Source: an uncultured Dehalococcoidia bacterium
GTDB lineage: Bacteria > Chloroflexota > Dehalococcoidia > Lucifugimonadales > G958296245
Reading direction: 5' to 3'
NCBI GenBank assembly: GCA_958296245.1
Contig: OY282458.1
Location: forward strand, 2,608,197-2,672,196
DNA: 64,000 bases
Shown: in pieces, positions 1-64,000 of the stretch
Layout of the letters: every line of letters starts with the position of its first letter
How positions within the stretch are numbered: position 1 is the first letter of the stretch
Translations under genes and position numbers: made by a program
The notes under the pieces: model-generated
Databases searched by the model: none
Seen by the model: the letters and a program-made list of their open reading frames with translations, nothing else
What the model was told of the DNA's origin: nothing

Positions 1-80
1 TCCACGTCGTCTGACACAGCGCCATCCCGGGGGCGGATTCACAGGCTCTTCAAGTCTCAATCTTAAAACCCGAGTTGATT

Positions 81-843
81 GAGCAGGCTGGCGGGAAGAT
101 GGGCTTGAGATGGTCAGGAAGGGTTCTCCCTCGGGGTGTGCAGAGCGGCGCAGCCCCTCGCCGGGGGGCGTGGGGGTGTCCCCCACCTCCACTAGGGCGG
201 GCGGGAATCTCATCAATCCAATAGCAGGATCGAGCAGGCTGGCGGGAAAGATGGGCCTGGGATGATCAGGAATGGTCCCCCATCGGGGTGTGCAGAGGGG
301 CGCAGCCCCTCGCCGGCGGCGTGGGGGTGTCCCCCACCTCCACTAGGGCGGGCGGGTGGGAATCTCATCAATCCAATAGCAGGATCGAGCAGGCTGGCGG
401 GAAAGATGGGCCTGGGATGATCAGGAAGGGTTCCCCCCTCGGGGTGTGCAGAGGGGCGCACCACCTCGCCGGGGGCGTGGGGGTGTCCCCCACCTCCACA
501 TAGGGCAGGCGGGAATCTCATCAATACAATAGCAGGATCGAGCAGGCTGGCGGGAAAGATGGGCTTGGGATAGTCAGGAAGGGTCCCCCCTCAGGGTGTG
601 CAGAGGGGCACAGCCCCTCGCCGGGGGCGTGGGGGTGTCCCCCACCTCCACATAGGGCGGGCGGGTGGGAATCTCATCAATCCAATAGCAGGATCGAGCA
701 GGCTGGCGGGAAAGATGGGCCTGGGATGGTCAGGAAGGGTTTCCCCCTCGGGGTGTGCAGAGGGGCGCAGTCCCTCGCCGGGGGCGTGGGGGTGTCCCCC
801 ACCTCCACTAGGGCGGGCGGGTGGGAATTCTCATCAATCCAAT
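81..843. repeat. Five tandem copies of a ~153-bp GC-rich repeat
   Basis: Five head-to-tail units begin with GAGCAGGCTGGCGGGAA at 81, 232, 387, 540 and 696, so the period is 151-156 bp. Each unit holds a GTGTGCAGAGGGGC block, a GC-rich hairpin-prone GGGGGTGTCCCCC stretch, and a GGCGGGCGGGAATCTCATC block. Units differ by single bases and short indels. Short reading frames appear on both strands because the units are nearly identical, but none looks like a real protein. The array ends just before the amidohydrolase at 908. Bases 1-80 show no gene. Confidence 0.93.
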
Positions 844-907
844 GATGTTGGGCCACTAGGAGATGTGGAAGACGCATCGAGGACAGCCTTGAGGTGAACA
901 CGACACT

Positions 908-1771
908 ATGTTGATTGATGCCCATAACCATCCGAACTACCACGGCTTCACCGCGGCGAAGATCGTCCAAGACATGGACGAGAACGGTATCGACAAGACT
1001 TGGCTGCTGTCATGGGACATCCCCCAGGCAGAGTATGACGTGCCGTTGAACCAGCCCGCCATGCCGCCCGGTGCGGAGAGCGGCATCCCCTTGGAGAGCG
1101 TCCTTCAAGTGGGCAGCCACGCTCCGGAGCGGTTCATATTAGGCTACGCGCCTCACCCCAAACGGCCCGACGCGAACGAGCGGATCAAGGCCGCCGTCGA
1201 CCTCTACGACATCCGTCTGGCCGGAGAATACAAGAGCCGGGTCGTGTTCGACGACCCGGACTCGCTGAGGGTGCTGCGCACCTTCGGCGAACTGGGCCTC
1301 CCCGTGACCATTCACTTGGAGTACGGGACCGACCACGGAGGTAGCACCTACCCTTGGCGGGACTGGTGGTACGGCGGCACTATAGGGGCGTTGGACAGGG
1401 CGCTCACAGCGTGCCCCGACACCATCCTGGTCGCGCACGGACCGGGTTGGTGGTCTCACGTATCTGGCGACGGCCTCTACGACAAAGAGATGTATCCCGA
1501 AGGCCCGGTGCTGCCCGGAGGCGCAAACCCCGCCATGCTGGAGAAGCACCCGAACCTCTATGCGGACCTGTCGGCCACGTCAGGCTTCAACGCCATTACC
1601 AGAGACGAAGAGTTTGGGCGCCAGTACCTGATCGACTACGCCGACAAGCTGCTATACGCGCGGGACCAGTACGACGCGAAGCTGATGGACCACCTGAAGA
1701 AGCTGGCTCTCCCCCCGGAAGTCTTCGAGAAGCTCGCCCACGCGAACGCCGAGAGGCTGGTTGGAGACTGA
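908..1771 (+). CDS. Amidohydrolase-2 family metal-dependent hydrolase
   Basis: A 287-residue TIM-barrel hydrolase of the amidohydrolase-2 (PF04909-like) family. The N-terminus carries the family's metal motif DAHNHP (His6, His8) on the first strand. Likely later ligands are His136 (TIHLEYG), His177 (VAHGPGWW) and an acidic residue near ADLSAT at about 220. The C-terminal NAERLVG is the usual closing helix. Family members hydrolyse or decarboxylate cyclic and aromatic acids; the substrate here cannot be read. It is probably cytoplasmic, as no signal peptide is visible. The ATG at 908 puts the metal motif at residue 4, as expected. It stands alone on the plus strand and converges with the GH127 gene behind it. 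Confidence 0.85.
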   Translation: MLIDAHNHPNYHGFTAAKIVQDMDENGIDKTWLLSWDIPQAEYDVPLNQPAMPPGAESGIPLESVLQVGSHAPERFILGYAPHPKRPDANERIKAAVDLYDIRLAGEYKSRVVFDDPDSLRVLRTFGELGLPVTIHLEYGTDHGGSTYPWRDWWYGGTIGALDRALTACPDTILVAHGPGWWSHVSGDGLYDKEMYPEGPVLPGGANPAMLEKHPNLYADLSATSGFNAITRDEEFGRQYLIDYADKLLYARDQYDAKLMDHLKKLALPPEVFEKLAHANAERLVGD

Positions 1772-1810
1772 GTTATCGCTCCTCCGCCAATCCCCGGCTC
1801 GGCGTCCGGG

Positions 1811-3622
1811 CTACCACACCAGACGCTGGACGTCGGGTACGAAGCGCTCCTTGGCTATGCTCGCGCCGGACGGCTGGCAACGGGTATATAGAGGATAGAT
1901 ATTGCCCTTCGGGTCGATGGAGACCACGTTGGAGCCGCGTAGGGTCAGCTTGTACGCGGATTCCCCAATCACTCGGTGCTCTACGCGCTCGGGCACGGGG
2001 AACGTGAGGGTTACCTTGTCGTTGGGGCTGAGGCCGCGTACCCGGACGTAGCGCCCCTCGATGGAGGTCTCAACGCGTTGGCCCCCCACAGTAGCTAGGA
2101 CGTCACCCGGGTCCGACCACTCGGGCATCCTGACTTTGATGCCCTGGGTCTTCTTGACGTGAAAGACGACCTTACCCTCCACCGGCAGGTAGCTGTCGAC
2201 GTCCAGCCAGGGCGAGGCCCTGTTCAGGAGCAGTTCGACCGCCGTCTCGCCGCTGTCCTGCCTGAGCATGGCGTCCCAGACATAGTAGAGGGCGCGGGCG
2301 CCGTTGGCGGTGCAGCAGTGCATTATGGACCTGTTCTCCAGCTTGGGGCCCTGCTCCGTCTTCTGGAGGTGGAAGGCGTCGTTGGCGCTCATCCATCCCC
2401 AGAACGAGCCTACAGAGCGAGCGGCGACGCCGCGGGAATCGCCATACCGCCTCGCGGTTGGCTCGCTGGCGAGATAGCTCTCCGGGATCGAGTCTACGAA
2501 CCCGTCGTCGAGCATCTGCGACTCGGCGTGGACGTTGCGGATCCAGCGGTCCACGTCGTCCCAGTAGTCGCCCATCCCCGCCCTGGTCAGGTGGAGAGCC
2601 AGGAAGAGCATGTCGGCGACCTCGCAGGCCTCTACGGTGTTCCCCCGCCGCTCCAAGTAGAGATCCGACCCAGGCATACATTCGGGGAAGTACCCTATCA
2701 GCGGGTCGCCCATCACCCGCGCCCAGCGGTAGCAGGCGTCCACCCGCTCCAGCGCCGAGCGGTCGCCCGAGGCGACGCCGTATTCACAGACCGCCATCAG
2801 GGCGTAGAGGCTGTGATGGAAGTGGTAGAAGTTCCACCGCCCATCCTCGCGGGTGAAGATGCGCGCCATGGCCCACCGGGCCAGGCCCTCCGACAGCTCC
2901 AAGGCAGGCTCGTAACCCGTGAGACGGTACAGAAGGCCGGCCCCGTGCCCAAGCGCACCCGTCGAGTATATCTTGCTGAACACGGGGTCGTAGTCCGCCA
3001 GGGAGCCGCCTGCGAGCGCCTCCGAGGGCTCGTCCGCATCGGCGGGAGGATTCTCGCCCGGGCGGAATCGGCCCTTCCACAGGAACCGGAACCCCTCCTT
3101 CCGCCGCGTCAGCGCCAGCAGCCGGTCGGTCTTCCGCTTGGCGATCTCGATCCATCGAGGGTCGTCGTCAACTTGGGCCAGCGTGGACAGGGCGAGCAGG
3201 AGCCGGCCCTCCGCCCACACCTCGGAGAACGGGCGTTGCTCGGTGAACTGCTCAAGGGTATCGGTCGGGCAGTACGTCAGGCCGTCGCCGCCAATGAAGC
3301 CGAGCTGCGCGTTCAGCACTTCCCGGTCCACCTCGATGTTGTACCGGCTCCCCGACGCCAGCCGGCAGAGGACCAGCGCCTCGATGAACTTGGGCGGGAT
3401 GTTCAAGTATGCGTCAGTGACGTGACTGGGGAAGAGCACCGGCGGACGCCGCGAGAAGTCCACGTAGAAGCCGAGGGCGAGCCTCTCGTCCGGGGGATAC
3501 CATACGTTGGTCAGCGCGTTGACGGCCAACCCCATCCGGTCCGCCAGATCCAGCGTGTCCGGCGCCGTGGTCTCATAGCGCTCGCCCCTGGCGCACGCGG
3601 CAAGCGGGTTATGTTCGAGCAT
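1811..3622 (-). CDS. GH127-type (DUF1680) glycoside hydrolase, canonical zinc site
   Basis: A 603-residue protein of the beta-L-arabinofuranosidase GH127/DUF1680 family: an alpha/alpha barrel with C-terminal beta-sandwich. The Bifidobacterium enzyme uses a cysteine nucleophile held by a Zn site of Glu-x-Cys plus Cys-Cys. The same pattern is seen here as Glu331-Ala-Cys333 and Cys436-Cys437 (MHCCTANGA). Glu314 (YFPEC) is a candidate acid/base. There is no signal peptide, so it probably acts on imported sugar. The start ATG lies 9 nt after AGGAGG. It is a diverged paralogue of the protein at 7497; both share TLDLA near the N-terminus, GDYW-x-DVD and SPW-x-DVDSYLP segments. Substrate unknown. Confidence 0.87.
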   Translation of the reverse strand: MLEHNPLAACARGERYETTAPDTLDLADRMGLAVNALTNVWYPPDERLALGFYVDFSRRPPVLFPSHVTDAYLNIPPKFIEALVLCRLASGSRYNIEVDREVLNAQLGFIGGDGLTYCPTDTLEQFTEQRPFSEVWAEGRLLLALSTLAQVDDDPRWIEIAKRKTDRLLALTRRKEGFRFLWKGRFRPGENPPADADEPSEALAGGSLADYDPVFSKIYSTGALGHGAGLLYRLTGYEPALELSEGLARWAMARIFTREDGRWNFYHFHHSLYALMAVCEYGVASGDRSALERVDACYRWARVMGDPLIGYFPECMPGSDLYLERRGNTVEACEVADMLFLALHLTRAGMGDYWDDVDRWIRNVHAESQMLDDGFVDSIPESYLASEPTARRYGDSRGVAARSVGSFWGWMSANDAFHLQKTEQGPKLENRSIMHCCTANGARALYYVWDAMLRQDSGETAVELLLNRASPWLDVDSYLPVEGKVVFHVKKTQGIKVRMPEWSDPGDVLATVGGQRVETSIEGRYVRVRGLSPNDKVTLTFPVPERVEHRVIGESAYKLTLRGSNVVSIDPKGNIYPLYTRCQPSGASIAKERFVPDVQRLVW

Positions 3623-3867
3623 CTCTGGAAGCCTCCTAGATGGCGTGTCCTGATCCTGCCCACGGCTGCGGCGCCGGGGGCAGTCACCGAGGCATTATAC
3701 CGCCGCTCCAAAATAGAGGTGTGGAGGGCAAAGCTACTCCGCCGACCTGAGGCCGCCCCTCAGATATAGATGCATAGAGGACGGGGTTACTTGCCCAAGG
3801 CCGAGATGCGGCCAAGTCGTCAACCTCCATGACGATGCCAAAGCAGGCAGCAGGCTCGACGGGAAGC

Positions 3868-6153
3868 CTACGCCCGGTACTGGATCACGCCGCGGTCGGA
3901 GATGGACCCGAGTATCTGGGATCGTTGCCCAGACCAGTGAATACCGAGGTAGTGCCTGGCTCTGGTGGTTGCAAGATACAGCAGCTTCTTGTTGAAGTCC
4001 GTATCGGCGAACGTCTCATTGACCCCCATTACGATGACCGCGTCGTATTCCAGCCCCTTGACGCCGGGGATGCGCGCCAGCACGGTCCGCGAGTCGCTGT
4101 GATGCTCCTGGTCGACCAGGACTATCCCGCCGATGCCCCGCTCCTCGCAGAACCGCCGGAACCGGTTCAGGTTGACCTGGTCCCTAACCAGAATTGCTAC
4201 GAGAGCATTCTCCAAGCCGTCCAAGGACCGTATCCGTTCAATGTCGTCAATGATGCCCTGGTACATCTCGGTTGTGTTCCCGTGGCGGTTGTACTCGACT
4301 CGATGACCGTCGCGCTCGAACGGTATTGGCGCTTGGATGTTATTGTCGAACGTCCTGAGGATCCTGTTGTTGAACTCGGTTATCTGCCTGCTCGACCTGT
4401 ATGACCTCCGGGCGCGCTGAACCTCGATTTCCGATCTCCCAAAGACCCGATCCAAGTCTCTCCATCGCCTGACTCCTCGGTAAGGCGTGAGCCTCTGAGC
4501 CGTGTCGCCCAGCACGGTAAACCAGTTGTTGGCGGAACTGGCCGCGAGCAGCTTGACCTCGATGGGCGAGATGTCCTGAGCTTCGTCAACGACAATGTGA
4601 CGGTAGCTCCGCTTCACTGTGTCGTTTAACAGGTGATCGAGGTAGGCCAACGCTCCAAGGTCGGAGTCGTCGAATCCTTGCTCCCGAATCCTGGCGGACG
4701 AATTCACAAGCTCATCGGCGACCTCCCGCGGCAAATCCGTTCCGGCCAGTCGTACCACCTCCTCCGGGTCCGATAGAAGAGCGAGATACTCCTCTCTGAA
4801 GTCCACGTGCTTCCATGCCGCGTCACACCAGCGCGCTACGGCATCTCGCAATTCGGCCTGCCTCCTCTCCTCTTCCCTACGGTCCGGCTGACGCGGGCCC
4901 GCTGCGAAGAAAGAGATAGGCTGGGCGTCCCGGTCCGTCGGCTGGATTAGCTGGATTAGAGAGATCATTCGGTTGATGAAGTCCTCCCTACGACGATTCA
5001 GGCGTTGTCCCCTCGCCGAGGGTTGAAGTACGTCATTCAGCACCGACCGGATATGAGCCTTAGGCACTCCGTTGGCCCAGCCTGGGATATTCGTGGGAAG
5101 TCGGAGGCATCTCTTTCTGATAGCTCTAGCCATCTCGGCCACGTGTCTTTCGATGACGTCCGCCATGGCAAGCGATCCCTTGAATGTTTCAGCCCGCTGA
5201 TCGAAGTGGCGCATCTCCCCGCGGGCCAGCAAGTCGTTCCAGATTCTCGGACGAGAAGACGTTCTCACGGACAGATTCCTGATCAGCCAGTCGCTGAACC
5301 TGACCTGTTTGACACCCCCCTGCACTCCCAGATTAGGCAGGACGTCGGCTGCATATTCGAGGAATGCCTGCGACGGCCCAACGAAAAGGGTCGTGCTCGG
5401 TGTGGGACGCTCGTCTTCGGGAATCTCGTTGAATGGAGACAACAGGTAGGCGATCCGGTGCAGCCCGATCTCACTCTTGCCGCTCCCCGCCGCGCCCTGG
5501 ACGATCAGCACCTTGTCGCTGACGTTGGCGATGTTCTCATACTGGTCGGGCTCGATCGTCTCGACGATTACCTGTAGGTGCCCGTCGTCGCCGGTACTGC
5601 TCAGAGCCTCGCTCAAGATGTCCTGTCCGGCCGTGGAGGGGGCAGGAAGCTGCCGCCGGAATATGTCGTTCAGGTCCTTCAGCTGTCCTCCGCGAATCCT
5701 GACGTACCGCTTGAGGTCCACCCTGGTCGGAATGTAGCCCCTGGGAGCCGTGTACCCATCCTCATAGCTCTGCGTGTACCAGAGCTTCCCGACAGGGCTT
5801 GTCCAACTAAAGACGTCCTGGCCGGGGATGAAGACGATTCCCAGGTATATGGTGTGCGGCGGAGTCTGGGCGTCGTCGTCCGACAGTTCCGAGCCTTCCT
5901 CGCCCGCGTCCTTGCGGAAGTAGTCGAGGCGGCCGAAGTACGGCTGGTCCAGGGCCGAGTAGAGCGAATCGGCATTCTCTTGCAGAATCTCCTGAATCGC
6001 GTTCGCCGTCTCTTGGTCCGCCGCCGTCACCGGCATCTGACCCTTCAGGCTGAGCCGCTGCTCCTCGATGTAGCGGACCACGTTCGCCAGCTTCTCGGCT
6101 TCCTCCCGATAAGCAGGGTCTTGACGTAATCTGTCATCATCCGACTGAAGCAA
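3868..6153 (-). CDS. helD: HelD-type superfamily 1 helicase-like ATPase
   Basis: A 761-residue UvrD/Rep-like ATPase of HelD architecture, close to the 774 residues of the Bacillus protein. An N-terminal helical region (1-60) precedes YFGRLDYF and IYLGI segments that match the HelD N-terminal domain. Walker A is GAAGSGKS at 220-227. Walker B is VVDEAQDIS, followed by TVLGDTAQRLTPYRG and, near the C-terminus, LEYDAVIVMG and LYLATTRARHYLGI. HelD proteins release stalled or dormant RNA polymerase from nucleic acid. The start appears to be TTG at 6153, 9 nt behind AAGGAG. It is last in a minus-strand cluster with genes at 6224 and 6547. A DNA-repair UvrD-like role is the alternative. Confidence 0.82.
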   Translation of the reverse strand: MLQSDDDRLRQDPAYREEAEKLANVVRYIEEQRLSLKGQMPVTAADQETANAIQEILQENADSLYSALDQPYFGRLDYFRKDAGEEGSELSDDDAQTPPHTIYLGIVFIPGQDVFSWTSPVGKLWYTQSYEDGYTAPRGYIPTRVDLKRYVRIRGGQLKDLNDIFRRQLPAPSTAGQDILSEALSSTGDDGHLQVIVETIEPDQYENIANVSDKVLIVQGAAGSGKSEIGLHRIAYLLSPFNEIPEDERPTPSTTLFVGPSQAFLEYAADVLPNLGVQGGVKQVRFSDWLIRNLSVRTSSRPRIWNDLLARGEMRHFDQRAETFKGSLAMADVIERHVAEMARAIRKRCLRLPTNIPGWANGVPKAHIRSVLNDVLQPSARGQRLNRRREDFINRMISLIQLIQPTDRDAQPISFFAAGPRQPDRREEERRQAELRDAVARWCDAAWKHVDFREEYLALLSDPEEVVRLAGTDLPREVADELVNSSARIREQGFDDSDLGALAYLDHLLNDTVKRSYRHIVVDEAQDISPIEVKLLAASSANNWFTVLGDTAQRLTPYRGVRRWRDLDRVFGRSEIEVQRARRSYRSSRQITEFNNRILRTFDNNIQAPIPFERDGHRVEYNRHGNTTEMYQGIIDDIERIRSLDGLENALVAILVRDQVNLNRFRRFCEERGIGGIVLVDQEHHSDSRTVLARIPGVKGLEYDAVIVMGVNETFADTDFNKKLLYLATTRARHYLGIHWSGQRSQILGSISDRGVIQYRA

Positions 6154-6223
6154 TGGGGATTCTCCTTACCTCTCTGCGCACTTGAAAATCACCCGCCGAC
6201 TCTGAGGATACGGTCAGGGTAAC

Positions 6224-6511
6224 TCAACGACGGGTTGTCCTCCTACGCTCGATCTCAGCCTCCCACGCCTTGAACCACATGACGCACGCCAGCAGCATCT
6301 CATGAGCCACCCTGTGTTTATAGCGATGGCCTATGTGCCAAGCCTGATGACGGGCGCACGGGTATTCATTCACGTCTCCAAAAACGATCCGCTGATTGTA
6401 TTCATCTGCCGCGCTCGCCGCGTCCTCTCGGCTTGAGTACCTTATCTTCTCCGAGCAGTTACTTCTTCTGGGTGTAAATCCGATGAGCCGATACATGTCT
6501 TTGGGTCTCAT
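6224..6511 (-). CDS. Small Cys/His protein, putative zinc-binding
   Basis: A 95-residue protein of unknown function. I prefer the internal ATG at 6511 to the longer frame from 6553, because AAGGAGG lies 5 nt before it. Cys19, Cys52, His55, His59 and His62 (YPCARHQAWHIGH) could bind one metal ion. The layout, a first cysteine, then a Ser-x-x-x-Ala helix and a Cys-x2-His/Trp-His block, resembles small zinc-ribbon-like proteins common in phages and plasmids. It sits between the HARE-HTH gene and the helD-type gene on the same strand with short gaps (35 bp and 70 bp), so co-transcription is likely. No family name is assigned. Confidence 0.6.
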   Translation of the reverse strand: MRPKDMYRLIGFTPRRSNCSEKIRYSSREDAASAADEYNQRIVFGDVNEYPCARHQAWHIGHRYKHRVAHEMLLACVMWFKAWEAEIERRRTTRR

Positions 6512-6546
6512 GCGTTCCTCCTTAAATGATTGAGCGCCTGAGTTCC

Positions 6547-7038
6547 TCACCATGGCACCCTGTCCTCCTCCTCTTCTGAGTCGTGCTGATCGTGATCGGC
6601 GTCAGACCCCTCACTCGTGTCACCCGGAATCGCGTTGGCGTCCGATTGCCCCGGACTGTCCTTCGCATCGGGAGCGGGCGGCTCGTTCAGACCCCATATT
6701 CCACCGCCAACGCTCCTGAAGCGCGGATCGATACTCAAGTATGCGCCCACGTTGTTGACCGGGTCCTGTCCTCCGATACGCACGCCCATTTCCACGAGGC
6801 GCTCATGGATTACCCGCCGATGCAGTGGGCCTTCGCGAGCCAATATGTCAGCTATCGCGTTGGGAATGTCGTTATCGTTGCGCCGATACTGTAGTTCCGA
6901 CCCTCCTGAACCCTCTGTGTCCTCGAAATATCGCAAGGTCGTAACGAGGGCACGATACCTCTCCTCAATCCGGCGTTTCTCTGCTTCCAATCGTCTGATC
7001 GCCGCCCTCAGGTCATTGAACGTAGATTCACTGGTCAT
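6547..7038 (-). CDS. HARE-HTH protein with coiled coil and acidic tail (RpoE delta-like)
   Basis: A 163-residue protein. Residues 8-48 are a charged coiled coil. Residues 58-119 resemble a HARE-HTH winged helix: AIADILAREGPLHRRVI, then DPRFRSVGGGIWGL, comparable to the DGRF...WGL block of the RNA polymerase delta subunit. Residues 120-163 are a low-complexity tail rich in Asp, Glu and Ser (DHDQHDSEEEEDR). The delta subunit has the same order of HARE-HTH then acidic tail but lacks the N-terminal coil. GGGAGAG lies just before the ATG. In Bacillus, delta and HelD cooperate in recycling RNA polymerase, which makes the nearby helD-type gene suggestive. A generic DNA-binding winged-helix protein is the alternative. 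Confidence 0.6.
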   Translation of the reverse strand: MTSESTFNDLRAAIRRLEAEKRRIEERYRALVTTLRYFEDTEGSGGSELQYRRNDNDIPNAIADILAREGPLHRRVIHERLVEMGVRIGGQDPVNNVGAYLSIDPRFRSVGGGIWGLNEPPAPDAKDSPGQSDANAIPGDTSEGSDADHDQHDSEEEEDRVPW

Positions 7039-7496
7039 TGTTCTCTCCCAGACTATATTACGCGCTATAGTTTTTTCTGCGCTCTGCCTCGACGTGAGCC
7101 ACTCAACACTCTGAGCCTACCCCTCATGATGTCCCTACTCTCACTAGGAGTACGCCCACGAGGGAAATCCACGCATAAAGCCTCCTCTACAACCTTGATG
7201 GTTTCAAAATCGCTTGACTAGCGGCTGCGGCAGCTTCACTACAATATGCATAATGCATTTTACCTAACTCCTTTTATCTAACTCATTTGTTCCCTTAGGG
7301 CTAGGGCAAAGGGGAGAATCTGAGCAGTATACATCAACTAGGTTCACATATCAAGGGGGAAGAGGGCCAATTTTGAAGCAAATCCTTCACGTCTGTGGGC
7401 CCCGATACGGGGGCGCAGAGACCACACAACCAAGCGTCCGAGGTTGATTGGCCGCCGCCTGCGGGTGTACCGTGTCCCCGCTTGGAGGAGAACGCC
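7039..7496. other. Intergenic region between divergent genes
   Basis: A 458-bp gap between the HARE-HTH gene (minus) and the second GH127 gene (plus). It is clearly richer in A+T than its surroundings, notably 7180-7340. It contains the palindrome ATGCATAATGCAT near 7246 and a TACAAT hexamer just before it. It presumably holds both divergent promoters, but I cannot assign a -35 box with normal spacing. No gene or RNA was recognised. Confidence 0.5.
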
Positions 7497-9488
7497 ATGA
7501 CTCACACAACGGCTGCTGAAACTGCCGAGACGCCCTGGGACACCTCGGCCACGGACCACGTGGAGGCTTGGGGAGCGCGCACCATGGACGTGAACCGGCC
7601 GACGGAGGCCGGCGCCTACCACACGGCCACAGTCCCGGACACCCTGGACCTCGCAGAGCGGGCGCGCCTCGGCGTCAACCACTTCACCGAGATCATCAGC
7701 GAAGAGCTGAACTACGAGATGTACTGGGGCACGCTGGGCGGCCACTACGGGCAGGAGATGATGGACTATCTCGGCAAGCCCGACTGGACGAAGTGGGGCT
7801 ACGACTTCGGCGACACCAACCCGCCGGCGCTGACCACCCAGTTCTCCCCCCTGCAAGCCTGCCAACCCAAGGCTATGGAGGCCCTGGCGATGCTGCGGCT
7901 GATGTCCGGCAGCCAGCAGAACCTAGAGCGCGAAGGCAAGATGCTTGAGATGATGGCCTCGAACATCGCGGACGACGGCATCTTCTACGTGCCCGACGAC
8001 CCCGAGAAGTGGTGGCTGGGCCCCGCGAAAGACAGGCCCAACGCCTACCGGCACGGTCAGGGCCGCATGATACGGGCTATGGCCGCCTGGTATCAGTACA
8101 CGGGGCTGCCCTTCTGGAAGCAGAAGACCGACTTGATGGTCGACGGACTCGACCGCCGCTTCGTCGTACACAAGGAAGACTACGCCTACATCCCCATCCA
8201 CGGCTGGCTGGAACCTCACTACTTCCACGTGCTCTACATCAAGGGGCGGGGCTGGAAGGACACTTCCGAGCCCGACAGCGAAAAGGGGGAGCGGGGAGCC
8301 TCCGAGAGGTCGGTATTCTCCAATGAGGGGCACACCGCGGGCGCGCTCGTGAGTTGGTACCTGCGTTCCGGGAACGAGCAGGCGCTCCGCCTCGGCGGGG
8401 AGATGGTCCGATACCTGCTGAAGCCGAAGTTCTGGGCGGACTGGGCGGGAGGCGACTATCCCGGCGTGGCCGGCGCCGAACATGCACACTGGGCCGGGCA
8501 CTTCCACGGGTACGTAAACGCGCTCAGGTCGATCTTGGACTACGCCATCGCTACCAACGACTCGCGATTGAAGGCCTTCGTTCGCGATGGCTACGAGTGG
8601 GGGCGCCAAAAAGGACTCGCCCGTATTGGCTTGGTGGGAGACGGCCAGGGCTGCGGCTGCGGCCGTTTCATAGGGCTGGCGGTCAAGCTGACTGAGGCCG
8701 GCGTCGGCGACTACTGGGAGGACGTCGACCTATATATAAGGAACCACGGGGTCGAGGGTCAGTTCGATCCCGACGACATCCCCCGCCTCAGGCAGATGTC
8801 GGAAGGGAAGGAGCCGCCGCTGGAGGACCCGTGCTACTACAGCGGCGACGACGTCTACGCGAAGACGGTCGGGGCCTACTGCGAGAACGCGCCCGGCAAG
8901 AGCCGGACGGCCCTGTGCTGCTCCCCCCACGGCAACATGGGGCTGTTCTACGCCTGGGACGGCATCGTGCGCTACTCCGACGGCACGGCGAGAGTGAACC
9001 TGCTGCTGAACAGGGTTTCCCCTTGGATGGACGTCGATAGCTACCTGCCCTATGAGGGAAAGGTCGTAATCAGGAACAAGGAGGCAAGGGACGTGTTCGT
9101 GCGCATCCCTTTGTGGGTGGACAAGCGGCAGGTCCGCTGTCGGGTCGGCGGGCTGGAGACTCAACCCCGTTGGATCGAGAGCCGCCTCTGGTTTGGCGAA
9201 CTCCGCAAAGGGGACGAAATAACCATCGAATTCCCCGTGGCGGAGAGGACGGAGACGTGGACTTCGCCCCCGCAGGGAGGGCCGGGGGAGAAGAACTTCG
9301 TCCTGCGGCATCTGCCCGGCGGCGTCAAGTATAAGATGCGGTTCCGGGGCAACACCTTGGTCGAGATAGACCCGCCCCTGACCCCGGACTCCCCGTTGTT
9401 CCGGCAGCGTCCTGACAAATACAGGGCCGCGAGGGCTCCTATGAGGGAGGTCAAGAGATACGTCAGCCCGCTCGTCCTGAAGTGGTAG
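7497..9488 (+). CDS. GH127-type (DUF1680) glycoside hydrolase with altered zinc ligand
   Basis: A 663-residue paralogue of the GH127-type protein at 1811. The ATG at 7497, 7 nt after GGAGGA, is chosen; the open frame extends 34 codons further up without a ribosome site. The Cys-Cys pair is kept (Cys474-Cys475 in TALCCSPHG). Aligning the GVGDYWEDVD and GMGDYWDDVD helices puts Cys386-Gly387-Cys388 where the first paralogue has Glu331-Ala-Cys333. The zinc site would then be four cysteines instead of Glu plus three Cys. The C-terminal beta-sandwich (SPWMDVDSYLPYEGKVV) is intact, so the fold is probably preserved. No signal peptide is seen. Substrate unknown; it may be a non-arabinosidase member of the family. 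Confidence 0.85.
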   Translation: MTHTTAAETAETPWDTSATDHVEAWGARTMDVNRPTEAGAYHTATVPDTLDLAERARLGVNHFTEIISEELNYEMYWGTLGGHYGQEMMDYLGKPDWTKWGYDFGDTNPPALTTQFSPLQACQPKAMEALAMLRLMSGSQQNLEREGKMLEMMASNIADDGIFYVPDDPEKWWLGPAKDRPNAYRHGQGRMIRAMAAWYQYTGLPFWKQKTDLMVDGLDRRFVVHKEDYAYIPIHGWLEPHYFHVLYIKGRGWKDTSEPDSEKGERGASERSVFSNEGHTAGALVSWYLRSGNEQALRLGGEMVRYLLKPKFWADWAGGDYPGVAGAEHAHWAGHFHGYVNALRSILDYAIATNDSRLKAFVRDGYEWGRQKGLARIGLVGDGQGCGCGRFIGLAVKLTEAGVGDYWEDVDLYIRNHGVEGQFDPDDIPRLRQMSEGKEPPLEDPCYYSGDDVYAKTVGAYCENAPGKSRTALCCSPHGNMGLFYAWDGIVRYSDGTARVNLLLNRVSPWMDVDSYLPYEGKVVIRNKEARDVFVRIPLWVDKRQVRCRVGGLETQPRWIESRLWFGELRKGDEITIEFPVAERTETWTSPPQGGPGEKNFVLRHLPGGVKYKMRFRGNTLVEIDPPLTPDSPLFRQRPDKYRAARAPMREVKRYVSPLVLKW

Positions 9489-9530
9489 GGAGCAGCCGAA
9501 CGCCGGCGGTCATTTCAAGCCGTCTCGTTC

Positions 9531-10343
9531 TCAGCCGTACGCAGGCGGTTGGACCAACTCCACCCGCACGTGGTCCGGTCCCTTGGCGGTGGCCGACCTG
9601 CTCCCGTCGGAGGCCTGAGCCGGCGGCCCCACGACCTCCACCCCCTTTTCCCGCAGCCGATCCAACGCGGCGTCGAGGTCGTGGGTCTCCAGGCCGAAGT
9701 GGTCCAGCCCGTAGTGGGGTCCGGGATACGCCTCGGCTGTCGGCTGCCCCGGCTGGGGACTGCTCACGTTGAGGAGGGTCCCGCCTATCATGACGCGGAT
9801 CCGTTCGGACGCGGCGTCCCCGAACTCGCCGGCGATGCTGCCGTCGAATACGTCGGCCCACCACCGGGCGGCCGCCCACGGGTCCGCCGCCCTGACGTGC
9901 AGATGGTGCAGGCGCACCATCTCGCGGAAGAGGTTCTGGCCGGAGCCGGTCGGCTCCCAGTAGAAGGCGGGCTGCTGTAGCTCTATGCGCAGCCGGTCGG
10001 GGCCCTCTATGTCGGCCTTCGTGTCTGAGACGTCGTTGCCCTCGAAGCCGGCCCCCACCGGCCTCAGTATCGCCGCGCCGCGCGCATGGGCGCGGGCCGC
10101 GATGCTTGCGGCGTCGTTGGTCTCCAACCCGAAGTGCTCCAGTCCGAAGTAGCGCCCCGAGTTCCCGGCTGGCAGCGGATCCGCCCCCGGCCCGTCTATC
10201 TTGAGCAGCGCCCCACCGAGCATCACGAGCAGCGAGCCCCCCGCCCGCTGCCCGACCACGGACGCTCCGAGCATGTCCGCGTACCATCGCGCCGTACTAT
10301 GCGGGTCGGGCGTCAACAGATGGACGTGGTGTAGACGAAACAT
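9531..10343 (-). CDS. Two-domain VOC (glyoxalase/dioxygenase fold) protein
   Basis: A 270-residue protein made of two vicinal-oxygen-chelate domains. Domain 1 starts LHHVHLLTPDP (about 4-14) and ends DRLRIELQQP (about 115-124). Domain 2 starts LHHLHVRAADP (about 144) and ends DHVRVELVQPP near the C-terminus. In each, a His near the start, a His in the middle (LEHFGLET, LDHFGLET) and a terminal Glu are placed as metal ligands usually are. VOC proteins include glyoxalases, extradiol dioxygenases and fosfomycin-resistance enzymes; two domains in one chain is common for extradiol-type enzymes. The reaction is not identifiable. It converges with the GH127 gene at 9488. Confidence 0.82.
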   Translation of the reverse strand: MFRLHHVHLLTPDPHSTARWYADMLGASVVGQRAGGSLLVMLGGALLKIDGPGADPLPAGNSGRYFGLEHFGLETNDAASIAARAHARGAAILRPVGAGFEGNDVSDTKADIEGPDRLRIELQQPAFYWEPTGSGQNLFREMVRLHHLHVRAADPWAAARWWADVFDGSIAGEFGDAASERIRVMIGGTLLNVSSPQPGQPTAEAYPGPHYGLDHFGLETHDLDAALDRLREKGVEVVGPPAQASDGSRSATAKGPDHVRVELVQPPAYG

Positions 10344-10436
10344 CGACCCCGTACCCTCCGTACCAGCCGCGAGGCATTGCCGAACTGAAGCAACGTATCA
10401 AGCGTCTCCCACCTCGTCAACTCCGTCCCGGGGCGA

Positions 10437-10768
10437 TTAACTGCTCGGTCTCCATGAGTCGAATCGTGAGAGCCTCCCAAATTGTCAGTCGAACCGTGAG
10501 AGCCTCCCCAAGTCCCCGCAGCGCCGCCTGTCCGCGGTCGGGACGTCGGCGGCTGTCCCTCATTCCCCGCAGCGCCGCCTGCCCTGTACTGTCATTCCGA
10601 ACGCAGCGCCAGCGGAGTGAGGAATCTCAGGCCTGCTATTTGGGGGCGGTCCATTCCTCGACGGCGCGGCGCGTGTGCAAGGACTAGATTCTTCGTCGCT
10701 GCGCTCCTCAGAATGGCAAGACAGCGGAGGGCGATTCTCCTGTGCGCCTCACGAAGTCTGAGCAGTTA
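10437..10768. mobile_element. MITE-like element with terminal inverted repeats and 9-bp flanking repeat
   Basis: The left end is TTAACTGCTCGGTCTCCATG and the right end, read on the other strand, is TAACTGCTCAGACTTCGTGA: about 18 of 22 bases agree. Perfect 9-bp copies of CCGGGGCGA lie directly outside both ends (10428-10436 and 10769-10777), as a target-site duplication would. Inside are two copies each of GTCGAAYCGTGAGAGCCTCC (10457, 10491) and CCCCGCAGCGCCGCCTG (10515, 10566). No protein is encoded. A caution is that the right flank continues into a further AACTGCTCAG, so the flanks also match as a longer direct repeat. Confidence 0.7.
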
Positions 10769-10849
10769 CCGGGGCGACAACTGCTCAGATACAATCCCCA
10801 CCTTAGCCGGGATGTGACAAAATGCTACCGAACACAATGGAGGTGCCCC

Positions 10850-11734
10850 ATGCCTATAGAGAAAGCCGCTGAGGAGCTGGGACGAATCGTACCGCGCGGC
10901 CAGGACGTGGAGGTGCTGGGCTCGCACTTCGGAGGCGACAGGGGCCCCGCCGAGGGTCCGGTCTGGATCCGAGAGGGGGGGTACCTGCTCTTCAGCGACA
11001 TTACCAACGACCGGCGGATGAGGTGGGACCCCGAGGGCGGCTTCAGCGTGGCCCAGCAGGGCACGAACCGCCACAACGGGCTGACCCGTGACCGACAGGG
11101 CAGGCTGATAGCGTGCGAGCACGACGGGAGACGGGTAACGCGGGTGGAGGCTGACGGGGGCATCACGGTCGTCGCCAACCAATACCGAGGTTGGCGTCTG
11201 AACAGGCCTAACGACGCCGTCGTCAGGTCCGACGGGAGCATCTACTTTACCGACCCTGACACGTTCGACGTCGACTCGGAGCTGGACCTGTTCGGCGTAT
11301 ACAAAGTTTCACCCGACCTCAGCCGCATCAACTTGCTTGTCAGAGACTTCGTACTACCCAACGGGCTGGCCTTCTCCCCGGACGAGAGCGTCCTCTACGT
11401 CGGCGACTCGCGGAGGGGCCACGTCAGGGCGTTCGGGGTGGAGCCCAACGGCAGGCTGGCCCTGGCGACCGACCGCGTGCTGTGCGTCCTCGACGGAGAC
11501 GGGCCAGGCGCCCCGGACGGCATGAAGGTGGACGTAGAAGGCAACATCTACTGCACGGGACCCGGGGGGATATATATCATCGACCCCTCGGGCAAGCATC
11601 TGGGCAGGATCCTGACCGGCGGCGAGCCGCCCTCCAACGCGGCCTGGGGCGGTGACGACTGGAAGACCCTCTTCTACACCACCCGGCACAGCCTCGGCAG
11701 GATAAGGCTTAACATCCCGGGCGTGCCCGTCTAA
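10850..11734 (+). CDS. SMP-30/gluconolactonase-family beta-propeller hydrolase
   Basis: A 294-residue six-bladed propeller of the SMP-30/gluconolactonase/LRE family. The ATG at 10850 follows GGAGG by 5 nt; the longer open frame runs into the upstream repeat element and is rejected. The metal residues expected in this family are present: Glu in RGPAEGPVW near residue 32, Asn in RPNDAVV near 120 and Asp in APDGMKVD near 225. Such enzymes open sugar lactones with Ca or Zn, so it fits the other sugar-handling genes here (GH127, Gfo/Idh). No signal peptide is visible. Likely substrate: an aldonolactone, unproven. Confidence 0.87.
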   Translation: MPIEKAAEELGRIVPRGQDVEVLGSHFGGDRGPAEGPVWIREGGYLLFSDITNDRRMRWDPEGGFSVAQQGTNRHNGLTRDRQGRLIACEHDGRRVTRVEADGGITVVANQYRGWRLNRPNDAVVRSDGSIYFTDPDTFDVDSELDLFGVYKVSPDLSRINLLVRDFVLPNGLAFSPDESVLYVGDSRRGHVRAFGVEPNGRLALATDRVLCVLDGDGPGAPDGMKVDVEGNIYCTGPGGIYIIDPSGKHLGRILTGGEPPSNAAWGGDDWKTLFYTTRHSLGRIRLNIPGVPV

Positions 11735-11740
11735 CTGCGC

Positions 11741-12724
11741 TCAGAGCACCTCGTGAAGCAGCTTGCGCTCCTCCAAGATGTCATAGGCAAAGTCGTTCTG
11801 GACGTCGCGCCAGACTGAGTGGACGTGATTGGCCCCGTTCTGCTGGTTGTCGAACTCGACCAGGAAGTTGGGTCCCACGATGTTGTAGTAGTGGCCCTTC
11901 CCCTTCTGCATGGCTCCGCCCCAGGCGAAGTAGACGGCGTCCAACTCGCCCTCGCGCAGAGCCGCCAGCTTCCCCTCGGCAACGTCGGGCGCCGCCTGCT
12001 TGACGTACTCCGCCGCCAGGGACATCAGCATGTCCCTCTGGGCCGGACTCATCCGGGACGCCGCCAGCCCCTGTTCGGGCGGCAGCATGGGCCTAGTCGC
12101 GTTGTAAGTGATGATCTCATGCGGAACTTTCTCGAAGAGAAGGGCCTTAGAGATTTGACCTCTGTCGAAGCTGTCGATCAGCTCGAAAGCCAGGTCCTCC
12201 CTGGCGCCGAGTAAGCGCAGGCCCTCGCTGGGGCCGTACCTGACACGCGCCGGGTTGGAGCCGAAGAAGAGCGGCGTTGTGGAGATTACCTCATCTCCCC
12301 AGGCGCTGAGGTTCAACGACATGTGGTGGCCCTCCGCCTTCCAACCCCATGGGCCCTCGCCTTTAGGGCTGCCGAAGACGGTGAAGTAATAGAGCTCCGG
12401 GTCGCGGCGGTACCTGGCGTGTCCCTCGTCCTTCTCGACCTGGGCCAGTATCAACTCGTGGTCGATGATGCCCCTTGCCTTTCGGTACGCCCCCGCGCTC
12501 AGGCCGCTCTCCATGACGGCAAACGCCAAGCGCCGCTGGGCGGGGCTCATGTCCCTGATGGGCAGTCCGTGCCGGTTCTGGGGGCGATGAATCCAGTACA
12601 CGCGCTCCACGTCCAAGTAGTGGTACTCGACCTTTGCTCTCTGCTCCGGGAGCAGGCTGTCCAGGAACCGCGCGCTGGCCTCCGCCATCCGTCTCGCGGT
12701 GGTGGGAGCGGCTTCTATGGCCAT
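11741..12724 (-). CDS. DUF3500 family protein
   Basis: A 327-residue protein that I recognise as DUF3500 (PF12006): SPAQRRLAF, GYYFTVFG-like (YYFTVFGSP), WGWKAEGHHMSLN and a C-terminal HVHSVWRDVQNDFAYD block. Function is unknown. The EGHH and NHVHSVWRD segments carry well-placed His and Asp residues, so a metal-dependent enzyme is possible. GGGAGG lies 6 nt before the ATG at 12724. The C-terminus ends only 7 bp from the SMP-30 stop on the opposite strand, a tight convergent junction. No signal peptide was seen, although some relatives are exported. Confidence 0.8.
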   Translation of the reverse strand: MAIEAAPTTARRMAEASARFLDSLLPEQRAKVEYHYLDVERVYWIHRPQNRHGLPIRDMSPAQRRLAFAVMESGLSAGAYRKARGIIDHELILAQVEKDEGHARYRRDPELYYFTVFGSPKGEGPWGWKAEGHHMSLNLSAWGDEVISTTPLFFGSNPARVRYGPSEGLRLLGAREDLAFELIDSFDRGQISKALLFEKVPHEIITYNATRPMLPPEQGLAASRMSPAQRDMLMSLAAEYVKQAAPDVAEGKLAALREGELDAVYFAWGGAMQKGKGHYYNIVGPNFLVEFDNQQNGANHVHSVWRDVQNDFAYDILEERKLLHEVL

Positions 12725-12767
12725 CGCGTACCTCCCTCAGACTCGAAGATGCATCTTAGTTGCCGGC

Positions 12768-13103
12768 CTAACACCACTCGTCGTCGGGCGGCCAGATCTG
12801 ATGAGTGCCCCGCTGATTCCCAGGCCCGAGCTCGGCGCCGTGGGGGAGTACCTCCATACGCGGCCGCCACTTGCCGTAGAACGTGTTGAAGTGATCGGAG
12901 GCGCGGTGCGTGTTAAATGCCTCTTCGTCCCTGTAGACCTCGTACAGCCATATGACGTCGTTGTCGTGGGCGTCCTGGATGATGTCGAACCTCAGGACCC
13001 CGGGCTCGGTGTTCACGGAGGCGCTCGCGTTGACCTTGAGCGCCTCCAGATACGGCTCCTTGTAGCCCTTCTCTATTCGAATGGGGACTAATATGATGAA
13101 CAT
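12768..13103 (-). CDS. Antibiotic-biosynthesis-monooxygenase (ABM) domain protein
   Basis: A 111-residue ferredoxin-like dimeric alpha/beta-barrel protein of the ABM family. Typical segments are a first strand FIILVPIRI, then PGVLRFDIIQDAHD and IWLYEVYRDEEAFNTHRASDHF. Members include YgiN/LsrG-type quinol monooxygenases and isomerases; the catalytic role here is unknown. A Pro/Trp-rich C-terminal extension (IWPPDDEW) is unusual. AGGAG lies 11 nt ahead of the ATG. It precedes the DUF3500 gene on the same strand by 43 bp, so the two are probably co-transcribed. Confidence 0.85.
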   Translation of the reverse strand: MFIILVPIRIEKGYKEPYLEALKVNASASVNTEPGVLRFDIIQDAHDNDVIWLYEVYRDEEAFNTHRASDHFNTFYGKWRPRMEVLPHGAELGPGNQRGTHQIWPPDDEWC

Positions 13104-13426
13104 CTGCTTCTTTGGCTCCTAGTCAGGTTCGCACGGAACGTAGCACACAACAGACGGGCGCTCAACCCCCTTTCTCGTACCGGAGTCTGCCCCAGATTGG
13201 TAGATGCCTCCTGGGTGGCGCCGTCCTAAAATTGGCGTAGCCCCGATAAAGCAGACGTCTTTAGGTCCCCGCCCGCCACCTGGAACTGGGGCACAGCCCT
13301 CTGACCCCCTGCCAGACGGGAGAACCCCCAGCGCGACCGTTGACTCGTAGCAGATGAACCTCTGACCCCCTGCCAGACGGGAGAACCCCTCCGGACTCCC
13401 CCATAGCGGCCTCGCAAGGGCCGTGG
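13104..13426. repeat. Intergenic region with degraded dispersed-repeat copy
   Basis: No gene is seen. From about 13235 it carries internal sequence of the MITE-like family in the same orientation as the copy at 33393: GCGTAGCCCCGATAAAGCAG, ACGTCTTTAGGTCCCCGCCC and a TGGGGCACAGCCC block. The segment CCTCTGACCCCCTGCCAGAC occurs twice, at 13298 and 13359, 61 bp apart. Neither terminal inverted repeat is recognisable, so this is a truncated or rearranged copy. Confidence 0.6.
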
Positions 13427-14275
13427 TCATTCCTGATCTGACACGGCGGAGGCAGGGGGCTTGGGCAGGATATCTTGGTTCATGGCCCACCGGGGATAGT
13501 AGTCGTAGAGCGCGGCTCCCGGGTAAGGTGCGCCCAGGGTCTGCGGAGGGACGCTGACGCGCCCGCGTTTGCCCTCTAGAACCATGAACAGATACCTGAG
13601 GCCAACGGACCTGAGCGTGCGGGCCGAAGGGACGTTGAACGGACCAACCGTGGCCAACGCCATGCGGCCATTCTCTACTATCCACCTGGCCGCGGCGGCC
13701 ACTACCGCCCTGCCCAGACCCCTGCCTTTCGCTTCCGGCGCCACCTCCATACCGATCTCCAAGACCGGCTCGCCCCTGTCCATGACAGTCGCCAACGCCG
13801 CCAGCCGCCCTTCCTCATGCACCCCAAACGCGGCCACCGCGTCCGGCATGCAGTGCCAGAAGAGTTCGAAGTCCACCGCCGCCAGTTGCGGCGGGGAGAT
13901 AGGCTCCACTCCGTCTGTCCTTGGGTCGGTGACGGGTAGGACAGCGGCTTCGTCGCCGAAGAGGTACCAGTTCGGCCCCCACACGGCTATCCCGTCTTCA
14001 TGCAGAGCCCGCGCCAACTCGTAGCACCCGAACACCGAGAAGAGCACGTCCGGGTGCATCCGGTCGACGACCGGCTCCAGTCTTGCGGGCCATTCCGGCC
14101 TGGTTACGATAACCGCCGCTCGATCGCCGAGCTTTAGCGCCATAAGGGGAACGCTGCCGGGCGCATCGGGCCGAACCGCCACGGGTACGGGGGGCGAGCC
14201 AAGGATCGACAGGGGCGCGCCAAAGCGCCCCTCGATCCACGGCTCAAGCCTCTTCAACAGGGATTCGCCTGTCAT
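13427..14275 (-). CDS. GNAT-family N-acetyltransferase
   Basis: A 282-residue protein whose C-terminal half is a GNAT fold. The acetyl-CoA-binding motif A is at about 180-200: EVAPEAKGRGLGRAVVAAA, with the R/Q-x-x-G-x-G/A signature as KGRGLG. It is followed by NVPSARTLRSVGLRYLF, the usual motif B. The N-terminal 130 residues are a GNAT-like or unique domain without a clear signature. The acceptor substrate is unknown. The ATG at 14275 abuts AAGGGGAG. The gene lies between two dispersed-repeat regions and has no close operon partner. Confidence 0.8.
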   Translation of the reverse strand: MTGESLLKRLEPWIEGRFGAPLSILGSPPVPVAVRPDAPGSVPLMALKLGDRAAVIVTRPEWPARLEPVVDRMHPDVLFSVFGCYELARALHEDGIAVWGPNWYLFGDEAAVLPVTDPRTDGVEPISPPQLAAVDFELFWHCMPDAVAAFGVHEEGRLAALATVMDRGEPVLEIGMEVAPEAKGRGLGRAVVAAAARWIVENGRMALATVGPFNVPSARTLRSVGLRYLFMVLEGKRGRVSVPPQTLGAPYPGAALYDYYPRWAMNQDILPKPPASAVSDQE

Positions 14276-14293
14276 CTCCCCTTCCTTCGGTGA

Positions 14294-14449
14294 AGCTGTT
14301 AGGCTCTGTGAGACCCGGGTTCTCCCCTCCGGCAGGGGGTCTTCTGGGGGCTGTGCCCCCAGTTACCAGGGGCGGGCGGGTGGGGATCAAAGACGTCTAC
14401 TTATCGGCTAAGCCGGTCGAAAAGGGCCTCACGAAGTCTGAACAGCTAC
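14294..14449. mobile_element. MITE-like element flanked by 11-bp imperfect direct repeat
   Basis: The left end AGCTGTTAGGCTCTGTGAG pairs with the right end, which reads GTAGCTGTTCAGACTTCGTG on the opposite strand. The internal block has GGCAGGGGGTCTTCTGGGGG, CTGTGCCCCCAGTTACCAGG and a GATCAAAGACGTCT motif shared with the copy at 26768. Outside the ends, TCCTTCGGTGA (14283-14293) and TCCTTCGGCGA (14450-14460) match at 10 of 11 bases, a plausible target duplication. There is no coding capacity. Confidence 0.68.
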
Positions 14450-14538
14450 TCCTTCGGCGATTGATTCGCGGCGGATCCGAGTATACGATATTCTGACTCA
14501 ACTGGGCGCCTGAGGGCAGCACTCCAACGGAGAAGCCG

Positions 14539-15366
14539 ATGACAACCCCAACCTGGGAAGCAGTCGTGACCACCCCCAGCCGTGTGGTCGAAGACTACCC
14601 CGACGTCCTTCACGAAATGGCTAACTTGAAGTACGGAGCGGTGATAATCCGGGGATTCTACGCCAAAGAGCACTGCCGGGAAGTCATCGCTAGGATCGAA
14701 CAGGACTCCGATCGTTTCGTCACCACAAAGGAATACGTGAACGCCGAGGGCGCAAAGATCGCCCTCAGATACATCGGCCCCGGGCTCGGCCAGTACGTCA
14801 ACGACCGGGAGGGCTTCTTCAGGGAGTCCCGCATCGCGGACGCCAAATTCGAGCTGCTGTACAGGGGCCTGCCGGACCCGCGCGCCATGGTGCGCGAGAT
14901 GATCGGCCGGCTGCTGCCGGAGCGTCGGGTCATCGTTGCCCACGAGGAAGGCGTCCCGTACGGGGACGCCGTGATACGTATGATGCTCGACGGCGACGAA
15001 AGCGCGCTCCACCGCGACAGCGCCATGACCTACTTCAAAGGGTGGATGGTCTCACAGTTCCCGACCCAGTTCTCGTCCCTGGTCTGCTTTCAGATGCCCG
15101 AGTCGGGGGGCGAGCTCTCGGTCTTCAAACGGCGTTGGACGCCCGAGGATGACGAGAGGAGGCCGAAAGGGACCACGGGCTACACCGCATCGGTCGTGGC
15201 CGGCGCCGAAGTGTGTACGATCAGGCCCCAAGAGGGCGACCTATACATCTTCCACCCGGAGGTATTCCACGACATCGCCGCCTCTCACGGTGCGCGCGCC
15301 AGGGTAAACCAGGGGATATTCATAGCCGCCTCACCCCACGACAGCCGCGTAGTGACGTGGGGTTAA
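14539..15366 (+). CDS. Phytanoyl-CoA-dioxygenase-like 2OG-Fe(II) oxygenase
   Basis: A 275-residue jelly-roll oxygenase. The Fe(II) facial triad can be read as His158-x-Asp160 (ALHRDSAM) with a distal His at 239 or 244 (IFHPEVFHDI). An arginine about 10 residues on (GARARVNQG, 253 or 255) is placed to bind 2-oxoglutarate. Enzymes of this type hydroxylate small molecules, including halogenases and amino-acid hydroxylases; the substrate is unknown. Start: ATG at 14539, with GGAGAAG just before. The Nudix gene follows after 3 bp, so these two form an operon. Confidence 0.78.
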   Translation: MTTPTWEAVVTTPSRVVEDYPDVLHEMANLKYGAVIIRGFYAKEHCREVIARIEQDSDRFVTTKEYVNAEGAKIALRYIGPGLGQYVNDREGFFRESRIADAKFELLYRGLPDPRAMVREMIGRLLPERRVIVAHEEGVPYGDAVIRMMLDGDESALHRDSAMTYFKGWMVSQFPTQFSSLVCFQMPESGGELSVFKRRWTPEDDERRPKGTTGYTASVVAGAEVCTIRPQEGDLYIFHPEVFHDIAASHGARARVNQGIFIAASPHDSRVVTWG

Positions 15367-15369
15367 GCA

Positions 15370-15858
15370 ATGGGCGGCGCCATCCCAATTCGACGACCGG
15401 CTGCTAGGGTGCTGCTCCTCAGTGAGCGGGGCCGCGTCCTCCTGTTGAGGTGCCTACTGGATAGAGACCGTCTGGGCATATGGGTCACGCCGGGCGGCGC
15501 CCTCAGCAACGGGGAGACCTTCGAGCAAGGCGCCCGGCGCGAGTTGTGGGAGGAGACGGGCCTGACCGGGATGAGCCTGGGGCCGTGCGTCTGGGTCCGC
15601 CGGCATGTCTTCCATCTACGGGGTGTCTTGTACGAGGCCGCAGAGCGGTACTTCCTGCTGCGGACACGGGAGTTCGAACCGGATCCCGCCGCGTTGGACC
15701 GGGCCGAGGTGGACGACATCACCGAAAGCAGATGGTGGTCGGTGGAAGAGATCGAGGCGGCCGTCAGCGAGATCTTCGTCCCCAGGCGAATAGCAGGCCT
15801 ACTAGGGCCTATCCTGGCAGGCAGCGTCCCAAACGCTCCCATAGACGTAGGCATATGA
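15370..15858 (+). CDS. Nudix hydrolase
   Basis: A 162-residue Nudix protein. The complete Nudix box is present around residues 39-61: Gly-x5-Glu in GALSNGE, seven residues, then RELWEETGL, with the Glu pair that binds Mg. The family cleaves nucleoside diphosphates linked to another moiety; relatives with a WVTPGG lead-in often clean up oxidised or non-canonical nucleotides. Substrate not determined. The ATG lies 3 bp after the oxygenase stop, implying translational coupling. Confidence 0.9.
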   Translation: MGGAIPIRRPAARVLLLSERGRVLLLRCLLDRDRLGIWVTPGGALSNGETFEQGARRELWEETGLTGMSLGPCVWVRRHVFHLRGVLYEAAERYFLLRTREFEPDPAALDRAEVDDITESRWWSVEEIEAAVSEIFVPRRIAGLLGPILAGSVPNAPIDVGI

Positions 15859-15932
15859 CGTAGACCCGCCGAGGTTGCGTCGGCGTCCAGTCTTACATAC
15901 CCTACCGGACACACGAGGAGATATCCCGCTAC

Positions 15933-16481
15933 GTGGAAACCAAGACCGTCTCGTTGGTTGGAATCCTTCTGTTGGCCTTGCTGATGCTGACGGCCTGCAG
16001 ATCGGGCGTCCCCCAGGAGGAGTATGACGACTTGGCTTCAAGGCTGGCCGCCACCGAGTCGCAACTCGAGGCTGCCCGGTCGGAGATAGGCGCACTGAAC
16101 ACCCAGGCCGAGGACGCGCAGCGACGCATCGCCACTCTCGAGACGCAGGCCGACGAGTCGCAGAGCGCCTTGATGGATGCCAGGGCCCTGGCGGGACAAC
16201 GCAACGGCCGGCTGCTCCGCGGAACAGCCTACATGGACGTCGCGATAGCCACACTCACGTTGGGATCGATTGGCCCTGACACGGAGATCGAAGAGGTCGC
16301 CGAGCTATCGGCGCCCCTCGTCCGCCTGCGCGAGGAAGACTCTACGTACCAGACCCTGACCCTGCGCCTCCTCAGGGCCACAGACCCGGAGCAGGCCCAG
16401 AGCACGTTCTGGGCCTGGCTGTTCCACACACTGGGGCAGACCAAGGCTGCCTTGGACGAGAGCACCCCGGAAGACGAATAA
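15933..16481 (+). CDS. Coiled-coil lipoprotein
   Basis: A 182-residue lipoprotein starting at GTG 15933 behind GAGGAG. Residues 1-21 form a signal peptide with lipobox LTAC, so Cys22 should be lipidated. Residues 28-78 are a heptad-rich coiled coil (QLEAARSEIGALNTQAEDAQ, then two similar turns). The C-terminal 100 residues are helical with no recognised domain. Such proteins often act as spacers or scaffold factors at the envelope. No operon partner is evident. Function unknown. Confidence 0.75.
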   Translation: METKTVSLVGILLLALLMLTACRSGVPQEEYDDLASRLAATESQLEAARSEIGALNTQAEDAQRRIATLETQADESQSALMDARALAGQRNGRLLRGTAYMDVAIATLTLGSIGPDTEIEEVAELSAPLVRLREEDSTYQTLTLRLLRATDPEQAQSTFWAWLFHTLGQTKAALDESTPEDE

Positions 16482-16517
16482 CACCGTTCCCGTGCGTTCT
16501 GACGTACCCGTTCCTTA

Positions 16518-16536
16518 GGGCAGGGACGCCCTGCCT
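16518..16536. terminator. Perfect hairpin between convergent genes
   Basis: GGCAGGG (16519-16525) and CCCTGCC (16529-16535) form a 7-bp GC-rich stem with a 3-base ACG loop, extendable by a G-T pair. It sits between the lipoprotein gene and the convergent Gfo/Idh gene, where a bidirectional terminator is expected. There is no T tract on either side, so it would not be a standard intrinsic terminator. Confidence 0.4.
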
Positions 16537-16575
16537 GTGAGCATCAAGCAGCGGAATTACTGTAGGGGCAGAGCC

Positions 16576-16597
16576 GTAACTGTTCAGACTCTCCCCC
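16576..16597 (+). repeat. Solo end of the dispersed inverted-repeat family
   Basis: GTAACTGTTCAGACTCTCCC matches the outer end of the MITE-like elements at 26768 and 33393. No partner end was found within about 400 bp, so this is a remnant or a solo terminus. It lies in the gap before the Gfo/Idh stop codon. Confidence 0.5.
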
Positions 16598-16641
16598 AGC
16601 CAGGGGAGGCAGGGAAGCCGGAAGCGTTTCCCCACAGCCGC

Positions 16642-17721
16642 TTAGCCCACCTTAACCGCCCTCCCGGTCGCGGAGGACTCCAACGCCGCCTCGACGACCT
16701 CGAGGACGTGGACAGCCGCCTCGATGGGAGCGTCGGCAGGGGCGCCGGATCTCGACGCCCGCAGGAACGAGGCCACAAACTCCTCTCCCGTCTTCCCGAT
16801 GTACGCGGGAGAATCGGGCGGCGTGAAGCGGCGCTCTTGGATTCCGGCCGCCTCCAGCCCTGGGGCGATGCTGTGAATCGTGTAGTAATTCCCGTCGGAC
16901 AACGGGATGCTGACGTAGCCGTCCGTACCGCGCAGGCCCAAGAACATGTCGTAGCGGCCTCCGTGATACCCCTCCGGGCTGCCGGCCAGCAGGTATCCGA
17001 CGGTCAACGCGCCGATGACCCCGCTCGCAAACCTCAGCACCACGCACGCCGTGTCCTCTACCTCCATCTGCTCGGGGTTCAACGCCCCAGCCATTGCCGA
17101 GACCTCGACCACACGGTCGTCGAGCAGGAAGCAGAGGACGTCGATATGGTGACACCCGAGCCATGAGAGGATGCCACTGCCGGCGAGAGACTTCTTGAAC
17201 AGCCAGTGATCGGTATCTCGGTAGCGCACCTGCGAGGTGACGAACCGGGCCTCCACGTTCATTACGCGGCCCAGCGCGCCGTCCTGCCGGGCCTTCTTGA
17301 CCTCACGCATGATCGGGCTTCCTCGGTTGGTATACATGGCGCCAACGGTCACGCCGGCGGAGGCTGCCTTGCCCGCAAGCCGGCGCAACTCGGCCGCAGT
17401 CAGAGCCCCAGGCTTCTCGAACAGGGCCGGCTTGCCGGCTTCTATGGCCGCATCGAGGACTCCCGGGCACAGGTCGTTGCGGACGCTCACGACCACCGCG
17501 TCGATGCCTGGGTGGGAGACCATCTCCGCGACGGATCCCGTCGTGCCGGCTAACTTCGAGGTCTCGGCAGCCAGGCCGTTGAGGTCTTCTCCTTCCAAAC
17601 CGCACAGGTATACCTCCTCCACCTCGTCCAACTCCTCCAGGGTCTTGACGTGGGCGTTGGAGTGTGGATGCGGCGACGAGATGAAGCCCACTGCAAAGCC
17701 GGAATCTCGGTTGTTTCCCAT
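16642..17721 (-). CDS. Gfo/Idh/MocA-family oxidoreductase
   Basis: A 359-residue NAD(P)-dependent dehydrogenase. The N-terminal Rossmann half (1-120) includes FEKPGALTAAELRRL, the EKP motif that carries the catalytic lysine in this family. The C-terminal alpha/beta half includes GILSWLGCHHIDVLCFL, with the family's G-x-H-x-x-D pattern at about residue 188. The nucleotide-binding glycine loop at the N-terminus is atypical (GFISSPHPHSNAH instead of G-x-G-x-x-G), so cofactor preference is uncertain. Members oxidise sugars, inositols or their derivatives. GGAGGAG stands 5 nt before the ATG. No operon partner is close. Confidence 0.85.
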   Translation of the reverse strand: MGNNRDSGFAVGFISSPHPHSNAHVKTLEELDEVEEVYLCGLEGEDLNGLAAETSKLAGTTGSVAEMVSHPGIDAVVVSVRNDLCPGVLDAAIEAGKPALFEKPGALTAAELRRLAGKAASAGVTVGAMYTNRGSPIMREVKKARQDGALGRVMNVEARFVTSQVRYRDTDHWLFKKSLAGSGILSWLGCHHIDVLCFLLDDRVVEVSAMAGALNPEQMEVEDTACVVLRFASGVIGALTVGYLLAGSPEGYHGGRYDMFLGLRGTDGYVSIPLSDGNYYTIHSIAPGLEAAGIQERRFTPPDSPAYIGKTGEEFVASFLRASRSGAPADAPIEAAVHVLEVVEAALESSATGRAVKVG

Positions 17722-17771
17722 AAGTCTCCTCCTAAATACTAAGCCTCAGGGTGAAGGCAGCTCGACGACGC

Positions 17772-19250
17772 CTACGCGGCCTTTGTTGCCGGCGCCGGCC
17801 TCATCGTGTGCCAGTCCGTAGCCTGCTGATAGGCGTGGGCGATGCGGAGCAACGTCCCCTCGGCGCGGTGAGGTCCGAGGAACTGAAGGCCTACGGGCAG
17901 GCCGTCCGCCAAGCCGGCCGGCACGGATATCCCGGGTATTCCGGCGATGTTCGCGGGCACAGTGCATACGTCGCTGAGGTACATCTGGACCGGGTCTTCA
18001 GTCCTTTCCCCGAAGGGGAAGGCAACCGTCGGCGACGTTGGCGTGGCGAGGGCGTCGAACTCCCCGAACACCTGTTGCAGTTCCCTGCGAATCAGTGTCC
18101 GCACCTTTTGGGCCTTTAGATAATATGCGTCGTAGTAGCCGGTGGAAAGCGCGTAGGCGCCGAGCATGATGCGCCGCTTGACCTCGGGGCCAAACCCCTC
18201 TTGGCGCGTCTTGTCCAAGGCTTCCCACATGCCGGAGGCGGTCGGGGTTGCGTACCCGTACTTGACCCCGTCATAGCGCGCCAAGTTAGCCGACGCCTCG
18301 GATGGAGCGATGATATAGTAGACCGCCAGCGCGTAGGGAGTCAGGGGAAGCGACGTCTCCTCCACCCTGGCGCCCAAGCCCTCCAGGACGACCAGCGCCT
18401 CGCGCACGGCCCTCTCGACGCCGGGATCGGTGCCGTCCACGAAATACTCCCTCGGCACGCCTATTCTCAGACCCTCCACGCCGTGATCTAAGCATGACGC
18501 GTAATTGGTAGGCTCTCCGGAAAGCGACGTGGAATCGGAGCGGTCATGCCCTGCTATCGCGTTGAGCACTAGGGCGCCGTCGGCGGCGTCGCGGGTAATA
18601 GGGCCTATCTGGTCGAGCGAACTGGCAAAGGCCACGAGCCCAAACCTGCTTGCCAGGCCGTAGGTGGGTTTCAAGCCCACCACGCCGCACAGAGCAGCCG
18701 GCTGGCGTATGCTGCCCCCCGTGTCCGACCCCAGGGAGAAGAAGCACTCGCCGGAAGCTACGGCAGCAGCCGGCCCGCCGCTGCTGCCGCCGGGCACTCT
18801 CCCGAGGTCCCAGGGGTTCCGAGTCGGCCCCCGCGCCGAGTTCTCCGTAGATGACCCCATGGCGAACTCATCCAGATTTCCCTTCCCCACCAAGACGGCG
18901 CCCTGATCGTATAGCAGCCGCGCGACGGTGGCGTCGTAAGTGGGAACAAAGCCCTCCAGCATCCTCGACGAGCAGGTGGTAGGGACCCCGCGCGTGCTGA
19001 TATTGTCCTTGAGCTGCATCGGAATGCCGGTCAGCGGCGCGGCGTTGCCCAAGGATATCCGGGCGTCGGCGAGCCGAGCCTGTTCCAGCGCGAGTTCGTC
19101 GGTGACGGTCACGAAGGCATGGACGCTGGGCTCTACTTCACCGATCCGATCCAGCGCCGCCCGAGTCAACTCGACCGAGGAAACTCCCCCATTGTCGAGA
19201 AGCTCCCTCGCCTCACGGATGGACAGGCCTGTCACGTCGGATGGGTGCAA
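17772..19250 (-). CDS. gatA: Glu-tRNA(Gln)/Asp-tRNA(Asn) amidotransferase subunit A
   Basis: A 492-residue amidase-signature protein, the normal length for GatA. The Ser-cisSer-Lys triad is present: Lys in PMQLKDNIS (about residue 78), cis-Ser in GGSSGGPAA (about 153) and nucleophile Ser in GSDTGGSIRQPA (about 177). The GatA-specific stretch GSSTENSARGPTRNPWD and C-terminal tail are also there. It hydrolyses Gln and passes ammonia to GatB for mischarged tRNA. The reading frame begins at TTG 19250, 4 nt after AGGAAG; GTG at 19235 is an alternative. gatC lies 34 bp upstream on the same strand; gatB is not in the window. Confidence 0.95.
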   Translation of the reverse strand: MHPSDVTGLSIREARELLDNGGVSSVELTRAALDRIGEVEPSVHAFVTVTDELALEQARLADARISLGNAAPLTGIPMQLKDNISTRGVPTTCSSRMLEGFVPTYDATVARLLYDQGAVLVGKGNLDEFAMGSSTENSARGPTRNPWDLGRVPGGSSGGPAAAVASGECFFSLGSDTGGSIRQPAALCGVVGLKPTYGLASRFGLVAFASSLDQIGPITRDAADGALVLNAIAGHDRSDSTSLSGEPTNYASCLDHGVEGLRIGVPREYFVDGTDPGVERAVREALVVLEGLGARVEETSLPLTPYALAVYYIIAPSEASANLARYDGVKYGYATPTASGMWEALDKTRQEGFGPEVKRRIMLGAYALSTGYYDAYYLKAQKVRTLIRRELQQVFGEFDALATPTSPTVAFPFGERTEDPVQMYLSDVCTVPANIAGIPGISVPAGLADGLPVGLQFLGPHRAEGTLLRIAHAYQQATDWHTMRPAPATKAA

Positions 19251-19284
19251 TCAACTTCCTCGCAGGCAGCGCGAAGGCCGTGAC

Positions 19285-19572
19285 CTATTCCAATACGGCG
19301 CGCACCCTGAGGAAGTCTGCTTCACGATCCGGTGCGTTTGACAATACCTCGTCCGGGGGCAACGAAGCCTCGACCACGTCGTCGCGGGTGACGGACTCCA
19401 AGTCTACAGAGTGGCTGCTGGGCTCCACACCGTCGGTGTCCAAGTGACCAAGGACATCGAAGTGACCCAGGATATTCGACAGTTGGCCGCGCATCTGCTC
19501 CACCTCGCCATCGGTCAGACCGACCCGCGCAAGCCGGGCAACCTGTCTGACCTCCTCCGCACTGAGCCGCAT
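19285..19572 (-). CDS. gatC: Glu-tRNA(Gln)/Asp-tRNA(Asn) amidotransferase subunit C
   Basis: A 95-residue GatC. It starts MRLSAEEVRQVARLARVGLT, the usual helix that binds GatA, and continues through GHFDVLGHLDTDGVEPSSH to DEVLSNAPDREADFLRVRAV, the conserved tail that wraps the A/B interface. I choose ATG 19572, 5 nt after AAGGGGG; a GTG two codons upstream overlaps that site. Its position directly before gatA is the common arrangement. It follows trpF by about 90 bp on the same strand, so it may share the trp transcript. Confidence 0.94.
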   Translation of the reverse strand: MRLSAEEVRQVARLARVGLTDGEVEQMRGQLSNILGHFDVLGHLDTDGVEPSSHSVDLESVTRDDVVEASLPPDEVLSNAPDREADFLRVRAVLE

Positions 19573-19665
19573 GGCCACCCCCTTGTAAGCGCTGTGCAGT
19601 GTAGCAAAGCCGCTATAGGCCCGGCAACCTGTTTACCGGGAACGCGGGCGTCTCGCCCGCCCGCC

Positions 19666-20331
19666 CTAAGATTCCCCGGCGGCAGACACCGAAACGGCGC
19701 GCGCGAAAGCCCTGATCTTGCCGGCGTCCTTGAGGCCGCCGGTCTCGACTCCGCTGGAGACGTCGACCGCCCACGGGCAGGCGGCCTCGATCGCATCTCC
19801 GACGTTCTCCGGATTGAGACCCCCGGCCAGCATGAAGTCGTAGCGGGCGGCCAAGTTGGCAGCGATCGACCAATCAAACGAACGGCCCGTCCCGCCCAGT
19901 CCCCCCGGCTCGTACTTGTCCAGTAGGGGGATATGACGCCTGGCGGCGACCTCCTCGACACTGGCCGCCGCCAGTTCGGACGCCGCCTCTCTGCCGAGGT
20001 CTTCCCTTATCCTGATTACTTTGATCACCGAGGCCTCGATCTTGTCCCAGTAGTCGGGCGGCTCGCCGCCGCAGAGTTGCGCGTACTGAAGGCCGCAGCG
20101 CCGGACTATCCGATTCACTTCGTCCGCGGCCTGGTCGGCAAACAGGCCTACGAGCGCCGGCCCTCCGCTGCGCTCGCGGCGGTACTGGCGGATGACCTCG
20201 CTGGCCTGCTCCGGCGTGAGCCGGCGTCTGACCCCGTGTACGAATACGAAGCCCAAGAAGCTCGCGCCCGCCTCGGCGGCGGCGAGGGCGTTCCGAGCGT
20301 CACGGAGGCCGCATATCTTGAATGCGGTCAT
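19666..20331 (-). CDS. trpF: Phosphoribosylanthranilate isomerase
   Basis: A 221-residue (beta/alpha)8 barrel for the third step of tryptophan synthesis, converting phosphoribosylanthranilate to its carboxyphenylamino ribulose form. The N-terminal KICGLRDARNA carries the catalytic Cys (residue 7). The general acid Asp sits in PLLDKYEPGGLGGTGRSFDW near residue 137. The phosphate-binding end is MLAGGLNPENV and VDVSSGVE. Its ATG overlaps the trpC stop by 4 bp, indicating translational coupling. Confidence 0.95.
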   Translation of the reverse strand: MTAFKICGLRDARNALAAAEAGASFLGFVFVHGVRRRLTPEQASEVIRQYRRERSGGPALVGLFADQAADEVNRIVRRCGLQYAQLCGGEPPDYWDKIEASVIKVIRIREDLGREAASELAAASVEEVAARRHIPLLDKYEPGGLGGTGRSFDWSIAANLAARYDFMLAGGLNPENVGDAIEAACPWAVDVSSGVETGGLKDAGKIRAFARAVSVSAAGES

Positions 20332-21125
20332 AGCAGCTCTCCGAGACGCCCCCCGGGGTCGTCGGAGGTGATCAGCGCCTCGCCGACCAAGATGGCGTGG
20401 GCGCCGGCCCGCCGGACGCGGAGCACGTCCTCGCGGGTGGCGATGCCGCTTTCGCTGACGATGATCTTGCCGTCCGGAACCAGCGGCGCTAGGCGTTCCG
20501 TCGCCGTCAAGTCGGTCTCGAAGGTACGTAGGTCACGGTTGTTGATGCCTATCAACTCCGCGCCGGCGGCGATGGCCGTCTCCAGTTCCGCCTCGTCGTG
20601 CACCTCTACCAAGCACTGAAGCCACAGCTCCTTGGCGAGACCAAGCAGTTCGCCAAGTTGTTGGGCCGACAGGGCAGCCGCTATCAGCAGCAAGGAGTCC
20701 GCTCCCCCCGCGCGCGCCTCGTAGACCTGGTAGGGGTCGAAGATGAAGTCCTTGCGCAGCGTCGGCAGGCCCCGAGGCTGCATCTCCGCGGATACCGCCT
20801 CCAGATCGCCTATGGAGCCGTCGAAGTGGTCGGCCTCAGTCAGCACCGAGACGGCCGCGGCGCCGCCGGCCGCGTAGGCGTTGGCGATGGCCACGGGATC
20901 GAAGTCCTCCCTGAGCAGGCCCTTCGAAGGCGAACGTCTCTTGATCTCCGCTATGACCCTGATCTCTTCGCCCATCAGCGCGCCTGCCATGTTCAACGCA
21001 GGGGCGCGCTCGCGAGCGCGGTCCTTCAGGAGGCTCAGGGGCGTATCCTCCTTGAGGCTCTCCACCTCCCGGCGCTTTGCCTCGAGTATCCGGCCCAGAA
21101 TATGCGGCGTCTGCACCTGTGCCAA
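20328..21125 (-). CDS. trpC: Indole-3-glycerol-phosphate synthase
   Basis: A 265-residue barrel that closes the indole ring in tryptophan synthesis. Family blocks are IAEIKRRSPSKGLL (substrate-binding Lys, about residue 60), VLTEADHFDGS, LRKDFIFDPYQVYEARAGGADSLLLI (catalytic Lys), EVHDEAELE and IGINNRDLRTF, then VSESGI and AILVGEALI for phosphate binding. It appears to begin at TTG 21125. It is followed by trpF with a 4-bp overlap and preceded by trpD by 40-55 bp. Confidence 0.96.
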   Translation of the reverse strand: MAQVQTPHILGRILEAKRREVESLKEDTPLSLLKDRARERAPALNMAGALMGEEIRVIAEIKRRSPSKGLLREDFDPVAIANAYAAGGAAAVSVLTEADHFDGSIGDLEAVSAEMQPRGLPTLRKDFIFDPYQVYEARAGGADSLLLIAAALSAQQLGELLGLAKELWLQCLVEVHDEAELETAIAAGAELIGINNRDLRTFETDLTATERLAPLVPDGKIIVSESGIATREDVLRVRRAGAHAILVGEALITSDDPGGRLGELL

Positions 21126-21167
21126 AACACGACTCCCGTATCCGCTCAGCGGCCCCGGTAGACCGCG

Positions 21168-22181
21168 CTACTCCAGTTCCCGGCTAAGGGTGATCAGGGT
21201 CTCCAGCGTCCGGTTAGCTGCGCCGCCGTCTATCGATTCGGCCGCCATCGCCACGCCGTCCTGAAGGGAATCGACCCTGTCGGCGGCCAAGAGGGCAGCC
21301 GATGCGTTCATCAGAACGACGTCCCGCGAGGGCCCGGAGACGCCGGCCAGCACAGCCTTGACCATCTCAGCGCTCTCCTCAGGGCTTCCTATTCTGAGCA
21401 GGCCGGGCGGGGACCTCTCGAAACCCAGCTGCTCAGGAGAGATGGCGCCGGTGGTCACCTTCCCATCCTTCATCTCCCATATGTGCGTCTCACCGCCGGA
21501 CGTAACCTCGTCCAAACCGTCGGACCCGTGGACGATGAGCGCGTGCTTACTGCCGAGGCTACGCAGCACCCTGGCCATCGTCTCCCCCACGCCGGGGTCC
21601 GCGACCCCGATGACCTGGGCCACTGCCCCGGCCGGATTTGTGAGAGGCCCCAGGATGTTGAACACGGTGCGTATCCCGATCTCGCGCCTAGGGGCAGCTG
21701 CGAACCTCATAGACGGGTGGTAGCGTTGGGCGAACATGAAGCCGAAGCCGACCTCCTGCAGGCAGCAGCGCACCCCTTCAGGACTAAGGTCGATCTTGAC
21801 GCCAAGAGCATCGAGCACGTCGGCGCTTCCGCACGCACCTGACATAGCCCGGTTGCCATGCTTCGCTACCTTGACCCCGGCTCCTGCCGCAACGAGCCCA
21901 GCCGTGGTCGAGACGTTGAAGATGCCCGCGCCGTCCCCCCCTGTCCCGCACGTGTCCAGAAGCGGCCCCTCGAACTCCACGTGTACGGATCTCTCGCGCA
22001 TGACGCGCGCCATTCCCGCCACCTCGTCCGGCGACTCGCCCTTCATGCGGAGGGCCGTCACGAAAGCCGCGAACTGCGCGGGCGTGGCCTGGCCGCTCAT
22101 GATCTCGCCCATTGCAGCCCCCGCCTGGTCAGCCGTCAATGATTCGCCGGTAACGAGCGTTTCTATCGCCTCTTGGATCAT
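21168..22181 (-). CDS. trpD: Anthranilate phosphoribosyltransferase
   Basis: A 337-residue TrpD that joins anthranilate to PRPP. The PRPP motif is DTCGTGGDGAGIFNVST near residue 80, followed by KHGNRAMSGACGSADVLDALG. The anthranilate-side block is FMFAQRYHPSM and the RTVFNILGPLTNPA segment is intact. ATG 22181 lies 4 nt after GGGAGG and is preferred over an upstream TTG. It is the first trp gene of the trpD-C-F-gatC-gatA run; trpE, G, A and B are not in the window. Confidence 0.96.
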   Translation of the reverse strand: MIQEAIETLVTGESLTADQAGAAMGEIMSGQATPAQFAAFVTALRMKGESPDEVAGMARVMRERSVHVEFEGPLLDTCGTGGDGAGIFNVSTTAGLVAAGAGVKVAKHGNRAMSGACGSADVLDALGVKIDLSPEGVRCCLQEVGFGFMFAQRYHPSMRFAAAPRREIGIRTVFNILGPLTNPAGAVAQVIGVADPGVGETMARVLRSLGSKHALIVHGSDGLDEVTSGGETHIWEMKDGKVTTGAISPEQLGFERSPPGLLRIGSPEESAEMVKAVLAGVSGPSRDVVLMNASAALLAADRVDSLQDGVAMAAESIDGGAANRTLETLITLSRELE

Positions 22182-22309
22182 GACGCCTCCCGGACGCAAT
22201 CGAGCGCCGCCTGTCTATTACACCACCTCAGGGCACCGCCCGCCACCCCGCGGCAGCGCGGGGAGCCGTTCACAGTCGATGAGTTGAACAGTGAGTACCT
22301 GGGCAGGCG

Positions 22310-22615
22310 TCAGAAACCTGAAACCGTTTCACGCTCTACGTCGACGACCTCGACGTCTTCGCGAGTCGATTCGATGAAGCCGATTACGGAGGAGATCACC
22401 TCGTCGGTGTGGCGCACGTCGTTGCCGACGCACGAGATGCCCAAGACCGCGGTCTGCCATACGTCGTTGTCTCCCACCTCGGCGACTGCGACGTTGAACC
22501 TGTTCCGTATCCGGCTGCACAACGAGTTGATCACGCGGCGTTTGCCTTTGAGGCTCTGGTTCTCGGGCAGTCTGAGGGTCGTCTTGCAGACAGAAACGTT
22601 CATGGACAGCATCAC
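22310..22615 (-). CDS. DUF503 family protein (YlxP-like)
   Basis: A 101-residue ferredoxin-like protein of family DUF503. The signature SLKGKRRVINSLCSRIRNRFNVAVAEV is complete, and residues 45-75 give the second half (WQTAVLGISCVGND). In many Firmicutes it sits in the nusA-infB-rbfA operon and is suspected to touch ribosome or RNA maturation; here it stands 129 bp ahead of trpD. Two ATG codons (first and fifth) are possible starts. Function unknown. Confidence 0.88.
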   Translation of the reverse strand: MMLSMNVSVCKTTLRLPENQSLKGKRRVINSLCSRIRNRFNVAVAEVGDNDVWQTAVLGISCVGNDVRHTDEVISSVIGFIESTREDVEVVDVERETVSGF

Positions 22616-22852
22616 CTGCGGATTATAGGGCCTCGACCCGTAGACGGGTCCTCTGAATCTCGTTCAAATAGACGTCGTAGACCCACGGACGCAGACTGAA
22701 ACGATGGCTCCAGACCGACGCCGCGATCCTGAGCGTGTCAAGACCCCCGGCGCGGGAACCGCTGTGCAGCATTACCGCGCCGAGGGTGACAATGGAACGA
22801 CGCCTTATTCCTCGTCATTTAGAACACGCCGAAAGCGCGCGTCCGCCGCAAC

Positions 22853-24352
22853 TCACTTACGTATGGAGGCGATGGCAACGGCTACTCCGGCGCCGCCTGT
22901 CGCTATGCCCAGAACGCCTGCCGCTATGCCAAGGATGCCGAGCAACCGAGCGGTCGAAGCGTCGTCGCCGGCGGCGATCGCCGAGTCCTGCGCCTGTTCG
23001 ATCGAAGATTGCGCCCCTCTGACGGCCCCCTCGATCTCGCGCACCGTAGGGAGTACCTGTGGGAAGTGCAGATCGGTGGCAGGCTCGACGTTGCTGAACC
23101 TACCCGGGCCTGATTCAAACGTCTCGTCGATTGGGTTGCCTTCAATGGCGCCAAAGAACCGGACCGAATAGACGCCCGGCGCGGTCGGGATCAGGTCGGC
23201 GGTGTAGCCCCCCGGCTCTCCGACAATCGCGCGCAGCGGCATGGTCCTAGACACGCCGGACGCGGCGTGCGTCACCTCCACCTGCAACGTCTGCTCCAGC
23301 CCCTCAACGCGGACGGTACTCGCGTGGCCATGCCCGGCGCCTTCGGCCATTGCGCCGTCGGATGGGGCCTTCTCGGAGTGCGCCGCGCCATCGTCTTCCT
23401 CTTCCACGTGGACCGTAATGGACGCTTCGGCAGGAGCGCCGCCCCATGAGTAAGGACGACGGTCGTTGCCCACAAGGCTGACGCTGATCGTATGCATACC
23501 CGGTTCTAGGGCAGGAAGCTTGAGCCAAGGCTCATACAGGCGGGCATGTACCTCTCCGTCGATGCTGACGTACGCGTGCCCCTCGCCGGCCCCGGCGGCG
23601 TTCCCGGAGAAAGTGAAGCCGGCGGAAACGACCTGCAAGTTGTAACCCCCCAGCGGATCAGGGTGCGCGATCAAGCCCAGCGAAATCGGCCCCGGGGCTT
23701 CCACCGGGTCCGGGCGAGGCCCCTCCATCCGGCCCGACCCCGTCACCGTTACCATCGTTGCCGCCTCGACCGGCGAGCCTTCAACGATCAGGCCGTTGTG
23801 GGTATTGGCGTTAAGCGTCACCCGTACGTGACGGCCGCCCGGCTCCAAGCCATTCAGGTGGTAGTACGGCCCATAGACCCTGTTCACCTTCTCGCCGTCC
23901 ACGTAGACGTGGGCGTGTCCCTCACCGGGAATATGCTCCTGATTGACGTTTTCAGGCGCCCATCGCCATCCATCCGTCATGACGTGGACCTTCACCCCGC
24001 CGCCATCGTCCGCTTTAGCGGTTATGCCCACGTCGACGCCGACTTTGGATACCAGCGGTTCATGACCCATCTGTTCGCGGCCATCATGACCGCCATTCCC
24101 GTCCGCCCTGTCGTCTTCAGACGCATCCATGCTCATGGCGCCGTGGCCGGCGGCCTCGGCCTTCTTCTCCACTCGCAGATCGATCCCGTTGGTCAGGCCC
24201 TCTACGGCCGGCTCGTCCCTGAACCCGACCGTGAGCTGGTACCCGCCAACTTCCCTGTGATCGTGAGCGACCGCGATACCGCCCGAAATGATCAGGCCCG
24301 CAGCCAGGGCGGCAAATGCTAGCAGTACCTTCTTATCAAAGGACAATTTCAT
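22853..24352 (-). CDS. His-rich exported protein with duplicated domain and C-terminal membrane anchor
   Basis: A 499-residue envelope protein; ATG 24352 is chosen because AAGGAG lies 6 nt before it. A signal peptide (1-30) is followed by GGYQLTVGFRDEPAVEG, then a His/Met/Asp-rich linker (about 70-100). Two copies of a beta domain follow: GEGHAHVYVDGEKVNRVYGP with LEPGGRHVRVTL, and GEGHAYVSIDGEVHARLYEP with LEPGMHTISVSL. A second His-rich linker precedes a segment ending GVYSVRFFGAIEGNPIDETF. The C-terminus is a coiled stretch and one transmembrane helix (about 470-495). The His clusters suggest copper or zinc binding. It follows another His-rich gene on the same strand. Confidence 0.72.
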   Translation of the reverse strand: MKLSFDKKVLLAFAALAAGLIISGGIAVAHDHREVGGYQLTVGFRDEPAVEGLTNGIDLRVEKKAEAAGHGAMSMDASEDDRADGNGGHDGREQMGHEPLVSKVGVDVGITAKADDGGGVKVHVMTDGWRWAPENVNQEHIPGEGHAHVYVDGEKVNRVYGPYYHLNGLEPGGRHVRVTLNANTHNGLIVEGSPVEAATMVTVTGSGRMEGPRPDPVEAPGPISLGLIAHPDPLGGYNLQVVSAGFTFSGNAAGAGEGHAYVSIDGEVHARLYEPWLKLPALEPGMHTISVSLVGNDRRPYSWGGAPAEASITVHVEEEDDGAAHSEKAPSDGAMAEGAGHGHASTVRVEGLEQTLQVEVTHAASGVSRTMPLRAIVGEPGGYTADLIPTAPGVYSVRFFGAIEGNPIDETFESGPGRFSNVEPATDLHFPQVLPTVREIEGAVRGAQSSIEQAQDSAIAAGDDASTARLLGILGIAAGVLGIATGGAGVAVAIASIRK

Positions 24353-24457
24353 GAGTGGCTCCTTCATCCCTCATACGACTTGAGAGCAAACAGCCGCGCG
24401 GCGGCCATGCAGTCCGACTCGGCCGTGAGGCATCCGTGGGTGTGCCGGATGGAGAAG

Positions 24458-24910
24458 CTAGACTCGGGGCGGCTGTGTCGGAGGAGTCACGAAGTTCTGC
24501 TGACTGAGAGCGCTCTCGGGCAGCGCAAGGAAGAATACCGAATCAGCCGGCTCAGGGAATGAGACGTCTACGGATAACGCCGATGTCCGGACGTAAGCGT
24601 GGCCCGGTACGGCGCCGCTGTGGGAAACAAGGAAGACCACGCCCGAGGGCGAGTCGTGAGTGTGCGGCGTGCGGTCGGCCTCGGCGTGACTATGGACGCT
24701 GCCGTGAGTGTGCGGATGGCTATGGGGAACCTCGTGCCCGTGCAGGTGATCGGGGAACACCGCGCCAAGGTGCAGATGGCCGTGCCCGGGCTGGCGGCCG
24801 GCGTAGTGATGGTCGAGCACGGGAGCCATCGCCGGGAGCAGCGCCACTGAGGCAGCTACGGAGATCCAGGCAAGGCCTACGGCTGCGCATCGGATACGCG
24901 TTAGAGTCAT
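24458..24910 (-). CDS. Small His-rich exported protein
   Basis: A 150-residue protein from ATG 24910; an in-frame extension upstream lacks a ribosome site and crosses the promoter. Residues 3-27 form a hydrophobic signal or anchor segment (GLAWISVAASVALLPAMAP). Residues 30-90 hold about 17 histidines in HxH and HxHxH runs (GHGHLHLG, HSHPHTHGSVHSH), typical of zinc, nickel or copper buffering. The C-terminal half has no recognised domain. A TATAAT hexamer ends 6 nt before the ATG, so the mRNA is probably leaderless. The larger His-rich protein follows in the same direction, about 105 bp away. Confidence 0.68.
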   Translation of the reverse strand: MTLTRIRCAAVGLAWISVAASVALLPAMAPVLDHHYAGRQPGHGHLHLGAVFPDHLHGHEVPHSHPHTHGSVHSHAEADRTPHTHDSPSGVVFLVSHSGAVPGHAYVRTSALSVDVSFPEPADSVFFLALPESALSQQNFVTPPTQPPRV

Positions 24911-24916
24911 ATCCCA

Positions 24917-24922
24917 ATTATA
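24917..24922 (-). promoter_or_regulatory. -10 element of a probable leaderless promoter
   Basis: A perfect TATAAT on the minus strand with six bases between it and the A of the ATG at 24910. The predicted transcription start therefore falls on or next to the start codon. No convincing -35 hexamer is seen 16-18 bp upstream. Confidence 0.55.
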
Positions 24923-24968
24923 ACCCAACGTCCTCCTGAGACACGGGCATCTCGCCGCCGTGAAACCG

Positions 24969-24998
24969 TTCAGACCGGCGCCGGGCCAATGGTACAAT
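24969..24998 (+). promoter_or_regulatory. Promoter for the thiE-translin pair
   Basis: TTCAGA (24969-24974) and TACAAT (24993-24998) are separated by 18 bp. The predicted start is near 25005, four bases before the ATG at 25009, leaving almost no leader. No TPP riboswitch is present, so thiE is not controlled that way here. Confidence 0.5.
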
Positions 24999-25008
24999 CA
25001 GCGCCGAC

Positions 25009-26010
25009 ATGGACCCCTTCATAGAAGCGCAGGTCAACAGCCTAATAGAGGACTTGAGGCTCCTTGAGGCCTTAGTCACCGCGCACCAGGAGACACGTTC
25101 CGACATTCAGGCGTTGAGGCGCTCCGTTCCCCTCCCGGAAGCGGCAGACCTCCTCATGGAAGAGGCCCGCCGCCGCGATAACTACCACAAGCTAACGGAT
25201 GACCCGGCCTCCACAGTGATGGAGACCGCCGGCAGGGCCGAATCCATCCTGAACGTCCTAGAGAGTGCGCGGCGCCTCTACGGAGCGCCGCTAAGCCACA
25301 ACTGGCTGTCCGGTGCACGGTGTGTATTGACGCGCGTACGGGACAGCGCAGCGGCGGACGTGCGGGCTAAGAGCGCCGAGCGCGTCTCGGGACTGTACGT
25401 CATCATCGATCCCGAGGTCACACAGGGCCGCCCCGTGGATGAAGTCGCCGAGGGGGCGCTGCGCGGCGGCGCCGGGGTCATCCAGCTCCGCGATAAGATA
25501 CATGACGGCGGCGGCGTACTTCGGACGGCCCGCAGGCTCAAGGAGGCATGCGCCAGACGAGGCGCCATGTTCATAATGAACGACGATGCGGCCGTGGCGT
25601 TCGCCAGCGGCGCCGACGGCCTCCACCTGGGCCAAACCGATCTTCCGGTCTCTGACGCCCGGCAGGTCCTTTCGGATGCTCAGGTGGTGGGCCGCTCCAA
25701 CAACGACCTGGAAGAGGTGTTAGGGTCGCAGGCAGCCGGAGTGGACTACCTGGCCGTGGGCGCCGTCTATGCCACCGGGACCATGGGCAAGAGCAGCCGC
25801 GCAGCCGTCGGGCCGGCGCTGATCACGAGGGTAAAGGCCTCCGTCTCACAACCGGTCGTGGCCATAGGCGGAATCAATCGAGGCAACGTCGCGGAAGTGG
25901 TGCGCGCAGGCGCCGACTGCGTGTGCGTCGTCAGCGCCGTGACGATGGCCGAATGCCCTGAGGCCGCCGCCAGAGCCATGAGGGACGCTATCGAAAGCGC
26001 CGGCGCCTAG
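25009..26010 (+). CDS. thiE: Thiamine-phosphate synthase with N-terminal ThiD2-like domain
   Basis: A 333-residue fusion. Residues about 128-330 are ThiE, the barrel joining HMP-PP and HET-P: GLYVIIDPEV, GAGVIQLRDK, FIMNDDAAVAF, GADGLHLGQTDLP, YLAVGAVYATGTMGKS and VAIGGIN. The usual GRSTH-type loop reads GRSNNDLEE. Residues 1-120 resemble ThiD2, an HMP-P kinase domain fused to ThiE in Aquifex, Geobacter and cyanobacteria, with NSLIEDLRLLEAL and RAESILNVLESARRLYG. Several usually conserved polar residues of that domain (the DAN-x-NR-x-REG block) are replaced, so kinase activity is doubtful. It probably forms an operon with the translin gene 27 bp downstream. Confidence 0.88.
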   Translation: MDPFIEAQVNSLIEDLRLLEALVTAHQETRSDIQALRRSVPLPEAADLLMEEARRRDNYHKLTDDPASTVMETAGRAESILNVLESARRLYGAPLSHNWLSGARCVLTRVRDSAAADVRAKSAERVSGLYVIIDPEVTQGRPVDEVAEGALRGGAGVIQLRDKIHDGGGVLRTARRLKEACARRGAMFIMNDDAAVAFASGADGLHLGQTDLPVSDARQVLSDAQVVGRSNNDLEEVLGSQAAGVDYLAVGAVYATGTMGKSSRAAVGPALITRVKASVSQPVVAIGGINRGNVAEVVRAGADCVCVVSAVTMAECPEAAARAMRDAIESAGA

Positions 26011-26037
26011 CGGGCTAGCGGAAGTTAAGGGAGTAGG

Positions 26038-26700
26038 ATGATGGAGAATTGCAGCGCGCAGCTAGCCAGGTTCGGCGAGTGGGCGCTCAACGCCTTCACC
26101 GATGCCCACTCCGCACGTGAGGACGCCCTCCGGCTCTCACGCGAGGTCATCAGAACTTCGGCCAACTCCATTAGAGCGACGCACCGGGGCGACCTCGATC
26201 AGGCCAAAGCCCTGCTGGAGGGTGCATCCGGCCTGGTGGCGCGAATCGCGGAGCGGCTCGCGGATCACCCTGCCATCTTCCACGCCGGGTACGTCGAAGA
26301 CGCCCACAAGGAATACGTGGAAGCCAACGCCGCGTTGGCCCTGACCGGCGGGGCTGCCCTGCCGGGACCCGAAGATCTGGGGGTGGGCGCTGCGTCCTAT
26401 ATGAACGGGCTCGCCGAGGCGGCAAGCGAGCTCAGACGGTACATCCTCGACTCGCTAAGACGGGACGACTTCTCGCGCTGCGAAGACCTGCTCGGAATCA
26501 TGGACGAGGTATACGCTCTCTTGGTCACCGTGGACTTCCCGGACGCCATAACCCGAGGGTTGAGACGGAACACGGACATGCTGCGGGGTGTCCTCGAGCG
26601 CACCCGGGGAGACTTGACGCTGGCCCTCCGGCAACGCCGGCTTGAGGAGCGGCTCGCCCGCTTCCAAGACCCGCCGGCCCACGGCGATGAAGGCTCCTAG
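26038..26700 (+). CDS. Translin-family protein
   Basis: A 220-residue all-helical protein of the translin/TRAX family. The diagnostic block is REDALRLSREVIRTSANSIR (residues 23-42 from the first of two adjacent ATGs), followed by ATHRGDLDQAKALL. A later YILDSLRRDDFSRCEDLL and DEVYALLVTVDFPDAITRGLRR match the second half of translins. Eukaryotic translin binds ssDNA/RNA and, with TRAX, is an RNase; archaeal and some bacterial homologues exist. Catalytic acidic residues of TRAX type (Glu-x3-Glu, Asp) cannot be confirmed by eye. Start ATG 26038 or 26041 after AAGGGAG. It lies 27 bp after thiE. Confidence 0.82.
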   Translation: MMENCSAQLARFGEWALNAFTDAHSAREDALRLSREVIRTSANSIRATHRGDLDQAKALLEGASGLVARIAERLADHPAIFHAGYVEDAHKEYVEANAALALTGGAALPGPEDLGVGAASYMNGLAEAASELRRYILDSLRRDDFSRCEDLLGIMDEVYALLVTVDFPDAITRGLRRNTDMLRGVLERTRGDLTLALRQRRLEERLARFQDPPAHGDEGS

Positions 26701-26767
26701 CAGTCCAACACCTTCGTATTGCAAGCCAGTACTGACAATACTTGGGGAGTGGTCAACACCCCAATTG

Positions 26768-27001
26768 GTAACTGTTCAGGCTCTGTGAAGGGGGAAGTCC
26801 AGAGAGGGTTCTCCACTCTGGCAGGGGGTCTGGGCTGGACTGCCGCGAGTCCGCATCGGGCCAGGGGGGTTCTCCCATCCGGCAAGGGGGTCTGGGGGCT
26901 GTGCCCCCAGTTACCAAGGGGCGGGCGGGGTGGGGATCAAGACGTCTGCTCTATTGGGGCTACGCCAGGCGAAAAGGACCTCACGAAGTCTTAACAGTTA
27001 C
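26768..27001. mobile_element. MITE-like element with 22-bp terminal inverted repeats
   Basis: The left end GTAACTGTTCAGGCTCTGTG and the right end read on the other strand GTAACTGTTAAGACTTCGTG agree at about 17 of 21 bases. The interior contains two GTTCTCC-x-GGCAGGGGGTCTGG blocks, GGGGCTGTGCCCCCAGTTAC and a GATCAAGACGTCTGCT motif. The same order occurs at 14294 and, inverted, at 33393. No target duplication is recognisable and there is no coding capacity. It fills most of the 350-bp gap between the translin and IscA-type genes. Confidence 0.75.
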
Positions 27002-27050
27002 GACGCGTACACCCGATTGACTTGGACGCATTGCCGTCACTAGAATAGGT

Positions 27051-27446
27051 ATGAAGCACAAGACAAATTTGAATGGGGTGTCGATCATGACCACACAGAC
27101 GACGGAGAAGCGCGAGCCCCTCACCATCTCCATATCGGAAGACGCCGTTGGCCACGTCCGCAGCTTCGCGGAGCGGGAGGGGTCTCCTAGCTCGCACCTT
27201 CGAGTTGCGGTGAAGGGAGGAGGTTGCTCTGGAATGACGTACGTCTTGGACTTGGCGGACGAGCCTAGAGGAACCGACAAGGTGATCGAGGAGCACGGCC
27301 TGAAGCTGTTCGTCGACCGCAAGTCGTACGTCTTCTTGGCGGGCACCGTTCTGGAGTACTCCGGCGGTCTCAACGGCAAGGGCTTCGTATTCAACAACCC
27401 TAACGCCAAGACCACATGCGGCTGCGGCACTTCGTTCAGCGTATAG
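27051..27446 (+). CDS. A-type iron-sulfur cluster carrier (IscA/ErpA/HesB family)
   Basis: A 131-residue A-type carrier. The three cluster cysteines are all present: Cys59 (KGGGCSGMTY) and Cys123, Cys125 (TTCGCGTSFSV). Such proteins receive Fe-S clusters from scaffold proteins and hand them to apo-enzymes. Start: ATG 27051 gives a slightly long N-terminus; ATG 27087 (MTTQTTEKRE) gives a more typical length and is equally likely. YgfZ, a factor that helps certain Fe-S enzymes, follows 200 bp downstream on the same strand. Confidence 0.93.
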   Translation: MKHKTNLNGVSIMTTQTTEKREPLTISISEDAVGHVRSFAEREGSPSSHLRVAVKGGGCSGMTYVLDLADEPRGTDKVIEEHGLKLFVDRKSYVFLAGTVLEYSGGLNGKGFVFNNPNAKTTCGCGTSFSV

Positions 27447-27455
27447 AGCCGCCCC

Positions 27456-27480
27456 GCCCCCTGGTTTAAGGGGCCGTCTT
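27456..27480 (+). terminator. Possible terminator after the A-type carrier gene
   Basis: GCCCC (27456-27460) can pair with GGGGC (27470-27474) around a 9-base loop, followed by CGTCTTAAA. The stem is short and the T content low. Nearby 27490-27560 carries GCAGGCTGCGGAAGGATCTC, partly shared with 30216 in the fabG-plsX gap. Confidence 0.3.
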
Positions 27481-27648
27481 AAAGCCTAAGCAGGCTGCGG
27501 AAGGATCTCCTTCCTGATCGTCCTTCGGCCCCTTCCTGATTCAGAGGGGTGTCTGAGGGCGCCATCGGACACGCGGCGAGGGGCGGGCCCCCTCTGCCCG
27601 ACCCGTAATCCAGCAGCCCGCTAAGACCGGGTTGGCGGAGGTAGACAT

Positions 27649-28668
27649 ATGGCTGGCACGTCTCCGGCGACACTGACAGAGCCCCGGTCGTCCTTGTCCA
27701 TACGGGCTGACTACGAAGCGCTGCAGTCGGGCGCCGGTCTGCTGGACCGATCCCGCGTAGGGCGCATCAGCTTCGCGGGGGACGATGCCCTTGATCTCCT
27801 TCATAGGCTATCCACCAACGATCTGCTGGGCCTTGAAGCGGGACAGGCCGTCAACACCGTCTTGACGTCTCCAAAGGGACGAATCGTCGACCTCCTATAC
27901 GTCCTGAGGCGTGACGCGGACGTCCTGGTCATGACCGCCCCTGAGACGCGCCGGAAGGTCGTCGACTGGGTTGACTTCTACACCTTCGCAGAGGACGTCG
28001 AGGCCCGAGACCTGACCTGTGAGACGGCCATGTTCTCGCTGAGCGGCCCAGGGGCCGAGGGCGTGCTGGAGGGACTGGCTGAGGGCGGCGCCGTTCCCGC
28101 CGGCGTAGGTGAGCACGCGGAGGTTCGCCTGGCCGGCGCATGCGCGAGGGTCGCGCGCTCCGATTTCCTTGGGGGCCGAGGTTACGACCTGATCGTGCCC
28201 TCGGAGGCAGGGCAGGCCGTCCGGAACGGACTTTGCGCCGCCGGTGGCCTGCGCCCGGTGGGAAGTGAGGCCTACGAGGCCGTCCGCGTCGAGCGGGGGG
28301 TGCCCGTCTATGGGAAGGAGTTGGGCGAGAGCTACAACCCGCTGGAGGCAGGTCTGCTCGACTACGTAAGCTTCACCAAGGGCTGCTACGTCGGGCAGGA
28401 GGTCGTCACGCGCCTGAACACGTACCAGAAGGTCCAGAAGCGGCTGGCGGGGCTCATTCTCGACGGCGGCGCGGCGACGGGGGCTAGGCTGATGCTCGAC
28501 GGCAAGCAGGCCGGGGTGATCACGTCGACGGCTGTCTCACCCGTCCGAGGCGCACGCCTCGGCCTCGGCTACGTCAGGAGGACTCTGCCCGCGGAAGGGG
28601 CGGTCCTACAGGTGGAAGGTAGCCGGGCGACGGCTAGGGTTACTCCGGTACCGGGATCCGAGCGGTAG
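27649..28668 (+). CDS. ygfZ: Folate-binding YgfZ/GcvT-family protein
   Basis: A 339-residue GcvT-fold protein. It carries the YgfZ signature KGCYVGQE at residues 244-251, with Cys246 the conserved cysteine. The N-terminal part (SFAGDDALDLLHRLSTNDL) and C-terminal barrel (LGLGYVRRTLPAEG) are complete. YgfZ binds tetrahydrofolate and supports Fe-S enzymes such as MiaB under oxidative stress, consistent with the A-type carrier upstream. GGAGG stands 8 nt before the ATG. Its last 29 bp overlap the 3' end of the convergent fabL gene. Confidence 0.9.
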   Translation: MAGTSPATLTEPRSSLSIRADYEALQSGAGLLDRSRVGRISFAGDDALDLLHRLSTNDLLGLEAGQAVNTVLTSPKGRIVDLLYVLRRDADVLVMTAPETRRKVVDWVDFYTFAEDVEARDLTCETAMFSLSGPGAEGVLEGLAEGGAVPAGVGEHAEVRLAGACARVARSDFLGGRGYDLIVPSEAGQAVRNGLCAAGGLRPVGSEAYEAVRVERGVPVYGKELGESYNPLEAGLLDYVSFTKGCYVGQEVVTRLNTYQKVQKRLAGLILDGGAATGARLMLDGKQAGVITSTAVSPVRGARLGLGYVRRTLPAEGAVLQVEGSRATARVTPVPGSER

Positions 28669-29434
28669 GGGTATCACCATCAACGCCGGGTTCGGTCAGC
28701 GACGCCCCCCCGTCTACGACGATGACTTGTCCCCGCACCATCGCGGCGTCCTCGGTGCATAGGAGGGCCACCGCCTTGGCCATGTCCTCCACCGTGACCA
28801 TGCGTCCGGCGGGGTTGCCGGAGCCCCGGGCCAGCATGGCGTCCTTGTCGGGGAAGTGGTCCAGCGCCTCGGTGTCGACGTAGCCGCCGGCCACCGCGTT
28901 GACCGATATGCCCTTCGGGGCTAGCTCGACGGCAAGGTACCGCGTAACCGCTTCCAACGCTGCCTTCGAGACGCCGACCGAGAAGTAGTTGGGCAGCACT
29001 CTCTGCGACCCGAGACTGGTTATATTGACGACGTGCCCGCCGCGCTCCATCAACCGGGCCGCCTCGACGGCGCAGAGCCACGCGGCCTTGGCGTTTATGT
29101 TCATTGCCCAGTCCCAATGCTTGCCCTCGAGGTCTAGGGCGGGGCGCTGTACCCCTGAGGCAGCGTTGTTCACCAGGATGTCGAGCGAGCCGAACGCCCG
29201 GCGCACCTGTGAGAATAGGTCGCGTATTCGTTCGGGGTCTCCCAGGTGGGCCTTGACCTGGAGGCACCGGACGCCATACGCCTCTACGTCGTGTCTGGTC
29301 TGCTCGGCGGCCCTGTGCGAGCGGAAGTAGTTGAAAGCGACGTGACAGCCCCGCCCCGCCAGATCAAGGGCAATGGCCCTGCCGATGCCGCGCGACCCGC
29401 CGGTCACCAGCGCCTTCTTACCCTCGAAGGTCAT
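28640..29434 (-). CDS. fabL: Enoyl-[ACP] reductase III, FabL type (SDR)
   Basis: A 264-residue short-chain dehydrogenase. The NADPH site is TGGSRGIGRAIAL. The catalytic block differs from FabG and matches Bacillus FabL closely in several stretches: VNNAASGVQRP, HWDWAMNINAKAAWLCA, VGVSKAALEAVTRYLAVEL and VDGGASL. It reduces enoyl-ACP with NADPH in the last step of each elongation round. FabL is usually insensitive to triclosan. It follows fabG by 6 bp. The last 20 residues (PGVDGDTPTARIPVPE) extend beyond the Bacillus protein and overlap ygfZ on the other strand. Confidence 0.85.
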   Translation of the reverse strand: MTFEGKKALVTGGSRGIGRAIALDLAGRGCHVAFNYFRSHRAAEQTRHDVEAYGVRCLQVKAHLGDPERIRDLFSQVRRAFGSLDILVNNAASGVQRPALDLEGKHWDWAMNINAKAAWLCAVEAARLMERGGHVVNITSLGSQRVLPNYFSVGVSKAALEAVTRYLAVELAPKGISVNAVAGGYVDTEALDHFPDKDAMLARGSGNPAGRMVTVEDMAKAVALLCTEDAAMVRGQVIVVDGGASLTEPGVDGDTPTARIPVPE

Positions 29435-29440
29435 GCCCGT

Positions 29441-30190
29441 CTATACGGCCATGCCGCCGTCGACACTGACGATCTGGCCGGTGATATACCCGGCGCGCTC
29501 GTCGGCGAGAAAGCCGACCATGTATGCGATGTCTTCCGACTCGCCGAAGCGGCCCTGCGGGATGACGCTAAGCCAGTAGGCGCGCTGCTCGTCGTTTAGG
29601 ACCGACGTGGTCTCCGTCTCGACGTAGCCGGGCATGACCGCGTTGGCGGTGATGCCCCGCGTGGCGACCTCTTTGGCGAGCGCCTTGGTGAAGCCTATTA
29701 CGGCCGCCTTGGACGCCGAGTAGTTGGCCTGTCCGGCGTTTCCCCGCAGCGCGACCACAGAGCCGATGTTGATGATGCGGCCCCAGCGTCTGCGGAGCAT
29801 GGTCCTCAGGACTGCCCGCGTGCAGTAGAACGTCCCGTGCAGGTTAACATCTATGACCCTGTGCCAAGCCTTATCCGACATCCTGACCATCAGGCTGTCG
29901 TCGATGATACCCGCGTTGTTCACCAGGACGTCGACGCTGCCCAAGCCGTCCTCGACCTCGCTGATCATCCGGGTGACCTGATCGAGGTTGGAGACGTCGG
30001 CCTGCACGGCCATCGAGCGGGCGCCGGCGCCGGCGATTATGCGGGCCACTTCTTCGGCTTCGTCGGCGGAGGTGTTGTAGTTGACGGCGACCTGTGCGCC
30101 CATCTCCGCCAGTTTCAGGGCCACAGCCCGGCCTAAGCCTTTGGCGCCGCCGGTAACGAGTGCGGTCTTGCCGTTCAGGCCTGATGACAT
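29441..30190 (-). CDS. fabG: 3-oxoacyl-[ACP] reductase
   Basis: A 249-residue SDR for the first reduction of fatty acid elongation. Motifs: VTGGAKGLGRAVAL at 12-25, VLVNNAGIIDDSLMVRM, the catalytic INIGSVVALRGNAGQANYSASKAAVIG with Tyr and Lys four apart, and GYVETETT near residue 185. AAAGG is seen before the ATG. It sits between plsX and fabL in the same direction; the 190-bp gap to plsX is unusually long and carries a dispersed repeat (30268-30333). Confidence 0.94.
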   Translation of the reverse strand: MSSGLNGKTALVTGGAKGLGRAVALKLAEMGAQVAVNYNTSADEAEEVARIIAGAGARSMAVQADVSNLDQVTRMISEVEDGLGSVDVLVNNAGIIDDSLMVRMSDKAWHRVIDVNLHGTFYCTRAVLRTMLRRRWGRIINIGSVVALRGNAGQANYSASKAAVIGFTKALAKEVATRGITANAVMPGYVETETTSVLNDEQRAYWLSVIPQGRFGESEDIAYMVGFLADERAGYITGQIVSVDGGMAV

Positions 30191-30267
30191 TTGACGCGCC
30201 TTTCGAGTCTCTATCTAGGCTGCGGAAGCACCCTTCCGCGCCTTCCTTAAGTTCTCTTTCCTGTGGG

Positions 30268-30333
30268 GAAGGGGGGGATTATATCTGAGGGACACCCCTT
30301 CGGCAGGCTCAGGGCGGGATCTCAGACTCCCGG
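30268..30333. repeat. Dispersed intergenic repeat, second family, copy A
   Basis: The stretch has GAAGGGGGGG, then ATATCTGAGGG, then CTCAGACTCCCGG. The same three blocks in the same order occur at 37876-37922. This copy has an extra ~20 bp (CACCCCTTCGGCAGGCTCAG) between the last two. It lies in the plsX-fabG gap. The upstream TAGGCTGCGGAAG at about 30216 also has a relative at 27490. Confidence 0.55.
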
Positions 30334-30381
30334 CATGTGGGGCTTAACCCTCTGCACACCCCGTATTTTTCCGTAGCTGGG

Positions 30382-31407
30382 CTAGGTGGAGGATCCGGGC
30401 CTCTCCTGCAACGACAGGAGTTGCTCACTCACCTTGGACGTGAAGCCGATCTCGACTGCCCTGACGGCGGTCCCTATGGCCAGGCTAACGGCGTCCGCCT
30501 TGGCCCTGCCGTGTCCGACTACGCTGACGCCCTTTACGCCCAGCAGCGGGCCGCCGCCGTGGGACTCTACCACGTTGTGGAGGCTGCGCACCTCCTGGGC
30601 CAGGGCGTCGATCTCGTCCTGCTGCATGGCGCCGTCGAGCCGTTCGGCGATCCTGCGCCCCAGCGCGGCGCCGGCCCCTTCGGTCAGCTTCATGACGATG
30701 TTGCCCACGAACCCGTCGCAGACGACGACTTCGGCTGCGCCGTTCGGCAGGTCGTCGGCCTCCACGTTGCCGACGAAGTTCAGCCCGCTGGCTGCAAGCA
30801 ACTCCGTGGTTTCGCGTACTTGCCGGTTCCCCTTGCCAGTCTCCGAGCCGACGCTGAGGAGCGCTATTCGCGGGTTGTCCACTTCCCAGAACAGCCGCGC
30901 GAAGACCTCGCCGATGGCGGCGAAGCTCACGAGCTGGGCCGGGCGGCAATCGACGTTGGCTCCCAGGTCCAAGATGATCGTGCGCGGCGCCATGCCCAGT
31001 ACGGGCCCGCCCAGCGCCGGCCTCCCTATGCCCGGCATGACGCCAAGCATCACCGCCGCCGCCGCCATGGCGGCGCCGGTGGATCCCATCGTGACGCAGG
31101 CGTCGGCATGTCCGGCCTTGACCATGCCGGTGGCGACGACCACAGAGGCCTTCGGCTTCTGCCGCAGAGCTATGGCCGGCTGCTCCTCCTCCAGAATGGT
31201 CCCCTGCGACGGCATCGGAACGACGGGCAGCCCCGCTATATCGTGTCGGGCGAGCTCCCCGCGGACCGCGTCAGGGTCCCCCACGACGATGACTTGTACA
31301 CCGCCGCGCCGCGCCGCGTCCACAGCCCCCGCCACGACCTCGCCCGGCGCGTAGTCTCCGCCCATCGCGTCTACCGCCACGCGAATCAGGACATCGCCTT
31401 TAGCCAA
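30382..31407 (-). CDS. plsX: Phosphate acyltransferase PlsX
   Basis: A 341-residue PlsX, which makes acyl-phosphate from acyl-ACP for phospholipid synthesis. Motifs: VAVDAMGGDYAPGEVV at the N-terminus, CVTMGSTGAAMAAA, GRPALGGPV, LDLGANVDC and VCDGFVGNIVMKLTEGAG. It starts at TTG 31407, 6 nt behind GGAGG; an ATG does not occur in the expected place. It follows the MaoC-like pair and precedes fabG, linking chain building to membrane synthesis. Confidence 0.94.
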   Translation of the reverse strand: MAKGDVLIRVAVDAMGGDYAPGEVVAGAVDAARRGGVQVIVVGDPDAVRGELARHDIAGLPVVPMPSQGTILEEEQPAIALRQKPKASVVVATGMVKAGHADACVTMGSTGAAMAAAAVMLGVMPGIGRPALGGPVLGMAPRTIILDLGANVDCRPAQLVSFAAIGEVFARLFWEVDNPRIALLSVGSETGKGNRQVRETTELLAASGLNFVGNVEADDLPNGAAEVVVCDGFVGNIVMKLTEGAGAALGRRIAERLDGAMQQDEIDALAQEVRSLHNVVESHGGGPLLGVKGVSVVGHGRAKADAVSLAIGTAVRAVEIGFTSKVSEQLLSLQERPGSST

Positions 31408-31429
31408 ATCGGCCTCCCTCCACCAGCGT

Positions 31430-31834
31430 CTAGCTCAATTTGACTGACACGACAGCCTCGCCGGTGACCACAGCCTCGCCGTCAGCCTTGCGCACCCCCA
31501 CCGTACAGCGCAGTTCCCTGGAGTCGTCGAGCCGGCTTGCACTTCTGACCTTACCGGAAGCCGTGACCGTCTCGCCGGGGCGTACCGGCGCTCTGAACCG
31601 CAGCTTCAGCCTGCCCGTCTTGTACCAATCCATCTCGAACGCGCGCGCCATCGACTCGGAGACCATAGCTGCGACCATCATGCCGTGGGCTATCGTACCT
31701 CCGAATTGGGTAGCTGCGGCGTATTCCGGGTCTATGTGAATGGGGTTGAAGTCCCCGGACGCCTCGGCGTACTGCTCGATGCGTTCCTGTGTCACCAGCT
31801 TGGTGACTACGGGCAGCGCGCTGCCTTCTTCCAT
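31430..31834 (-). CDS. MaoC-like hot-dog dehydratase, catalytic subunit (HadB-like)
   Basis: A 134-residue single hot-dog protein. The hydratase-2 motif is SGDFNPIHIDPEYAAATQFG with Asp33 and His38, then GGTIAHGMMVA. This is the catalytic half of heterodimeric (R)-3-hydroxyacyl dehydratases like mycobacterial HadB. With the partner at 31841, plsX, fabG and fabL it would supply the dehydration step, in place of FabZ. The gap to the upstream gene is 6 bp. Confidence 0.85.
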   Translation of the reverse strand: MEEGSALPVVTKLVTQERIEQYAEASGDFNPIHIDPEYAAATQFGGTIAHGMMVAAMVSESMARAFEMDWYKTGRLKLRFRAPVRPGETVTASGKVRSASRLDDSRELRCTVGVRKADGEAVVTGEAVVSVKLS

Positions 31835-31840
31835 CCGCAG

Positions 31841-32251
31841 TTACTCCCCGGGCATCATCAACGTGCTCGTTCCGGTCAACACAGTTCGCCCCTCGCCGTC
31901 TTCCGCGGTCAGGTTGAACACGACGAACCACCTCCCGCCCCGGACGGAGCTCCGCGCAACCGTCGCCGTGCAATCCAACTCGTCCCCCGCGCGAACCGTC
32001 CGCACGAACTCCAACTCCTGGCCGGTGTGAAGGGTCCCCCCGGGCATGTCGAGGTCATTCACCACCCCGCGCAGCATCAGAGCCGCCACCGCCATCGGAG
32101 GCGCTAACCGGGCCTCGTCTTCCGCGTCAACCTGAACGGGGGAGGCGTCATCCACGGCCGCCGCGTATTCGCGGATGGTGCGGTCGTCGAGTTCGAAGCG
32201 CCTGTGCGAGACGACGACGCCGGGCGTCAGCCGGGATGGCTCTACCGCCAT
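31841..32251 (-). CDS. MaoC-like hot-dog dehydratase, non-catalytic subunit (HadA-like)
   Basis: A 136-residue FAS1-type/MaoC N-terminal hot-dog protein. It has the expected DDRTIREYAAAVDDASP helix but lacks the Asp-x4-His catalytic motif, so it probably serves as substrate-binding partner, as HadA or HadC does for HadB. The later GTLHTGQELEFVRTVRAGDEL is characteristic. It is the first gene of the five-gene fatty-acid run 32251-28640. Confidence 0.82.
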   Translation of the reverse strand: MAVEPSRLTPGVVVSHRRFELDDRTIREYAAAVDDASPVQVDAEDEARLAPPMAVAALMLRGVVNDLDMPGGTLHTGQELEFVRTVRAGDELDCTATVARSSVRGGRWFVVFNLTAEDGEGRTVLTGTSTLMMPGE

Positions 32252-32358
32252 GCCAACGTGTGGGAGACCATATTCCTACGGCGATTATAGTTGCGGCGCT
32301 CGTCCAAATCAACGTGGACCGCGCCGTTCCTGCCACATCCCGTATTCCCCGCTGCCCG

Positions 32359-33348
32359 CTACACCTCGAACTTGTAGCCCAGCGGGTCGTCTTCAAATTC
32401 GAGGGCCTCGAGAACCTCCGCCGCCGCGTCCGCCAAGGGCTCGTCATCCACGGTCAGGCAGTGCTTCAACGCGCGCTTTGCCGTCTGGCCGCCCAGGTCA
32501 CCCAGCGCCCTGACGGCGGCTATCCGGACCTGGTGGTCGTCATCCTGCAAGAGCCGCACCAGGTAAGGCGCGGTCTCCTCGCCGCCCAGTTTGCCTGCGG
32601 CCACCGCCGCCTCATACCTGACCCCCGAATGGCCGCTCCTAGTCTCTTTCAGCACCGTCGGCAGCCAATCGAGGTTAGAACCCTGGCCCATTGCATAGAC
32701 GGCGCTCTGGATGAGCCTGACGTCCCCGCTGCCGTAGGCTCCGCGGACGGCCTGCTCGGACCTGGGCGCGTCAAACGACGCGACGCCTTCGATAGCCCTC
32801 CGCCGCACCTCGGTATCCTCGGCGGCATTGTCTATCGCGCTCATCAGAGAGTTCAGGACCCGCGCCGCGTCTTTCCTGATCAGCTTGCCTTCCTGCGCAA
32901 GCGCCGCGAACTTCCCCAAGGACATGGCGGCCGCCGTCCTGACCTCCGGCGCGGGGTCGTTCAGAAGCAGATCAGAGAGAGGCTCGATCAGCGTCCGGTC
33001 GTCGTACTCCCAGAGCCCTTGGGCGCCCTTTCGTCGTACTTCCGCGTCCGCATCCTCCAGGGACGCCCTGAACACGTGGTTGAAGTCGAGATGGGCGTTG
33101 TCTTCTCCCAGCTCGATCAGCCTCGCCAACAGGGCGCGCTTGCGCGCCGTACTGATCGCGCCCCAAGCAGATCCGAGCTTCGCAGCCTCGCCGTTCGCAA
33201 GCCCGGATAGATGGACCAAACCGGAGTAGGTCTGCGGCCGGCTCTCGTCTACCAGGTCCTCGAGGAAGCTTTCGAAGGTCAACGTTGCACCGTGCGGGGC
33301 TGCCCGCGCCGACTTGGTGTCCCTTCGCGGCAGGTGACACAGCCGCAA
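32359..33348 (-). CDS. HEAT-repeat protein
   Basis: A helical-repeat protein of up to 329 residues. At least six HEAT/PBS-lyase-type repeats are visible from about residue 85 on, for example DADAEVRRKGAQGLWEY, APEVRTAAAMSLGKFA, DTEVRRRAIEGVASF, HSGVRYEAAVAAGKLGGEE and DHQVRIAAVRALGDLGG. Such proteins are scaffolds; no catalytic residues are expected. The start is uncertain: TTG 33348 has no ribosome site, and a TTG about 23 codons in (LTFESFLED) is an alternative. It lies 107 bp upstream of the fatty-acid run in the same direction; a link is not demonstrated. Confidence 0.8.
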   Translation of the reverse strand: MRLCHLPRRDTKSARAAPHGATLTFESFLEDLVDESRPQTYSGLVHLSGLANGEAAKLGSAWGAISTARKRALLARLIELGEDNAHLDFNHVFRASLEDADAEVRRKGAQGLWEYDDRTLIEPLSDLLLNDPAPEVRTAAAMSLGKFAALAQEGKLIRKDAARVLNSLMSAIDNAAEDTEVRRRAIEGVASFDAPRSEQAVRGAYGSGDVRLIQSAVYAMGQGSNLDWLPTVLKETRSGHSGVRYEAAVAAGKLGGEETAPYLVRLLQDDDHQVRIAAVRALGDLGGQTAKRALKHCLTVDDEPLADAAAEVLEALEFEDDPLGYKFEV

Positions 33349-33392
33349 CCGTAGGAGACTCCGCAGCCCGCTGTCAAGCTTGCGTACTCGGC

Positions 33393-33579
33393 GTAACTGT
33401 TCAGACTTCGTGAGGTTCTTTTTGACTGGCGCAGCCCCGATAAAGCATACGTCTTTAGATCCCCCCCCCTTTAGATCCCCACCCGCCGCCCCTCGGTTAC
33501 TGGGGCCCCTCAGACCCCTGCCAAGGGAGAACCCGCTCCGGTCTCCCCTCTTCGGGTCTCACAGAGTCTGAACAGTTTC
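33393..33579. mobile_element. MITE-like element, inverted relative to the copy at 26768
   Basis: The left end GTAACTGTTCAGACTTCGTG and the right end, other strand GAAACTGTTCAGACTCTGTG, are strong inverted repeats. Internal blocks GCGCAGCCCCGATAAAGCAT, ACGTCTTTAGATCC (duplicated in part), CGGTTACTGGGG and CCCTGCCAAGGGAGAACCC are reverse-oriented versions of the 14294 and 26768 copies. A run of nine C is present at 33463. It fills the gap between the HEAT-repeat gene and hflK. Confidence 0.73.
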
Positions 33580-33660
33580 GGTTATCGGCGTTGCGCGGGC
33601 AACGCGGGACTTGGCGTGTATGCTAAGATTGAAGGCGTGGGGTGAGGCAACAGGAGAAAG

Positions 33661-34713
33661 ATGTACAAGCAGGACGAGCCAGAGGTAAACATAGGGCAGG
33701 TACTGGGGCGGATCCGGTCGTTCCTCGGGCGCTTCGGCGTCGGGAGGATAGGCGGCGGGCTGTTCGGTCTGATTATCATCGTGGCAGTGATCGCCGGGGG
33801 CATCTGGGTTTCCTCAGGTTTCTACACCGTGCAGCCAGGTGAAGAGGCGGTCGTCCGCACCTTCGGCGCCATTACCAACAATCCTCCGGGGGCGATGCTG
33901 GGCGGTTCGGAGCCGGGGTTGCATTGGTGGTGGCCGTCGCCTATAGGGACCTTCGCAAAGCTTCGGGTGGAGGAGGTCAGGCGGCTCGAGTTGGGGTTCC
34001 GCGGCGAGACGCCGTTCCCGGCGGAGTCGCTGATGATCACCGGCGACCAAGAGCCTCAGATCGTCGACGCCCAACTTCTGGTGCAGTACAACATCAAGAA
34101 CATCGAGCATTTCCTGTTCAGGGTGGCTGACCCCGACGGCTCGGTTCTGAAGAGCGCGGCGGAGACGTCGCTTCGGCAGGTGGTGGGCCGGCTCAGCATC
34201 GACGACGTGCTGGTGAATCGGGAGGTCGTCGAGTCCGAAACCAAGTCGTTGCTCCAGTCCCTCCTAGACCAGTACGAGACCGGAATCAACATCACGGAGG
34301 TCAAGCTCCAAAGCGTACTTCCTCCGCCACAGGTCCAGCCGGCGTTCGACGACGTAAACGTCGCCATCGAGGAGAAGCAGAAGACCATCAACTTGGCGGA
34401 AGCATACGAGGCCGACATCCTGCCCAAGGCCATCGGCGACGCCCGCCGCACGGTTAGGGCCGCGGAGGCGTTCAGGGCGGAGCAGATCAACCGGGCCTCC
34501 GGCCAAGCCGAGCGATTCGCCGCCATTCTGAGCGAGTATCTGAAGGCCAAGGACATCACCCGGCAACGGCTGTACTTGGACGCCATGGAGGACATCCTGC
34601 CCGGGGTGACCAAGTTCGTCGTCGACCCGAACATCAACATGGTGATCGTGTCCGGAGACGGCGGCGTCGTGCCTCTGCCTAGCCAGGCGCTGGAGGAGGA
34701 GCAGCAGCGATGA
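33661..34713 (+). CDS. hflK: HflK, SPFH-family modulator of FtsH
   Basis: A 350-residue HflK. An N-terminal cytoplasmic stretch (1-30) is followed by a transmembrane helix (GLFGLIIIVAVIAGGIWV) and the FYTVQPGEEAVVRTFG start of the SPFH domain. EPGLHWWWPSPIG and ITGDQEPQIVDAQLLVQYNI are typical. A long helix (about 235-300) contains the coiled-coil arm. With HflC it forms a large cage around FtsH in the membrane. AGGAGA lies 4 nt before the ATG. Its stop overlaps hflC by 4 bp (ATGA). Confidence 0.93.
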   Translation: MYKQDEPEVNIGQVLGRIRSFLGRFGVGRIGGGLFGLIIIVAVIAGGIWVSSGFYTVQPGEEAVVRTFGAITNNPPGAMLGGSEPGLHWWWPSPIGTFAKLRVEEVRRLELGFRGETPFPAESLMITGDQEPQIVDAQLLVQYNIKNIEHFLFRVADPDGSVLKSAAETSLRQVVGRLSIDDVLVNREVVESETKSLLQSLLDQYETGINITEVKLQSVLPPPQVQPAFDDVNVAIEEKQKTINLAEAYEADILPKAIGDARRTVRAAEAFRAEQINRASGQAERFAAILSEYLKAKDITRQRLYLDAMEDILPGVTKFVVDPNINMVIVSGDGGVVPLPSQALEEEQQR

Positions 34714-35918
34714 AGCTGGTTGCCATCCTGATCGTAATAGTTGCCGTCGCAGCGGGTCTGCTGGTGCCGCAGTTTCTGTTCGTGGTCGACGAGACCCAGG
34801 CGGCGATAGTAACGCGGCTCGGCGAGCCTCGCCGATCCATAGTCAGCCCGGGGCTCTACGCAAAGGCCCCGTTCGTGGAGACCGTGACCTACTTCGACAA
34901 GCGGGCCACCCTGTTCGACGCCGACCCAGACTCTTTCCTGACGCAGGACAAGAAGCGGCTCATAATCGACGCCTACGCGATAGGTAGGATTGAGGACCCA
35001 TTGGGGTTCTTCGAGTCCGTCCGAACGGCGAGGGGCGCCGAGCAGCGCGGCAAGGACATAGTGGTCTCGGATCTGAAGATCGAGATCGCCAACGACCTTC
35101 AGATCGACGTCATCCGCGAACGTCGCGAGGCGATCATGAATCAGGTTACGGAAACCGTGCGGCCTAAGCTGGCGGCGTTCGGCATCGACACGGTGGACGT
35201 CCGCCTCAAGCGCGCCGACTTCCCGCCGCAGATCGCGTCCAGCGTGTACGCGAACATGGACGCGGAGCGCAAGCGGATCGCCAACGCCGAAAGGGCGGAG
35301 GGCGCCCGGCAGGACTTGGAGATCAGGGCGGACGTGGACAGGCGGGCGACCATAATCCGGGCCGAGGCCCAGAGGGACGCCGCCATAATCCAGGGGTGCG
35401 GCCTCGCGGAGGCGAACGCCATCTACGCGGCAGCCTTCAGCCAGAACCCGGAGTTCTACAGGTTCCAGCGGTCGCTCGACGTGTTCAGGGCCTCGCTTGC
35501 GGAGAACATGATTGCGGTAGGGTCTGCGGTGGACCTGGGGCAGCTCTTCGAGCAGGTCCGCCAAGGAGTGACCGAGTCCACCAGGGTGGCTGACGGCGTC
35601 GACGAGGGGAGCGGGAACGATCCCTCGGACGTGGGTTCCACGTGCGCGCGGGTAGCGGCAGTGCAGTTCCTTGCCGGGGAGCTTGTGACCGACCAGTTCG
35701 ATATCGAACTGGTCAGCCTCCGCCAAGTGGACTGGCCGGACTCGAGCTTGGGCTGCGCCGAGGAAGGCAGGTTCTACATCGCGGGCGTCGTGCCGGGGTA
35801 TGAGATATTCTTCGACTATCAGGGCACGTCTCACGAGATACACACCAACAGGTTCGGCTCACGGATGGTGACCTGCACCACGGGACAGCAGCCGGATTCG
35901 GAGTCTCCCAGCCCCTAA
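34710..35918 (+). CDS. hflC: HflC with an extra C-terminal domain
   Basis: A 402-residue HflC; E. coli HflC has about 334. Residues 1-25 form the membrane anchor; VDETQAAIVTRLGEPR to about 290 are the SPFH domain and helix, including RRSIVSPGLYAKAPFVETV and EIANDLQIDVIRERR. After a Gly/Asp/Ser linker (about 295-310) comes an added domain of about 85 residues with VDWPDSSLGCAEEG and VVPGYEIFFDYQG, which I recognise as a small domain seen alone in other Chloroflexota and cyanobacterial envelope proteins. It would lie outside the membrane with the cage. It has a 4-bp overlap with hflK. Confidence 0.88.
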   Translation: MKLVAILIVIVAVAAGLLVPQFLFVVDETQAAIVTRLGEPRRSIVSPGLYAKAPFVETVTYFDKRATLFDADPDSFLTQDKKRLIIDAYAIGRIEDPLGFFESVRTARGAEQRGKDIVVSDLKIEIANDLQIDVIRERREAIMNQVTETVRPKLAAFGIDTVDVRLKRADFPPQIASSVYANMDAERKRIANAERAEGARQDLEIRADVDRRATIIRAEAQRDAAIIQGCGLAEANAIYAAAFSQNPEFYRFQRSLDVFRASLAENMIAVGSAVDLGQLFEQVRQGVTESTRVADGVDEGSGNDPSDVGSTCARVAAVQFLAGELVTDQFDIELVSLRQVDWPDSSLGCAEEGRFYIAGVVPGYEIFFDYQGTSHEIHTNRFGSRMVTCTTGQQPDSESPSP

Positions 35919-36160
35919 CGCGCCCCGCGCAGTACCTGTAAGGGCTACTCGGCCCCTAACCGCAGGGCTGCCTTCACCGGGCGTGTAGCTCGTCAGCAGT
36001 TCAGCGGCGTTCCGGTTCGATGACACGTGGTCGATGACCAGACGCATTGCCGCCATGCATTCAAGGGTCTGCTCCGTACGGGGCGGGAATTCATCCCGGC
36101 AGCATCGACAAGGCGCTGGCCGGCTTCGCCAGGGCGGGCTGCCCGCCCAACCTCGAGGGC

Positions 36161-37573
36161 CTAGATGGGCGGGCGGCGGGTGTGCCAGCCTGTGGCCTGC
36201 TCGTAGGCGTAGGCGGCCCTGAGCACGGTACCCTCGTCGAACATCCGGCCAGCGATCTGCAGCCCAAAGGGCAGCCCGTCCGAGCTGAAGCCGCACGGCA
36301 CCGTGATGGTTGGCGAGCCGCTGACGTTGAACGGGCGGGTCATGCGGGCGAGTATCTGGAGGGTCGAGTGCTCCTCCCCTCTAACCGTCGAGACTTCCTG
36401 CCCTATCTTGGGAGCGGGGATGGGCGCCGCGGGGGTCAGCAGAACGTCGACGCTCTCGAAGGCAGCCGCAACCTGCCGGTTGAAGGCCCTGCGGGCGCGC
36501 TGCGCTCGGACGTAGTAGATGGCAGGCTCCAGGAGGCCCGCCGCCAGGCGTGAGCTCACCTGGGGGTCCATCTCCTCGACGTTATGGCGCAGATTTTCCA
36601 GGTGGATCTCGGCGGCCTCCGGGCCGCTGATGGCTTGCCCGATGCTCAGGATATTTTCCAGCAGGGGAATCGACACCTCCTCCACTGATGCCCCGAGCCC
36701 CTCGAGTACCTTCACCCCTTCTCTCATTGCGCTCTCGCAGCCGGGGTCCAGTATCTCGAAGAAGTGTTCCCTGGGAATGCCGACGCGCAGGCCGTCGACG
36801 CCCCGGCCCAGCGTCTCCGTGAAATCCGGTGTGGGCTGCCGGCTCGAGTAGGGGTCGTTCGGGTCGTGTCCGGCGATGACGTTCATCACCAGCGCGGTGT
36901 CCCTGACCGTGCGCGTCATCGGCCCCACGGTGTCGAAGCTCCAGGAGAGCGGGTATACGCCGTGGCGGCTGATGCGACCGAAGGTCGGTTTCAGGCCGAC
37001 GATACCGCACAGGGCGGCCGGGATGCGTACCGACCCCCCGGTGTCGGTGCCGAGGGCGGCCATGACCTGGCCTGCCGCGACCCCGGTGCCCGATCCGCCG
37101 CTGGAGCCGCCGGAGACTCGCTCGGTGTCCCAGGGGTTGCGCGCCGGGCCGTGGTGGATATTCGCGCTGGTCGCGCCGGACGCGAACTCGTGCATCTGGA
37201 GCTTGCCGATGATGATCGCGCCCGCGTCCAAGAATCTAGACACGACTGTTGCGTCGTAGTCCGGCACGAAGCCGCCCATTATGGACGACCCTATGGTCGT
37301 GCGGACGCCCTTGGTGTAGTAGAGGTCCTTCAGGCCGATGGGGATACCGTGCAGCGGGCCGATCGGCTGCCCAGAGCGTATCCGGGTCTCGGCCTTCTCC
37401 GCAGCGGACCTCGCCTGGGGCTCCAGTACCGTTATGAACGAGTTCAGGCGGTCGTCCGTGGTGGAGATACGCTCGAGGTGGGCGTCGACCAACTCGATGG
37501 GCGAGAGCTCCCCTCGGGCTATGAGTCTCGCGGCCTCGGCTATGGACAGTGAGCGGGTATCGACCGGGCTCAT
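36161..37573 (-). CDS. Amidase-signature-family amidohydrolase (AtzE/GatA-like)
   Basis: A 470-residue amidase. The triad is visible as Lys in GIPIGLKDLYYTKG (about residue 82), cis-Ser in SGGSSGGSGTGVAAG (about 157) and Ser in GTDTGGSVRIPAALCG (about 181). It is similar to the gatA product at 17772 but lacks the GatA-specific STENSA segment (here TSANIHHGPARNPWD). The 65-residue partner just upstream suggests an AtzE-AtzG-type complex acting on a small amide, not tRNA. ATG 37573 is 4 bp from the partner's stop. It probably hydrolyses a nitrogenous metabolite; the substrate is unknown. Confidence 0.87.
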   Translation of the reverse strand: MSPVDTRSLSIAEAARLIARGELSPIELVDAHLERISTTDDRLNSFITVLEPQARSAAEKAETRIRSGQPIGPLHGIPIGLKDLYYTKGVRTTIGSSIMGGFVPDYDATVVSRFLDAGAIIIGKLQMHEFASGATSANIHHGPARNPWDTERVSGGSSGGSGTGVAAGQVMAALGTDTGGSVRIPAALCGIVGLKPTFGRISRHGVYPLSWSFDTVGPMTRTVRDTALVMNVIAGHDPNDPYSSRQPTPDFTETLGRGVDGLRVGIPREHFFEILDPGCESAMREGVKVLEGLGASVEEVSIPLLENILSIGQAISGPEAAEIHLENLRHNVEEMDPQVSSRLAAGLLEPAIYYVRAQRARRAFNRQVAAAFESVDVLLTPAAPIPAPKIGQEVSTVRGEEHSTLQILARMTRPFNVSGSPTITVPCGFSSDGLPFGLQIAGRMFDEGTVLRAAYAYEQATGWHTRRPPI

Positions 37574-37576
37574 CGG

Positions 37577-37774
37577 CTATTCGCCGCCCGGAAGATATAC
37601 GTCGGCGGGCGGGAACTCGGTTAGGTCGAGCCCGTCCACCTCGCACATGGCCTTGGCTGCGGCCTGCGCCTGTGGGAGCAGCATCTCCATCTGGACGGAC
37701 GGCAGGCGGACGCCCAGAGCCGCGGCTGCGGCTGCTATCTCGTTCATCGGTTCCGGCTGGCTCGTCTCGTTCAC
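37577..37774 (-). CDS. AtzG-like (DUF4089) small partner of the amidase
   Basis: A 65-residue protein with two predicted helices (NEIAAAAAALGVRLPS and MLLPQAQAAAKAMCEVDGL) and a tail ending EFPPADVYLPGGE. The size, the AAALGVRLP helix and the FPPADVY-type tail fit AtzG/DUF4089, a GatC-like subunit that stabilises AtzE amidase. It starts at GTG 37774 (a second start, ATG 37747, is possible). The tight spacing to the amidase gene supports a complex. Confidence 0.75.
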   Translation of the reverse strand: MNETSQPEPMNEIAAAAAALGVRLPSVQMEMLLPQAQAAAKAMCEVDGLDLTEFPPADVYLPGGE

Positions 37775-37875
37775 GGTGGAGGCCCCTCTCAGGTGCGGAT
37801 TCGGATTGTGCGGAGTCAGCCTATCATGTCAGCGCCTCCGTGAGAACACTTGCAGGCCTTCCCCTTACCGGTCAG

Positions 37876-37922
37876 GAAGGGGGGAAAATAGATGTATCTG
37901 AGGGGCGCACTCAGACTCCCGG
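37876..37922. repeat. Dispersed intergenic repeat, second family, copy B
   Basis: GAAGGGGGG, TGTATCTGAGGGG and CTCAGACTCCCGG follow in the order seen at 30268-30333. It lies between the amidase partner gene and the 3' end of the glycosylase gene. It is preceded by CCTTCCCCTTACCGGTCAGG, which could fold back on GGAAGGGG. Confidence 0.5.
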
Positions 37923-37951
37923 TAGAGGAGAGGAGTCCTCCGCACGCTTTC

Positions 37952-38848
37952 TTATTTCGGCAGCCGGGTAGAGGTCTGCTGTCGGCGGTCGTGGAAGAGG
38001 TAGTGGTTGGCGTAGCCGGCGTTACGCCCGAAGTGTTCCTGCGCCCACGTCCGCATTTTGACCCTGTTCAGCTTGGAGCCGTCCAAGTACCATTCTCGTA
38101 GACACTGGTCGATGTGGGTGTCCACCGGGAAGGCCTCCGGCTTGTCTAGGGAGAACAGCAAGATGCAATTGGCTACCTTGTCACCCACCCCGTCCAGTGA
38201 AGTCAGGACCTCCAGGGCCTCTTCGTACGGCGCCTCGCGCAGAGCCATCAGATCGACCGCGCCCTCGGCTATCGTCCGGGCCGACGAGACCAGGTAGGCG
38301 GCCCTGTATCCCAAGCCGAGTTCCCGTACCTCGGCTTCGGTCGCCCTCGCCAGCGCCTCGGGAGTCGGGAAGGTATGCATCGACCCGCCGGTTCCGCTGA
38401 TGGGCCGTCCGAAGGCCTGGCAGATCGACTCGATGTTCCGGGTGATTCTGGGGATGTTCGAGGCCGAGGTGCATATGAAGCTTATCAGGCATTCCCAGGG
38501 GTCCTGCCTGAGGACACGCATACCCCCGTAGCGCGCGACGGCCGACCGTATCCTGCCGTCCGCCGAGATGGAGTTGTATATTCGCTCCAAGTCCGCGTTG
38601 AGGCTCAGGTAGTCCGCTAGCAGCGGCCACAGGTCGGCGGCGGCGTCCGGACACCCGACGACCTCAAGGCTGCCGCCGGTCCGCCGGATGCGGATGACGT
38701 TGTCGAATGCCACGCCTTGGTACCAATGGCCCACGTGGCGCCAGCGGAATACCTGCCCGCTGAACAAGGTGCTCTCCAGGTCGAGAGGCCCGTTGAAGCT
38801 GACCCGGTACGGGGTCCCGCTTGCTGCCGTCGTCACACCGCCAGCCAC
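37952..38848 (-). CDS. ogg: 8-oxoguanine DNA glycosylase/lyase, OGG1 family
   Basis: A 298-residue HhH-GPD glycosylase related to eukaryotic OGG1 and the AlkA-like bacterial enzymes. The N-terminal domain starts LDLESTLFSGQVFRWRHVG, the OGG-type opening. The helix-hairpin-helix is LTSLDGVGDKVANCILL with catalytic Lys224; the essential Asp is Asp243 in AFPVDTHI. Lys224 in the GVG-x-KVA context matches the lyase lysine of OGG1. It removes oxidised guanine and nicks the strand. The ORF overlaps the DinG-type gene by 16 bp, so the two are translationally linked. Confidence 0.9.
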   Translation of the reverse strand: MAGGVTTAASGTPYRVSFNGPLDLESTLFSGQVFRWRHVGHWYQGVAFDNVIRIRRTGGSLEVVGCPDAAADLWPLLADYLSLNADLERIYNSISADGRIRSAVARYGGMRVLRQDPWECLISFICTSASNIPRITRNIESICQAFGRPISGTGGSMHTFPTPEALARATEAEVRELGLGYRAAYLVSSARTIAEGAVDLMALREAPYEEALEVLTSLDGVGDKVANCILLFSLDKPEAFPVDTHIDQCLREWYLDGSKLNRVKMRTWAQEHFGRNAGYANHYLFHDRRQQTSTRLPK

Positions 38849-41670
38849 CGTTGTATCTCCGAGGCCAGGCTATCGAGTCGGCACCGTCTCAGGGCGACGG
38901 GGGGGAGCGAGTCCCGGAATAGCTGCCCGTAGCGGCGCGAGGTGATGCGCCTGTCCAGTATCACGACCACCCCTTTGTCCGTCTTGCTGCGTATGAGGCG
39001 CCCGAACCCCTGTCGGAGCCGCAGTACCGCCTGCGGCAGGGCGTACTCATAGAACGGGTTGTCGTAGAGCTCGGACCTGGCCTCGAATACGGGGTCGGTC
39101 GGCACACTGAAGGGCAGCCTCGCCACGAGCAGTACCTGCAGAGCCTCGCCGGCGAGGTCTACCCCTTCCCAGAAACTAGCAGTGCCCAGGAGTACCGACT
39201 TGGGCTCCGCGATGAACGTCCGCAGCATCTGGTGCGGGGTCCCGTCGATCCCTTGGGCTAGGACGTTGATCCCGCGACCCTGGAGCCGTTGGCGGACGGC
39301 CCTAGACGCCGCATTGAGAGACGAATAGGACGTGAACAGGGCCATGGTCCTACCGCCGGCGGCTTCGGCCGCGTTGACCACGGCTTCGGCCACCGCCGAT
39401 TGGTGCTCCCATACCGTCGGCTCCGGTATGTCCTGCGGAACGCACAACATCGCCGCGTTGGGGTAGTCGAAGGGTGACCCCAAGAGCCGTTCGTCGGCGT
39501 CGCCGAATCCCGTTCGCTCCCGGACGTGGTCGAAGGAGCCGTCTACGCTGAGGGTGCCCCCGGTGAGCACGATCGACGACTTCTGCGAGTATAGGAGCTT
39601 CTCCAGCTGCTCCCCGACGTTCAGGGGCGCGCCGTGGATGACCAGGTCGTCGGTTTGAGGCGAACGGCTCAGCCAGTACATGCCGTCCTCCTTGGGTTCC
39701 GGTACGAACTCCCGCAGCCGGCCCCTGAGTACTGAGGCGGCCTGCATCAGACCGATCATCTCCATCAGCAGACCGTCGTACTCCAGTATCTGAGCGTCCT
39801 CCAACCCATGCAGGGCCGTGTTCAGGCCGTCGAGCTCGGACCCGAGCCGCGCCAGGCCAACGTCGAGGTTCTCCCACTGCGTCTCGACGTCGGACCAAGC
39901 CGGTTGGCTCCTGGTGGACTGCGTGATTCTCAACTGGGGGTCCTGGCCGCCGCTGGCGTCGATGAAGGCGCCCATCACCCCGAACAGTCCTGCGGCGGAG
40001 TCTCTAAGGGAGGGCAACATCCCGGCGATCCCGGCGGCGGCGGTCTCGACGGTCTCCCTGCGCGACTGGGACGCTTCGGAGCCGCGCAGAGCGGCTACCG
40101 TTCTCCCGAGGAGTCCCAGATCGCCGTCAAGCTCGTCGAAGTGGTCGTACAAGGTGCGGCGTCCGACTTCGAAACCGAGTTGCTTAGTTGCCTCGTCCTC
40201 CAGGTGTTGGGCCTCGTCCACGATCAGGACGTCGTAGCTCGGTATCAGGGTCCCGCCTACAACGAGGTCGGTCAACAGTAGGGCATGGTTCACGATCACC
40301 AGGTGTGACGCCGCCGCTCGGTCTCTGGCCGTCCGTAAGAAGCACACCCCGCGGACCCCCGCGCAGTCACGGGCGCCCTGGGCCGACACCCTATCCCAAG
40401 GCGCCCGCGGTCCTCCGCGTGACAGGTTGATCTCCCCTCGGTCACCCGTGCAGGTATCCCGTAGCCAGACCAAGACCTTGGAAAGCGCCCGGGCTTCGTC
40501 GTCCGTTAGGCTAGGGCTGGAACGCATATGCGCCCAGCGCTTCAGGCAGAGGTAGTTGGCGCGCCCCTTGAGCTGTGAGTAGCTGAGTTCCCCCGGCGCG
40601 GCGCCGGACACCACCCGGGCAGCGATGGGAACGTCCTTGTTGAGGAGCTGTTCTTGCAGGTTGATCGTGTTCGTCGAAATGACGACGCGCTTGCCGTTTC
40701 TGAGGGCGTACATTGCGGCCGGCAGCAGGTAGGCCAATGACTTTCCCACTCCCGTGCCGGCCTCGACGATCAGGCGCTTGCCGTCGCTGATCGCCTCGGC
40801 GACTGCTCTGGTCATGGCGACCTGTTCCTCTCGGGGTTCGAACTCGGTCATGCTGGCCGACAGGGCCCCCCCGGCCTCGAGCAGCGCCGCCGCCTCGTCC
40901 GGGTCCACTTTCCCCGGCGTGCTGCTGGGCCGGAGGGCGGGGGCGTGCATAAGCCGCTCACGCACCGCCATGACGTCGAATCCCGTCGAGTCAACGCCCG
41001 ACGGCTTCGAAGCCCCGTCGGCAGCAATGCTCAACCCCATGCGCCGTAGGAAATATGAGAGCACCCAGGAGGACCGGGACGCCATCCGCTCCATCTCGGC
41101 CAGCGTCAGGACGTCCAGTTCCGAAGCCATCTCCGCCAGCTTCAGGAAGACTCCTCGGGCGGCCTCAGCGTCATCAAGGGCGCTGTGAGGCTTTGGATGT
41201 GAGACACCGAGGGCAGCGGCCAATTTCGAAAGGCTGTACTCGCGCTGTTCCGGCATCAGGACGTATGCCATGTCCCATGTGTCGCACACCGGGCCGGACG
41301 GTCTCAGCCCTTTCACGGCCAAGAAGGAGAGGTCGAAAGGAAGGTTATGACCCACCATCGGCGTCGTTCCGACGAACCCCGATAGCTCGTCGCCAACAGA
41401 TGAGAACGGAGGGGCCCCGTCGACGTCCCGCTGGCTGATGCCTGTGTATCGCGTAATGAAGCTGCTCAAGGAGCGTCCAGGGTTGACGAAGGACTGGAAG
41501 GTGTCCAGCACCTTCCCACCCTGGAACTTGACCGCGCCGACCTCGATGATCTCGTCGCTGTCGGGATCCAGACCCGTGGTTTCCAGGTCGAGCGCTATCC
41601 ACACGTCGTCCAAGGGCGACGGTTGGATATCCTGACCGGGGAACGTGGCCTGCGTCTCCAGAGGGCTCAC
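38833..41670 (-). CDS. dinG: DnaQ-DinG fusion: 3'-5' exonuclease plus XPD-like helicase
   Basis: A 945-residue fusion. Residues 20-190 are a DEDDh exonuclease: ALDLETTGLDPD, VGHNLPFDLSFL and HSALDDAEAA. From about 270 it is an XPD/DinG superfamily 2 helicase with EAGTGVGKSLAYLLPA, ISTNTINLQEQLL, DEAQHLEDEA, VLTGGTLSVDGSFDH and RQGFGRLIRSKTDKGVVVILDRR. Cysteines in NYLCLKRW, RDTCTGDRG, RDCAGVRG and GVCFLRTAR could form the family's 4Fe-4S cluster. It likely unwinds damage- or replication-related structures with the glycosylase encoded next. It starts at GTG 41670 by homology. Confidence 0.92.
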   Translation of the reverse strand: MSPLETQATFPGQDIQPSPLDDVWIALDLETTGLDPDSDEIIEVGAVKFQGGKVLDTFQSFVNPGRSLSSFITRYTGISQRDVDGAPPFSSVGDELSGFVGTTPMVGHNLPFDLSFLAVKGLRPSGPVCDTWDMAYVLMPEQREYSLSKLAAALGVSHPKPHSALDDAEAARGVFLKLAEMASELDVLTLAEMERMASRSSWVLSYFLRRMGLSIAADGASKPSGVDSTGFDVMAVRERLMHAPALRPSSTPGKVDPDEAAALLEAGGALSASMTEFEPREEQVAMTRAVAEAISDGKRLIVEAGTGVGKSLAYLLPAAMYALRNGKRVVISTNTINLQEQLLNKDVPIAARVVSGAAPGELSYSQLKGRANYLCLKRWAHMRSSPSLTDDEARALSKVLVWLRDTCTGDRGEINLSRGGPRAPWDRVSAQGARDCAGVRGVCFLRTARDRAAASHLVIVNHALLLTDLVVGGTLIPSYDVLIVDEAQHLEDEATKQLGFEVGRRTLYDHFDELDGDLGLLGRTVAALRGSEASQSRRETVETAAAGIAGMLPSLRDSAAGLFGVMGAFIDASGGQDPQLRITQSTRSQPAWSDVETQWENLDVGLARLGSELDGLNTALHGLEDAQILEYDGLLMEMIGLMQAASVLRGRLREFVPEPKEDGMYWLSRSPQTDDLVIHGAPLNVGEQLEKLLYSQKSSIVLTGGTLSVDGSFDHVRERTGFGDADERLLGSPFDYPNAAMLCVPQDIPEPTVWEHQSAVAEAVVNAAEAAGGRTMALFTSYSSLNAASRAVRQRLQGRGINVLAQGIDGTPHQMLRTFIAEPKSVLLGTASFWEGVDLAGEALQVLLVARLPFSVPTDPVFEARSELYDNPFYEYALPQAVLRLRQGFGRLIRSKTDKGVVVILDRRITSRRYGQLFRDSLPPVALRRCRLDSLASEIQRWLAV

Positions 41671-41741
41671 CGGAAGTAGAAGAGGCGTGCTAATGCGTAG
41701 TCGGTTAGTTTATCACAAAGTACCCGGGGCCTCTCCCGGCG

Positions 41742-41785
41742 ACATCTCGCCCGCGCCACACGGCAACATCTCGCCCGCGCCACAC
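41742..41785. repeat. Two direct repeats of 20 bp
   Basis: ACATCTCGCCCGCGCCACAC occurs at 41742-41761 and 41766-41785, a 24-bp period. It lies between the DinG-type gene and the membrane-protein gene. An end of the dispersed inverted-repeat family follows at 41803. Confidence 0.75.
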
Positions 41786-41802
41786 TAAGATCCCGGCCTG
41801 CG

Positions 41803-41827
41803 CCCTCACCAAGTCTGAACGGCTACG
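41803..41827 (-). repeat. Solo inverted-repeat end that supplies a gene's stop codon
   Basis: Read on the minus strand this is GTAGCCGTTCAGACTTGGTG, the outer end of the MITE-like family. The TGA in GGTGAGG is the stop codon of the membrane-protein gene, whose last residues (VAVQTW) are encoded by the repeat. This suggests an insertion or rearrangement that rewrote the gene's 3' end. Confidence 0.55.
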
Positions 41828-42228
41828 TGCGGCACCAACCAGCCGAACACGCCGGCGAAGCAGAGAGCAAGCGCAACAAATCCGGCCACCACCCTTTTGA
41901 GCAGCACCAAGAAGGGCGTGACCGCCGCGGCGGCGGCAACCACGACCAGTACCGTGAACATCAGGTTCGGGCTGCCTGCGCCCCCTGTGGGCGCCGCCTT
42001 GGCGCTCGCCCAGTACAGAATACCGAGCATGACGCCCAATACCGTCCACGTTGGATATGCGAGGATGATCAGCCCCATGGTCATCCGCATGGGGGATAGC
42101 CGGTCCGAAAGGGCGGTGAACCAGTGCGGCGGGTCTTTGGTAAGGAAGAACAGCATGAGCGAGCCCAAGGTCGTCGAAAGCGACGCCATCAGGACACCCC
42201 CGAACGTGCCGGCCAATACGTAGGTCAC
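41806..42228 (-). CDS. Small membrane protein of unknown function
   Basis: A 140-residue protein with four predicted transmembrane segments (about 4-28, 50-72, 83-105 and 112-132), the third being very Val/Ala-rich (LMFTVLVVVAAAAAV). I choose GTG 42228 because it overlaps the ispE stop as GTGA, the classic coupled arrangement; the longer frame from 42276 would lie inside ispE. The DPPHWFTALSDRLSPMRM loop is amphipathic. No family is recognised. Its C-terminus is encoded in a dispersed repeat end and may be truncated. Confidence 0.65.
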   Translation of the reverse strand: MTYVLAGTFGGVLMASLSTTLGSLMLFFLTKDPPHWFTALSDRLSPMRMTMGLIILAYPTWTVLGVMLGILYWASAKAAPTGGAGSPNLMFTVLVVVAAAAAVTPFLVLLKRVVAGFVALALCFAGVFGWLVPHVAVQTW

Positions 42229-43100
42229 GGCGCGCCGGCCTCGGGATGCCAGGGGGACACCAGGTGAGCCGCCCATCCGTATCTCTGCTTCAGGAGGAGC
42301 CGGATTGCCGTGCCCTGCTCCCGACTGGGTACAGGCGTGTAGATGGAGGGGCCGCTGCCAGCCAGATGCACCTCCTTGGCCCCCAGGGCGTACAGGGTAT
42401 TCAGGTACTCCAAGATGCCGGGGTACGTCTCCTCGGCCACGTCGTCGAAGGCATTGAACAGTAGTTGGGGGGGTACGTCTCCGGCTCCCCGGATCCGGGC
42501 TTCGAGCTTACGGGTCAGTCGGCCTGGGGTGTAACTGGACTGGGGTAACGCCGAGTAGAGCGCCGCCGTCTTGTTGGGGACTTCTATTGCGGGAGCGACG
42601 ATCAGCATCCACTTGAGGTTGATCCCCGGCAGGGGGCGCACGCGCTCGCCCCGCCCCTGGACCATAGCCGTACCGCCTCGGAGGAAGAACGGCGCGTCGG
42701 AGCTCAGAGCCTCAGCCAGCGGGGTCAGGTCATCGGCCGACATGCCAAGCCCCCACAACCGGTTCAGTCCCAGCAGCGTCGCCGCAGCGTCGCTGCTGCC
42801 GCCGCCCAGGCCCGCGGCTATCGGAATGGCCTTCCGCAGCTTGACGTGGGCCCCTGCCTGCACGCCGGCCTCCATTCTCAGCTTCGCTGCCGCCTTCAGG
42901 GCGAGGTTGTCCGGTGTTTCCAGTTCGGGCCGGTCGCATTCCAACGTCACGTCATCCGCCGGTGTGAGCTCAACAACGTCATGGAGGTCGACCGTCTGCA
43001 TGACGCTGGCGATCTCGTGGTATCCGTCCGCGCGGCGGCCCAGCACCTCGAGTGTGAGGTTGACCTTCGCATAGGCGTTGATAGTCAGCGATTCCGGCAT
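42225..43100 (-). CDS. ispE: 4-diphosphocytidyl-2-C-methyl-D-erythritol kinase
   Basis: A 291-residue GHMP kinase of the MEP isoprenoid pathway. AYAKVNLTLEVLGRRADGYHEIASVMQTVDL is the N-terminal IspE block, the ATP loop is IPIAAGLGGGSSDAAATL (about residues 88-105), and DAPFFLRGGTAMVQGRGE plus AGSGPSIY near the end complete the family motifs. ATG 43100 is chosen; the frame is open 39 codons further up without support. It lies two bases after the MFS stop, within ksgA-MFS-ispE-membrane protein, all on the minus strand. Confidence 0.95.
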   Translation of the reverse strand: MPESLTINAYAKVNLTLEVLGRRADGYHEIASVMQTVDLHDVVELTPADDVTLECDRPELETPDNLALKAAAKLRMEAGVQAGAHVKLRKAIPIAAGLGGGSSDAAATLLGLNRLWGLGMSADDLTPLAEALSSDAPFFLRGGTAMVQGRGERVRPLPGINLKWMLIVAPAIEVPNKTAALYSALPQSSYTPGRLTRKLEARIRGAGDVPPQLLFNAFDDVAEETYPGILEYLNTLYALGAKEVHLAGSGPSIYTPVPSREQGTAIRLLLKQRYGWAAHLVSPWHPEAGAP

Positions 43101-43102
43101 AC

Positions 43103-44494
43103 TCACCGCTCTGGCGCCACCTCCTCTAAGATTTTGCCGCTGCCCTCGGGTAGACCGTAGACTACCAGAAGAGGACTGGCAAGCATCAGGACGGCCAGCA
43201 AGCTGATGGCCGTCCACTGAGAGCCTATTACACCATACAGCGCGCCGTGCGCCGCCAGTCCCAGCGCCGTGCCCAGAGTACCGCTAACCGTCCGCGCTCC
43301 CGAGACCGTGGACCTGTATGAGGTGGGGAATATCTCGGCGCCGACGGTCAGCATCGTCACGCTCACGCCAAGGGCGGCCAGCGCCATAGCCGCCCACAGC
43401 ACCGCCAGCACCACCACCCCGGACCCGCTGTAGAACGCGATGATCGCCAGGGGGAGCACAGCGCCGCAGACGGCAAGCACCCGTTTGCGGCCAATCTGGT
43501 CGCCCAGAATCCCGGTCAGCGTGCTGGCGAACAGACCGCCCACGCCCGCGGACGTGAGGAGTACCGAGACCTGCCACGGCTGCCAGCCATGCTTCTCCTG
43601 TAGGTAGCTCGGGTCCAGGAAGAACGCCGCTCCGCCCGCGAAATTGAACAGGAAGATGAGGCCGGCTACGGCGGCCAATCGTTCGGGATAGTCGCTCGCG
43701 AGCCTCGCCGCGGGTCTCAGCACTGCTTTGAGTCCATCGCCGCGCGCCGCGGCCTGGCGTTGCGCGAAGCGATCGGTTTCGGGCATCCTCCGCCTCAGCC
43801 AGGCGATGAAGAGCAGCGGGACTAACCCGATTACGTAGAGTGTCCTCCACCCGAAGGGGAGTACGTCGATCATGGAGAAGAGCAGCGCGGCCAAGCCGCC
43901 GCCCATAGTCGAAAGGGCCAGCAGGGCGCCGATTCCCCAGCCACGCTTGGCGGCTGGGAACTCCTCGGCTATTATCACCGCTGCGAGCAGCACCTCGGCG
44001 GTAATGAACGCTCTCGCGAGCAGTTGGAGGGCGACGAATGCGAAGGGGGAGGCGGCAAAGGCCGTCGCTCCGGTCAGAAGGGTGTAGCCGAGGACTACCA
44101 CGATAAGGGTGTCCCTGCGCCCCCAGCGGTCCGCCGCCAACATGATGATGAAGGACAGGAGAGCGCCGAGCTTTATGAGCGCGGCCAAGCTGCTCAGCTG
44201 CCCCTCGGTGATGTCCAGACTCTCACGGATGTATGGGAGCGCAAGCTGAAGTATGCCGAGGTCGTACCGGTCGAAGACTGACGCGGCAGCCAGCAGCAGC
44301 AGGACGCGCCATTGACGTTGAGTCAGCGCCGGAGGCCGGACCAAGAACGGCGCCCACGTCAACCACCTTGGCCTGTACGTTCGCGAGGCGTCCGGCGGGG
44401 GAAGTGTGGGCGGGCTTCTTATTTCGGGGCCTCCGTTGGTGGTCGGAAGGGGACCTCGGCCAGCCTCCGCGAGGCGCAGTACAAGCGGCGCCAC
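43103..44494 (-). CDS. MFS transporter, sugar/aromatic-acid type
   Basis: A protein of up to 463 residues with about 12 transmembrane segments. The MFS loop motif is ADRWGRRDTLIVVV after TM2 and a matching GDQIGRKRVLAVCG is seen after TM8, which is typical of the sugar-porter and metabolite:H+ symporter branches. The N-terminal 60 residues are Pro/Arg-rich and overlap the ksgA 3' end by 76 bp, so the real start may lie later, but no good ribosome site is visible. It lies between ksgA and ispE, which are often direct neighbours. Substrate unknown. Confidence 0.82.
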   Translation of the reverse strand: MAPLVLRLAEAGRGPLPTTNGGPEIRSPPTLPPPDASRTYRPRWLTWAPFLVRPPALTQRQWRVLLLLAAASVFDRYDLGILQLALPYIRESLDITEGQLSSLAALIKLGALLSFIIMLAADRWGRRDTLIVVVLGYTLLTGATAFAASPFAFVALQLLARAFITAEVLLAAVIIAEEFPAAKRGWGIGALLALSTMGGGLAALLFSMIDVLPFGWRTLYVIGLVPLLFIAWLRRRMPETDRFAQRQAAARGDGLKAVLRPAARLASDYPERLAAVAGLIFLFNFAGGAAFFLDPSYLQEKHGWQPWQVSVLLTSAGVGGLFASTLTGILGDQIGRKRVLAVCGAVLPLAIIAFYSGSGVVVLAVLWAAMALAALGVSVTMLTVGAEIFPTSYRSTVSGARTVSGTLGTALGLAAHGALYGVIGSQWTAISLLAVLMLASPLLVVYGLPEGSGKILEEVAPER

Positions 44495-45273
44495 TCCTCG
44501 ATCGTCAGGGTCTGCGCGCGGCGCCTGGGTTCGATGCCCGACTCCAGCAGCATGGCGTCAACTGCCGCCGGGCTCGATTGCAGGCCCGCGCTCAAGGAGT
44601 TGCGTATCTGCTTCCGAGGTGCGCTGAACCCGGCTCTCACCAACCGGAAGAATCCCTCCCCGACCCCGCGCCGGGCCGAGGGCTCCGGGTACACGTCGAT
44701 GCGAACGACGGCTGAGGTGACCTTGGGGGGCGGCTTGAAGGCTCTGGGCGGCACGCTGCACACCATGCGCGGCCTGCCGTACACCTGGACCGCCACGGAG
44801 AAGAGGCCCATCTTACCCGGCTCCGCCGTGATGACCTTTGCAACCTCGCGTTGAAGCATGACCACCATCACACTGGGCTTTCGGTCAGCCTCCAAGAAGC
44901 CCCGCAAGATGGGGTTTGCCGCGTAGTAGGGCAGGTTGGCGACCACCTTATATTCGGAGCGCCCAACGAGGGAGCCTATGTCCATGCCTCTGGCGTCGGC
45001 TGCGACGATCTCGACGTTGGGCTGGGTCGAGTAGGCATCCGATAGCCTTCCGGCCAGCGTCTCATCCAACTCGACGGCGACGACCTTGCCGGCTTGCCGC
45101 ACCAGGGATCTCGTCAGGAACCCTCGCCCCGGCCCGATCTCTACGACCAAGTCGCCGGGAGCAAGGTCGGCTGCCGCAAGGATCCGGCGCCGCACCCGGG
45201 AGTCTATCAGGAAGTGTTGGCCCAAGGCTTTGCTGGCCCGGGGCGGCGGCTCGCCCGGGGCGGACAGCGTCAT
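44419..45273 (-). CDS. rsmA: 16S rRNA dimethyladenosine transferase
   Basis: A 284-residue KsgA/RsmA that dimethylates two adjacent adenines near the 3' end of 16S rRNA. LGQHFLID opens the domain; the SAM loop is VVEIGPGRGFLT; AVELDE and ADARGMD follow; the catalytic NLPYY is intact at about residue 104. The C-terminal helical domain includes FKPPPKVTSAVVR. I use ATG 45273; the open frame reaches 45321, which is the 3' end of the SRP RNA gene, so the longer start is unlikely. It is transcribed away from the SRP RNA on the same strand. Confidence 0.95.
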   Translation of the reverse strand: MTLSAPGEPPPRASKALGQHFLIDSRVRRRILAAADLAPGDLVVEIGPGRGFLTRSLVRQAGKVVAVELDETLAGRLSDAYSTQPNVEIVAADARGMDIGSLVGRSEYKVVANLPYYAANPILRGFLEADRKPSVMVVMLQREVAKVITAEPGKMGLFSVAVQVYGRPRMVCSVPPRAFKPPPKVTSAVVRIDVYPEPSARRGVGEGFFRLVRAGFSAPRKQIRNSLSAGLQSSPAAVDAMLLESGIEPRRRAQTLTIEEWRRLYCASRRLAEVPFRPPTEAPK

Positions 45274-45320
45274 GGCGCCTGCGGACGAGCGATCGGCGCG
45301 GGCAGCAATAGCCCAGGACA

Positions 45321-45593
45321 AGGCCGTGCACCTCCGATTCGATCTGCTCGGGAATGCGTACCGGCAGGAAGCGGCTCAAGCCAGGCTGACCTACGGCGCC
45401 CGGAACGCGACTGCTTACCGCTGCTTCCTTCCGGATCTGACGGGGTTCGCAGAATTCCGCCGCGTAGGACCCGGCCCTCAACACCGCCTTCAAGCGGCAG
45501 AGGCACCCCGAACGAGACCTCCGGGAGGGATTCAGCCCCGCTGTAGCGGATTGCGGGTACAGGACACCGCTAACTCCCCGCCTAGCACGGCCT
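45321..45593 (-). ncRNA. ffs: Large-type bacterial SRP RNA (scRNA)
   Basis: About 272 nt. It matches the Bacillus-type large SRP RNA from end to end. The Alu domain has CCGTGCTAGGCGGGGAGTTA, AGCGGTGTCCTGTACCCGCA and ATCCGCTACAGCGGGG. The S-domain apex has GTCAGATCCGGAAGGAAGCA. The 5' GGCCGTGC (45592-45585) pairs perfectly with the 3' GCACGGCC (45329-45322). The helix next to the S domain also closes: GCCGGG/CCTGGC and CCTACG/CGTAGG. A promoter 7 bp before the 5' end supports the boundaries. It forms the signal recognition particle with Ffh. Confidence 0.93.
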
Positions 45594-45599
45594 CAATCC

Positions 45600-45628
45600 A
45601 TGGTAGGAGACACGGGCTTCTGTGTCAA
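45600..45628 (-). promoter_or_regulatory. Promoter of the SRP RNA
   Basis: On the minus strand TTGACA (45628-45623) and TACCAT (45605-45600) are 17 bp apart. The expected start is near 45593, exactly where the SRP RNA's terminal helix begins. It lies back-to-back with the tRNA promoter at 45654. Confidence 0.8.
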
Positions 45629-45653
45629 CGCAGTTACGCTGCTTCCAGGTACT

Positions 45654-45682
45654 TTGACACGCCCACGGGCGTTCGCTATCAT
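45654..45682 (+). promoter_or_regulatory. Promoter of the tRNA cluster
   Basis: A consensus TTGACA (45654-45659) and TATCAT (45677-45682) with 17-bp spacing. The predicted start is near 45689, about 29 bp before tRNA-Met. Between the boxes CGCCCACGGGCG is a short palindrome. Confidence 0.8.
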
Positions 45683-45717
45683 CAATCCTGCCAGGCGAAA
45701 GCGGGCTCACGAGGGGA

Positions 45718-45789
45718 GGCAACGTAGCTCAGTGGCAGAGCGGGCGCTTCATAAGCGCTAGGTCACAGGTTCGAACCCTGTCGTTGCCA
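45718..45789 (+). tRNA. tRNA-Met (CAT)
   Basis: A cloverleaf with acceptor GGCAACG/CGTTGCC, anticodon loop TTCATAA (CAT at 45750-45752) and T-arm GGTTCGAAC. The discriminator is A and no CCA is encoded. A weak G-T pair begins the anticodon stem. The CAT anticodon could also be the precursor of Ile2; the GGC acceptor fits elongator Met. Confidence 0.9.
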
Positions 45790-45829
45790 TATCAGCCAGT
45801 CTTGAGGACCCATCGCCCGCTGGCCAGCC

Positions 45830-45905
45830 GGGCGGTTAGCTCAGTGGTTAGAGCGCTTGCTTCACACGCAAGAGGTCCGAGGTTCGACCCCTCGACCGCC
45901 CACCA
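45830..45905 (+). tRNA. tRNA-Val (CAC)
   Basis: Acceptor GGGCGGT/ACCGCCC, anticodon loop TTCACAC and T-arm GGTTCGACC. The discriminator A is followed by an encoded CCA. It reads GTG. Confidence 0.92.
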
Positions 45906-46003
45906 GAAGTCCGGGTATGGAACGGCGTTCAGAGGGGACAAGCCGGCGAGCACTGCGCGGGCATCCCGGTCACCGAGCCGGGGTCCGCTGCCAATGCGGA
46001 CGT

Positions 46004-46089
46004 GCCGAAGTGGCGGAACGGCAGACGCGCTACGTTCAGGACGTAGTACCCTTACGGGTGTGTGGGTTCAAATCCCACCTTCGGCACCA
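46004..46089 (+). tRNA. tRNA-Leu (CAG)
   Basis: A class II tRNA with acceptor GCCGAAG/CTTCGGC, D-arm TGGCGGAACGGCAGACGCG, anticodon loop TTCAGGA and a long variable arm (TACCCTTACGGGTG). Discriminator A plus encoded CCA. It reads CTG. Confidence 0.93.
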
Positions 46090-46124
46090 CGGAACTGTTC
46101 CGGGCGAAGACGGTTTCGATTCGA

Positions 46125-46198
46125 GCGCTTGTAGCTCAGTTGGATAGAGCGCAGCCCTGCGGAGGCTGAGGCCGTGGGTTCGAGTCCCGCCAAGCGCG
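46125..46198 (+). tRNA. tRNA-Arg (GCG)
   Basis: Acceptor GCGCTTG/CAAGCGC, anticodon stem CAGCC/GGCTG around CTGCGGA, so the anticodon is GCG, and T-arm GGGTTCGAGTCCC. No CCA is encoded. A GCG anticodon for Arg CGC is less common than ACG, which is normally edited to ICG in bacteria. Confidence 0.88.
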
Positions 46199-46246
46199 CT
46201 TCCTCAATCAGAGACTTCGCCGCGTCGACGTTCCGGAGCCGGGCGA

Positions 46247-46323
46247 GGGCGATTAGCTCAGATGGTTAGAGCGTCTGTCTTACACACAGAAGGTCAGAGG
46301 TTCGAGTCCTCTATCGCCCACCA
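46247..46323 (+). tRNA. tRNA-Val (TAC)
   Basis: Acceptor GGGCGAT/ATCGCCC, anticodon stem TCTGT/ACAGA around CTTACAC, so the anticodon is TAC, and T-arm GGTTCGAGTCC. The discriminator A is followed by encoded CCA. It ends the cluster; the region 46324-46496 beyond shows no gene. Confidence 0.92.
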
Positions 46324-46496
46324 CCGTGTCCCATACTCATAACTACGCCGTTTAGGATGACCTCAGCGGCGTCCGCTCCCCCTATGGAAGAGTCACCATC
46401 GCGAGCAATGACAGCGGTCGCCGCCGCGTCGAGAAGACCTGCCGGTCGTAGTCTTGGCGGACCTCGTAGAAGAATAGGAAGCTAGCGTGACGGTTA

Positions 46497-46914
46497 TGGA
46501 GGCCACGGTTCCACTGCCGCCGGAGACGGCCTACCTTGGCAAGTATGCGGCTGCTGGAAGAGCCGCTGACCGCCCTGCTTCTGCTCCAACCGCTGCCCCG
46601 GCGACCTCATCCTCAAGACCTACGACCCCGCCAGAGCCATGCGTGGCGCCGGAGTCCCCGTCATAGGCGGATTCCAAACGCCGATGGAGAAGGAATGCCT
46701 GCGCCTGCTGCTCAGAGGCGCCCAACCCGTGGTCGTCTGCCCGGCGCGCGGCATCGACAACATGCGTATCCCCCGCGACTCGCGCGACCCTCTGAACGCT
46801 GGTAGGATGCTGGTACTGTCGCTCTTTCCATCATCTCAACGCAGGCCAACCGCAGAGACGGCGGCTCAGCACAACGACCTCGTAGTGGCCCTAGCTCAGC
46901 AGGTTGGGGGCTGA
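46497..46914 (+). pseudogene. Frameshifted DprA/SLOG-like Rossmann protein
   Basis: Three successive frames give one continuous homologue-like protein. Frame 1 from ATG 46497 reads ETAYLGKYA; after one extra G near 46549 frame 2 reads LLEEPLTAL; after one extra C near 46578 frame 3 reads FCSNRCPGDLILKTYDPARA, then GGFQTPMEKECLRLLLRGAQ and VVVCPARGID, ending at 46914. I recognise the last blocks from a small DprA-like family without a firm function. Two single-base insertions in 30 bases imply decay or sequencing error. It is placed between the tRNA cluster and a restriction-type island. Confidence 0.65.
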
Positions 46915-46968
46915 GGTGATGGAACACACAGATGCCCGAACGTTTCGCACAAGGCTTTTTAGGGGGAG

Positions 46969-48933
46969 ATGATGGGTGAAGAACCACTCAAGCTGAAGTT
47001 CATTGGTGCACTAATCGAACAGTTAGGTGCCCAACTGTATCCGAGTGCGACGGCCACCGTAGCAGAGCTTATCTCCAATGCGTGGGATGCGGATGCCCAG
47101 AACGTGTGGGTCAGAATTCCATTTGGACAGTCTTGGAGCACAGGCGGCACAATAGAAGTCCTAGATGACGGTCATGGGATGACGAGGGAACAAGCGCAGT
47201 CGCAATACCTGATAGTCGGTCGGAAGCGACGGCTTCAGGACAAAGGACAAACTCAAGGCGGCCGGCCAGTTCACGGCCGGAAGGGAATAGGCAAGCTCGC
47301 GGCTTTCGGGACAGCAGAAATTCTCGATTGCTACACAGTCCGACAAGGACAAGCAGTGTCATTCCGGCTTGACTACGACGAAATCAGAAAGGCGGACCCC
47401 GGGACAGACTGTGAAGTCAAGGAAACTACCGGGCAAGAACCCCTCTATTCGGCAGATCATTCGCTTCTCTCTAATGGAACCAGAATTCGGCTTTCCAGAC
47501 TGCGTCTAAAGCGCGCTATCTCTGAAGACCAGTTCATGAAGTCAATGTCCCGGCGCTTTGCGATAGACCAGACTGTTATGCGAGTGTTTATCAATGGGGA
47601 GCAGCTCCAACGGTTCGACATGGACCTGGAGTTCCGGTTTCCGAAAGATGGACAACCTGCCGGGTACTTAGGTCAAGTTGGAGTTGATGGGTGGGGAACT
47701 GAGAATCTCCTTAATGGCAAAGAAGTCCGATGGTGGATCGGTTTTACGCCTAAGCCTCTTGAAGCTGAATACTTGCGCGGTATTTCTATCCTGGGACGCG
47801 GGAAGCTGCTACAAAGACCCTTTATGTTTGAACGCGCTCAAGGAGTGCGAGGTCAACTTGGACAAGAGTACGTAGTTGGAGAAGTAGTCGCTGACTGGTT
47901 GGATACTGGCACAGATGTCGAGGACGATCTGATCCAAACGAACCGTGACCAGCTGCAGCTGGAGGATGACAGGGTGCAGGAAGTGCTTCAGTGGGGCCGG
48001 CTCAGGCTGGATTGGGCTCTGTCCCAGCGACAGGACAAGCGTCAAGAGAAAGCTGCGAAGTCAATTCAAACCCCGGACTTAACAGAACTGCTTAAAGATT
48101 TCACCAAGACTGAGCAACGGCATCTAGGTGACATTGCGATTAGGGCCGCTAAAATCGGAGACCCCGACCCTGAAGATGTCCACGACTTCATGGTGGAAGT
48201 AATCAACGGGTTTAATGACAAGGCGGTTCGGGAACTCATGGAGCGTGTCCAGTATGAGGACGAGGGGTTCCAAAGCAACTTTTGGGGACTCGTCAGAGAG
48301 TTTTCATTGATCGATGCTAGAAAGAACTATAGCTTAATTCAGGCTCGACTTAAGACAATTGAACGGCTCGATGCGGCAATTAAGGCTGGAGCTACGGAAG
48401 TTCCAGAGATTCATAACGTCATCCGAGAATTCCCCTGGATTCTTGATCCGAGATGGAGTCTTCTAGGCGACGAAGTGGACCTTGATGATCTGCAAGAACG
48501 ATATAAGCCTACTCTAGATCAAGAAACAGGTCAGAGGCTCGACTTTCTGTTCATTCTAAAACCTAAAGCGCCAGCCCCCTTGGACGAAATCCTGATCGTT
48601 GAAATAAAGAGAGGTATGAAATCCAATGGTAAAACTCATCGGGTGAGTGAAAACGAGGTGCACAAGTTCCATTCCTACGTGCTTGGGGTCTATGCAGGCT
48701 ACAATCGAAACACTTCTCCACCATCGCTCAATGGCTTGATGATCGCCAATGGATACACTGAGAGAGCGGACAGGACCAGAAGGAGCTTGGAGCAAGTCAG
48801 AGAGGTCAAGCTCGATTTCCAAACGTGGGGCAGCGTAATAGAAAACACCAAGCTACTTCACACTGGCTGGTTAGAGGTTACGCGATCTAGCGGAGGTTCC
48901 ATAGTCAAACGAGAAGACGAGACAAAAACGTGA
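46969..48933 (+). CDS. GHKL (MORC/MutL-like) ATPase fused to PD-(D/E)XK nuclease
   Basis: A 654-residue fusion. The N-terminal GHKL ATPase has the N-box AELISNAWDA (Glu33, Asn37, Asp40), the G1 box DDGHGM (66-71) and the lid GRKGIGKLA (103-111), as in MutL, Hsp90 and MORC. A helical middle (about 340-470) leads to a nuclease with Asp525 (RLDFLF) and Glu545-x-Lys547 (LIVEIKRG), a PD-(D/E)XK core. It starts at one of two adjacent ATGs behind AGGGGGAG. The gene is visibly AT-richer than its neighbours, pointing to transfer. Vsr and a C5 methyltransferase follow, so restriction is the likely role. Confidence 0.85.
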   Translation: MMGEEPLKLKFIGALIEQLGAQLYPSATATVAELISNAWDADAQNVWVRIPFGQSWSTGGTIEVLDDGHGMTREQAQSQYLIVGRKRRLQDKGQTQGGRPVHGRKGIGKLAAFGTAEILDCYTVRQGQAVSFRLDYDEIRKADPGTDCEVKETTGQEPLYSADHSLLSNGTRIRLSRLRLKRAISEDQFMKSMSRRFAIDQTVMRVFINGEQLQRFDMDLEFRFPKDGQPAGYLGQVGVDGWGTENLLNGKEVRWWIGFTPKPLEAEYLRGISILGRGKLLQRPFMFERAQGVRGQLGQEYVVGEVVADWLDTGTDVEDDLIQTNRDQLQLEDDRVQEVLQWGRLRLDWALSQRQDKRQEKAAKSIQTPDLTELLKDFTKTEQRHLGDIAIRAAKIGDPDPEDVHDFMVEVINGFNDKAVRELMERVQYEDEGFQSNFWGLVREFSLIDARKNYSLIQARLKTIERLDAAIKAGATEVPEIHNVIREFPWILDPRWSLLGDEVDLDDLQERYKPTLDQETGQRLDFLFILKPKAPAPLDEILIVEIKRGMKSNGKTHRVSENEVHKFHSYVLGVYAGYNRNTSPPSLNGLMIANGYTERADRTRRSLEQVREVKLDFQTWGSVIENTKLLHTGWLEVTRSSGGSIVKREDETKT

Positions 48934-48937
48934 AGTA

Positions 48938-49423
48938 ATGCATAGTCCAATGGACGTTATGGCCCCCCGCCAGCGCTATCTTGCCATGGCGCATAACCGG
49001 GGAAGAACCGGTCCTGAGCGAGCCTTAGCTTCAGGACTATGGCGTCGAGGGGCACGGTACTTCACTCACGAAGGCTATAAATCCGTCAGAGGCGAGCGGC
49101 TTCCTGGAAATCCTGACATGGTATTCCCTCGAAGACGGATCGTCATCTTTGTTGACGGGTGCTTCTGGCACGGTTGCCCCAAATGCCGCAAGCACTCGGG
49201 ATTGAGCGGCGAGTTCTGGGTGAATAAGATAAGCGCCAACAGAGAACGAGACCTTCGATTCACGAAGGAGCTAACAGACGCCGGCTGGACAGTGTTTCGT
49301 ATTCCAGAGCACGACGTTAGAACCAAGACGGCACTCGCACTGACCATCGACCGCCTGGTTCCGCATATACGGGGAGCGCTCCCAAAGAGAACTACCTTCG
49401 TTGTGGGAGACGATGGTGTCTAG
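48938..49423 (+). CDS. vsr: Very short patch repair (Vsr)-type endonuclease
   Basis: A 161-residue Vsr-type nuclease. The core is GNPDMVFPRRRIVIFVDGCF followed by WHGCPKC: Asp60 corresponds to the metal-binding Asp of E. coli Vsr and the FVDGCFWHGC block supplies the zinc/active-site Cys and His. Classical Vsr nicks T:G mismatches caused by deaminated 5-methylcytosine; in restriction islands Vsr-like enzymes may act as the restriction nuclease. The usual WE before the last strand reads PEHDV here. It starts 5 bp after the ATPase stop and overlaps the methyltransferase by 11 bp, a clear operon. Confidence 0.9.
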   Translation: MHSPMDVMAPRQRYLAMAHNRGRTGPERALASGLWRRGARYFTHEGYKSVRGERLPGNPDMVFPRRRIVIFVDGCFWHGCPKCRKHSGLSGEFWVNKISANRERDLRFTKELTDAGWTVFRIPEHDVRTKTALALTIDRLVPHIRGALPKRTTFVVGDDGV

Positions 49424-50741
49424 TCAGCCGCTCCGCGACTTCATACTACAGGATAGGCCAGCGGCGGCAGCTCCCTGGACTGCCATTTCCCTGTTTTCAG
49501 GGGCTGGTTTGAGTGACCTGGGGTACGAGATGGCCGGGTTCCAGTTCCTCGTCCAGGTCGAGATGGACCAGAGGCGAGCCGCCATTGGTTCCGACAACTT
49601 CCCGTCGTCCACGTGGCTTGTTCGCGATGTCCGCGTCAGCCATGACGAGATCGCGGCTGCCTATTGCCGATCTACGTCCCGGCGTCTGGACCTGTTGATG
49701 GCTACTCCCCCATGCCAGGGCATGAGTAGCTCGAATCCCAGCAGGGGCAAGCGGCAGACCCCGCAAGCGAAGGCATTGGAAGAAAAGAACCGGCTTATGC
49801 TAGAGGTCATTCCACTTGCCCAGTTGTTGGAGCCGAGGATAATCGTCGTCGAAAACGTTCGTCAGATTCTGACGCTCAACGTCGAGTACGATGGGGCCGA
49901 GGGCCAGGTGGTTGACCTGCTCCGCGACCGCCTACAGGACTATGAAGTGTTCCCTAACGTGGTGAACGTGGCCGACTACGGTATCCCCCAGGTCAGAAGG
50001 CGTGCCCTGATCGTGGCGGTACACAAGGACGAGACGTGTCCGGAGTCGATGCTATCCCGAAATCCAACCCCATTGCCGCGTCCAACTCACGCTGAGCAGT
50101 CAAACAATGGAGTGCTACCGTGGGTGAGTATTCGCGAGTGGTTGGAGGCCATGGAGTACGAACCGCTGGACGCAAGATCCAAGGATGACGCACGCGGGAC
50201 TCACCCCTTGCACTTTGTTCCCGCGTATGGGCCAGACCGATATCAACAGGTCAGTGAAATACCGGCACACTCAGGGCGCAGTGCCTACGACAACGACACC
50301 TGCCCGTCGTGCGGTAGGCAACAGGTCGACACCAGCTTGATACTATGCCCTGCTTGCGGCGTCGTAATGCGCAATAGACCCTACGTTGAAAGAAACGGGC
50401 GACCGGCCCTAATCAGGGGGTTCCACTCAAGCTACAGACGAATGAATCCTGTAAGACCCGCGTATACCATAACCACCAATTCAAGCCACGTAGGCAGCGA
50501 CTTCAAGATTCATCCCTGGGAGAACAGAGTCCTCAGCATCTTGGAGTGTGCCGACTTGCAGACCGTCCCAAGGTTCTACGACTGGACACGAGCGAAGGAG
50601 GGCAGAACACTCTATCTTATCCGTAACTTGGTTGGAGAGGCGTTTCCCACCTACTTCACTTACCTACACGGTCGAGCCCTGTCTGATCTCCTGTCCAGTT
50701 CTGCGTCACCGACACGTGCCCCATCTCCCCTGCTACACTGA
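49413..50741 (+). CDS. DNA (cytosine-5) methyltransferase with zinc-finger insert
   Basis: A 442-residue C5 methylase. Motif I is SLFSGAGLS, motif IV ATPPCQGMSSS with nucleophile Cys101, motif VI VVENVRQ (147-149) and motif VIII QVRRRALIVA. Between VIII and IX, in the target-recognition region, Cys297, Cys300, Cys312 and Cys315 form a C-x2-C...C-x2-C ribbon, unusual for type II enzymes. Motif X is NLVGEAFP. It modifies a site that cannot be read from the sequence. ATG 49413 follows GGGAG; it overlaps vsr by 11 bp. Confidence 0.92.
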   Translation: MVSSQPLRDFILQDRPAAAAPWTAISLFSGAGLSDLGYEMAGFQFLVQVEMDQRRAAIGSDNFPSSTWLVRDVRVSHDEIAAAYCRSTSRRLDLLMATPPCQGMSSSNPSRGKRQTPQAKALEEKNRLMLEVIPLAQLLEPRIIVVENVRQILTLNVEYDGAEGQVVDLLRDRLQDYEVFPNVVNVADYGIPQVRRRALIVAVHKDETCPESMLSRNPTPLPRPTHAEQSNNGVLPWVSIREWLEAMEYEPLDARSKDDARGTHPLHFVPAYGPDRYQQVSEIPAHSGRSAYDNDTCPSCGRQQVDTSLILCPACGVVMRNRPYVERNGRPALIRGFHSSYRRMNPVRPAYTITTNSSHVGSDFKIHPWENRVLSILECADLQTVPRFYDWTRAKEGRTLYLIRNLVGEAFPTYFTYLHGRALSDLLSSSASPTRAPSPLLH

Positions 50742-51154
50742 ACAACAATGGGACACCACCAAACGGCACCACTTGCTCCGGGAGCATTACAGCTTGACCT
50801 CCCGCCGAAAGGTTCGCAGTACAGTACACTTAGGCCCACCACGGGAAGGCAGACAGCCACCGCGGCCGGCCGGTAGGTGTCCCCGGGCTGTCGCACGCCA
50901 TGGGAAACGCCGCTGTCCGCATCGGACACGCGGACGAAGCCATGTCTGCGTTTCTCATTCGGACGCGAAGGGACGCAGCTTCCGCATGACGGGCATCGCA
51001 TGACTCGGCAGCACAACCCCTCTACCCCGGGCAATCTTTGGCGCGCCCTGATTGTGTGCTATAAGAACATAAGTACGGGGGGGGGGGCAGAAGGCCGCAC
51101 GAAGATGCGCCGGTTCAGCGCGCAGCGTTCTGTCGGCACCTGTTCCGCTTCGCG
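50742..51154. other. Gap with an 11-G tract upstream of the first lipoprotein gene
   Basis: No gene is recognised in 50742-51053. From GTG 51054, NLWRALIVCYKN-like coding resembles the start of the second paralogue (PWRALTVRYKK). A run of 11 G lies at 51077-51087. With 11 G the frame from 51054 does not join the lipoprotein frame at 51155; with 12 it would, without a stop. About 75 bp here are absent from the second paralogue. Confidence 0.5.
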
Positions 51155-53224
51155 TTGTGGCCTATCGCGCTCGCCCTACTTGGAGTTCTCGCAGTCGCCT
51201 GCTCTGGGAACCCAGATGTGACGACCCCGCCTGTGACGCCCACACCTGTGACGCCCCCGCCTGTGACGCCCACACCTGTGACGCCCCCGCCTGTGACGAC
51301 CTCCACTCCCGAAGAGGGACCGGCTCTCACCACTCATCTGTACGCGCTGGAGAGCGAGTCCGTCAGACTCGAACGTTTCACCAGGCGCGGGGGAGCCATT
51401 GAAAACATGGGTGACGACCTGCTCGTCGTTATGCCGAAGGGAAGGTTTGCCATGGTCTTCCGGGACGGGGCTGTGGAATATCTCGACGGCAACGTTCCGA
51501 TGAATGAAGCGTCTCTTGAGGAGCATGAGGATTACGATAACCCAACTTTCGATCCAAGTGCCTTTCGAGTCGCCGATATTCTGTTGAAGGAACTGGAGGA
51601 AGGGCGTTACGAGTTGTTCGCTACACACCATTACTTTACCGGAACGTGCATCCGGTTCAGGTTGTCGTCCACTACGATTCTACGGGACGAAGAGAGCGTC
51701 AAGATCCTGCCGGGCTGGAGGACGATATTCGACGCGGAACCCTGTCTTCCCCTTCTCGGCTTCATCGGCTTCACAGGAGATCAGGCAGGCGGGAAGATGT
51801 TGACGGACGGCGCGGACCACCTGCTGGCGATAATCGGGGGCCATGGGATAGACGGATGGCGAGGGCGACCGACGTTCGATCCTGACGTCCACTTGGGCAA
51901 ACTCCTCCGTATTGCCATCGAAACAGGAGAGGCGGAGGTGCTGGCCATCGGTTTTCGCAACTCACAAGGGCTGGTGAGGGATGCGGACGGCAACCTCTGG
52001 GCGCCGGACCACGGGCCGCGAGGCGGCGACGAGTTGAACCTGCTGGAGCGGGGAGGCAACTATGGCTGGCCCTTGGTCACCTACGGGGTTAAATATAGCG
52101 GTGAGGTTCCCCCGAACATGGAGGATGAGGAGGTGGGCCGGCATGATGGCTTCCTGCGGCCTGCATTCGCCTGGGTCCCGTCGCCGGCCCTGTCCGCCAT
52201 TGCCGTCAACGACGAGAAGCAGTTTCCCCTGTGGAAAGACGATCTGCTGATTGCTTCGCTGAAAGATCGATCCCTCTTCCGAGTCCGCCGTCACGGGACG
52301 GACGTGCAGTACGTCGAGCGGATCGAAGTCGGCTACCGTATCCGAGACCTGACGTTCATGCCAGACGGACGCATGGCCCTGTTGAGCGATGGAGCACAGG
52401 TTACGTTCCTGAGCCGTTCCCCAAGGTACTGCGATGAGGAATCTCGGAATCGCCGCGACGTCTACTCGATCAACTGCGAGTCCGCCCCCGCATTGCCGCC
52501 GCCGGACTCACCGGATACGGAATACACGGGGCCGGCCGTTCCGTCCGGTAGCGGAAACCCGGACACGGACACGGCGGCAGGCGATCAGCTATTCGGTGTG
52601 CAATGCAGCACCTGCCACGACCTGAACGCCGAGCGGCACGGCCCCGGTCCGCACTTGGTCGGCGTAATCGGGCGGCGAGCGGGCGAGGTCGAGGGTTACC
52701 GATTTTCGGCTGCGTTCGATTCGTTGGACGTCGTCTGGACGCGGAACAGCATCACGCGGTTTCTCACTGACCCGGAGAGGTTCGCCCCAGGCACGTCCAT
52801 GTCGTCACACGGCATTGGAGAAGCGGAAGCCCGCGCCATAGCCGACTATCTTAACAGTCTCAATCATCTGTCCCGGTTAGTCAGAGACAGCCAGCCGGCA
52901 ATCAGCTCTGACTTCGACGTTTATCTCAGCGAAAATGCGCTGGTCTACGTCAAGGAGCCGTGCGCGCCGGCCGACACGGAGGCGATGTTCTTCCTCGCCC
53001 TGTATCCGGTTGACGTGAACGCTCTCCCCGACCATCGCCAGCCGCACGGCTTCGACAACCTGGACTTCGAGTTCTACTGGTTCGGCGGAGTATTCGACGG
53101 GAGATGTACGGCGACGGTCCCTCTCCCTAAGTACGCTATTTCCAAAATCAGCACCGGCCAGTACGTCCCCGTGGAGGGCGGTTTCAACCATATCTGGGAG
53201 GGGGAGATACGCCTTGAACAGTAA
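51155..53224 (+). CDS. PQQ-dehydrogenase-like/cytochrome c lipoprotein, copy 1
   Basis: A protein of 689 residues from TTG 51155. It has a signal peptide and lipobox LAVAC (Cys14), then a linker of five VTP-rich pentapeptides (PTPVT/PPPVT). A six-bladed propeller of the glucose/sorbosone dehydrogenase type follows: GFRNSQGLVRDADGNLWAPD, GPRGGDELNLLERGGNYGWP and FAWVPSPALSAIAVND. A class I cytochrome c domain has Cys484-x2-Cys487-His488 with Met in GTSMSSHG as the distal ligand. It would oxidise a sugar or alcohol outside the membrane and pass electrons to its heme. Start doubtful: the ribosome site is poor and an upstream G tract may matter. Confidence 0.85.
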   Translation: MWPIALALLGVLAVACSGNPDVTTPPVTPTPVTPPPVTPTPVTPPPVTTSTPEEGPALTTHLYALESESVRLERFTRRGGAIENMGDDLLVVMPKGRFAMVFRDGAVEYLDGNVPMNEASLEEHEDYDNPTFDPSAFRVADILLKELEEGRYELFATHHYFTGTCIRFRLSSTTILRDEESVKILPGWRTIFDAEPCLPLLGFIGFTGDQAGGKMLTDGADHLLAIIGGHGIDGWRGRPTFDPDVHLGKLLRIAIETGEAEVLAIGFRNSQGLVRDADGNLWAPDHGPRGGDELNLLERGGNYGWPLVTYGVKYSGEVPPNMEDEEVGRHDGFLRPAFAWVPSPALSAIAVNDEKQFPLWKDDLLIASLKDRSLFRVRRHGTDVQYVERIEVGYRIRDLTFMPDGRMALLSDGAQVTFLSRSPRYCDEESRNRRDVYSINCESAPALPPPDSPDTEYTGPAVPSGSGNPDTDTAAGDQLFGVQCSTCHDLNAERHGPGPHLVGVIGRRAGEVEGYRFSAAFDSLDVVWTRNSITRFLTDPERFAPGTSMSSHGIGEAEARAIADYLNSLNHLSRLVRDSQPAISSDFDVYLSENALVYVKEPCAPADTEAMFFLALYPVDVNALPDHRQPHGFDNLDFEFYWFGGVFDGRCTATVPLPKYAISKISTGQYVPVEGGFNHIWEGEIRLEQ
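51220..51302 (+). repeat. 15-bp coding minisatellite, 5 units
   Basis: A tandem run of GTGACGCCCACACCT-type units alternates with GTGACGCCCCCGCCT, encoding PTPVT and PPPVT. The second paralogue has nine units of the same kind at about 53363-53505. Confidence 0.85.
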
Positions 53225-53276
53225 CGGGAACAACTTGCAAGGCCTCGGACTGAACAATCCCTGGCGCGCCCTGACC

Positions 53277-55418
53277 GTGCGCTATAAGAAGGCCGCGTTG
53301 TGGCCTATCGCGCTCGTCCTGCTTGGAGTTCTCGCAGTCGCCTGCTCTGGGAACCCAGATGTGACGCCCACACCTGTGACGACCACACCTGTAACGCCCA
53401 CACCTGTGACGCCCACACCTGTGACGCCCACGCCTGTGACGCCCACGCCTGTGACGCCCACACCTGTGACGCCCACACCTGTGACGCCCACGCCTGTGAC
53501 GACATCCACTCCCGAAGAAGGACCGGCTCTCACCACTCATCTGTACGCGCTCGAGAGCTATTCAGTCAGACTCGAAGATTTCGACGGGCACGGGGGAGCC
53601 ATTGCAAGCATGGGTGACGACCTGCTCGTCGTTATGCCGAAGGGACGGTTTGCCATGGTCTTCCGGGACGGGGCTGTGGAATATCTCGACGGCAACGTTC
53701 CGATGAATGAAACGTCTCTTGAGGAGCATGAGGATTACGGTGACCAGCGTTTCACTCCGAATGACTTTCGAGTTGCAGATATTCTGTTGAAGGAGCTTGG
53801 GGAAGGGCGTTACGAGTTGTACGCAACGCACTATTACTTTACCGGCGAGTGCATCCGGTTCAGGTTGTCGTCCACGGCGATTCTACGAGACGAAGAGCGC
53901 GTCACGGTCCTGCCGGATTGGAGGACGATATTCGACGCAGAACCCTGCCTGCCCCTTATCGACTTCGCAGGGCATCAGGCAGGCGGGAAGATGTTGACGG
54001 ACGGTGCGGACCACCTGCTGGCGATAATCGGGGACCTCGGAGTAAGTGGATGGTGGAATCGACCGCCATTTGATCCCGCCTTGGATATGAGCAAACTCTT
54101 TCGTATTGCCATCGAAACAGGAGAGGCGGAGGTGCTAGCTAGAGGTTTCCGCAATCCACAGGGGCTGGCGCGGGATGCGGACGGCAACCTCTGGGCGCCG
54201 GAACACGGGCCGCAAGGCGGGGACGAGTTGAACCTGCTGGAGCGAGGGGGGAACTATGGCTGGCCCCTGGTCTCCTACGGAGTTGAATATGGCGGTGTGG
54301 CTCCCCAGAACATGGAGGACGAGGAGGTGGGCCGGCACGACGGTTTCCGGCGCCCGGTATTCGCCTGGGTCCCGTCGCCGGCCCTGTCCGCCATCGCCGT
54401 CAACGACGAGCGGCATTTCCCCCTGTGGAAAGACGATCTGCTGATTGCTTCGCTGAAAGATCAATCCCTCTTCCGAGTCCGCCGTCACGGGACGGACGTG
54501 CAGTACGTCGAGAAGATTGAAGTCGGCTACCGCATCCGAGACCTGACGTTCATGCCGGACGGACGCATAGCCCTGTTGCGCGATGGACCGCGGGTTCATT
54601 TTCTGAGTCGTTCCCCAAGGTACTGCGATGAGGAATCTCGGAATCGCCGCGACATCTACTCGCTCGACTGCGAGTCCGGCGACGGCGATGCGGCGACGGA
54701 CTCACCGGGCGCGGGAGACCCGGGTACGGCAGCTCCGTCCGGTAAGGGAGACCCGGGTACGGACACGGCGGCAGGCGACCAGCTATTCGGCCTGCACTGC
54801 AACGTTTGTCACAACCTGAACGTCGAGTTGCACGGCCCCGGTCCGCACCTCGTCGGCGTAATCGGGCGGCGAGCGGGCGAGGTCGAAGGTTACCGATTTT
54901 CGGCTGCGTTCGATTCGTTGGACGTCGTCTGGACGCGGGACAGCATCACGCGGTTTCTCACCGACCCGGAGCAGTTTGCCCCGGGCACGTCCATGCCGCC
55001 ATCCGGCATTGGCGAAGCGGAAGCCCGCGCCATAGCCGACTACCTTAGCAGTCTCAATCATCTGTCCCGGTTAGTCAGAGACAGCCAGCCGGCAATCAGC
55101 TCCGACTTCGACGTTTATCTCAGCGAAAACACACTGGTCTACGTCAAGGAGCCGTGCGCGCCGGCCGACACGGAGGCGATGTTCTTCCTCGCCCTGTATC
55201 CGGTTGACGTGAACGCTATCCCCGACCATCGCCAGCAGCACGGCTTCGACAACCTGGACTTCGAGTTCTACTGGTTCGGCGGAGTATTCGACGGGAGATG
55301 TACGGCGACGGTGGCTCTCCCTGATTATGATATTGCCCGCATCAGCACCGGCCAGTACGTCCCCGTGGAGGGCGGTTTCAACCATATCTGGGAGGGGGAG
55401 TTCCGGCTTGGGGAGTAG
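53277..55418 (+). CDS. PQQ-dehydrogenase-like/cytochrome c lipoprotein, copy 2
   Basis: A 713-residue paralogue of copy 1, about 85-90 percent alike over most of its length. GTG 53277 gives VRYKKAALWPIALVLLG with a basic n-region and lipobox LAVAC; the frame is open from TTG 53214, inside the upstream stop region. The linker has nine PTPVT units against five in copy 1. The propeller is GFRNPQGLARDADGNLWAPE with GPQGGDELNLLERGGNYGWP, and the cytochrome c domain has Cys508-x2-Cys511-His512 with Met in GTSMPPSG. The nearly identical C-terminal 110 residues suggest recent duplication or gene conversion. The function should equal copy 1. Confidence 0.87.
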   Translation: MRYKKAALWPIALVLLGVLAVACSGNPDVTPTPVTTTPVTPTPVTPTPVTPTPVTPTPVTPTPVTPTPVTPTPVTTSTPEEGPALTTHLYALESYSVRLEDFDGHGGAIASMGDDLLVVMPKGRFAMVFRDGAVEYLDGNVPMNETSLEEHEDYGDQRFTPNDFRVADILLKELGEGRYELYATHYYFTGECIRFRLSSTAILRDEERVTVLPDWRTIFDAEPCLPLIDFAGHQAGGKMLTDGADHLLAIIGDLGVSGWWNRPPFDPALDMSKLFRIAIETGEAEVLARGFRNPQGLARDADGNLWAPEHGPQGGDELNLLERGGNYGWPLVSYGVEYGGVAPQNMEDEEVGRHDGFRRPVFAWVPSPALSAIAVNDERHFPLWKDDLLIASLKDQSLFRVRRHGTDVQYVEKIEVGYRIRDLTFMPDGRIALLRDGPRVHFLSRSPRYCDEESRNRRDIYSLDCESGDGDAATDSPGAGDPGTAAPSGKGDPGTDTAAGDQLFGLHCNVCHNLNVELHGPGPHLVGVIGRRAGEVEGYRFSAAFDSLDVVWTRDSITRFLTDPEQFAPGTSMPPSGIGEAEARAIADYLSSLNHLSRLVRDSQPAISSDFDVYLSENTLVYVKEPCAPADTEAMFFLALYPVDVNAIPDHRQQHGFDNLDFEFYWFGGVFDGRCTATVALPDYDIARISTGQYVPVEGGFNHIWEGEFRLGE
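53363..53505 (+). repeat. 15-bp coding minisatellite, 9 units
   Basis: Nine in-frame units of GTGACGCCCACACCT with small variants (ACGACCACACCT once) encode PTPVT repeats between the lipid anchor and the propeller. Such runs change length by replication slippage without breaking the frame. Confidence 0.87.
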
Positions 55419-55478
55419 CGGGAACAACTTACAAGGCCTCGAGGCCCCTCACGTTGGGGTTTACGTCGGCGGCGCCAG

Positions 55479-56675
55479 GTGAAGAGAGACATCATCCACA
55501 ATACAGGACCAGGGAAATCGAACGGTGACGGGGGGTCCGGTTCTGGCCCGGTAGCGGAATCTACGAGGATAACCAGTCTCGACCTCATCCGCGGCGCGGC
55601 GGTGCTGGGGATCCTGCTGATGAATGCCGTCAGCTTCAAGTTCGGGTTCGTCCCTTACCTGAACATCAGCGCAGGCGGATCGGAGACCTGGCTGGACTGG
55701 ACGGTCGGGGTCTTCGGCGAGATCTTCATCGACCAGAAGTTCATGGGGCTGTTCTCGCTCCTGTTCGGCGCCGGCGTGATGCTGTTCATCGAGAGGGCCG
55801 CGGCTCGCGGCGGCAGAGCGGTGCTATTGAACCTCTGGCGCAACGCTCTGCTGCTCATCATCGGCTTCTTCCATTTACTGCTGAGGGGCGGGGACGGGGA
55901 CGTGTTGATGGTCTATGCCGTCTCCTCCCTTTTCCTCGTTGCCATGAGGAAGCTTTCGTCCAAGACCCTTATCGCCGTTGGCGCCGTCCTCTTCTTCGTG
56001 CCCGTTGCCAACGACCTTCTGCTCCAGTCCGCCGCCAACTCGAGCGATGCGGCGCTGGCAGGAATATGGACCGAACCCAGCGGGGATATAGACGACCTGG
56101 ATGAGCTACTCGGCCTGGGGACGCTGTCCGGCTACTTCATGCGAGGGCTGGGGATGATTATCATGGGCGCCGGCCTGTACCGGCTCGGCTTCATGAGCGG
56201 AGACATGCCGCCCAGCACCTATCGCAGGTTTGCAATCGGCGGCATCGGGATCGGCCTGCCTCTGGCCGCTGTGGGGGTCGCCTTCGTAGCCGTGAACGAC
56301 TTTTCAAACGACGTGGCCTTCATCGGCAACATTCCAAACAACCTCGGCACCATTCCCGCGTCTCTGGGATACATGAGCTTGATCGTTCTATGGAATCAGC
56401 GCCCCGATAATTGGCTGAAACGTCGTCTCAGATCTGCCGGCCGGATGGCGTTGACCAACTACCTGATGCAGAGTGTTCTTGGGGTTCTCACATTCTCGGT
56501 CCTGCTGGGCGACACTCAGGTCAATCGAGCTGGGATACTACTTTTCGTCCTGGCGGTCTGGGCCGTGCAGTTGTGGTGGTCGGGGGCGTGGCTCACCCGA
56601 TTTCGCTTTGGCCCCGCAGAATGGCTATGGCGAGTTGCGACCTATCGCCGGCGGCAGCCAATGCGGCGCGCCTGA
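55479..56675 (+). CDS. DUF418 family membrane protein (YeiB-like)
   Basis: A 398-residue polytopic protein. It starts SLDLIRGAAVLGILLMNAVS, the usual opening of DUF418/YeiB proteins, followed by FMGLFSLLFGAGVMLF and about nine more membrane segments. The C-terminal block GRMALTNYLMQSVLG and WWSGAWLTRFRFGPAEWLWR is the DUF418 signature. Function unknown; relatives are linked to acyl transfer at the membrane. GTG 55479 is inferred; no ribosome site is obvious. It follows the duplicated lipoproteins by 60 bp and may be co-transcribed. Confidence 0.88.
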   Translation: MKRDIIHNTGPGKSNGDGGSGSGPVAESTRITSLDLIRGAAVLGILLMNAVSFKFGFVPYLNISAGGSETWLDWTVGVFGEIFIDQKFMGLFSLLFGAGVMLFIERAAARGGRAVLLNLWRNALLLIIGFFHLLLRGGDGDVLMVYAVSSLFLVAMRKLSSKTLIAVGAVLFFVPVANDLLLQSAANSSDAALAGIWTEPSGDIDDLDELLGLGTLSGYFMRGLGMIIMGAGLYRLGFMSGDMPPSTYRRFAIGGIGIGLPLAAVGVAFVAVNDFSNDVAFIGNIPNNLGTIPASLGYMSLIVLWNQRPDNWLKRRLRSAGRMALTNYLMQSVLGVLTFSVLLGDTQVNRAGILLFVLAVWAVQLWWSGAWLTRFRFGPAEWLWRVATYRRRQPMRRA

Positions 56676-56757
56676 CGCGGCGCGCGTCGAGGCGGGCGGT
56701 GAAGAGTCTCACAACCCGCGTCTCACGTATATCTGAACGAGATCAACGTATTTATCC

Positions 56758-56786
56758 TTGACATTATTAACGGGCCTCGTTAATGT
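56758..56786 (+). promoter_or_regulatory. higBA promoter with operator palindrome
   Basis: TTGACA (56758-56763) is followed 17 bp later by TAATGT (56781-56786). Between and over the -10 lies a perfect inverted repeat, ATTAACG (56766-56772), 5-base spacer, CGTTAAT (56778-56784). A dimeric HigA bound here would block the promoter, as autorepression of toxin-antitoxin operons requires. The predicted start, near 56793, favours GTG 56795 as first codon of higB. Confidence 0.7.
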
Positions 56787-56794
56787 TCCCAACG

Positions 56795-57073
56795 GTGAAC
56801 CGGTTCAGACGCGGCGACGCTCAACGGCTGTTCGCTGGGCAAACTGTCCGTCGATTCCCGGCCGACGTCCAACGCCGGGCGCGAATGAGATTACAGCGAG
56901 TGATGGCGGCCGCCGCGCTCTCCGACCTCCGGGCGCCGCCCTCCCATCGGCTCGAAGCCCTGCGGGGAGACAGGGAAGGCCAGCACGGTATCCGCATCAA
57001 CGACCAGTGGCGCGTGTGTTTTGTCTGGACGGACCGGGGCGCGATGGAGATCGAAGTCACCGACTACCACTGA
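56795..57073 (+). CDS. higB: HigB-type toxin (RelE superfamily)
   Basis: A 92-residue toxin of HigB type, an mRNA interferase that cuts in translating ribosomes. NRFRRGDAQRLFAGQTVRRF opens it, followed by LSDLRAPPSHRLEALRGDRE and the conserved end QHGIRINDQWRVCFVW and EIEVTDYH, with the usual catalytic Arg and His at the C-terminus. GTG 56795 gives the family length; ATG 56783 lies in the operator. The antitoxin gene follows 13 bp downstream. Confidence 0.9.
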   Translation: MNRFRRGDAQRLFAGQTVRRFPADVQRRARMRLQRVMAAAALSDLRAPPSHRLEALRGDREGQHGIRINDQWRVCFVWTDRGAMEIEVTDYH

Positions 57074-57086
57074 GGGAGGAAGCCCT

Positions 57087-57377
57087 ATGACCGCCGCCGA
57101 ACCGATACACCCGGGAGAGCATCTGGCTGAGATTATGGAGGAGTTGGACATCACCCAATACCGCCTGGCGAAGGCGATAGGCGTGCCCCCCATACGCATC
57201 CACGACATCGTCCACTGCCGCAGGTCCATCACGGCGGATACGGCGCTTCGAATCGGACGGGCCCTGGGAATGACCCCCGACTTCTGGTTGAACCTCCAGC
57301 GGATGCACGATCTGGACGCGGCTCGTTCCAAGACCGACGTCAGCGCCATCGAACCGCTTGTAGAGGCGTCTGCCTGA
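57087..57377 (+). CDS. higA: HigA-type antitoxin (XRE helix-turn-helix)
   Basis: A 96-residue antitoxin. IHPGEHLAEIMEELDITQYR is the typical start, followed by the HTH in RLAKAIGVPPIRIHDIVHCR (about 30-50) and GMTPDFWLNLQRMHDL near the end. It binds and neutralises HigB and represses the operon, probably through the palindrome at 56766. ATG 57087 follows GGGAGG. The gene order, toxin first, is the HigBA hallmark. Confidence 0.92.
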   Translation: MTAAEPIHPGEHLAEIMEELDITQYRLAKAIGVPPIRIHDIVHCRRSITADTALRIGRALGMTPDFWLNLQRMHDLDAARSKTDVSAIEPLVEASA

Positions 57378-57451
57378 AGCAACTGGAAAGAGCAGCAGCA
57401 GCGCAGGCGACCCTGCGTTCGGAATGACGGTTTGGGAAGCTTTCACGGTTT

Positions 57452-57474
57452 GGCTCACAGAGACTGAACAGTTA
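57452..57474 (-). repeat. Solo end of the dispersed inverted-repeat family
   Basis: GGCTCACAGAGACTGAACAG then TTAC matches the outer end of the MITE-like elements. No matching left end was found. The 230-bp gap 57378-57607 otherwise shows nothing coding. Confidence 0.45.
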
Positions 57475-57607
57475 CCGACTCGGATTTGAGATAGATTCTT
57501 TAGCCCGTTTCGTGGTAGCCTCCCTGCGGGGCTAATCCTGCCCGTCCTTGTACAAATGCCGGGCAGGGCGCATCTTGGGGCCTGCCCGGAACTGAGGAGA
57601 GTTTGCC

Positions 57608-58591
57608 ATGGTCAGCGCGGTAACGGTCGGGAGCGGTGATTTCACCTACGAGGTAATAGAGGGCTGGGAGAGCCTGCCGGAAGGGTACTCGTGGAACGAG
57701 GTCGCGGCGGTGGCGGTGGATGGGCAGGACCGCGTCTACGCCTTCAATCGCGGCGAACACCCGATGATCGTCTTCGATAGCAACGGCGCCTTCCGGGCGT
57801 CATGGGGCGAGGACGTCTTCAAGCGGGCGCACGGGCTGACTCTGGCGCCCGACGGCGCTCTGTTCTGTACGGACGACTTCGATCATACGGTCCGTAAATG
57901 CACGCCGGAGGGCGAGGTACTGATGACCATCGGGGAGTCGGGCAGGGCTGCCGAGCCGCACAGCGGCCACCCGTTCAACCGATGCACCGACGTGGCAATT
58001 GATCCAAAGGACGGCTCTCTTTACGTCTCCGACGGCTACGCCAACTCGGCGGTGCACAAGTATTCCCCCGACGGCGAGCTGCTCTTCTCGTGGGGGCGGC
58101 CCGGGACCGACCCCGGGGAGTTCAACATCGTCCATAACATAGCTACCGACAGCGAGGGCTACGTCTACGTTGCTGACCGCGAGAACCACCGCATTCAGAT
58201 TTTCGACTCCAACGGCGGCTTTCAGGACCAGTGGGTGAACCTCCACCGCCCCTGCGCCATCCATATCTCCTCCGATCAGCACGTCTACGTGGGCGAGCTC
58301 GGGGCCGGCATGAACGTGAACCGCATCGTCCCCAACATAGGCCCCCGCGTCACCGTCCTGAACAAGTCCGGCGAGCGTTTGGCGCGCTTGGGCGCCGGGT
58401 TCGGCCTGGCTCCGGGACAGTTCGTCGCCCCTCACAGCATATGCTTGGACTCGCAGGGCAGCATCTTCTTGGGCGAGGTCGCTTGGACGAACTTCCGCAA
58501 CCTCGGCGAACCCAAGGAGGGCGTACGGAGCTTCCAGAAGCTGGCCCGGGTCCCGGCGCAGCGTTCGCCGGACCCGCAGGAGCTCACGTAG
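57608..58591 (+). CDS. NHL-repeat beta-propeller (PAL-like) protein
   Basis: A 327-residue six-bladed propeller with NHL repeats: WNEVAAVAVDGQDRVYAFNR, GLTLAPDGALFCTDDFDHTV, FNRCTDVAIDPKDGSLYVSD, IVHNIATDSEGYVYVADREN, HRPCAIHISSDQHVYVGELG and PHSICLDSQGSIFLGEVAWT. It resembles peptidyl-alpha-hydroxyglycine alpha-amidating lyase, but no signal peptide is present, so a small-molecule role is more likely. GAGGAGAG precedes the ATG. The stop codon overlaps the cupin start (TAGTG), a coupled pair. Confidence 0.85.
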   Translation: MVSAVTVGSGDFTYEVIEGWESLPEGYSWNEVAAVAVDGQDRVYAFNRGEHPMIVFDSNGAFRASWGEDVFKRAHGLTLAPDGALFCTDDFDHTVRKCTPEGEVLMTIGESGRAAEPHSGHPFNRCTDVAIDPKDGSLYVSDGYANSAVHKYSPDGELLFSWGRPGTDPGEFNIVHNIATDSEGYVYVADRENHRIQIFDSNGGFQDQWVNLHRPCAIHISSDQHVYVGELGAGMNVNRIVPNIGPRVTVLNKSGERLARLGAGFGLAPGQFVAPHSICLDSQGSIFLGEVAWTNFRNLGEPKEGVRSFQKLARVPAQRSPDPQELT

Positions 58592-59013
58592 TGAAGAGCA
58601 TAATCGACGTTGCCGGCGCCAAGTGGAAGACCGCGCACTACGTGGACTTGGACTATCCCGAGGCGGGGATCAGGCAACATCTGGTCAGGGTGGCGGACTT
58701 TGTAGCCCTGCGGGGCAACGCCGACGGCGCGGCGGGGCCTGTCAGTGAGACCACGGCTATAGGAGCCTACGAGTACGCGCCGGGCGGCTGGATAAGCGAC
58801 CATGTTCACCCCCACGCCGAGCAGTGGTACTACATACTGAGCGGCCAAGGGGCGATGAAGGTTGGAACTGAGGAGAAGACCGTCGGCGAGGGCCACCTCG
58901 TGTTCGTACCAAGGGACACAATCCACTCTTACCGGGTGGTGGGAGAAGAGCCGTTGAGACTCCTCAACGTGGCCGTTCCCGTCGCCGCGGCAGGCGAGGG
59001 CCGCACCGGATGA
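58591..59013 (+). CDS. Single-domain cupin protein
   Basis: A 140-residue cupin from GTG 58591. The two cupin motifs are visible: GWISDHVHPHAEQWYYILSG (about 68-87, with His, His and Glu as metal ligands) and LVFVPRDTIHSYRV (about 104-117, third His). It is a likely metal-dependent dioxygenase, isomerase or sugar-binding protein; the substrate is unknown. Its start overlaps the NHL-repeat stop by one base, so the two are made in fixed proportion. Confidence 0.85.
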   Translation: MKSIIDVAGAKWKTAHYVDLDYPEAGIRQHLVRVADFVALRGNADGAAGPVSETTAIGAYEYAPGGWISDHVHPHAEQWYYILSGQGAMKVGTEEKTVGEGHLVFVPRDTIHSYRVVGEEPLRLLNVAVPVAAAGEGRTG

Positions 59014-59081
59014 CGCAGCCCCCAACGGCGCAGGATGCCGGGATAGGCCCCGGGGGAGCCGGCCCGATCACCTGACCCGGA

Positions 59082-60434
59082 GTGTCCCGCTCCTTGCCCC
59101 GGATGGCGCAGGGACGCGCGGCCCCCGATAGTTGGCACAAGGCTATTCCCATGCCCCAGCCCGCCGGAGTCAGGCCCACCTCCAAAGCCGCGGCGCATAC
59201 TCGGGCCCCGGCTGCCCCTCAGCCTACAGGTTGGCGGAGGTCGGTTTCTGCCCTGGGGATCCGCGACTACCGCTTCCACTGGTTCGGCCACCTGCTCGTA
59301 ATGGGCGCCCTGAGCATGGAACTCATAGCCAGGGGATACCTGGTATACGAGCTGACCGGGTCCGGAAGGCTGCTCGGTCTGGTCAGCGCGGGCGCAGCCC
59401 TGCCGATGCTATTCTTGGGACCCGTAGGCGGCGCCGTCTCGGACAGGTTGGAGAGGCGCCGGGTTATCCAGATCAGCCAGGCGTTAGTAGCGGGCACGTC
59501 CCTGTTCGTGGCGCTGTCGATCACGACGAACACCATCACGTGGGTGCATCTGCTGGCGTCGGCCCTGGCCCATGGCGTATCCATGTCCTTCCTTCTGCCG
59601 GCCAGGCAGTCGATCATTCCGAAGATGGTCGGCCCTGAAAGAATGAGTAACGCCATGGCCTTGAACGCCGCGGGGTTCAGCTTCACGTCCCTACTCGGCC
59701 CGGCCGCCGCCGGGTTCCTCTATGCCGAGATTGACCCCGACGGCGTCTTCTACATCTCGTTCGGTATGACCGTCGCCGCGTTCATCTCCACCACCCAGAT
59801 CAGGCCCGCGCCGGGTGGGGCGCCGGCGGCCATGTCCCGGTTGGTCGCTGAGGTAATCGACGGCCTGCGCTACGTGGCGCGCCGCAGGCTGCTCCAAGCC
59901 TCATTGGCCCTGATGCTGGCGACGACCCTGTTCGTTCACACCACCATCTTTCTGCTGCCGGTCATCGTCGTGGACGTGTACAAACGGACCGCCGACGCCT
60001 ACGGAGTGCTGATCAGCATGGAGGGCCTCGGCTCGCTGATCGGGGCCCTGGCGTTCGCGTCGGTGGCCCTGAGGCGCAGCGGGATGGTGCTCATCGTCAG
60101 CTGTATGGCCTCCGGGGTCGTGCTGCTGCTGATCTCGCTGGTGAGCGATTATTACGTAGTCGTGGCGTTCATGGTAGGCTTGGGTGTGGCCGAGACGGGG
60201 CGCCGCGTGCTGAGTCAGAGCATCCTACTGTCGGGGTCTGAAGACGCGTACCGCGGCAGGACCATGAGCCTGTACGCCATGGTGGTTGGGCTGATGCCTC
60301 TTGGCGTCCTCCCGGCCGGCGCTGCAATGGACTGGCTGGGAGGACAGGCTACGTTGTTCATACTGGGCGCGCTCATGGTAGGCTCATGCGGGCTGGTGCT
60401 GGTCACGCAACGGGAGCTCAGGGACCTTGCATAG
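59082..60434 (+). CDS. MFS transporter, EntS/MFS_3-like
   Basis: A transporter of up to 450 residues with about 11-12 membrane segments. ALGIRDYRFHWFGHLLVMG opens the core, GGAVSDRLERRRVIQISQAL is the loop 2-3 motif, and MSFLLPARQSIIPKMVGPER with NAMALNAAGFSFTSLLGPA is typical of the enterobactin-exporter-like branch. The N-terminal 55 residues are low-complexity; ATG 59103 or 59151 are alternative starts. It is more likely an exporter than a sugar importer; the substrate is unknown. Confidence 0.82.
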   Translation: MSRSLPRMAQGRAAPDSWHKAIPMPQPAGVRPTSKAAAHTRAPAAPQPTGWRRSVSALGIRDYRFHWFGHLLVMGALSMELIARGYLVYELTGSGRLLGLVSAGAALPMLFLGPVGGAVSDRLERRRVIQISQALVAGTSLFVALSITTNTITWVHLLASALAHGVSMSFLLPARQSIIPKMVGPERMSNAMALNAAGFSFTSLLGPAAAGFLYAEIDPDGVFYISFGMTVAAFISTTQIRPAPGGAPAAMSRLVAEVIDGLRYVARRRLLQASLALMLATTLFVHTTIFLLPVIVVDVYKRTADAYGVLISMEGLGSLIGALAFASVALRRSGMVLIVSCMASGVVLLLISLVSDYYVVVAFMVGLGVAETGRRVLSQSILLSGSEDAYRGRTMSLYAMVVGLMPLGVLPAGAAMDWLGGQATLFILGALMVGSCGLVLVTQRELRDLA

Positions 60435-60500
60435 CGGGCTGATGACATGACGGGCGCGCTCGGCCTGATGCGGCAGATCATTCTGGAGGTGTAGCTTCAC

Positions 60501-61364
60501 ATGGTAGACCTGAAAGGCGTCAACTGCCTGGTAATGACCCCCTTCGACGAGAGGGGAGAGGTGGACGAGAAGAGCCTTTGCCGCGTCGTGGACCACGTAA
60601 TCGACGGCGGCGCGACCTCGCTGGTTGCCGCCGGCAAGATCGGCGAGTACGAGGTGCTGACGATGCGGGAGCGCAGGCGCATCATGGAAGTGGCGGCGGG
60701 GCACGTCGGCGGCCGCGTGCCCGTCGGGTTCGGCGTCATCAACGCCTCCTTCGACGACGGGCTAACCCTGGCGGGATGGGCCGCCGAGGCAGGTTGCGAC
60801 TTCGTGATGTCCAGGCCGCCGACCGACGGCGACAATGCCGAATACTTTCTGCGGGCCTCCGACAAGATCGCGGTTATGCCATACGATCTTGGCGTGCGCG
60901 GCGAACTGTCCATCGAGGACGACATCCTCCCCCTGACTCGGAAGAGACCGAACATAGTCGGGCTAAAGATCAGCGGCGTTCCGGACAAGACCTACGAGGC
61001 CAAGAGGCTCCTGGACATCCCGATACTCTGCGGGTGGGACATGATGAGCCTCGTATCGTACGAAATGGGTTCTGACGGGGTCATCTCAGGGAGCGCGACC
61101 CTGACGCCGCGCGACGAGGTGAAGCTGCACGATCTGGCCAAGCGGGGCGAGTGGGACGAGGCGCGCGACCTGTACTACACCCGGCTGCTGCCGCTGCTGA
61201 ACTACTGCACCTTCGACCCCTTCGCCTACTCCGTGTGCAAGTACGCCCTGTACTGGCAGGGACTGATCGCCACGCCCGCCGTCCGCACTCCCAACCCGGA
61301 CGCCGGCGAGGTCCGCCAGCGCGAGACGAAGGCGATCCTGAAGAAGCTGGGGCTGGTCGATTAA
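60501..61364 (+). CDS. DapA/NanA-like class I aldolase or lyase
   Basis: A 287-residue barrel of the dihydrodipicolinate synthase/N-acetylneuraminate lyase family. It starts KGVNCLVMTPFDERGEVDEK; GATSLVAAGKIGEYEVLTMRERR replaces the typical GTTGE loop; GFGVIN, MPYDLG (Tyr) and IVGLKISGV with the Schiff-base Lys follow. The usual biosynthetic GTTGES is altered (AGKIGEY), so a catabolic member (for example an oxo-acid aldolase) is more likely. It follows the MFS gene by 66 bp. Confidence 0.82.
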   Translation: MVDLKGVNCLVMTPFDERGEVDEKSLCRVVDHVIDGGATSLVAAGKIGEYEVLTMRERRRIMEVAAGHVGGRVPVGFGVINASFDDGLTLAGWAAEAGCDFVMSRPPTDGDNAEYFLRASDKIAVMPYDLGVRGELSIEDDILPLTRKRPNIVGLKISGVPDKTYEAKRLLDIPILCGWDMMSLVSYEMGSDGVISGSATLTPRDEVKLHDLAKRGEWDEARDLYYTRLLPLLNYCTFDPFAYSVCKYALYWQGLIATPAVRTPNPDAGEVRQRETKAILKKLGLVD

Positions 61365-61384
61365 GCAGGGGTTGCGCCGCCGCA

Positions 61385-62311
61385 CTATCGGGCGTGTTCG
61401 CGCAGGCGGTCGGCCATCGACGCAATCTCCGCCGCCATTGTGAGCCGCTCCAGCCATTCAGCCGGTATGGCCCTGGCCCCGTAGTGCGCCCCGGCGATCT
61501 GGCCGTATATGGCGCCTGTCGTGTCGGCGTCGTGACCCAGGTTGACGGCCAGAAGCGCCCCATGACGAAAGTCCTGAGCCTTGTTGAAGGCCCATAGAGC
61601 CGCTTCCAGAGACTCCACGACGTAGCCCGTTCCTTGGATCTGCGGAGGTTCTCGATACTTGAACGAACCGTCTGCTATAGCGGCGATCTTCTCCGTCAGC
61701 GGACTTCTATCCCATAGGCCCTCGACCGGGCAATAGCGCGCGGCGAGCAGAGTGGCTTTATCGACGCCCCTCAACGCGCCAACGAGCAGGCCGGAGAAGT
61801 AGCGGCAGGCGTCGACCGCCTCATCGGCGCCGTGCGTGGTCCTGGAGCTCTCGGCGCTGCGGTCGATCGCCTCGGATGCATCGCCGGCAAAGAACATGGG
61901 GACCGGGGCGAGGCGCATCAGCGAGCCGTTGCCGGCAGAGTACGGATCGGTGGAGCCCGCATAGGGGCCGCCGGTCTGGTCGAACCGCGACAACGCGTCC
62001 ACGACGGTGTTCCCAATGTCGAAGCAAGACCCTGTAGAGGACATGTAGCCATCCTGCCACCAACGCACGTAGCGCCGCATCTGGTCCCCGGCGTCGAACC
62101 CGCCGCAAGCGATCAGGCTCTCGGCCAGGCACAGGGCCATCGACGTGTCGTCAGTCCACTGGCCGGGCAGCAGTCCGAACGGTCCGCCGCCTACCATGTC
62201 GTCGATCGGCTGGAAGCTGCCTGGCGGCTTGAACTCCAACGTGGTGCCCAGCGCGTCACCCGCCGCCAGCCCCAGCAGGCAGCCGCGGAAACGATCCCGT
62301 CGTTCGCTAAT
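61385..62311 (-). CDS. ADP-ribosylglycohydrolase, probable ATT start
   Basis: A 308-residue ADP-ribosyl hydrolase if started at ATT 62311. The di-magnesium motifs are GQWTDDTSMALCLAES near residue 50 and GHDADTTGAIYGQIAGAHYG near 260. The nearest standard start, TTG 62239, would remove RFRGCLLGLAAGDALG, a conserved N-terminal motif, which is read intact upstream. In that frame the only start-like codon is ATT, placed 4 nt after GGAGGTGA. The enzymes free ADP-ribose from modified proteins or nitrogenase reductase. The N-terminal choice is inferred; the core call is firm. Confidence 0.85.
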   Translation of the reverse strand: MSERRDRFRGCLLGLAAGDALGTTLEFKPPGSFQPIDDMVGGGPFGLLPGQWTDDTSMALCLAESLIACGGFDAGDQMRRYVRWWQDGYMSSTGSCFDIGNTVVDALSRFDQTGGPYAGSTDPYSAGNGSLMRLAPVPMFFAGDASEAIDRSAESSRTTHGADEAVDACRYFSGLLVGALRGVDKATLLAARYCPVEGLWDRSPLTEKIAAIADGSFKYREPPQIQGTGYVVESLEAALWAFNKAQDFRHGALLAVNLGHDADTTGAIYGQIAGAHYGARAIPAEWLERLTMAAEIASMADRLREHAR

Positions 62312-62405
62312 GAGGTCACCTCCGGCGGCTACTCACTCCGGCAGCGCACGTACGCTACTTGTTCGGACGTTTCGGACGAACAAGGCTCGTGACAACGCAG
62401 TGGTC

Positions 62406-63574
62406 CTACTGCCCCAGCGCCGGTCCGAGCACCTTGTATTTTCTGTCCTCCGTTTGCTCGGCGGCGGGCAGGACTTCCACGACCAACATGGAGAGGCCCA
62501 CGACCTCGCCTTTGGCGTCGAAGCTGTAGTTGTCTCCGAGCGCCCCGCTCCAGGTGATGCCGTACATGCAGTCGCGGAAGCCGTCCGCGTCCTGGTCGTC
62601 GTTCGTCTGCTTGAGGCACTCGGCTGCTATGTAGACGTCGTCGTACGCGGACGCCAGATGCCACGGCAGCGTTACGTAGGTGTGGCGCTTCCTGAAGTTG
62701 GCTATGACCTCCTGAGCCTTCTCGTTATTCGGGTCCAGGTCAACCATGACGGCCTTCATGCCGGCTGCCGCGTCGCCCGCTATTTCCAGGGCGGTCGTTC
62801 CCAGCGACACCGCTTCCGCGTAGATTGGGCCTTCGTAGCCCACCTCCCGCGCCTGCCCGATGATGGCGCCAGCCGCGAATTCGGACTGGGGCGCCAGCAG
62901 GAGCGCGTCCGGCTCCGCTTCCATCAGCTTGCTGAGCTGCGGCCTGAAGTCGGTGACGTTGGATGCGTAACGCTCTTCGGCCACAACCTCGCCGCCGCGT
63001 TTCTCGAACTGAGCGACCGAGGCGTCCCTCACCCCCTCGGCGTAGTGGGTCTCCTCCATGATGGTGGCCAGCTTGCGGACCCCGTCCGCCCACAGAGAGT
63101 TCCCAGTTTCGATGCCCACCTGCGAATCGCTGACCTGGGTACGGAAGATGTAGTCGCCCGCGTCGGCGATGTCCGGGTTGCTCGCCAGTGCGGAGAACAG
63201 GATCACCCCGTCCGCCTCCGCCAACTGGGCGGCGCTATGCATGGCGTCGCTGCACGTGGTCCCCAGGATGATCTTCACGCCGCCCACGTCGGTCAGCTTG
63301 TTGTAAGCGGTACGGCGTCCTCGGCGCTGCATCGGGAGTCCTCGACGATGAGCTCCAGCGTGCGCCCATTGATGCCGCCCGCGGCGTTGATCTCGTCCGC
63401 GGCCATCTGCTTGCCCTGACTTGCCACCGTGCCGTAGGTCTCGCCGGGGCCCGTCAGAGATTCCATGACGCCGATCCTGAAGGGGGCGTCCTCACCGCCT
63501 CCGCAGGCCAGGAGCGCCAGCGCCAAGACGGGAATCAGGCCGGAAGCTAGAATCCGCTGCTTGGTCAATCGCAT
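62406..63574 (-). pseudogene. ABC-transporter substrate-binding lipoprotein (Leu/Ile/Val type), frameshifted
   Basis: ATG 63574 lies 5 nt behind AGGGGG and starts a lipoprotein (MRLTKQRILASGLIPVLALA, lipobox LLAC) with FRIGVMESLTGPGETYG, typical of LivJ-type binding proteins. The frame breaks near 63311: SAEDAV then runs into another frame as TAYNKLTDVGGVKIILGTTC. Supplying one base after GT restores a continuous 390-residue protein ending at 62406 with PAGDAAAGMKAV-like and LASAYDDVYIAAECL blocks. The rest shows no damage, so sequencing error or very recent loss is likely. No permease genes are in view. Confidence 0.75.
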
Positions 63575-63669
63575 GATGCCCCCTGAGATATTGTTGCCCG
63601 CCGGCCCGCGCCAGTACACGCGAAGTTCCTCCGCCGCAACCACGTCGGCCCATCGACCAAGCCGCCCCT

Positions 63670-64000
63670 CTAGGGCGCGATGGGCGGGACGTCCAGCTCG
63701 TCTAGGACGGACCTGAAGCCTTTCAGGTCGGCGTCCATGATCTCGTTTAGGCGGGCCAACCGGGAGTCGATCTCGGCTGAGAGCAGGGCGTATACGTCGT
63801 AGCACTGCTTGGGCGGGGCCGCGTACGAGATGGCCACGGTGTCTATCAGGTCGGCGAGGCGGCCGTTCAGCTTCTTGACGAACAGGCTTCCCCTGTTCCG
63901 CAGCGTGACCCAGGGACGGTCAGACCGGTCGGTCAGTTCGTCCTCCACCGCAAGCAGCCTCTCCTTCAGTTCGTCGGCGGCCTCATTCAGGCGCTCGTAC
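63670..64000 (-). CDS. C-terminal part of a larger protein, cut by the window edge
   Basis: An open frame of 110 codons runs from the window edge to a stop at 63670 without an internal start that fits. It reads YERLNEAADELKERLLAVED, then FVKKLNGRLADLIDTVAISY and ends LDELDVPPIAP. This helical tail resembles the C-terminus of large BNR/Asp-box (VPS10-like) glycosyl-hydrolase-type propellers. It lies 96 bp upstream of the binding lipoprotein in the same direction. The family assignment is tentative because the main domain is outside the window. Confidence 0.5.
   Translation of the reverse strand, partial: YERLNEAADELKERLLAVEDELTDRSDRPWVTLRNRGSLFVKKLNGRLADLIDTVAISYAAPPKQCYDVYALLSAEIDSRLARLNEIMDADLKGFRSVLDELDVPPIAP

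Follow-up and report, generated by a model that had tools for sequence, protein, structure and literature searches.

Proteins that join a GHKL-S5 module to a C-terminal nuclease of the RE fold, with E-D-ExK motifs, have been described as paraMORC3 by Iyer, Abhiman and Aravind (2008; PMC2292703), and are among the GHKL families of restriction-modification (R-M) operons that also encode a cytosine methylase (DCM) and Vsr (PMC2292703). The BbrUII/HgiDII family of restriction enzymes (NF050001) comprises a GHKL ATPase and a nuclease, encoded adjacent to a C5 methylase and often to Vsr, and M.HgiDII has been reported to methylate GTCGAC, with 5mC as the product (PMC5867850). The fusion of a GHKL ATPase to a nuclease and the three-gene make-up are thus already known from the 2008 description and from the HgiDII family.

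In the present study we have analysed a stretch of 64,000 nucleotides, referred to as the window, which corresponds to bases 2608197-2672196 of the single 2.69 Mb contig that makes up the source genome of an uncultured Dehalococcoidia bacterium. Three intact genes, all on the + strand, are packed closely at 46969-50741. They encode a GHKL ATPase-nuclease (R, 46969..48933, 654 aa), a Vsr-like protein (V, 48938..49423, 161 aa) and a C5-cytosine methyltransferase (M, 49413..50741, with an ATG start at 49413 and an alternative TTG at 49401). All these parts had been placed correctly by a first-pass annotation of the DNA, as had the nuclease residues Asp525, Glu545 and Lys547 of R. The gap between R and V is 4 bp and the V and M genes overlap. 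Orthologous cassettes, the closest ones identified, are present in two other uncultured Dehalococcoidia MAGs, with proteins 86–93% identical to those of the window. The association of the three genes is therefore not a matter of chance. Linked genes for a restriction nuclease and a DNA methylase, both with intact catalytic motifs, are the general hallmark of type II R-M systems and are found here. The cassette is an ordinary system of this type, an uncharacterised example of a widespread and annotated class. Among 80 viral-contig loci with a homologous R, a C5 methylase is encoded in 76 and Vsr in 15 within the available flanks, and five relatives of R from Chloroflexota that score above the cut-off of the HgiDII family (NF050001) have M and/or V beside each R gene.

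The N-terminal part of R (residues ~10-366) is assigned to the GHKL-S5 ATPases (HATPase_c_3, PF13589; E=1.3e-17), and is followed by a helical linker and a PD-(D/E)XK nuclease domain (residues ~477-595). The BbrUII/HgiDII model NF050001 aligns with R over residues 15-639 (E=1e-70), and type II REase models of PADLOC also match it. With 238.7 bits, R falls short of the NF050001 cut-off of 550, and it is only 26–29% identical to members above that threshold. R is hence related to the BbrUII/HgiDII family in sequence and is not a member of it, and the specificity and biochemistry of HgiDII or BbrUII are not transferable to it. The likeness to paraMORC3 extends to the order of the domains and to the intact E-D-ExK motifs, although no SFII helicase gene adjoins R and its assignment to subgroup 3 is by architecture only. 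The S5 motif of the MORC proteins proper, GhXhhpXXRhl, is not matched by R, in which the stretch GISILGRGKLL has G for the polar residue and K for R.

Homologues of R were collected from Chloroflexota genomes, plasmids and viral contigs and reduced at 80% identity to 66 sequences. The GHKL residues E33, N37, D66, G68, G103, K105, G106 and G108 are invariant in all 66, and G70 and K109 are retained in 65. The nuclease residues have not drifted either: Asp525 is conserved in 66/66, Glu545 in 64/66 (Asp in the other two) and Lys547 in 60/66 (Met in six), counts that include one row, L043, with a different C-terminus that is aligned at these positions by chance only. Glu477, without substitution in an alignment of 30 rows, completes the E-D-ExK signature of R (E477, D525, E545, K547). 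The refuting outcome named in the first-pass annotation, nuclease residues that vary among homologues, thus did not occur. An AlphaFold2 model made from the 30-row alignment (pLDDT 76) matches the MORC3 and MORC2 ATPases best over residues 10-366 (Z 24.3, rmsd 3.3, 298 residues); the next-best matches are Hsp90-type proteins and topoisomerase VI. The nuclease motif lies on strands 526-530 and 540-546 and a helix at 561-579, in the expected order, with a low pLDDT of 43-50 around residues 500-540. As the search was made with the full-length model, the missing match to a nuclease domain carries no weight. Judged from domain match and conserved residues, R is a GHKL-S5 ATPase fused to a C-terminal PD-(D/E)XK nuclease, in agreement with the GHKL ATPase-nuclease fusion of the first-pass annotation. 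The further claim made there, that this copy adds the nuclease to the ATPase, is to be revised, since fusions of this kind are typical of the class, as seen in paraMORC3 (PMC2292703), in the span of the NF050001 alignment and in the 66 homologues. Two R homologues of the same phylum, from genomes of 6-7 Mb (L043 4705-6576 and L044 4177-6078), match NF050001 over positions 1-372 only; their C-terminus is different, and they may lack the nuclease or carry another domain in its place.

M is assigned to the C5 methylases by PF00145 (E=5e-32). Motifs I, IV (PCQ), VI (ENV), VIII (QxRxR, here QVRRR) and X are present in order, and the fold of its AlphaFold2 model (pLDDT 83) matches C5 methylases. The cysteine insert noted earlier in its target-recognition region was recovered as Cys301, Cys304, Cys316 and Cys319 (codons within 50301..50357, + strand, numbered from the TTG at 49401), a CxxC...CxxC arrangement with a weak match to a zinc-ribbon model over residues 300-323. 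None of the four cysteines varies among 10 methylases of genomes and plasmids, nor among 18 when viral contigs are included, at identities down to 29%, and they are predicted to bind zinc as a structural ribbon. The methylases of the E. coli plasmid p12579_5, of P. aeruginosa pY89 and of viral contigs share these cysteines and the flanking residues of the target-recognition domain, although their restriction partners differ, being a small REase of 221 aa (PDLC03564) in p12579_5 and a GHKL R in pY89. As the insert also occurs without a GHKL R, it marks a methylase subfamily and not the R-V-M system. The cassette differs from HgiDII in this respect, M belonging to a different subfamily with the zinc-ribbon insert. 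No description of a four-cysteine-insert subfamily was found in the literature searched on zinc-ribbon target-recognition domains.

V scores 103.6 bits against the Vsr model TIGR00632, above the cut-off of 97.85, and its active-site stretch aligns with the structure of E. coli Vsr (1cw0; E=1e-13). The active-site Asp and His are present (D60 and H78, the latter in a DGCFWH motif), as is D105. V differs from E. coli Vsr in that the catalytic His64 is replaced by Asp73, also within DGCFWH, as in some R-M-linked relatives (L034, L037). In one relative (L048 2579-4357, - strand) V and M form a single open frame of 592 aa with no stop between them, whereas in the window they are separate genes that overlap; the single frame could reflect a true fusion or an indel introduced by sequencing. 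A second pair of C5 methylase and Vsr genes is encoded elsewhere in the source genome (G000:C1 1322940-1325265; L319, L321). The same contig encodes two more HATPase_c_3 proteins, at about 2314562 (L050) and 2285389 (L051), the former with GHKL domains at both ends and a resemblance to the HEF_HK histidine-kinase-like genes of PMC8011034.

The G+C content of the cassette is 51–58%, as against ~64% in a sample of the genome, which suggests that it was gained horizontally. A cluster of five tRNA genes precedes it. Directly upstream of R lies a degenerate DprA/PsyrA-like (SLOG) relic (46546..46914, + strand), which is probably a neighbour outside the R-M system. The corresponding gene is intact in L013 (4550-5941) and L048 (6360-7883) and is preceded there by a SMODS CD-NTase (PADLOC cyclase PDLC00790); the R-V-M cassette thus lies at a position that also harbours a CBASS-like gene pair. 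Downstream of the cassette, the window contains two tandem paralogues (51155-53224 and 53214-55418) with TPVTP repeat linkers and DNA stretches 84–93% identical, which by eye are sugar-dehydrogenase-like and cytochrome-c-like. In L013 the terminal (3') part of M and the bases after it (9661-9797) recur in two further downstream copies (11067-11203 and 12387-12493; 93–94% identity). Each copy adjoins the 3' terminus of a gene of 366-367 aa; the two genes are similar and in tandem, and the one tested is a weak NucS_C match.

Avoidance of palindromes was analysed in samples of 400-464 kb each from the source genome (G000), three other carriers (G022, G010 and G039) and a control (G003). Many G+C-rich palindromes are depleted in all of them and none of the depletions is specific to the carriers. 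GTCGAC occurs 250 times against 341 expected in the sample of the source genome, and 177 times against 190 in the control, figures that are not distinctive. Transfer of this site from HgiDII to the cassette was rejected, R being under the family cut-off and M in a different subfamily.

Comparison with other carriers revealed that R does not always share the history of its neighbours. Three loci (L042, L047 and L048) have the R-V-M order of the window and encode V proteins 71–89% and M proteins 71–81% identical to those of the window, their R proteins being only 25–27% identical. The target-recognition domain of M (71–80%) and its catalytic domain (73–82%) are about equally conserved in the three, and over all carriers compared the identity of M to that of the window is 67–81%. 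The case of L047 is the clearest, with 88.7% identity for V, 80.6% for M and 26.1% for R: its V and M resemble those of the window more than they do the V and M of L042 and L048, and its R is 76–81% identical to the R of the latter two. A tree built from 70 R proteins places these three in a clade of eight together with R genes of viral contigs (support 1.0), apart from the clade of the window's R, and accelerated divergence was accordingly rejected as the cause of the low identity. As V and M are conserved and R comes from another clade, R has, on these sequence comparisons, been replaced at least once next to a retained V-M pair. V is thus inherited with M and not with R, which ties it functionally to M and fits repair of deaminated 5-methylcytosine; V is most likely a T:G mismatch nickase that partners the 5-methylcytosine made by M.

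We consider it highly probable that the cassette is a horizontally acquired type II R-M system of the GHKL-nuclease class, in which R cuts, M protects and V repairs. R would recognise and cleave unmethylated copies of a short site, and its GHKL-S5 module may act, as in MORC and MutL, as an ATP-gated dimeric DNA clamp that positions or licenses the PD-(D/E)XK nuclease. M would place 5-methylcytosine in the site of R and thereby protect the host DNA, the site being read by the target-recognition domain with its putative structural zinc ribbon. V would nick beside the T of T:G mismatches that arise by deamination of 5-methylcytosine, from which very-short-patch repair would start. A site common to R, M and V and restriction of phages are predicted on the same grounds. 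The defence role proposed in the first-pass annotation is supported as that of an R-M system. The domains, the intact catalytic residues, the operon structure, the conserved association of the genes and the co-inheritance of V and M are all evident from the sequence itself.

The predicted preference of R for a defined site is the point at which a different reading could be put forward, namely that R is a conditional effector of Shedu or MORC type whose clamp senses the structure of phage DNA, whose nuclease is non-specific, and for which M only marks self. The C-termini of R relatives give weak matches to the SduA_C (Shedu) and NucS_C nuclease models, and MORC, the best structural match of R, is not a site-specific reader of DNA; the occurrence of the same V-M pair beside R proteins of 25–27% identity also means that R itself may have little need to read sequence. 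The relatives of R are, however, classed as type II restriction enzymes by both NCBIfam and PADLOC, and a C5 methylase adjoins R in 76 of the 80 viral-contig loci, as expected for a matched site, so that this reading appears unlikely to us. We regard it as very improbable that V is a second restriction nuclease acting with R on incoming DNA, although it adjoins R in the same direction with an intact Vsr active site and the change of His64 to Asp73 could alter its exact chemistry. Its score above the cut-off of a mismatch-endonuclease model, the absence of a detected Vsr from 65 of the 80 comparable loci, its passage with M across the exchange of R and the single V-M frame of L048 all speak against such a role, and the earlier suggestion of two nucleases, if taken as two restriction activities, is not upheld. 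Degraded genes adjoin the cassette, the SLOG relic being one, but the frames and catalytic motifs of R, V and M are all intact and their proteins remain 86–93% identical in two other genomes, and it is hardly credible that the cassette is a non-functional remnant of horizontal transfer.

Within the favoured reading of a type II R-M system, only the exchange of R and the conserved cysteine insert go beyond routine annotation. No account of the reason for a MORC-like ATPase in a type II restriction enzyme was found in the literature searched on GHKL type II enzymes. The invariant four-cysteine insert provides a marker of a methylase subfamily. We tentatively suggest, as a possibility we hold with some doubt, that V and the zinc-ribbon M together make up a portable unit of protection and repair, dedicated to one site, with which R is interchangeable between two clades of about 25% identity. 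If this is true, either the same site is cut by two widely divergent GHKL nucleases, or R itself hardly has to read sequence. Two very different R genes beside a near-identical V-M pair provide a natural experiment for locating the DNA-reading part of R.
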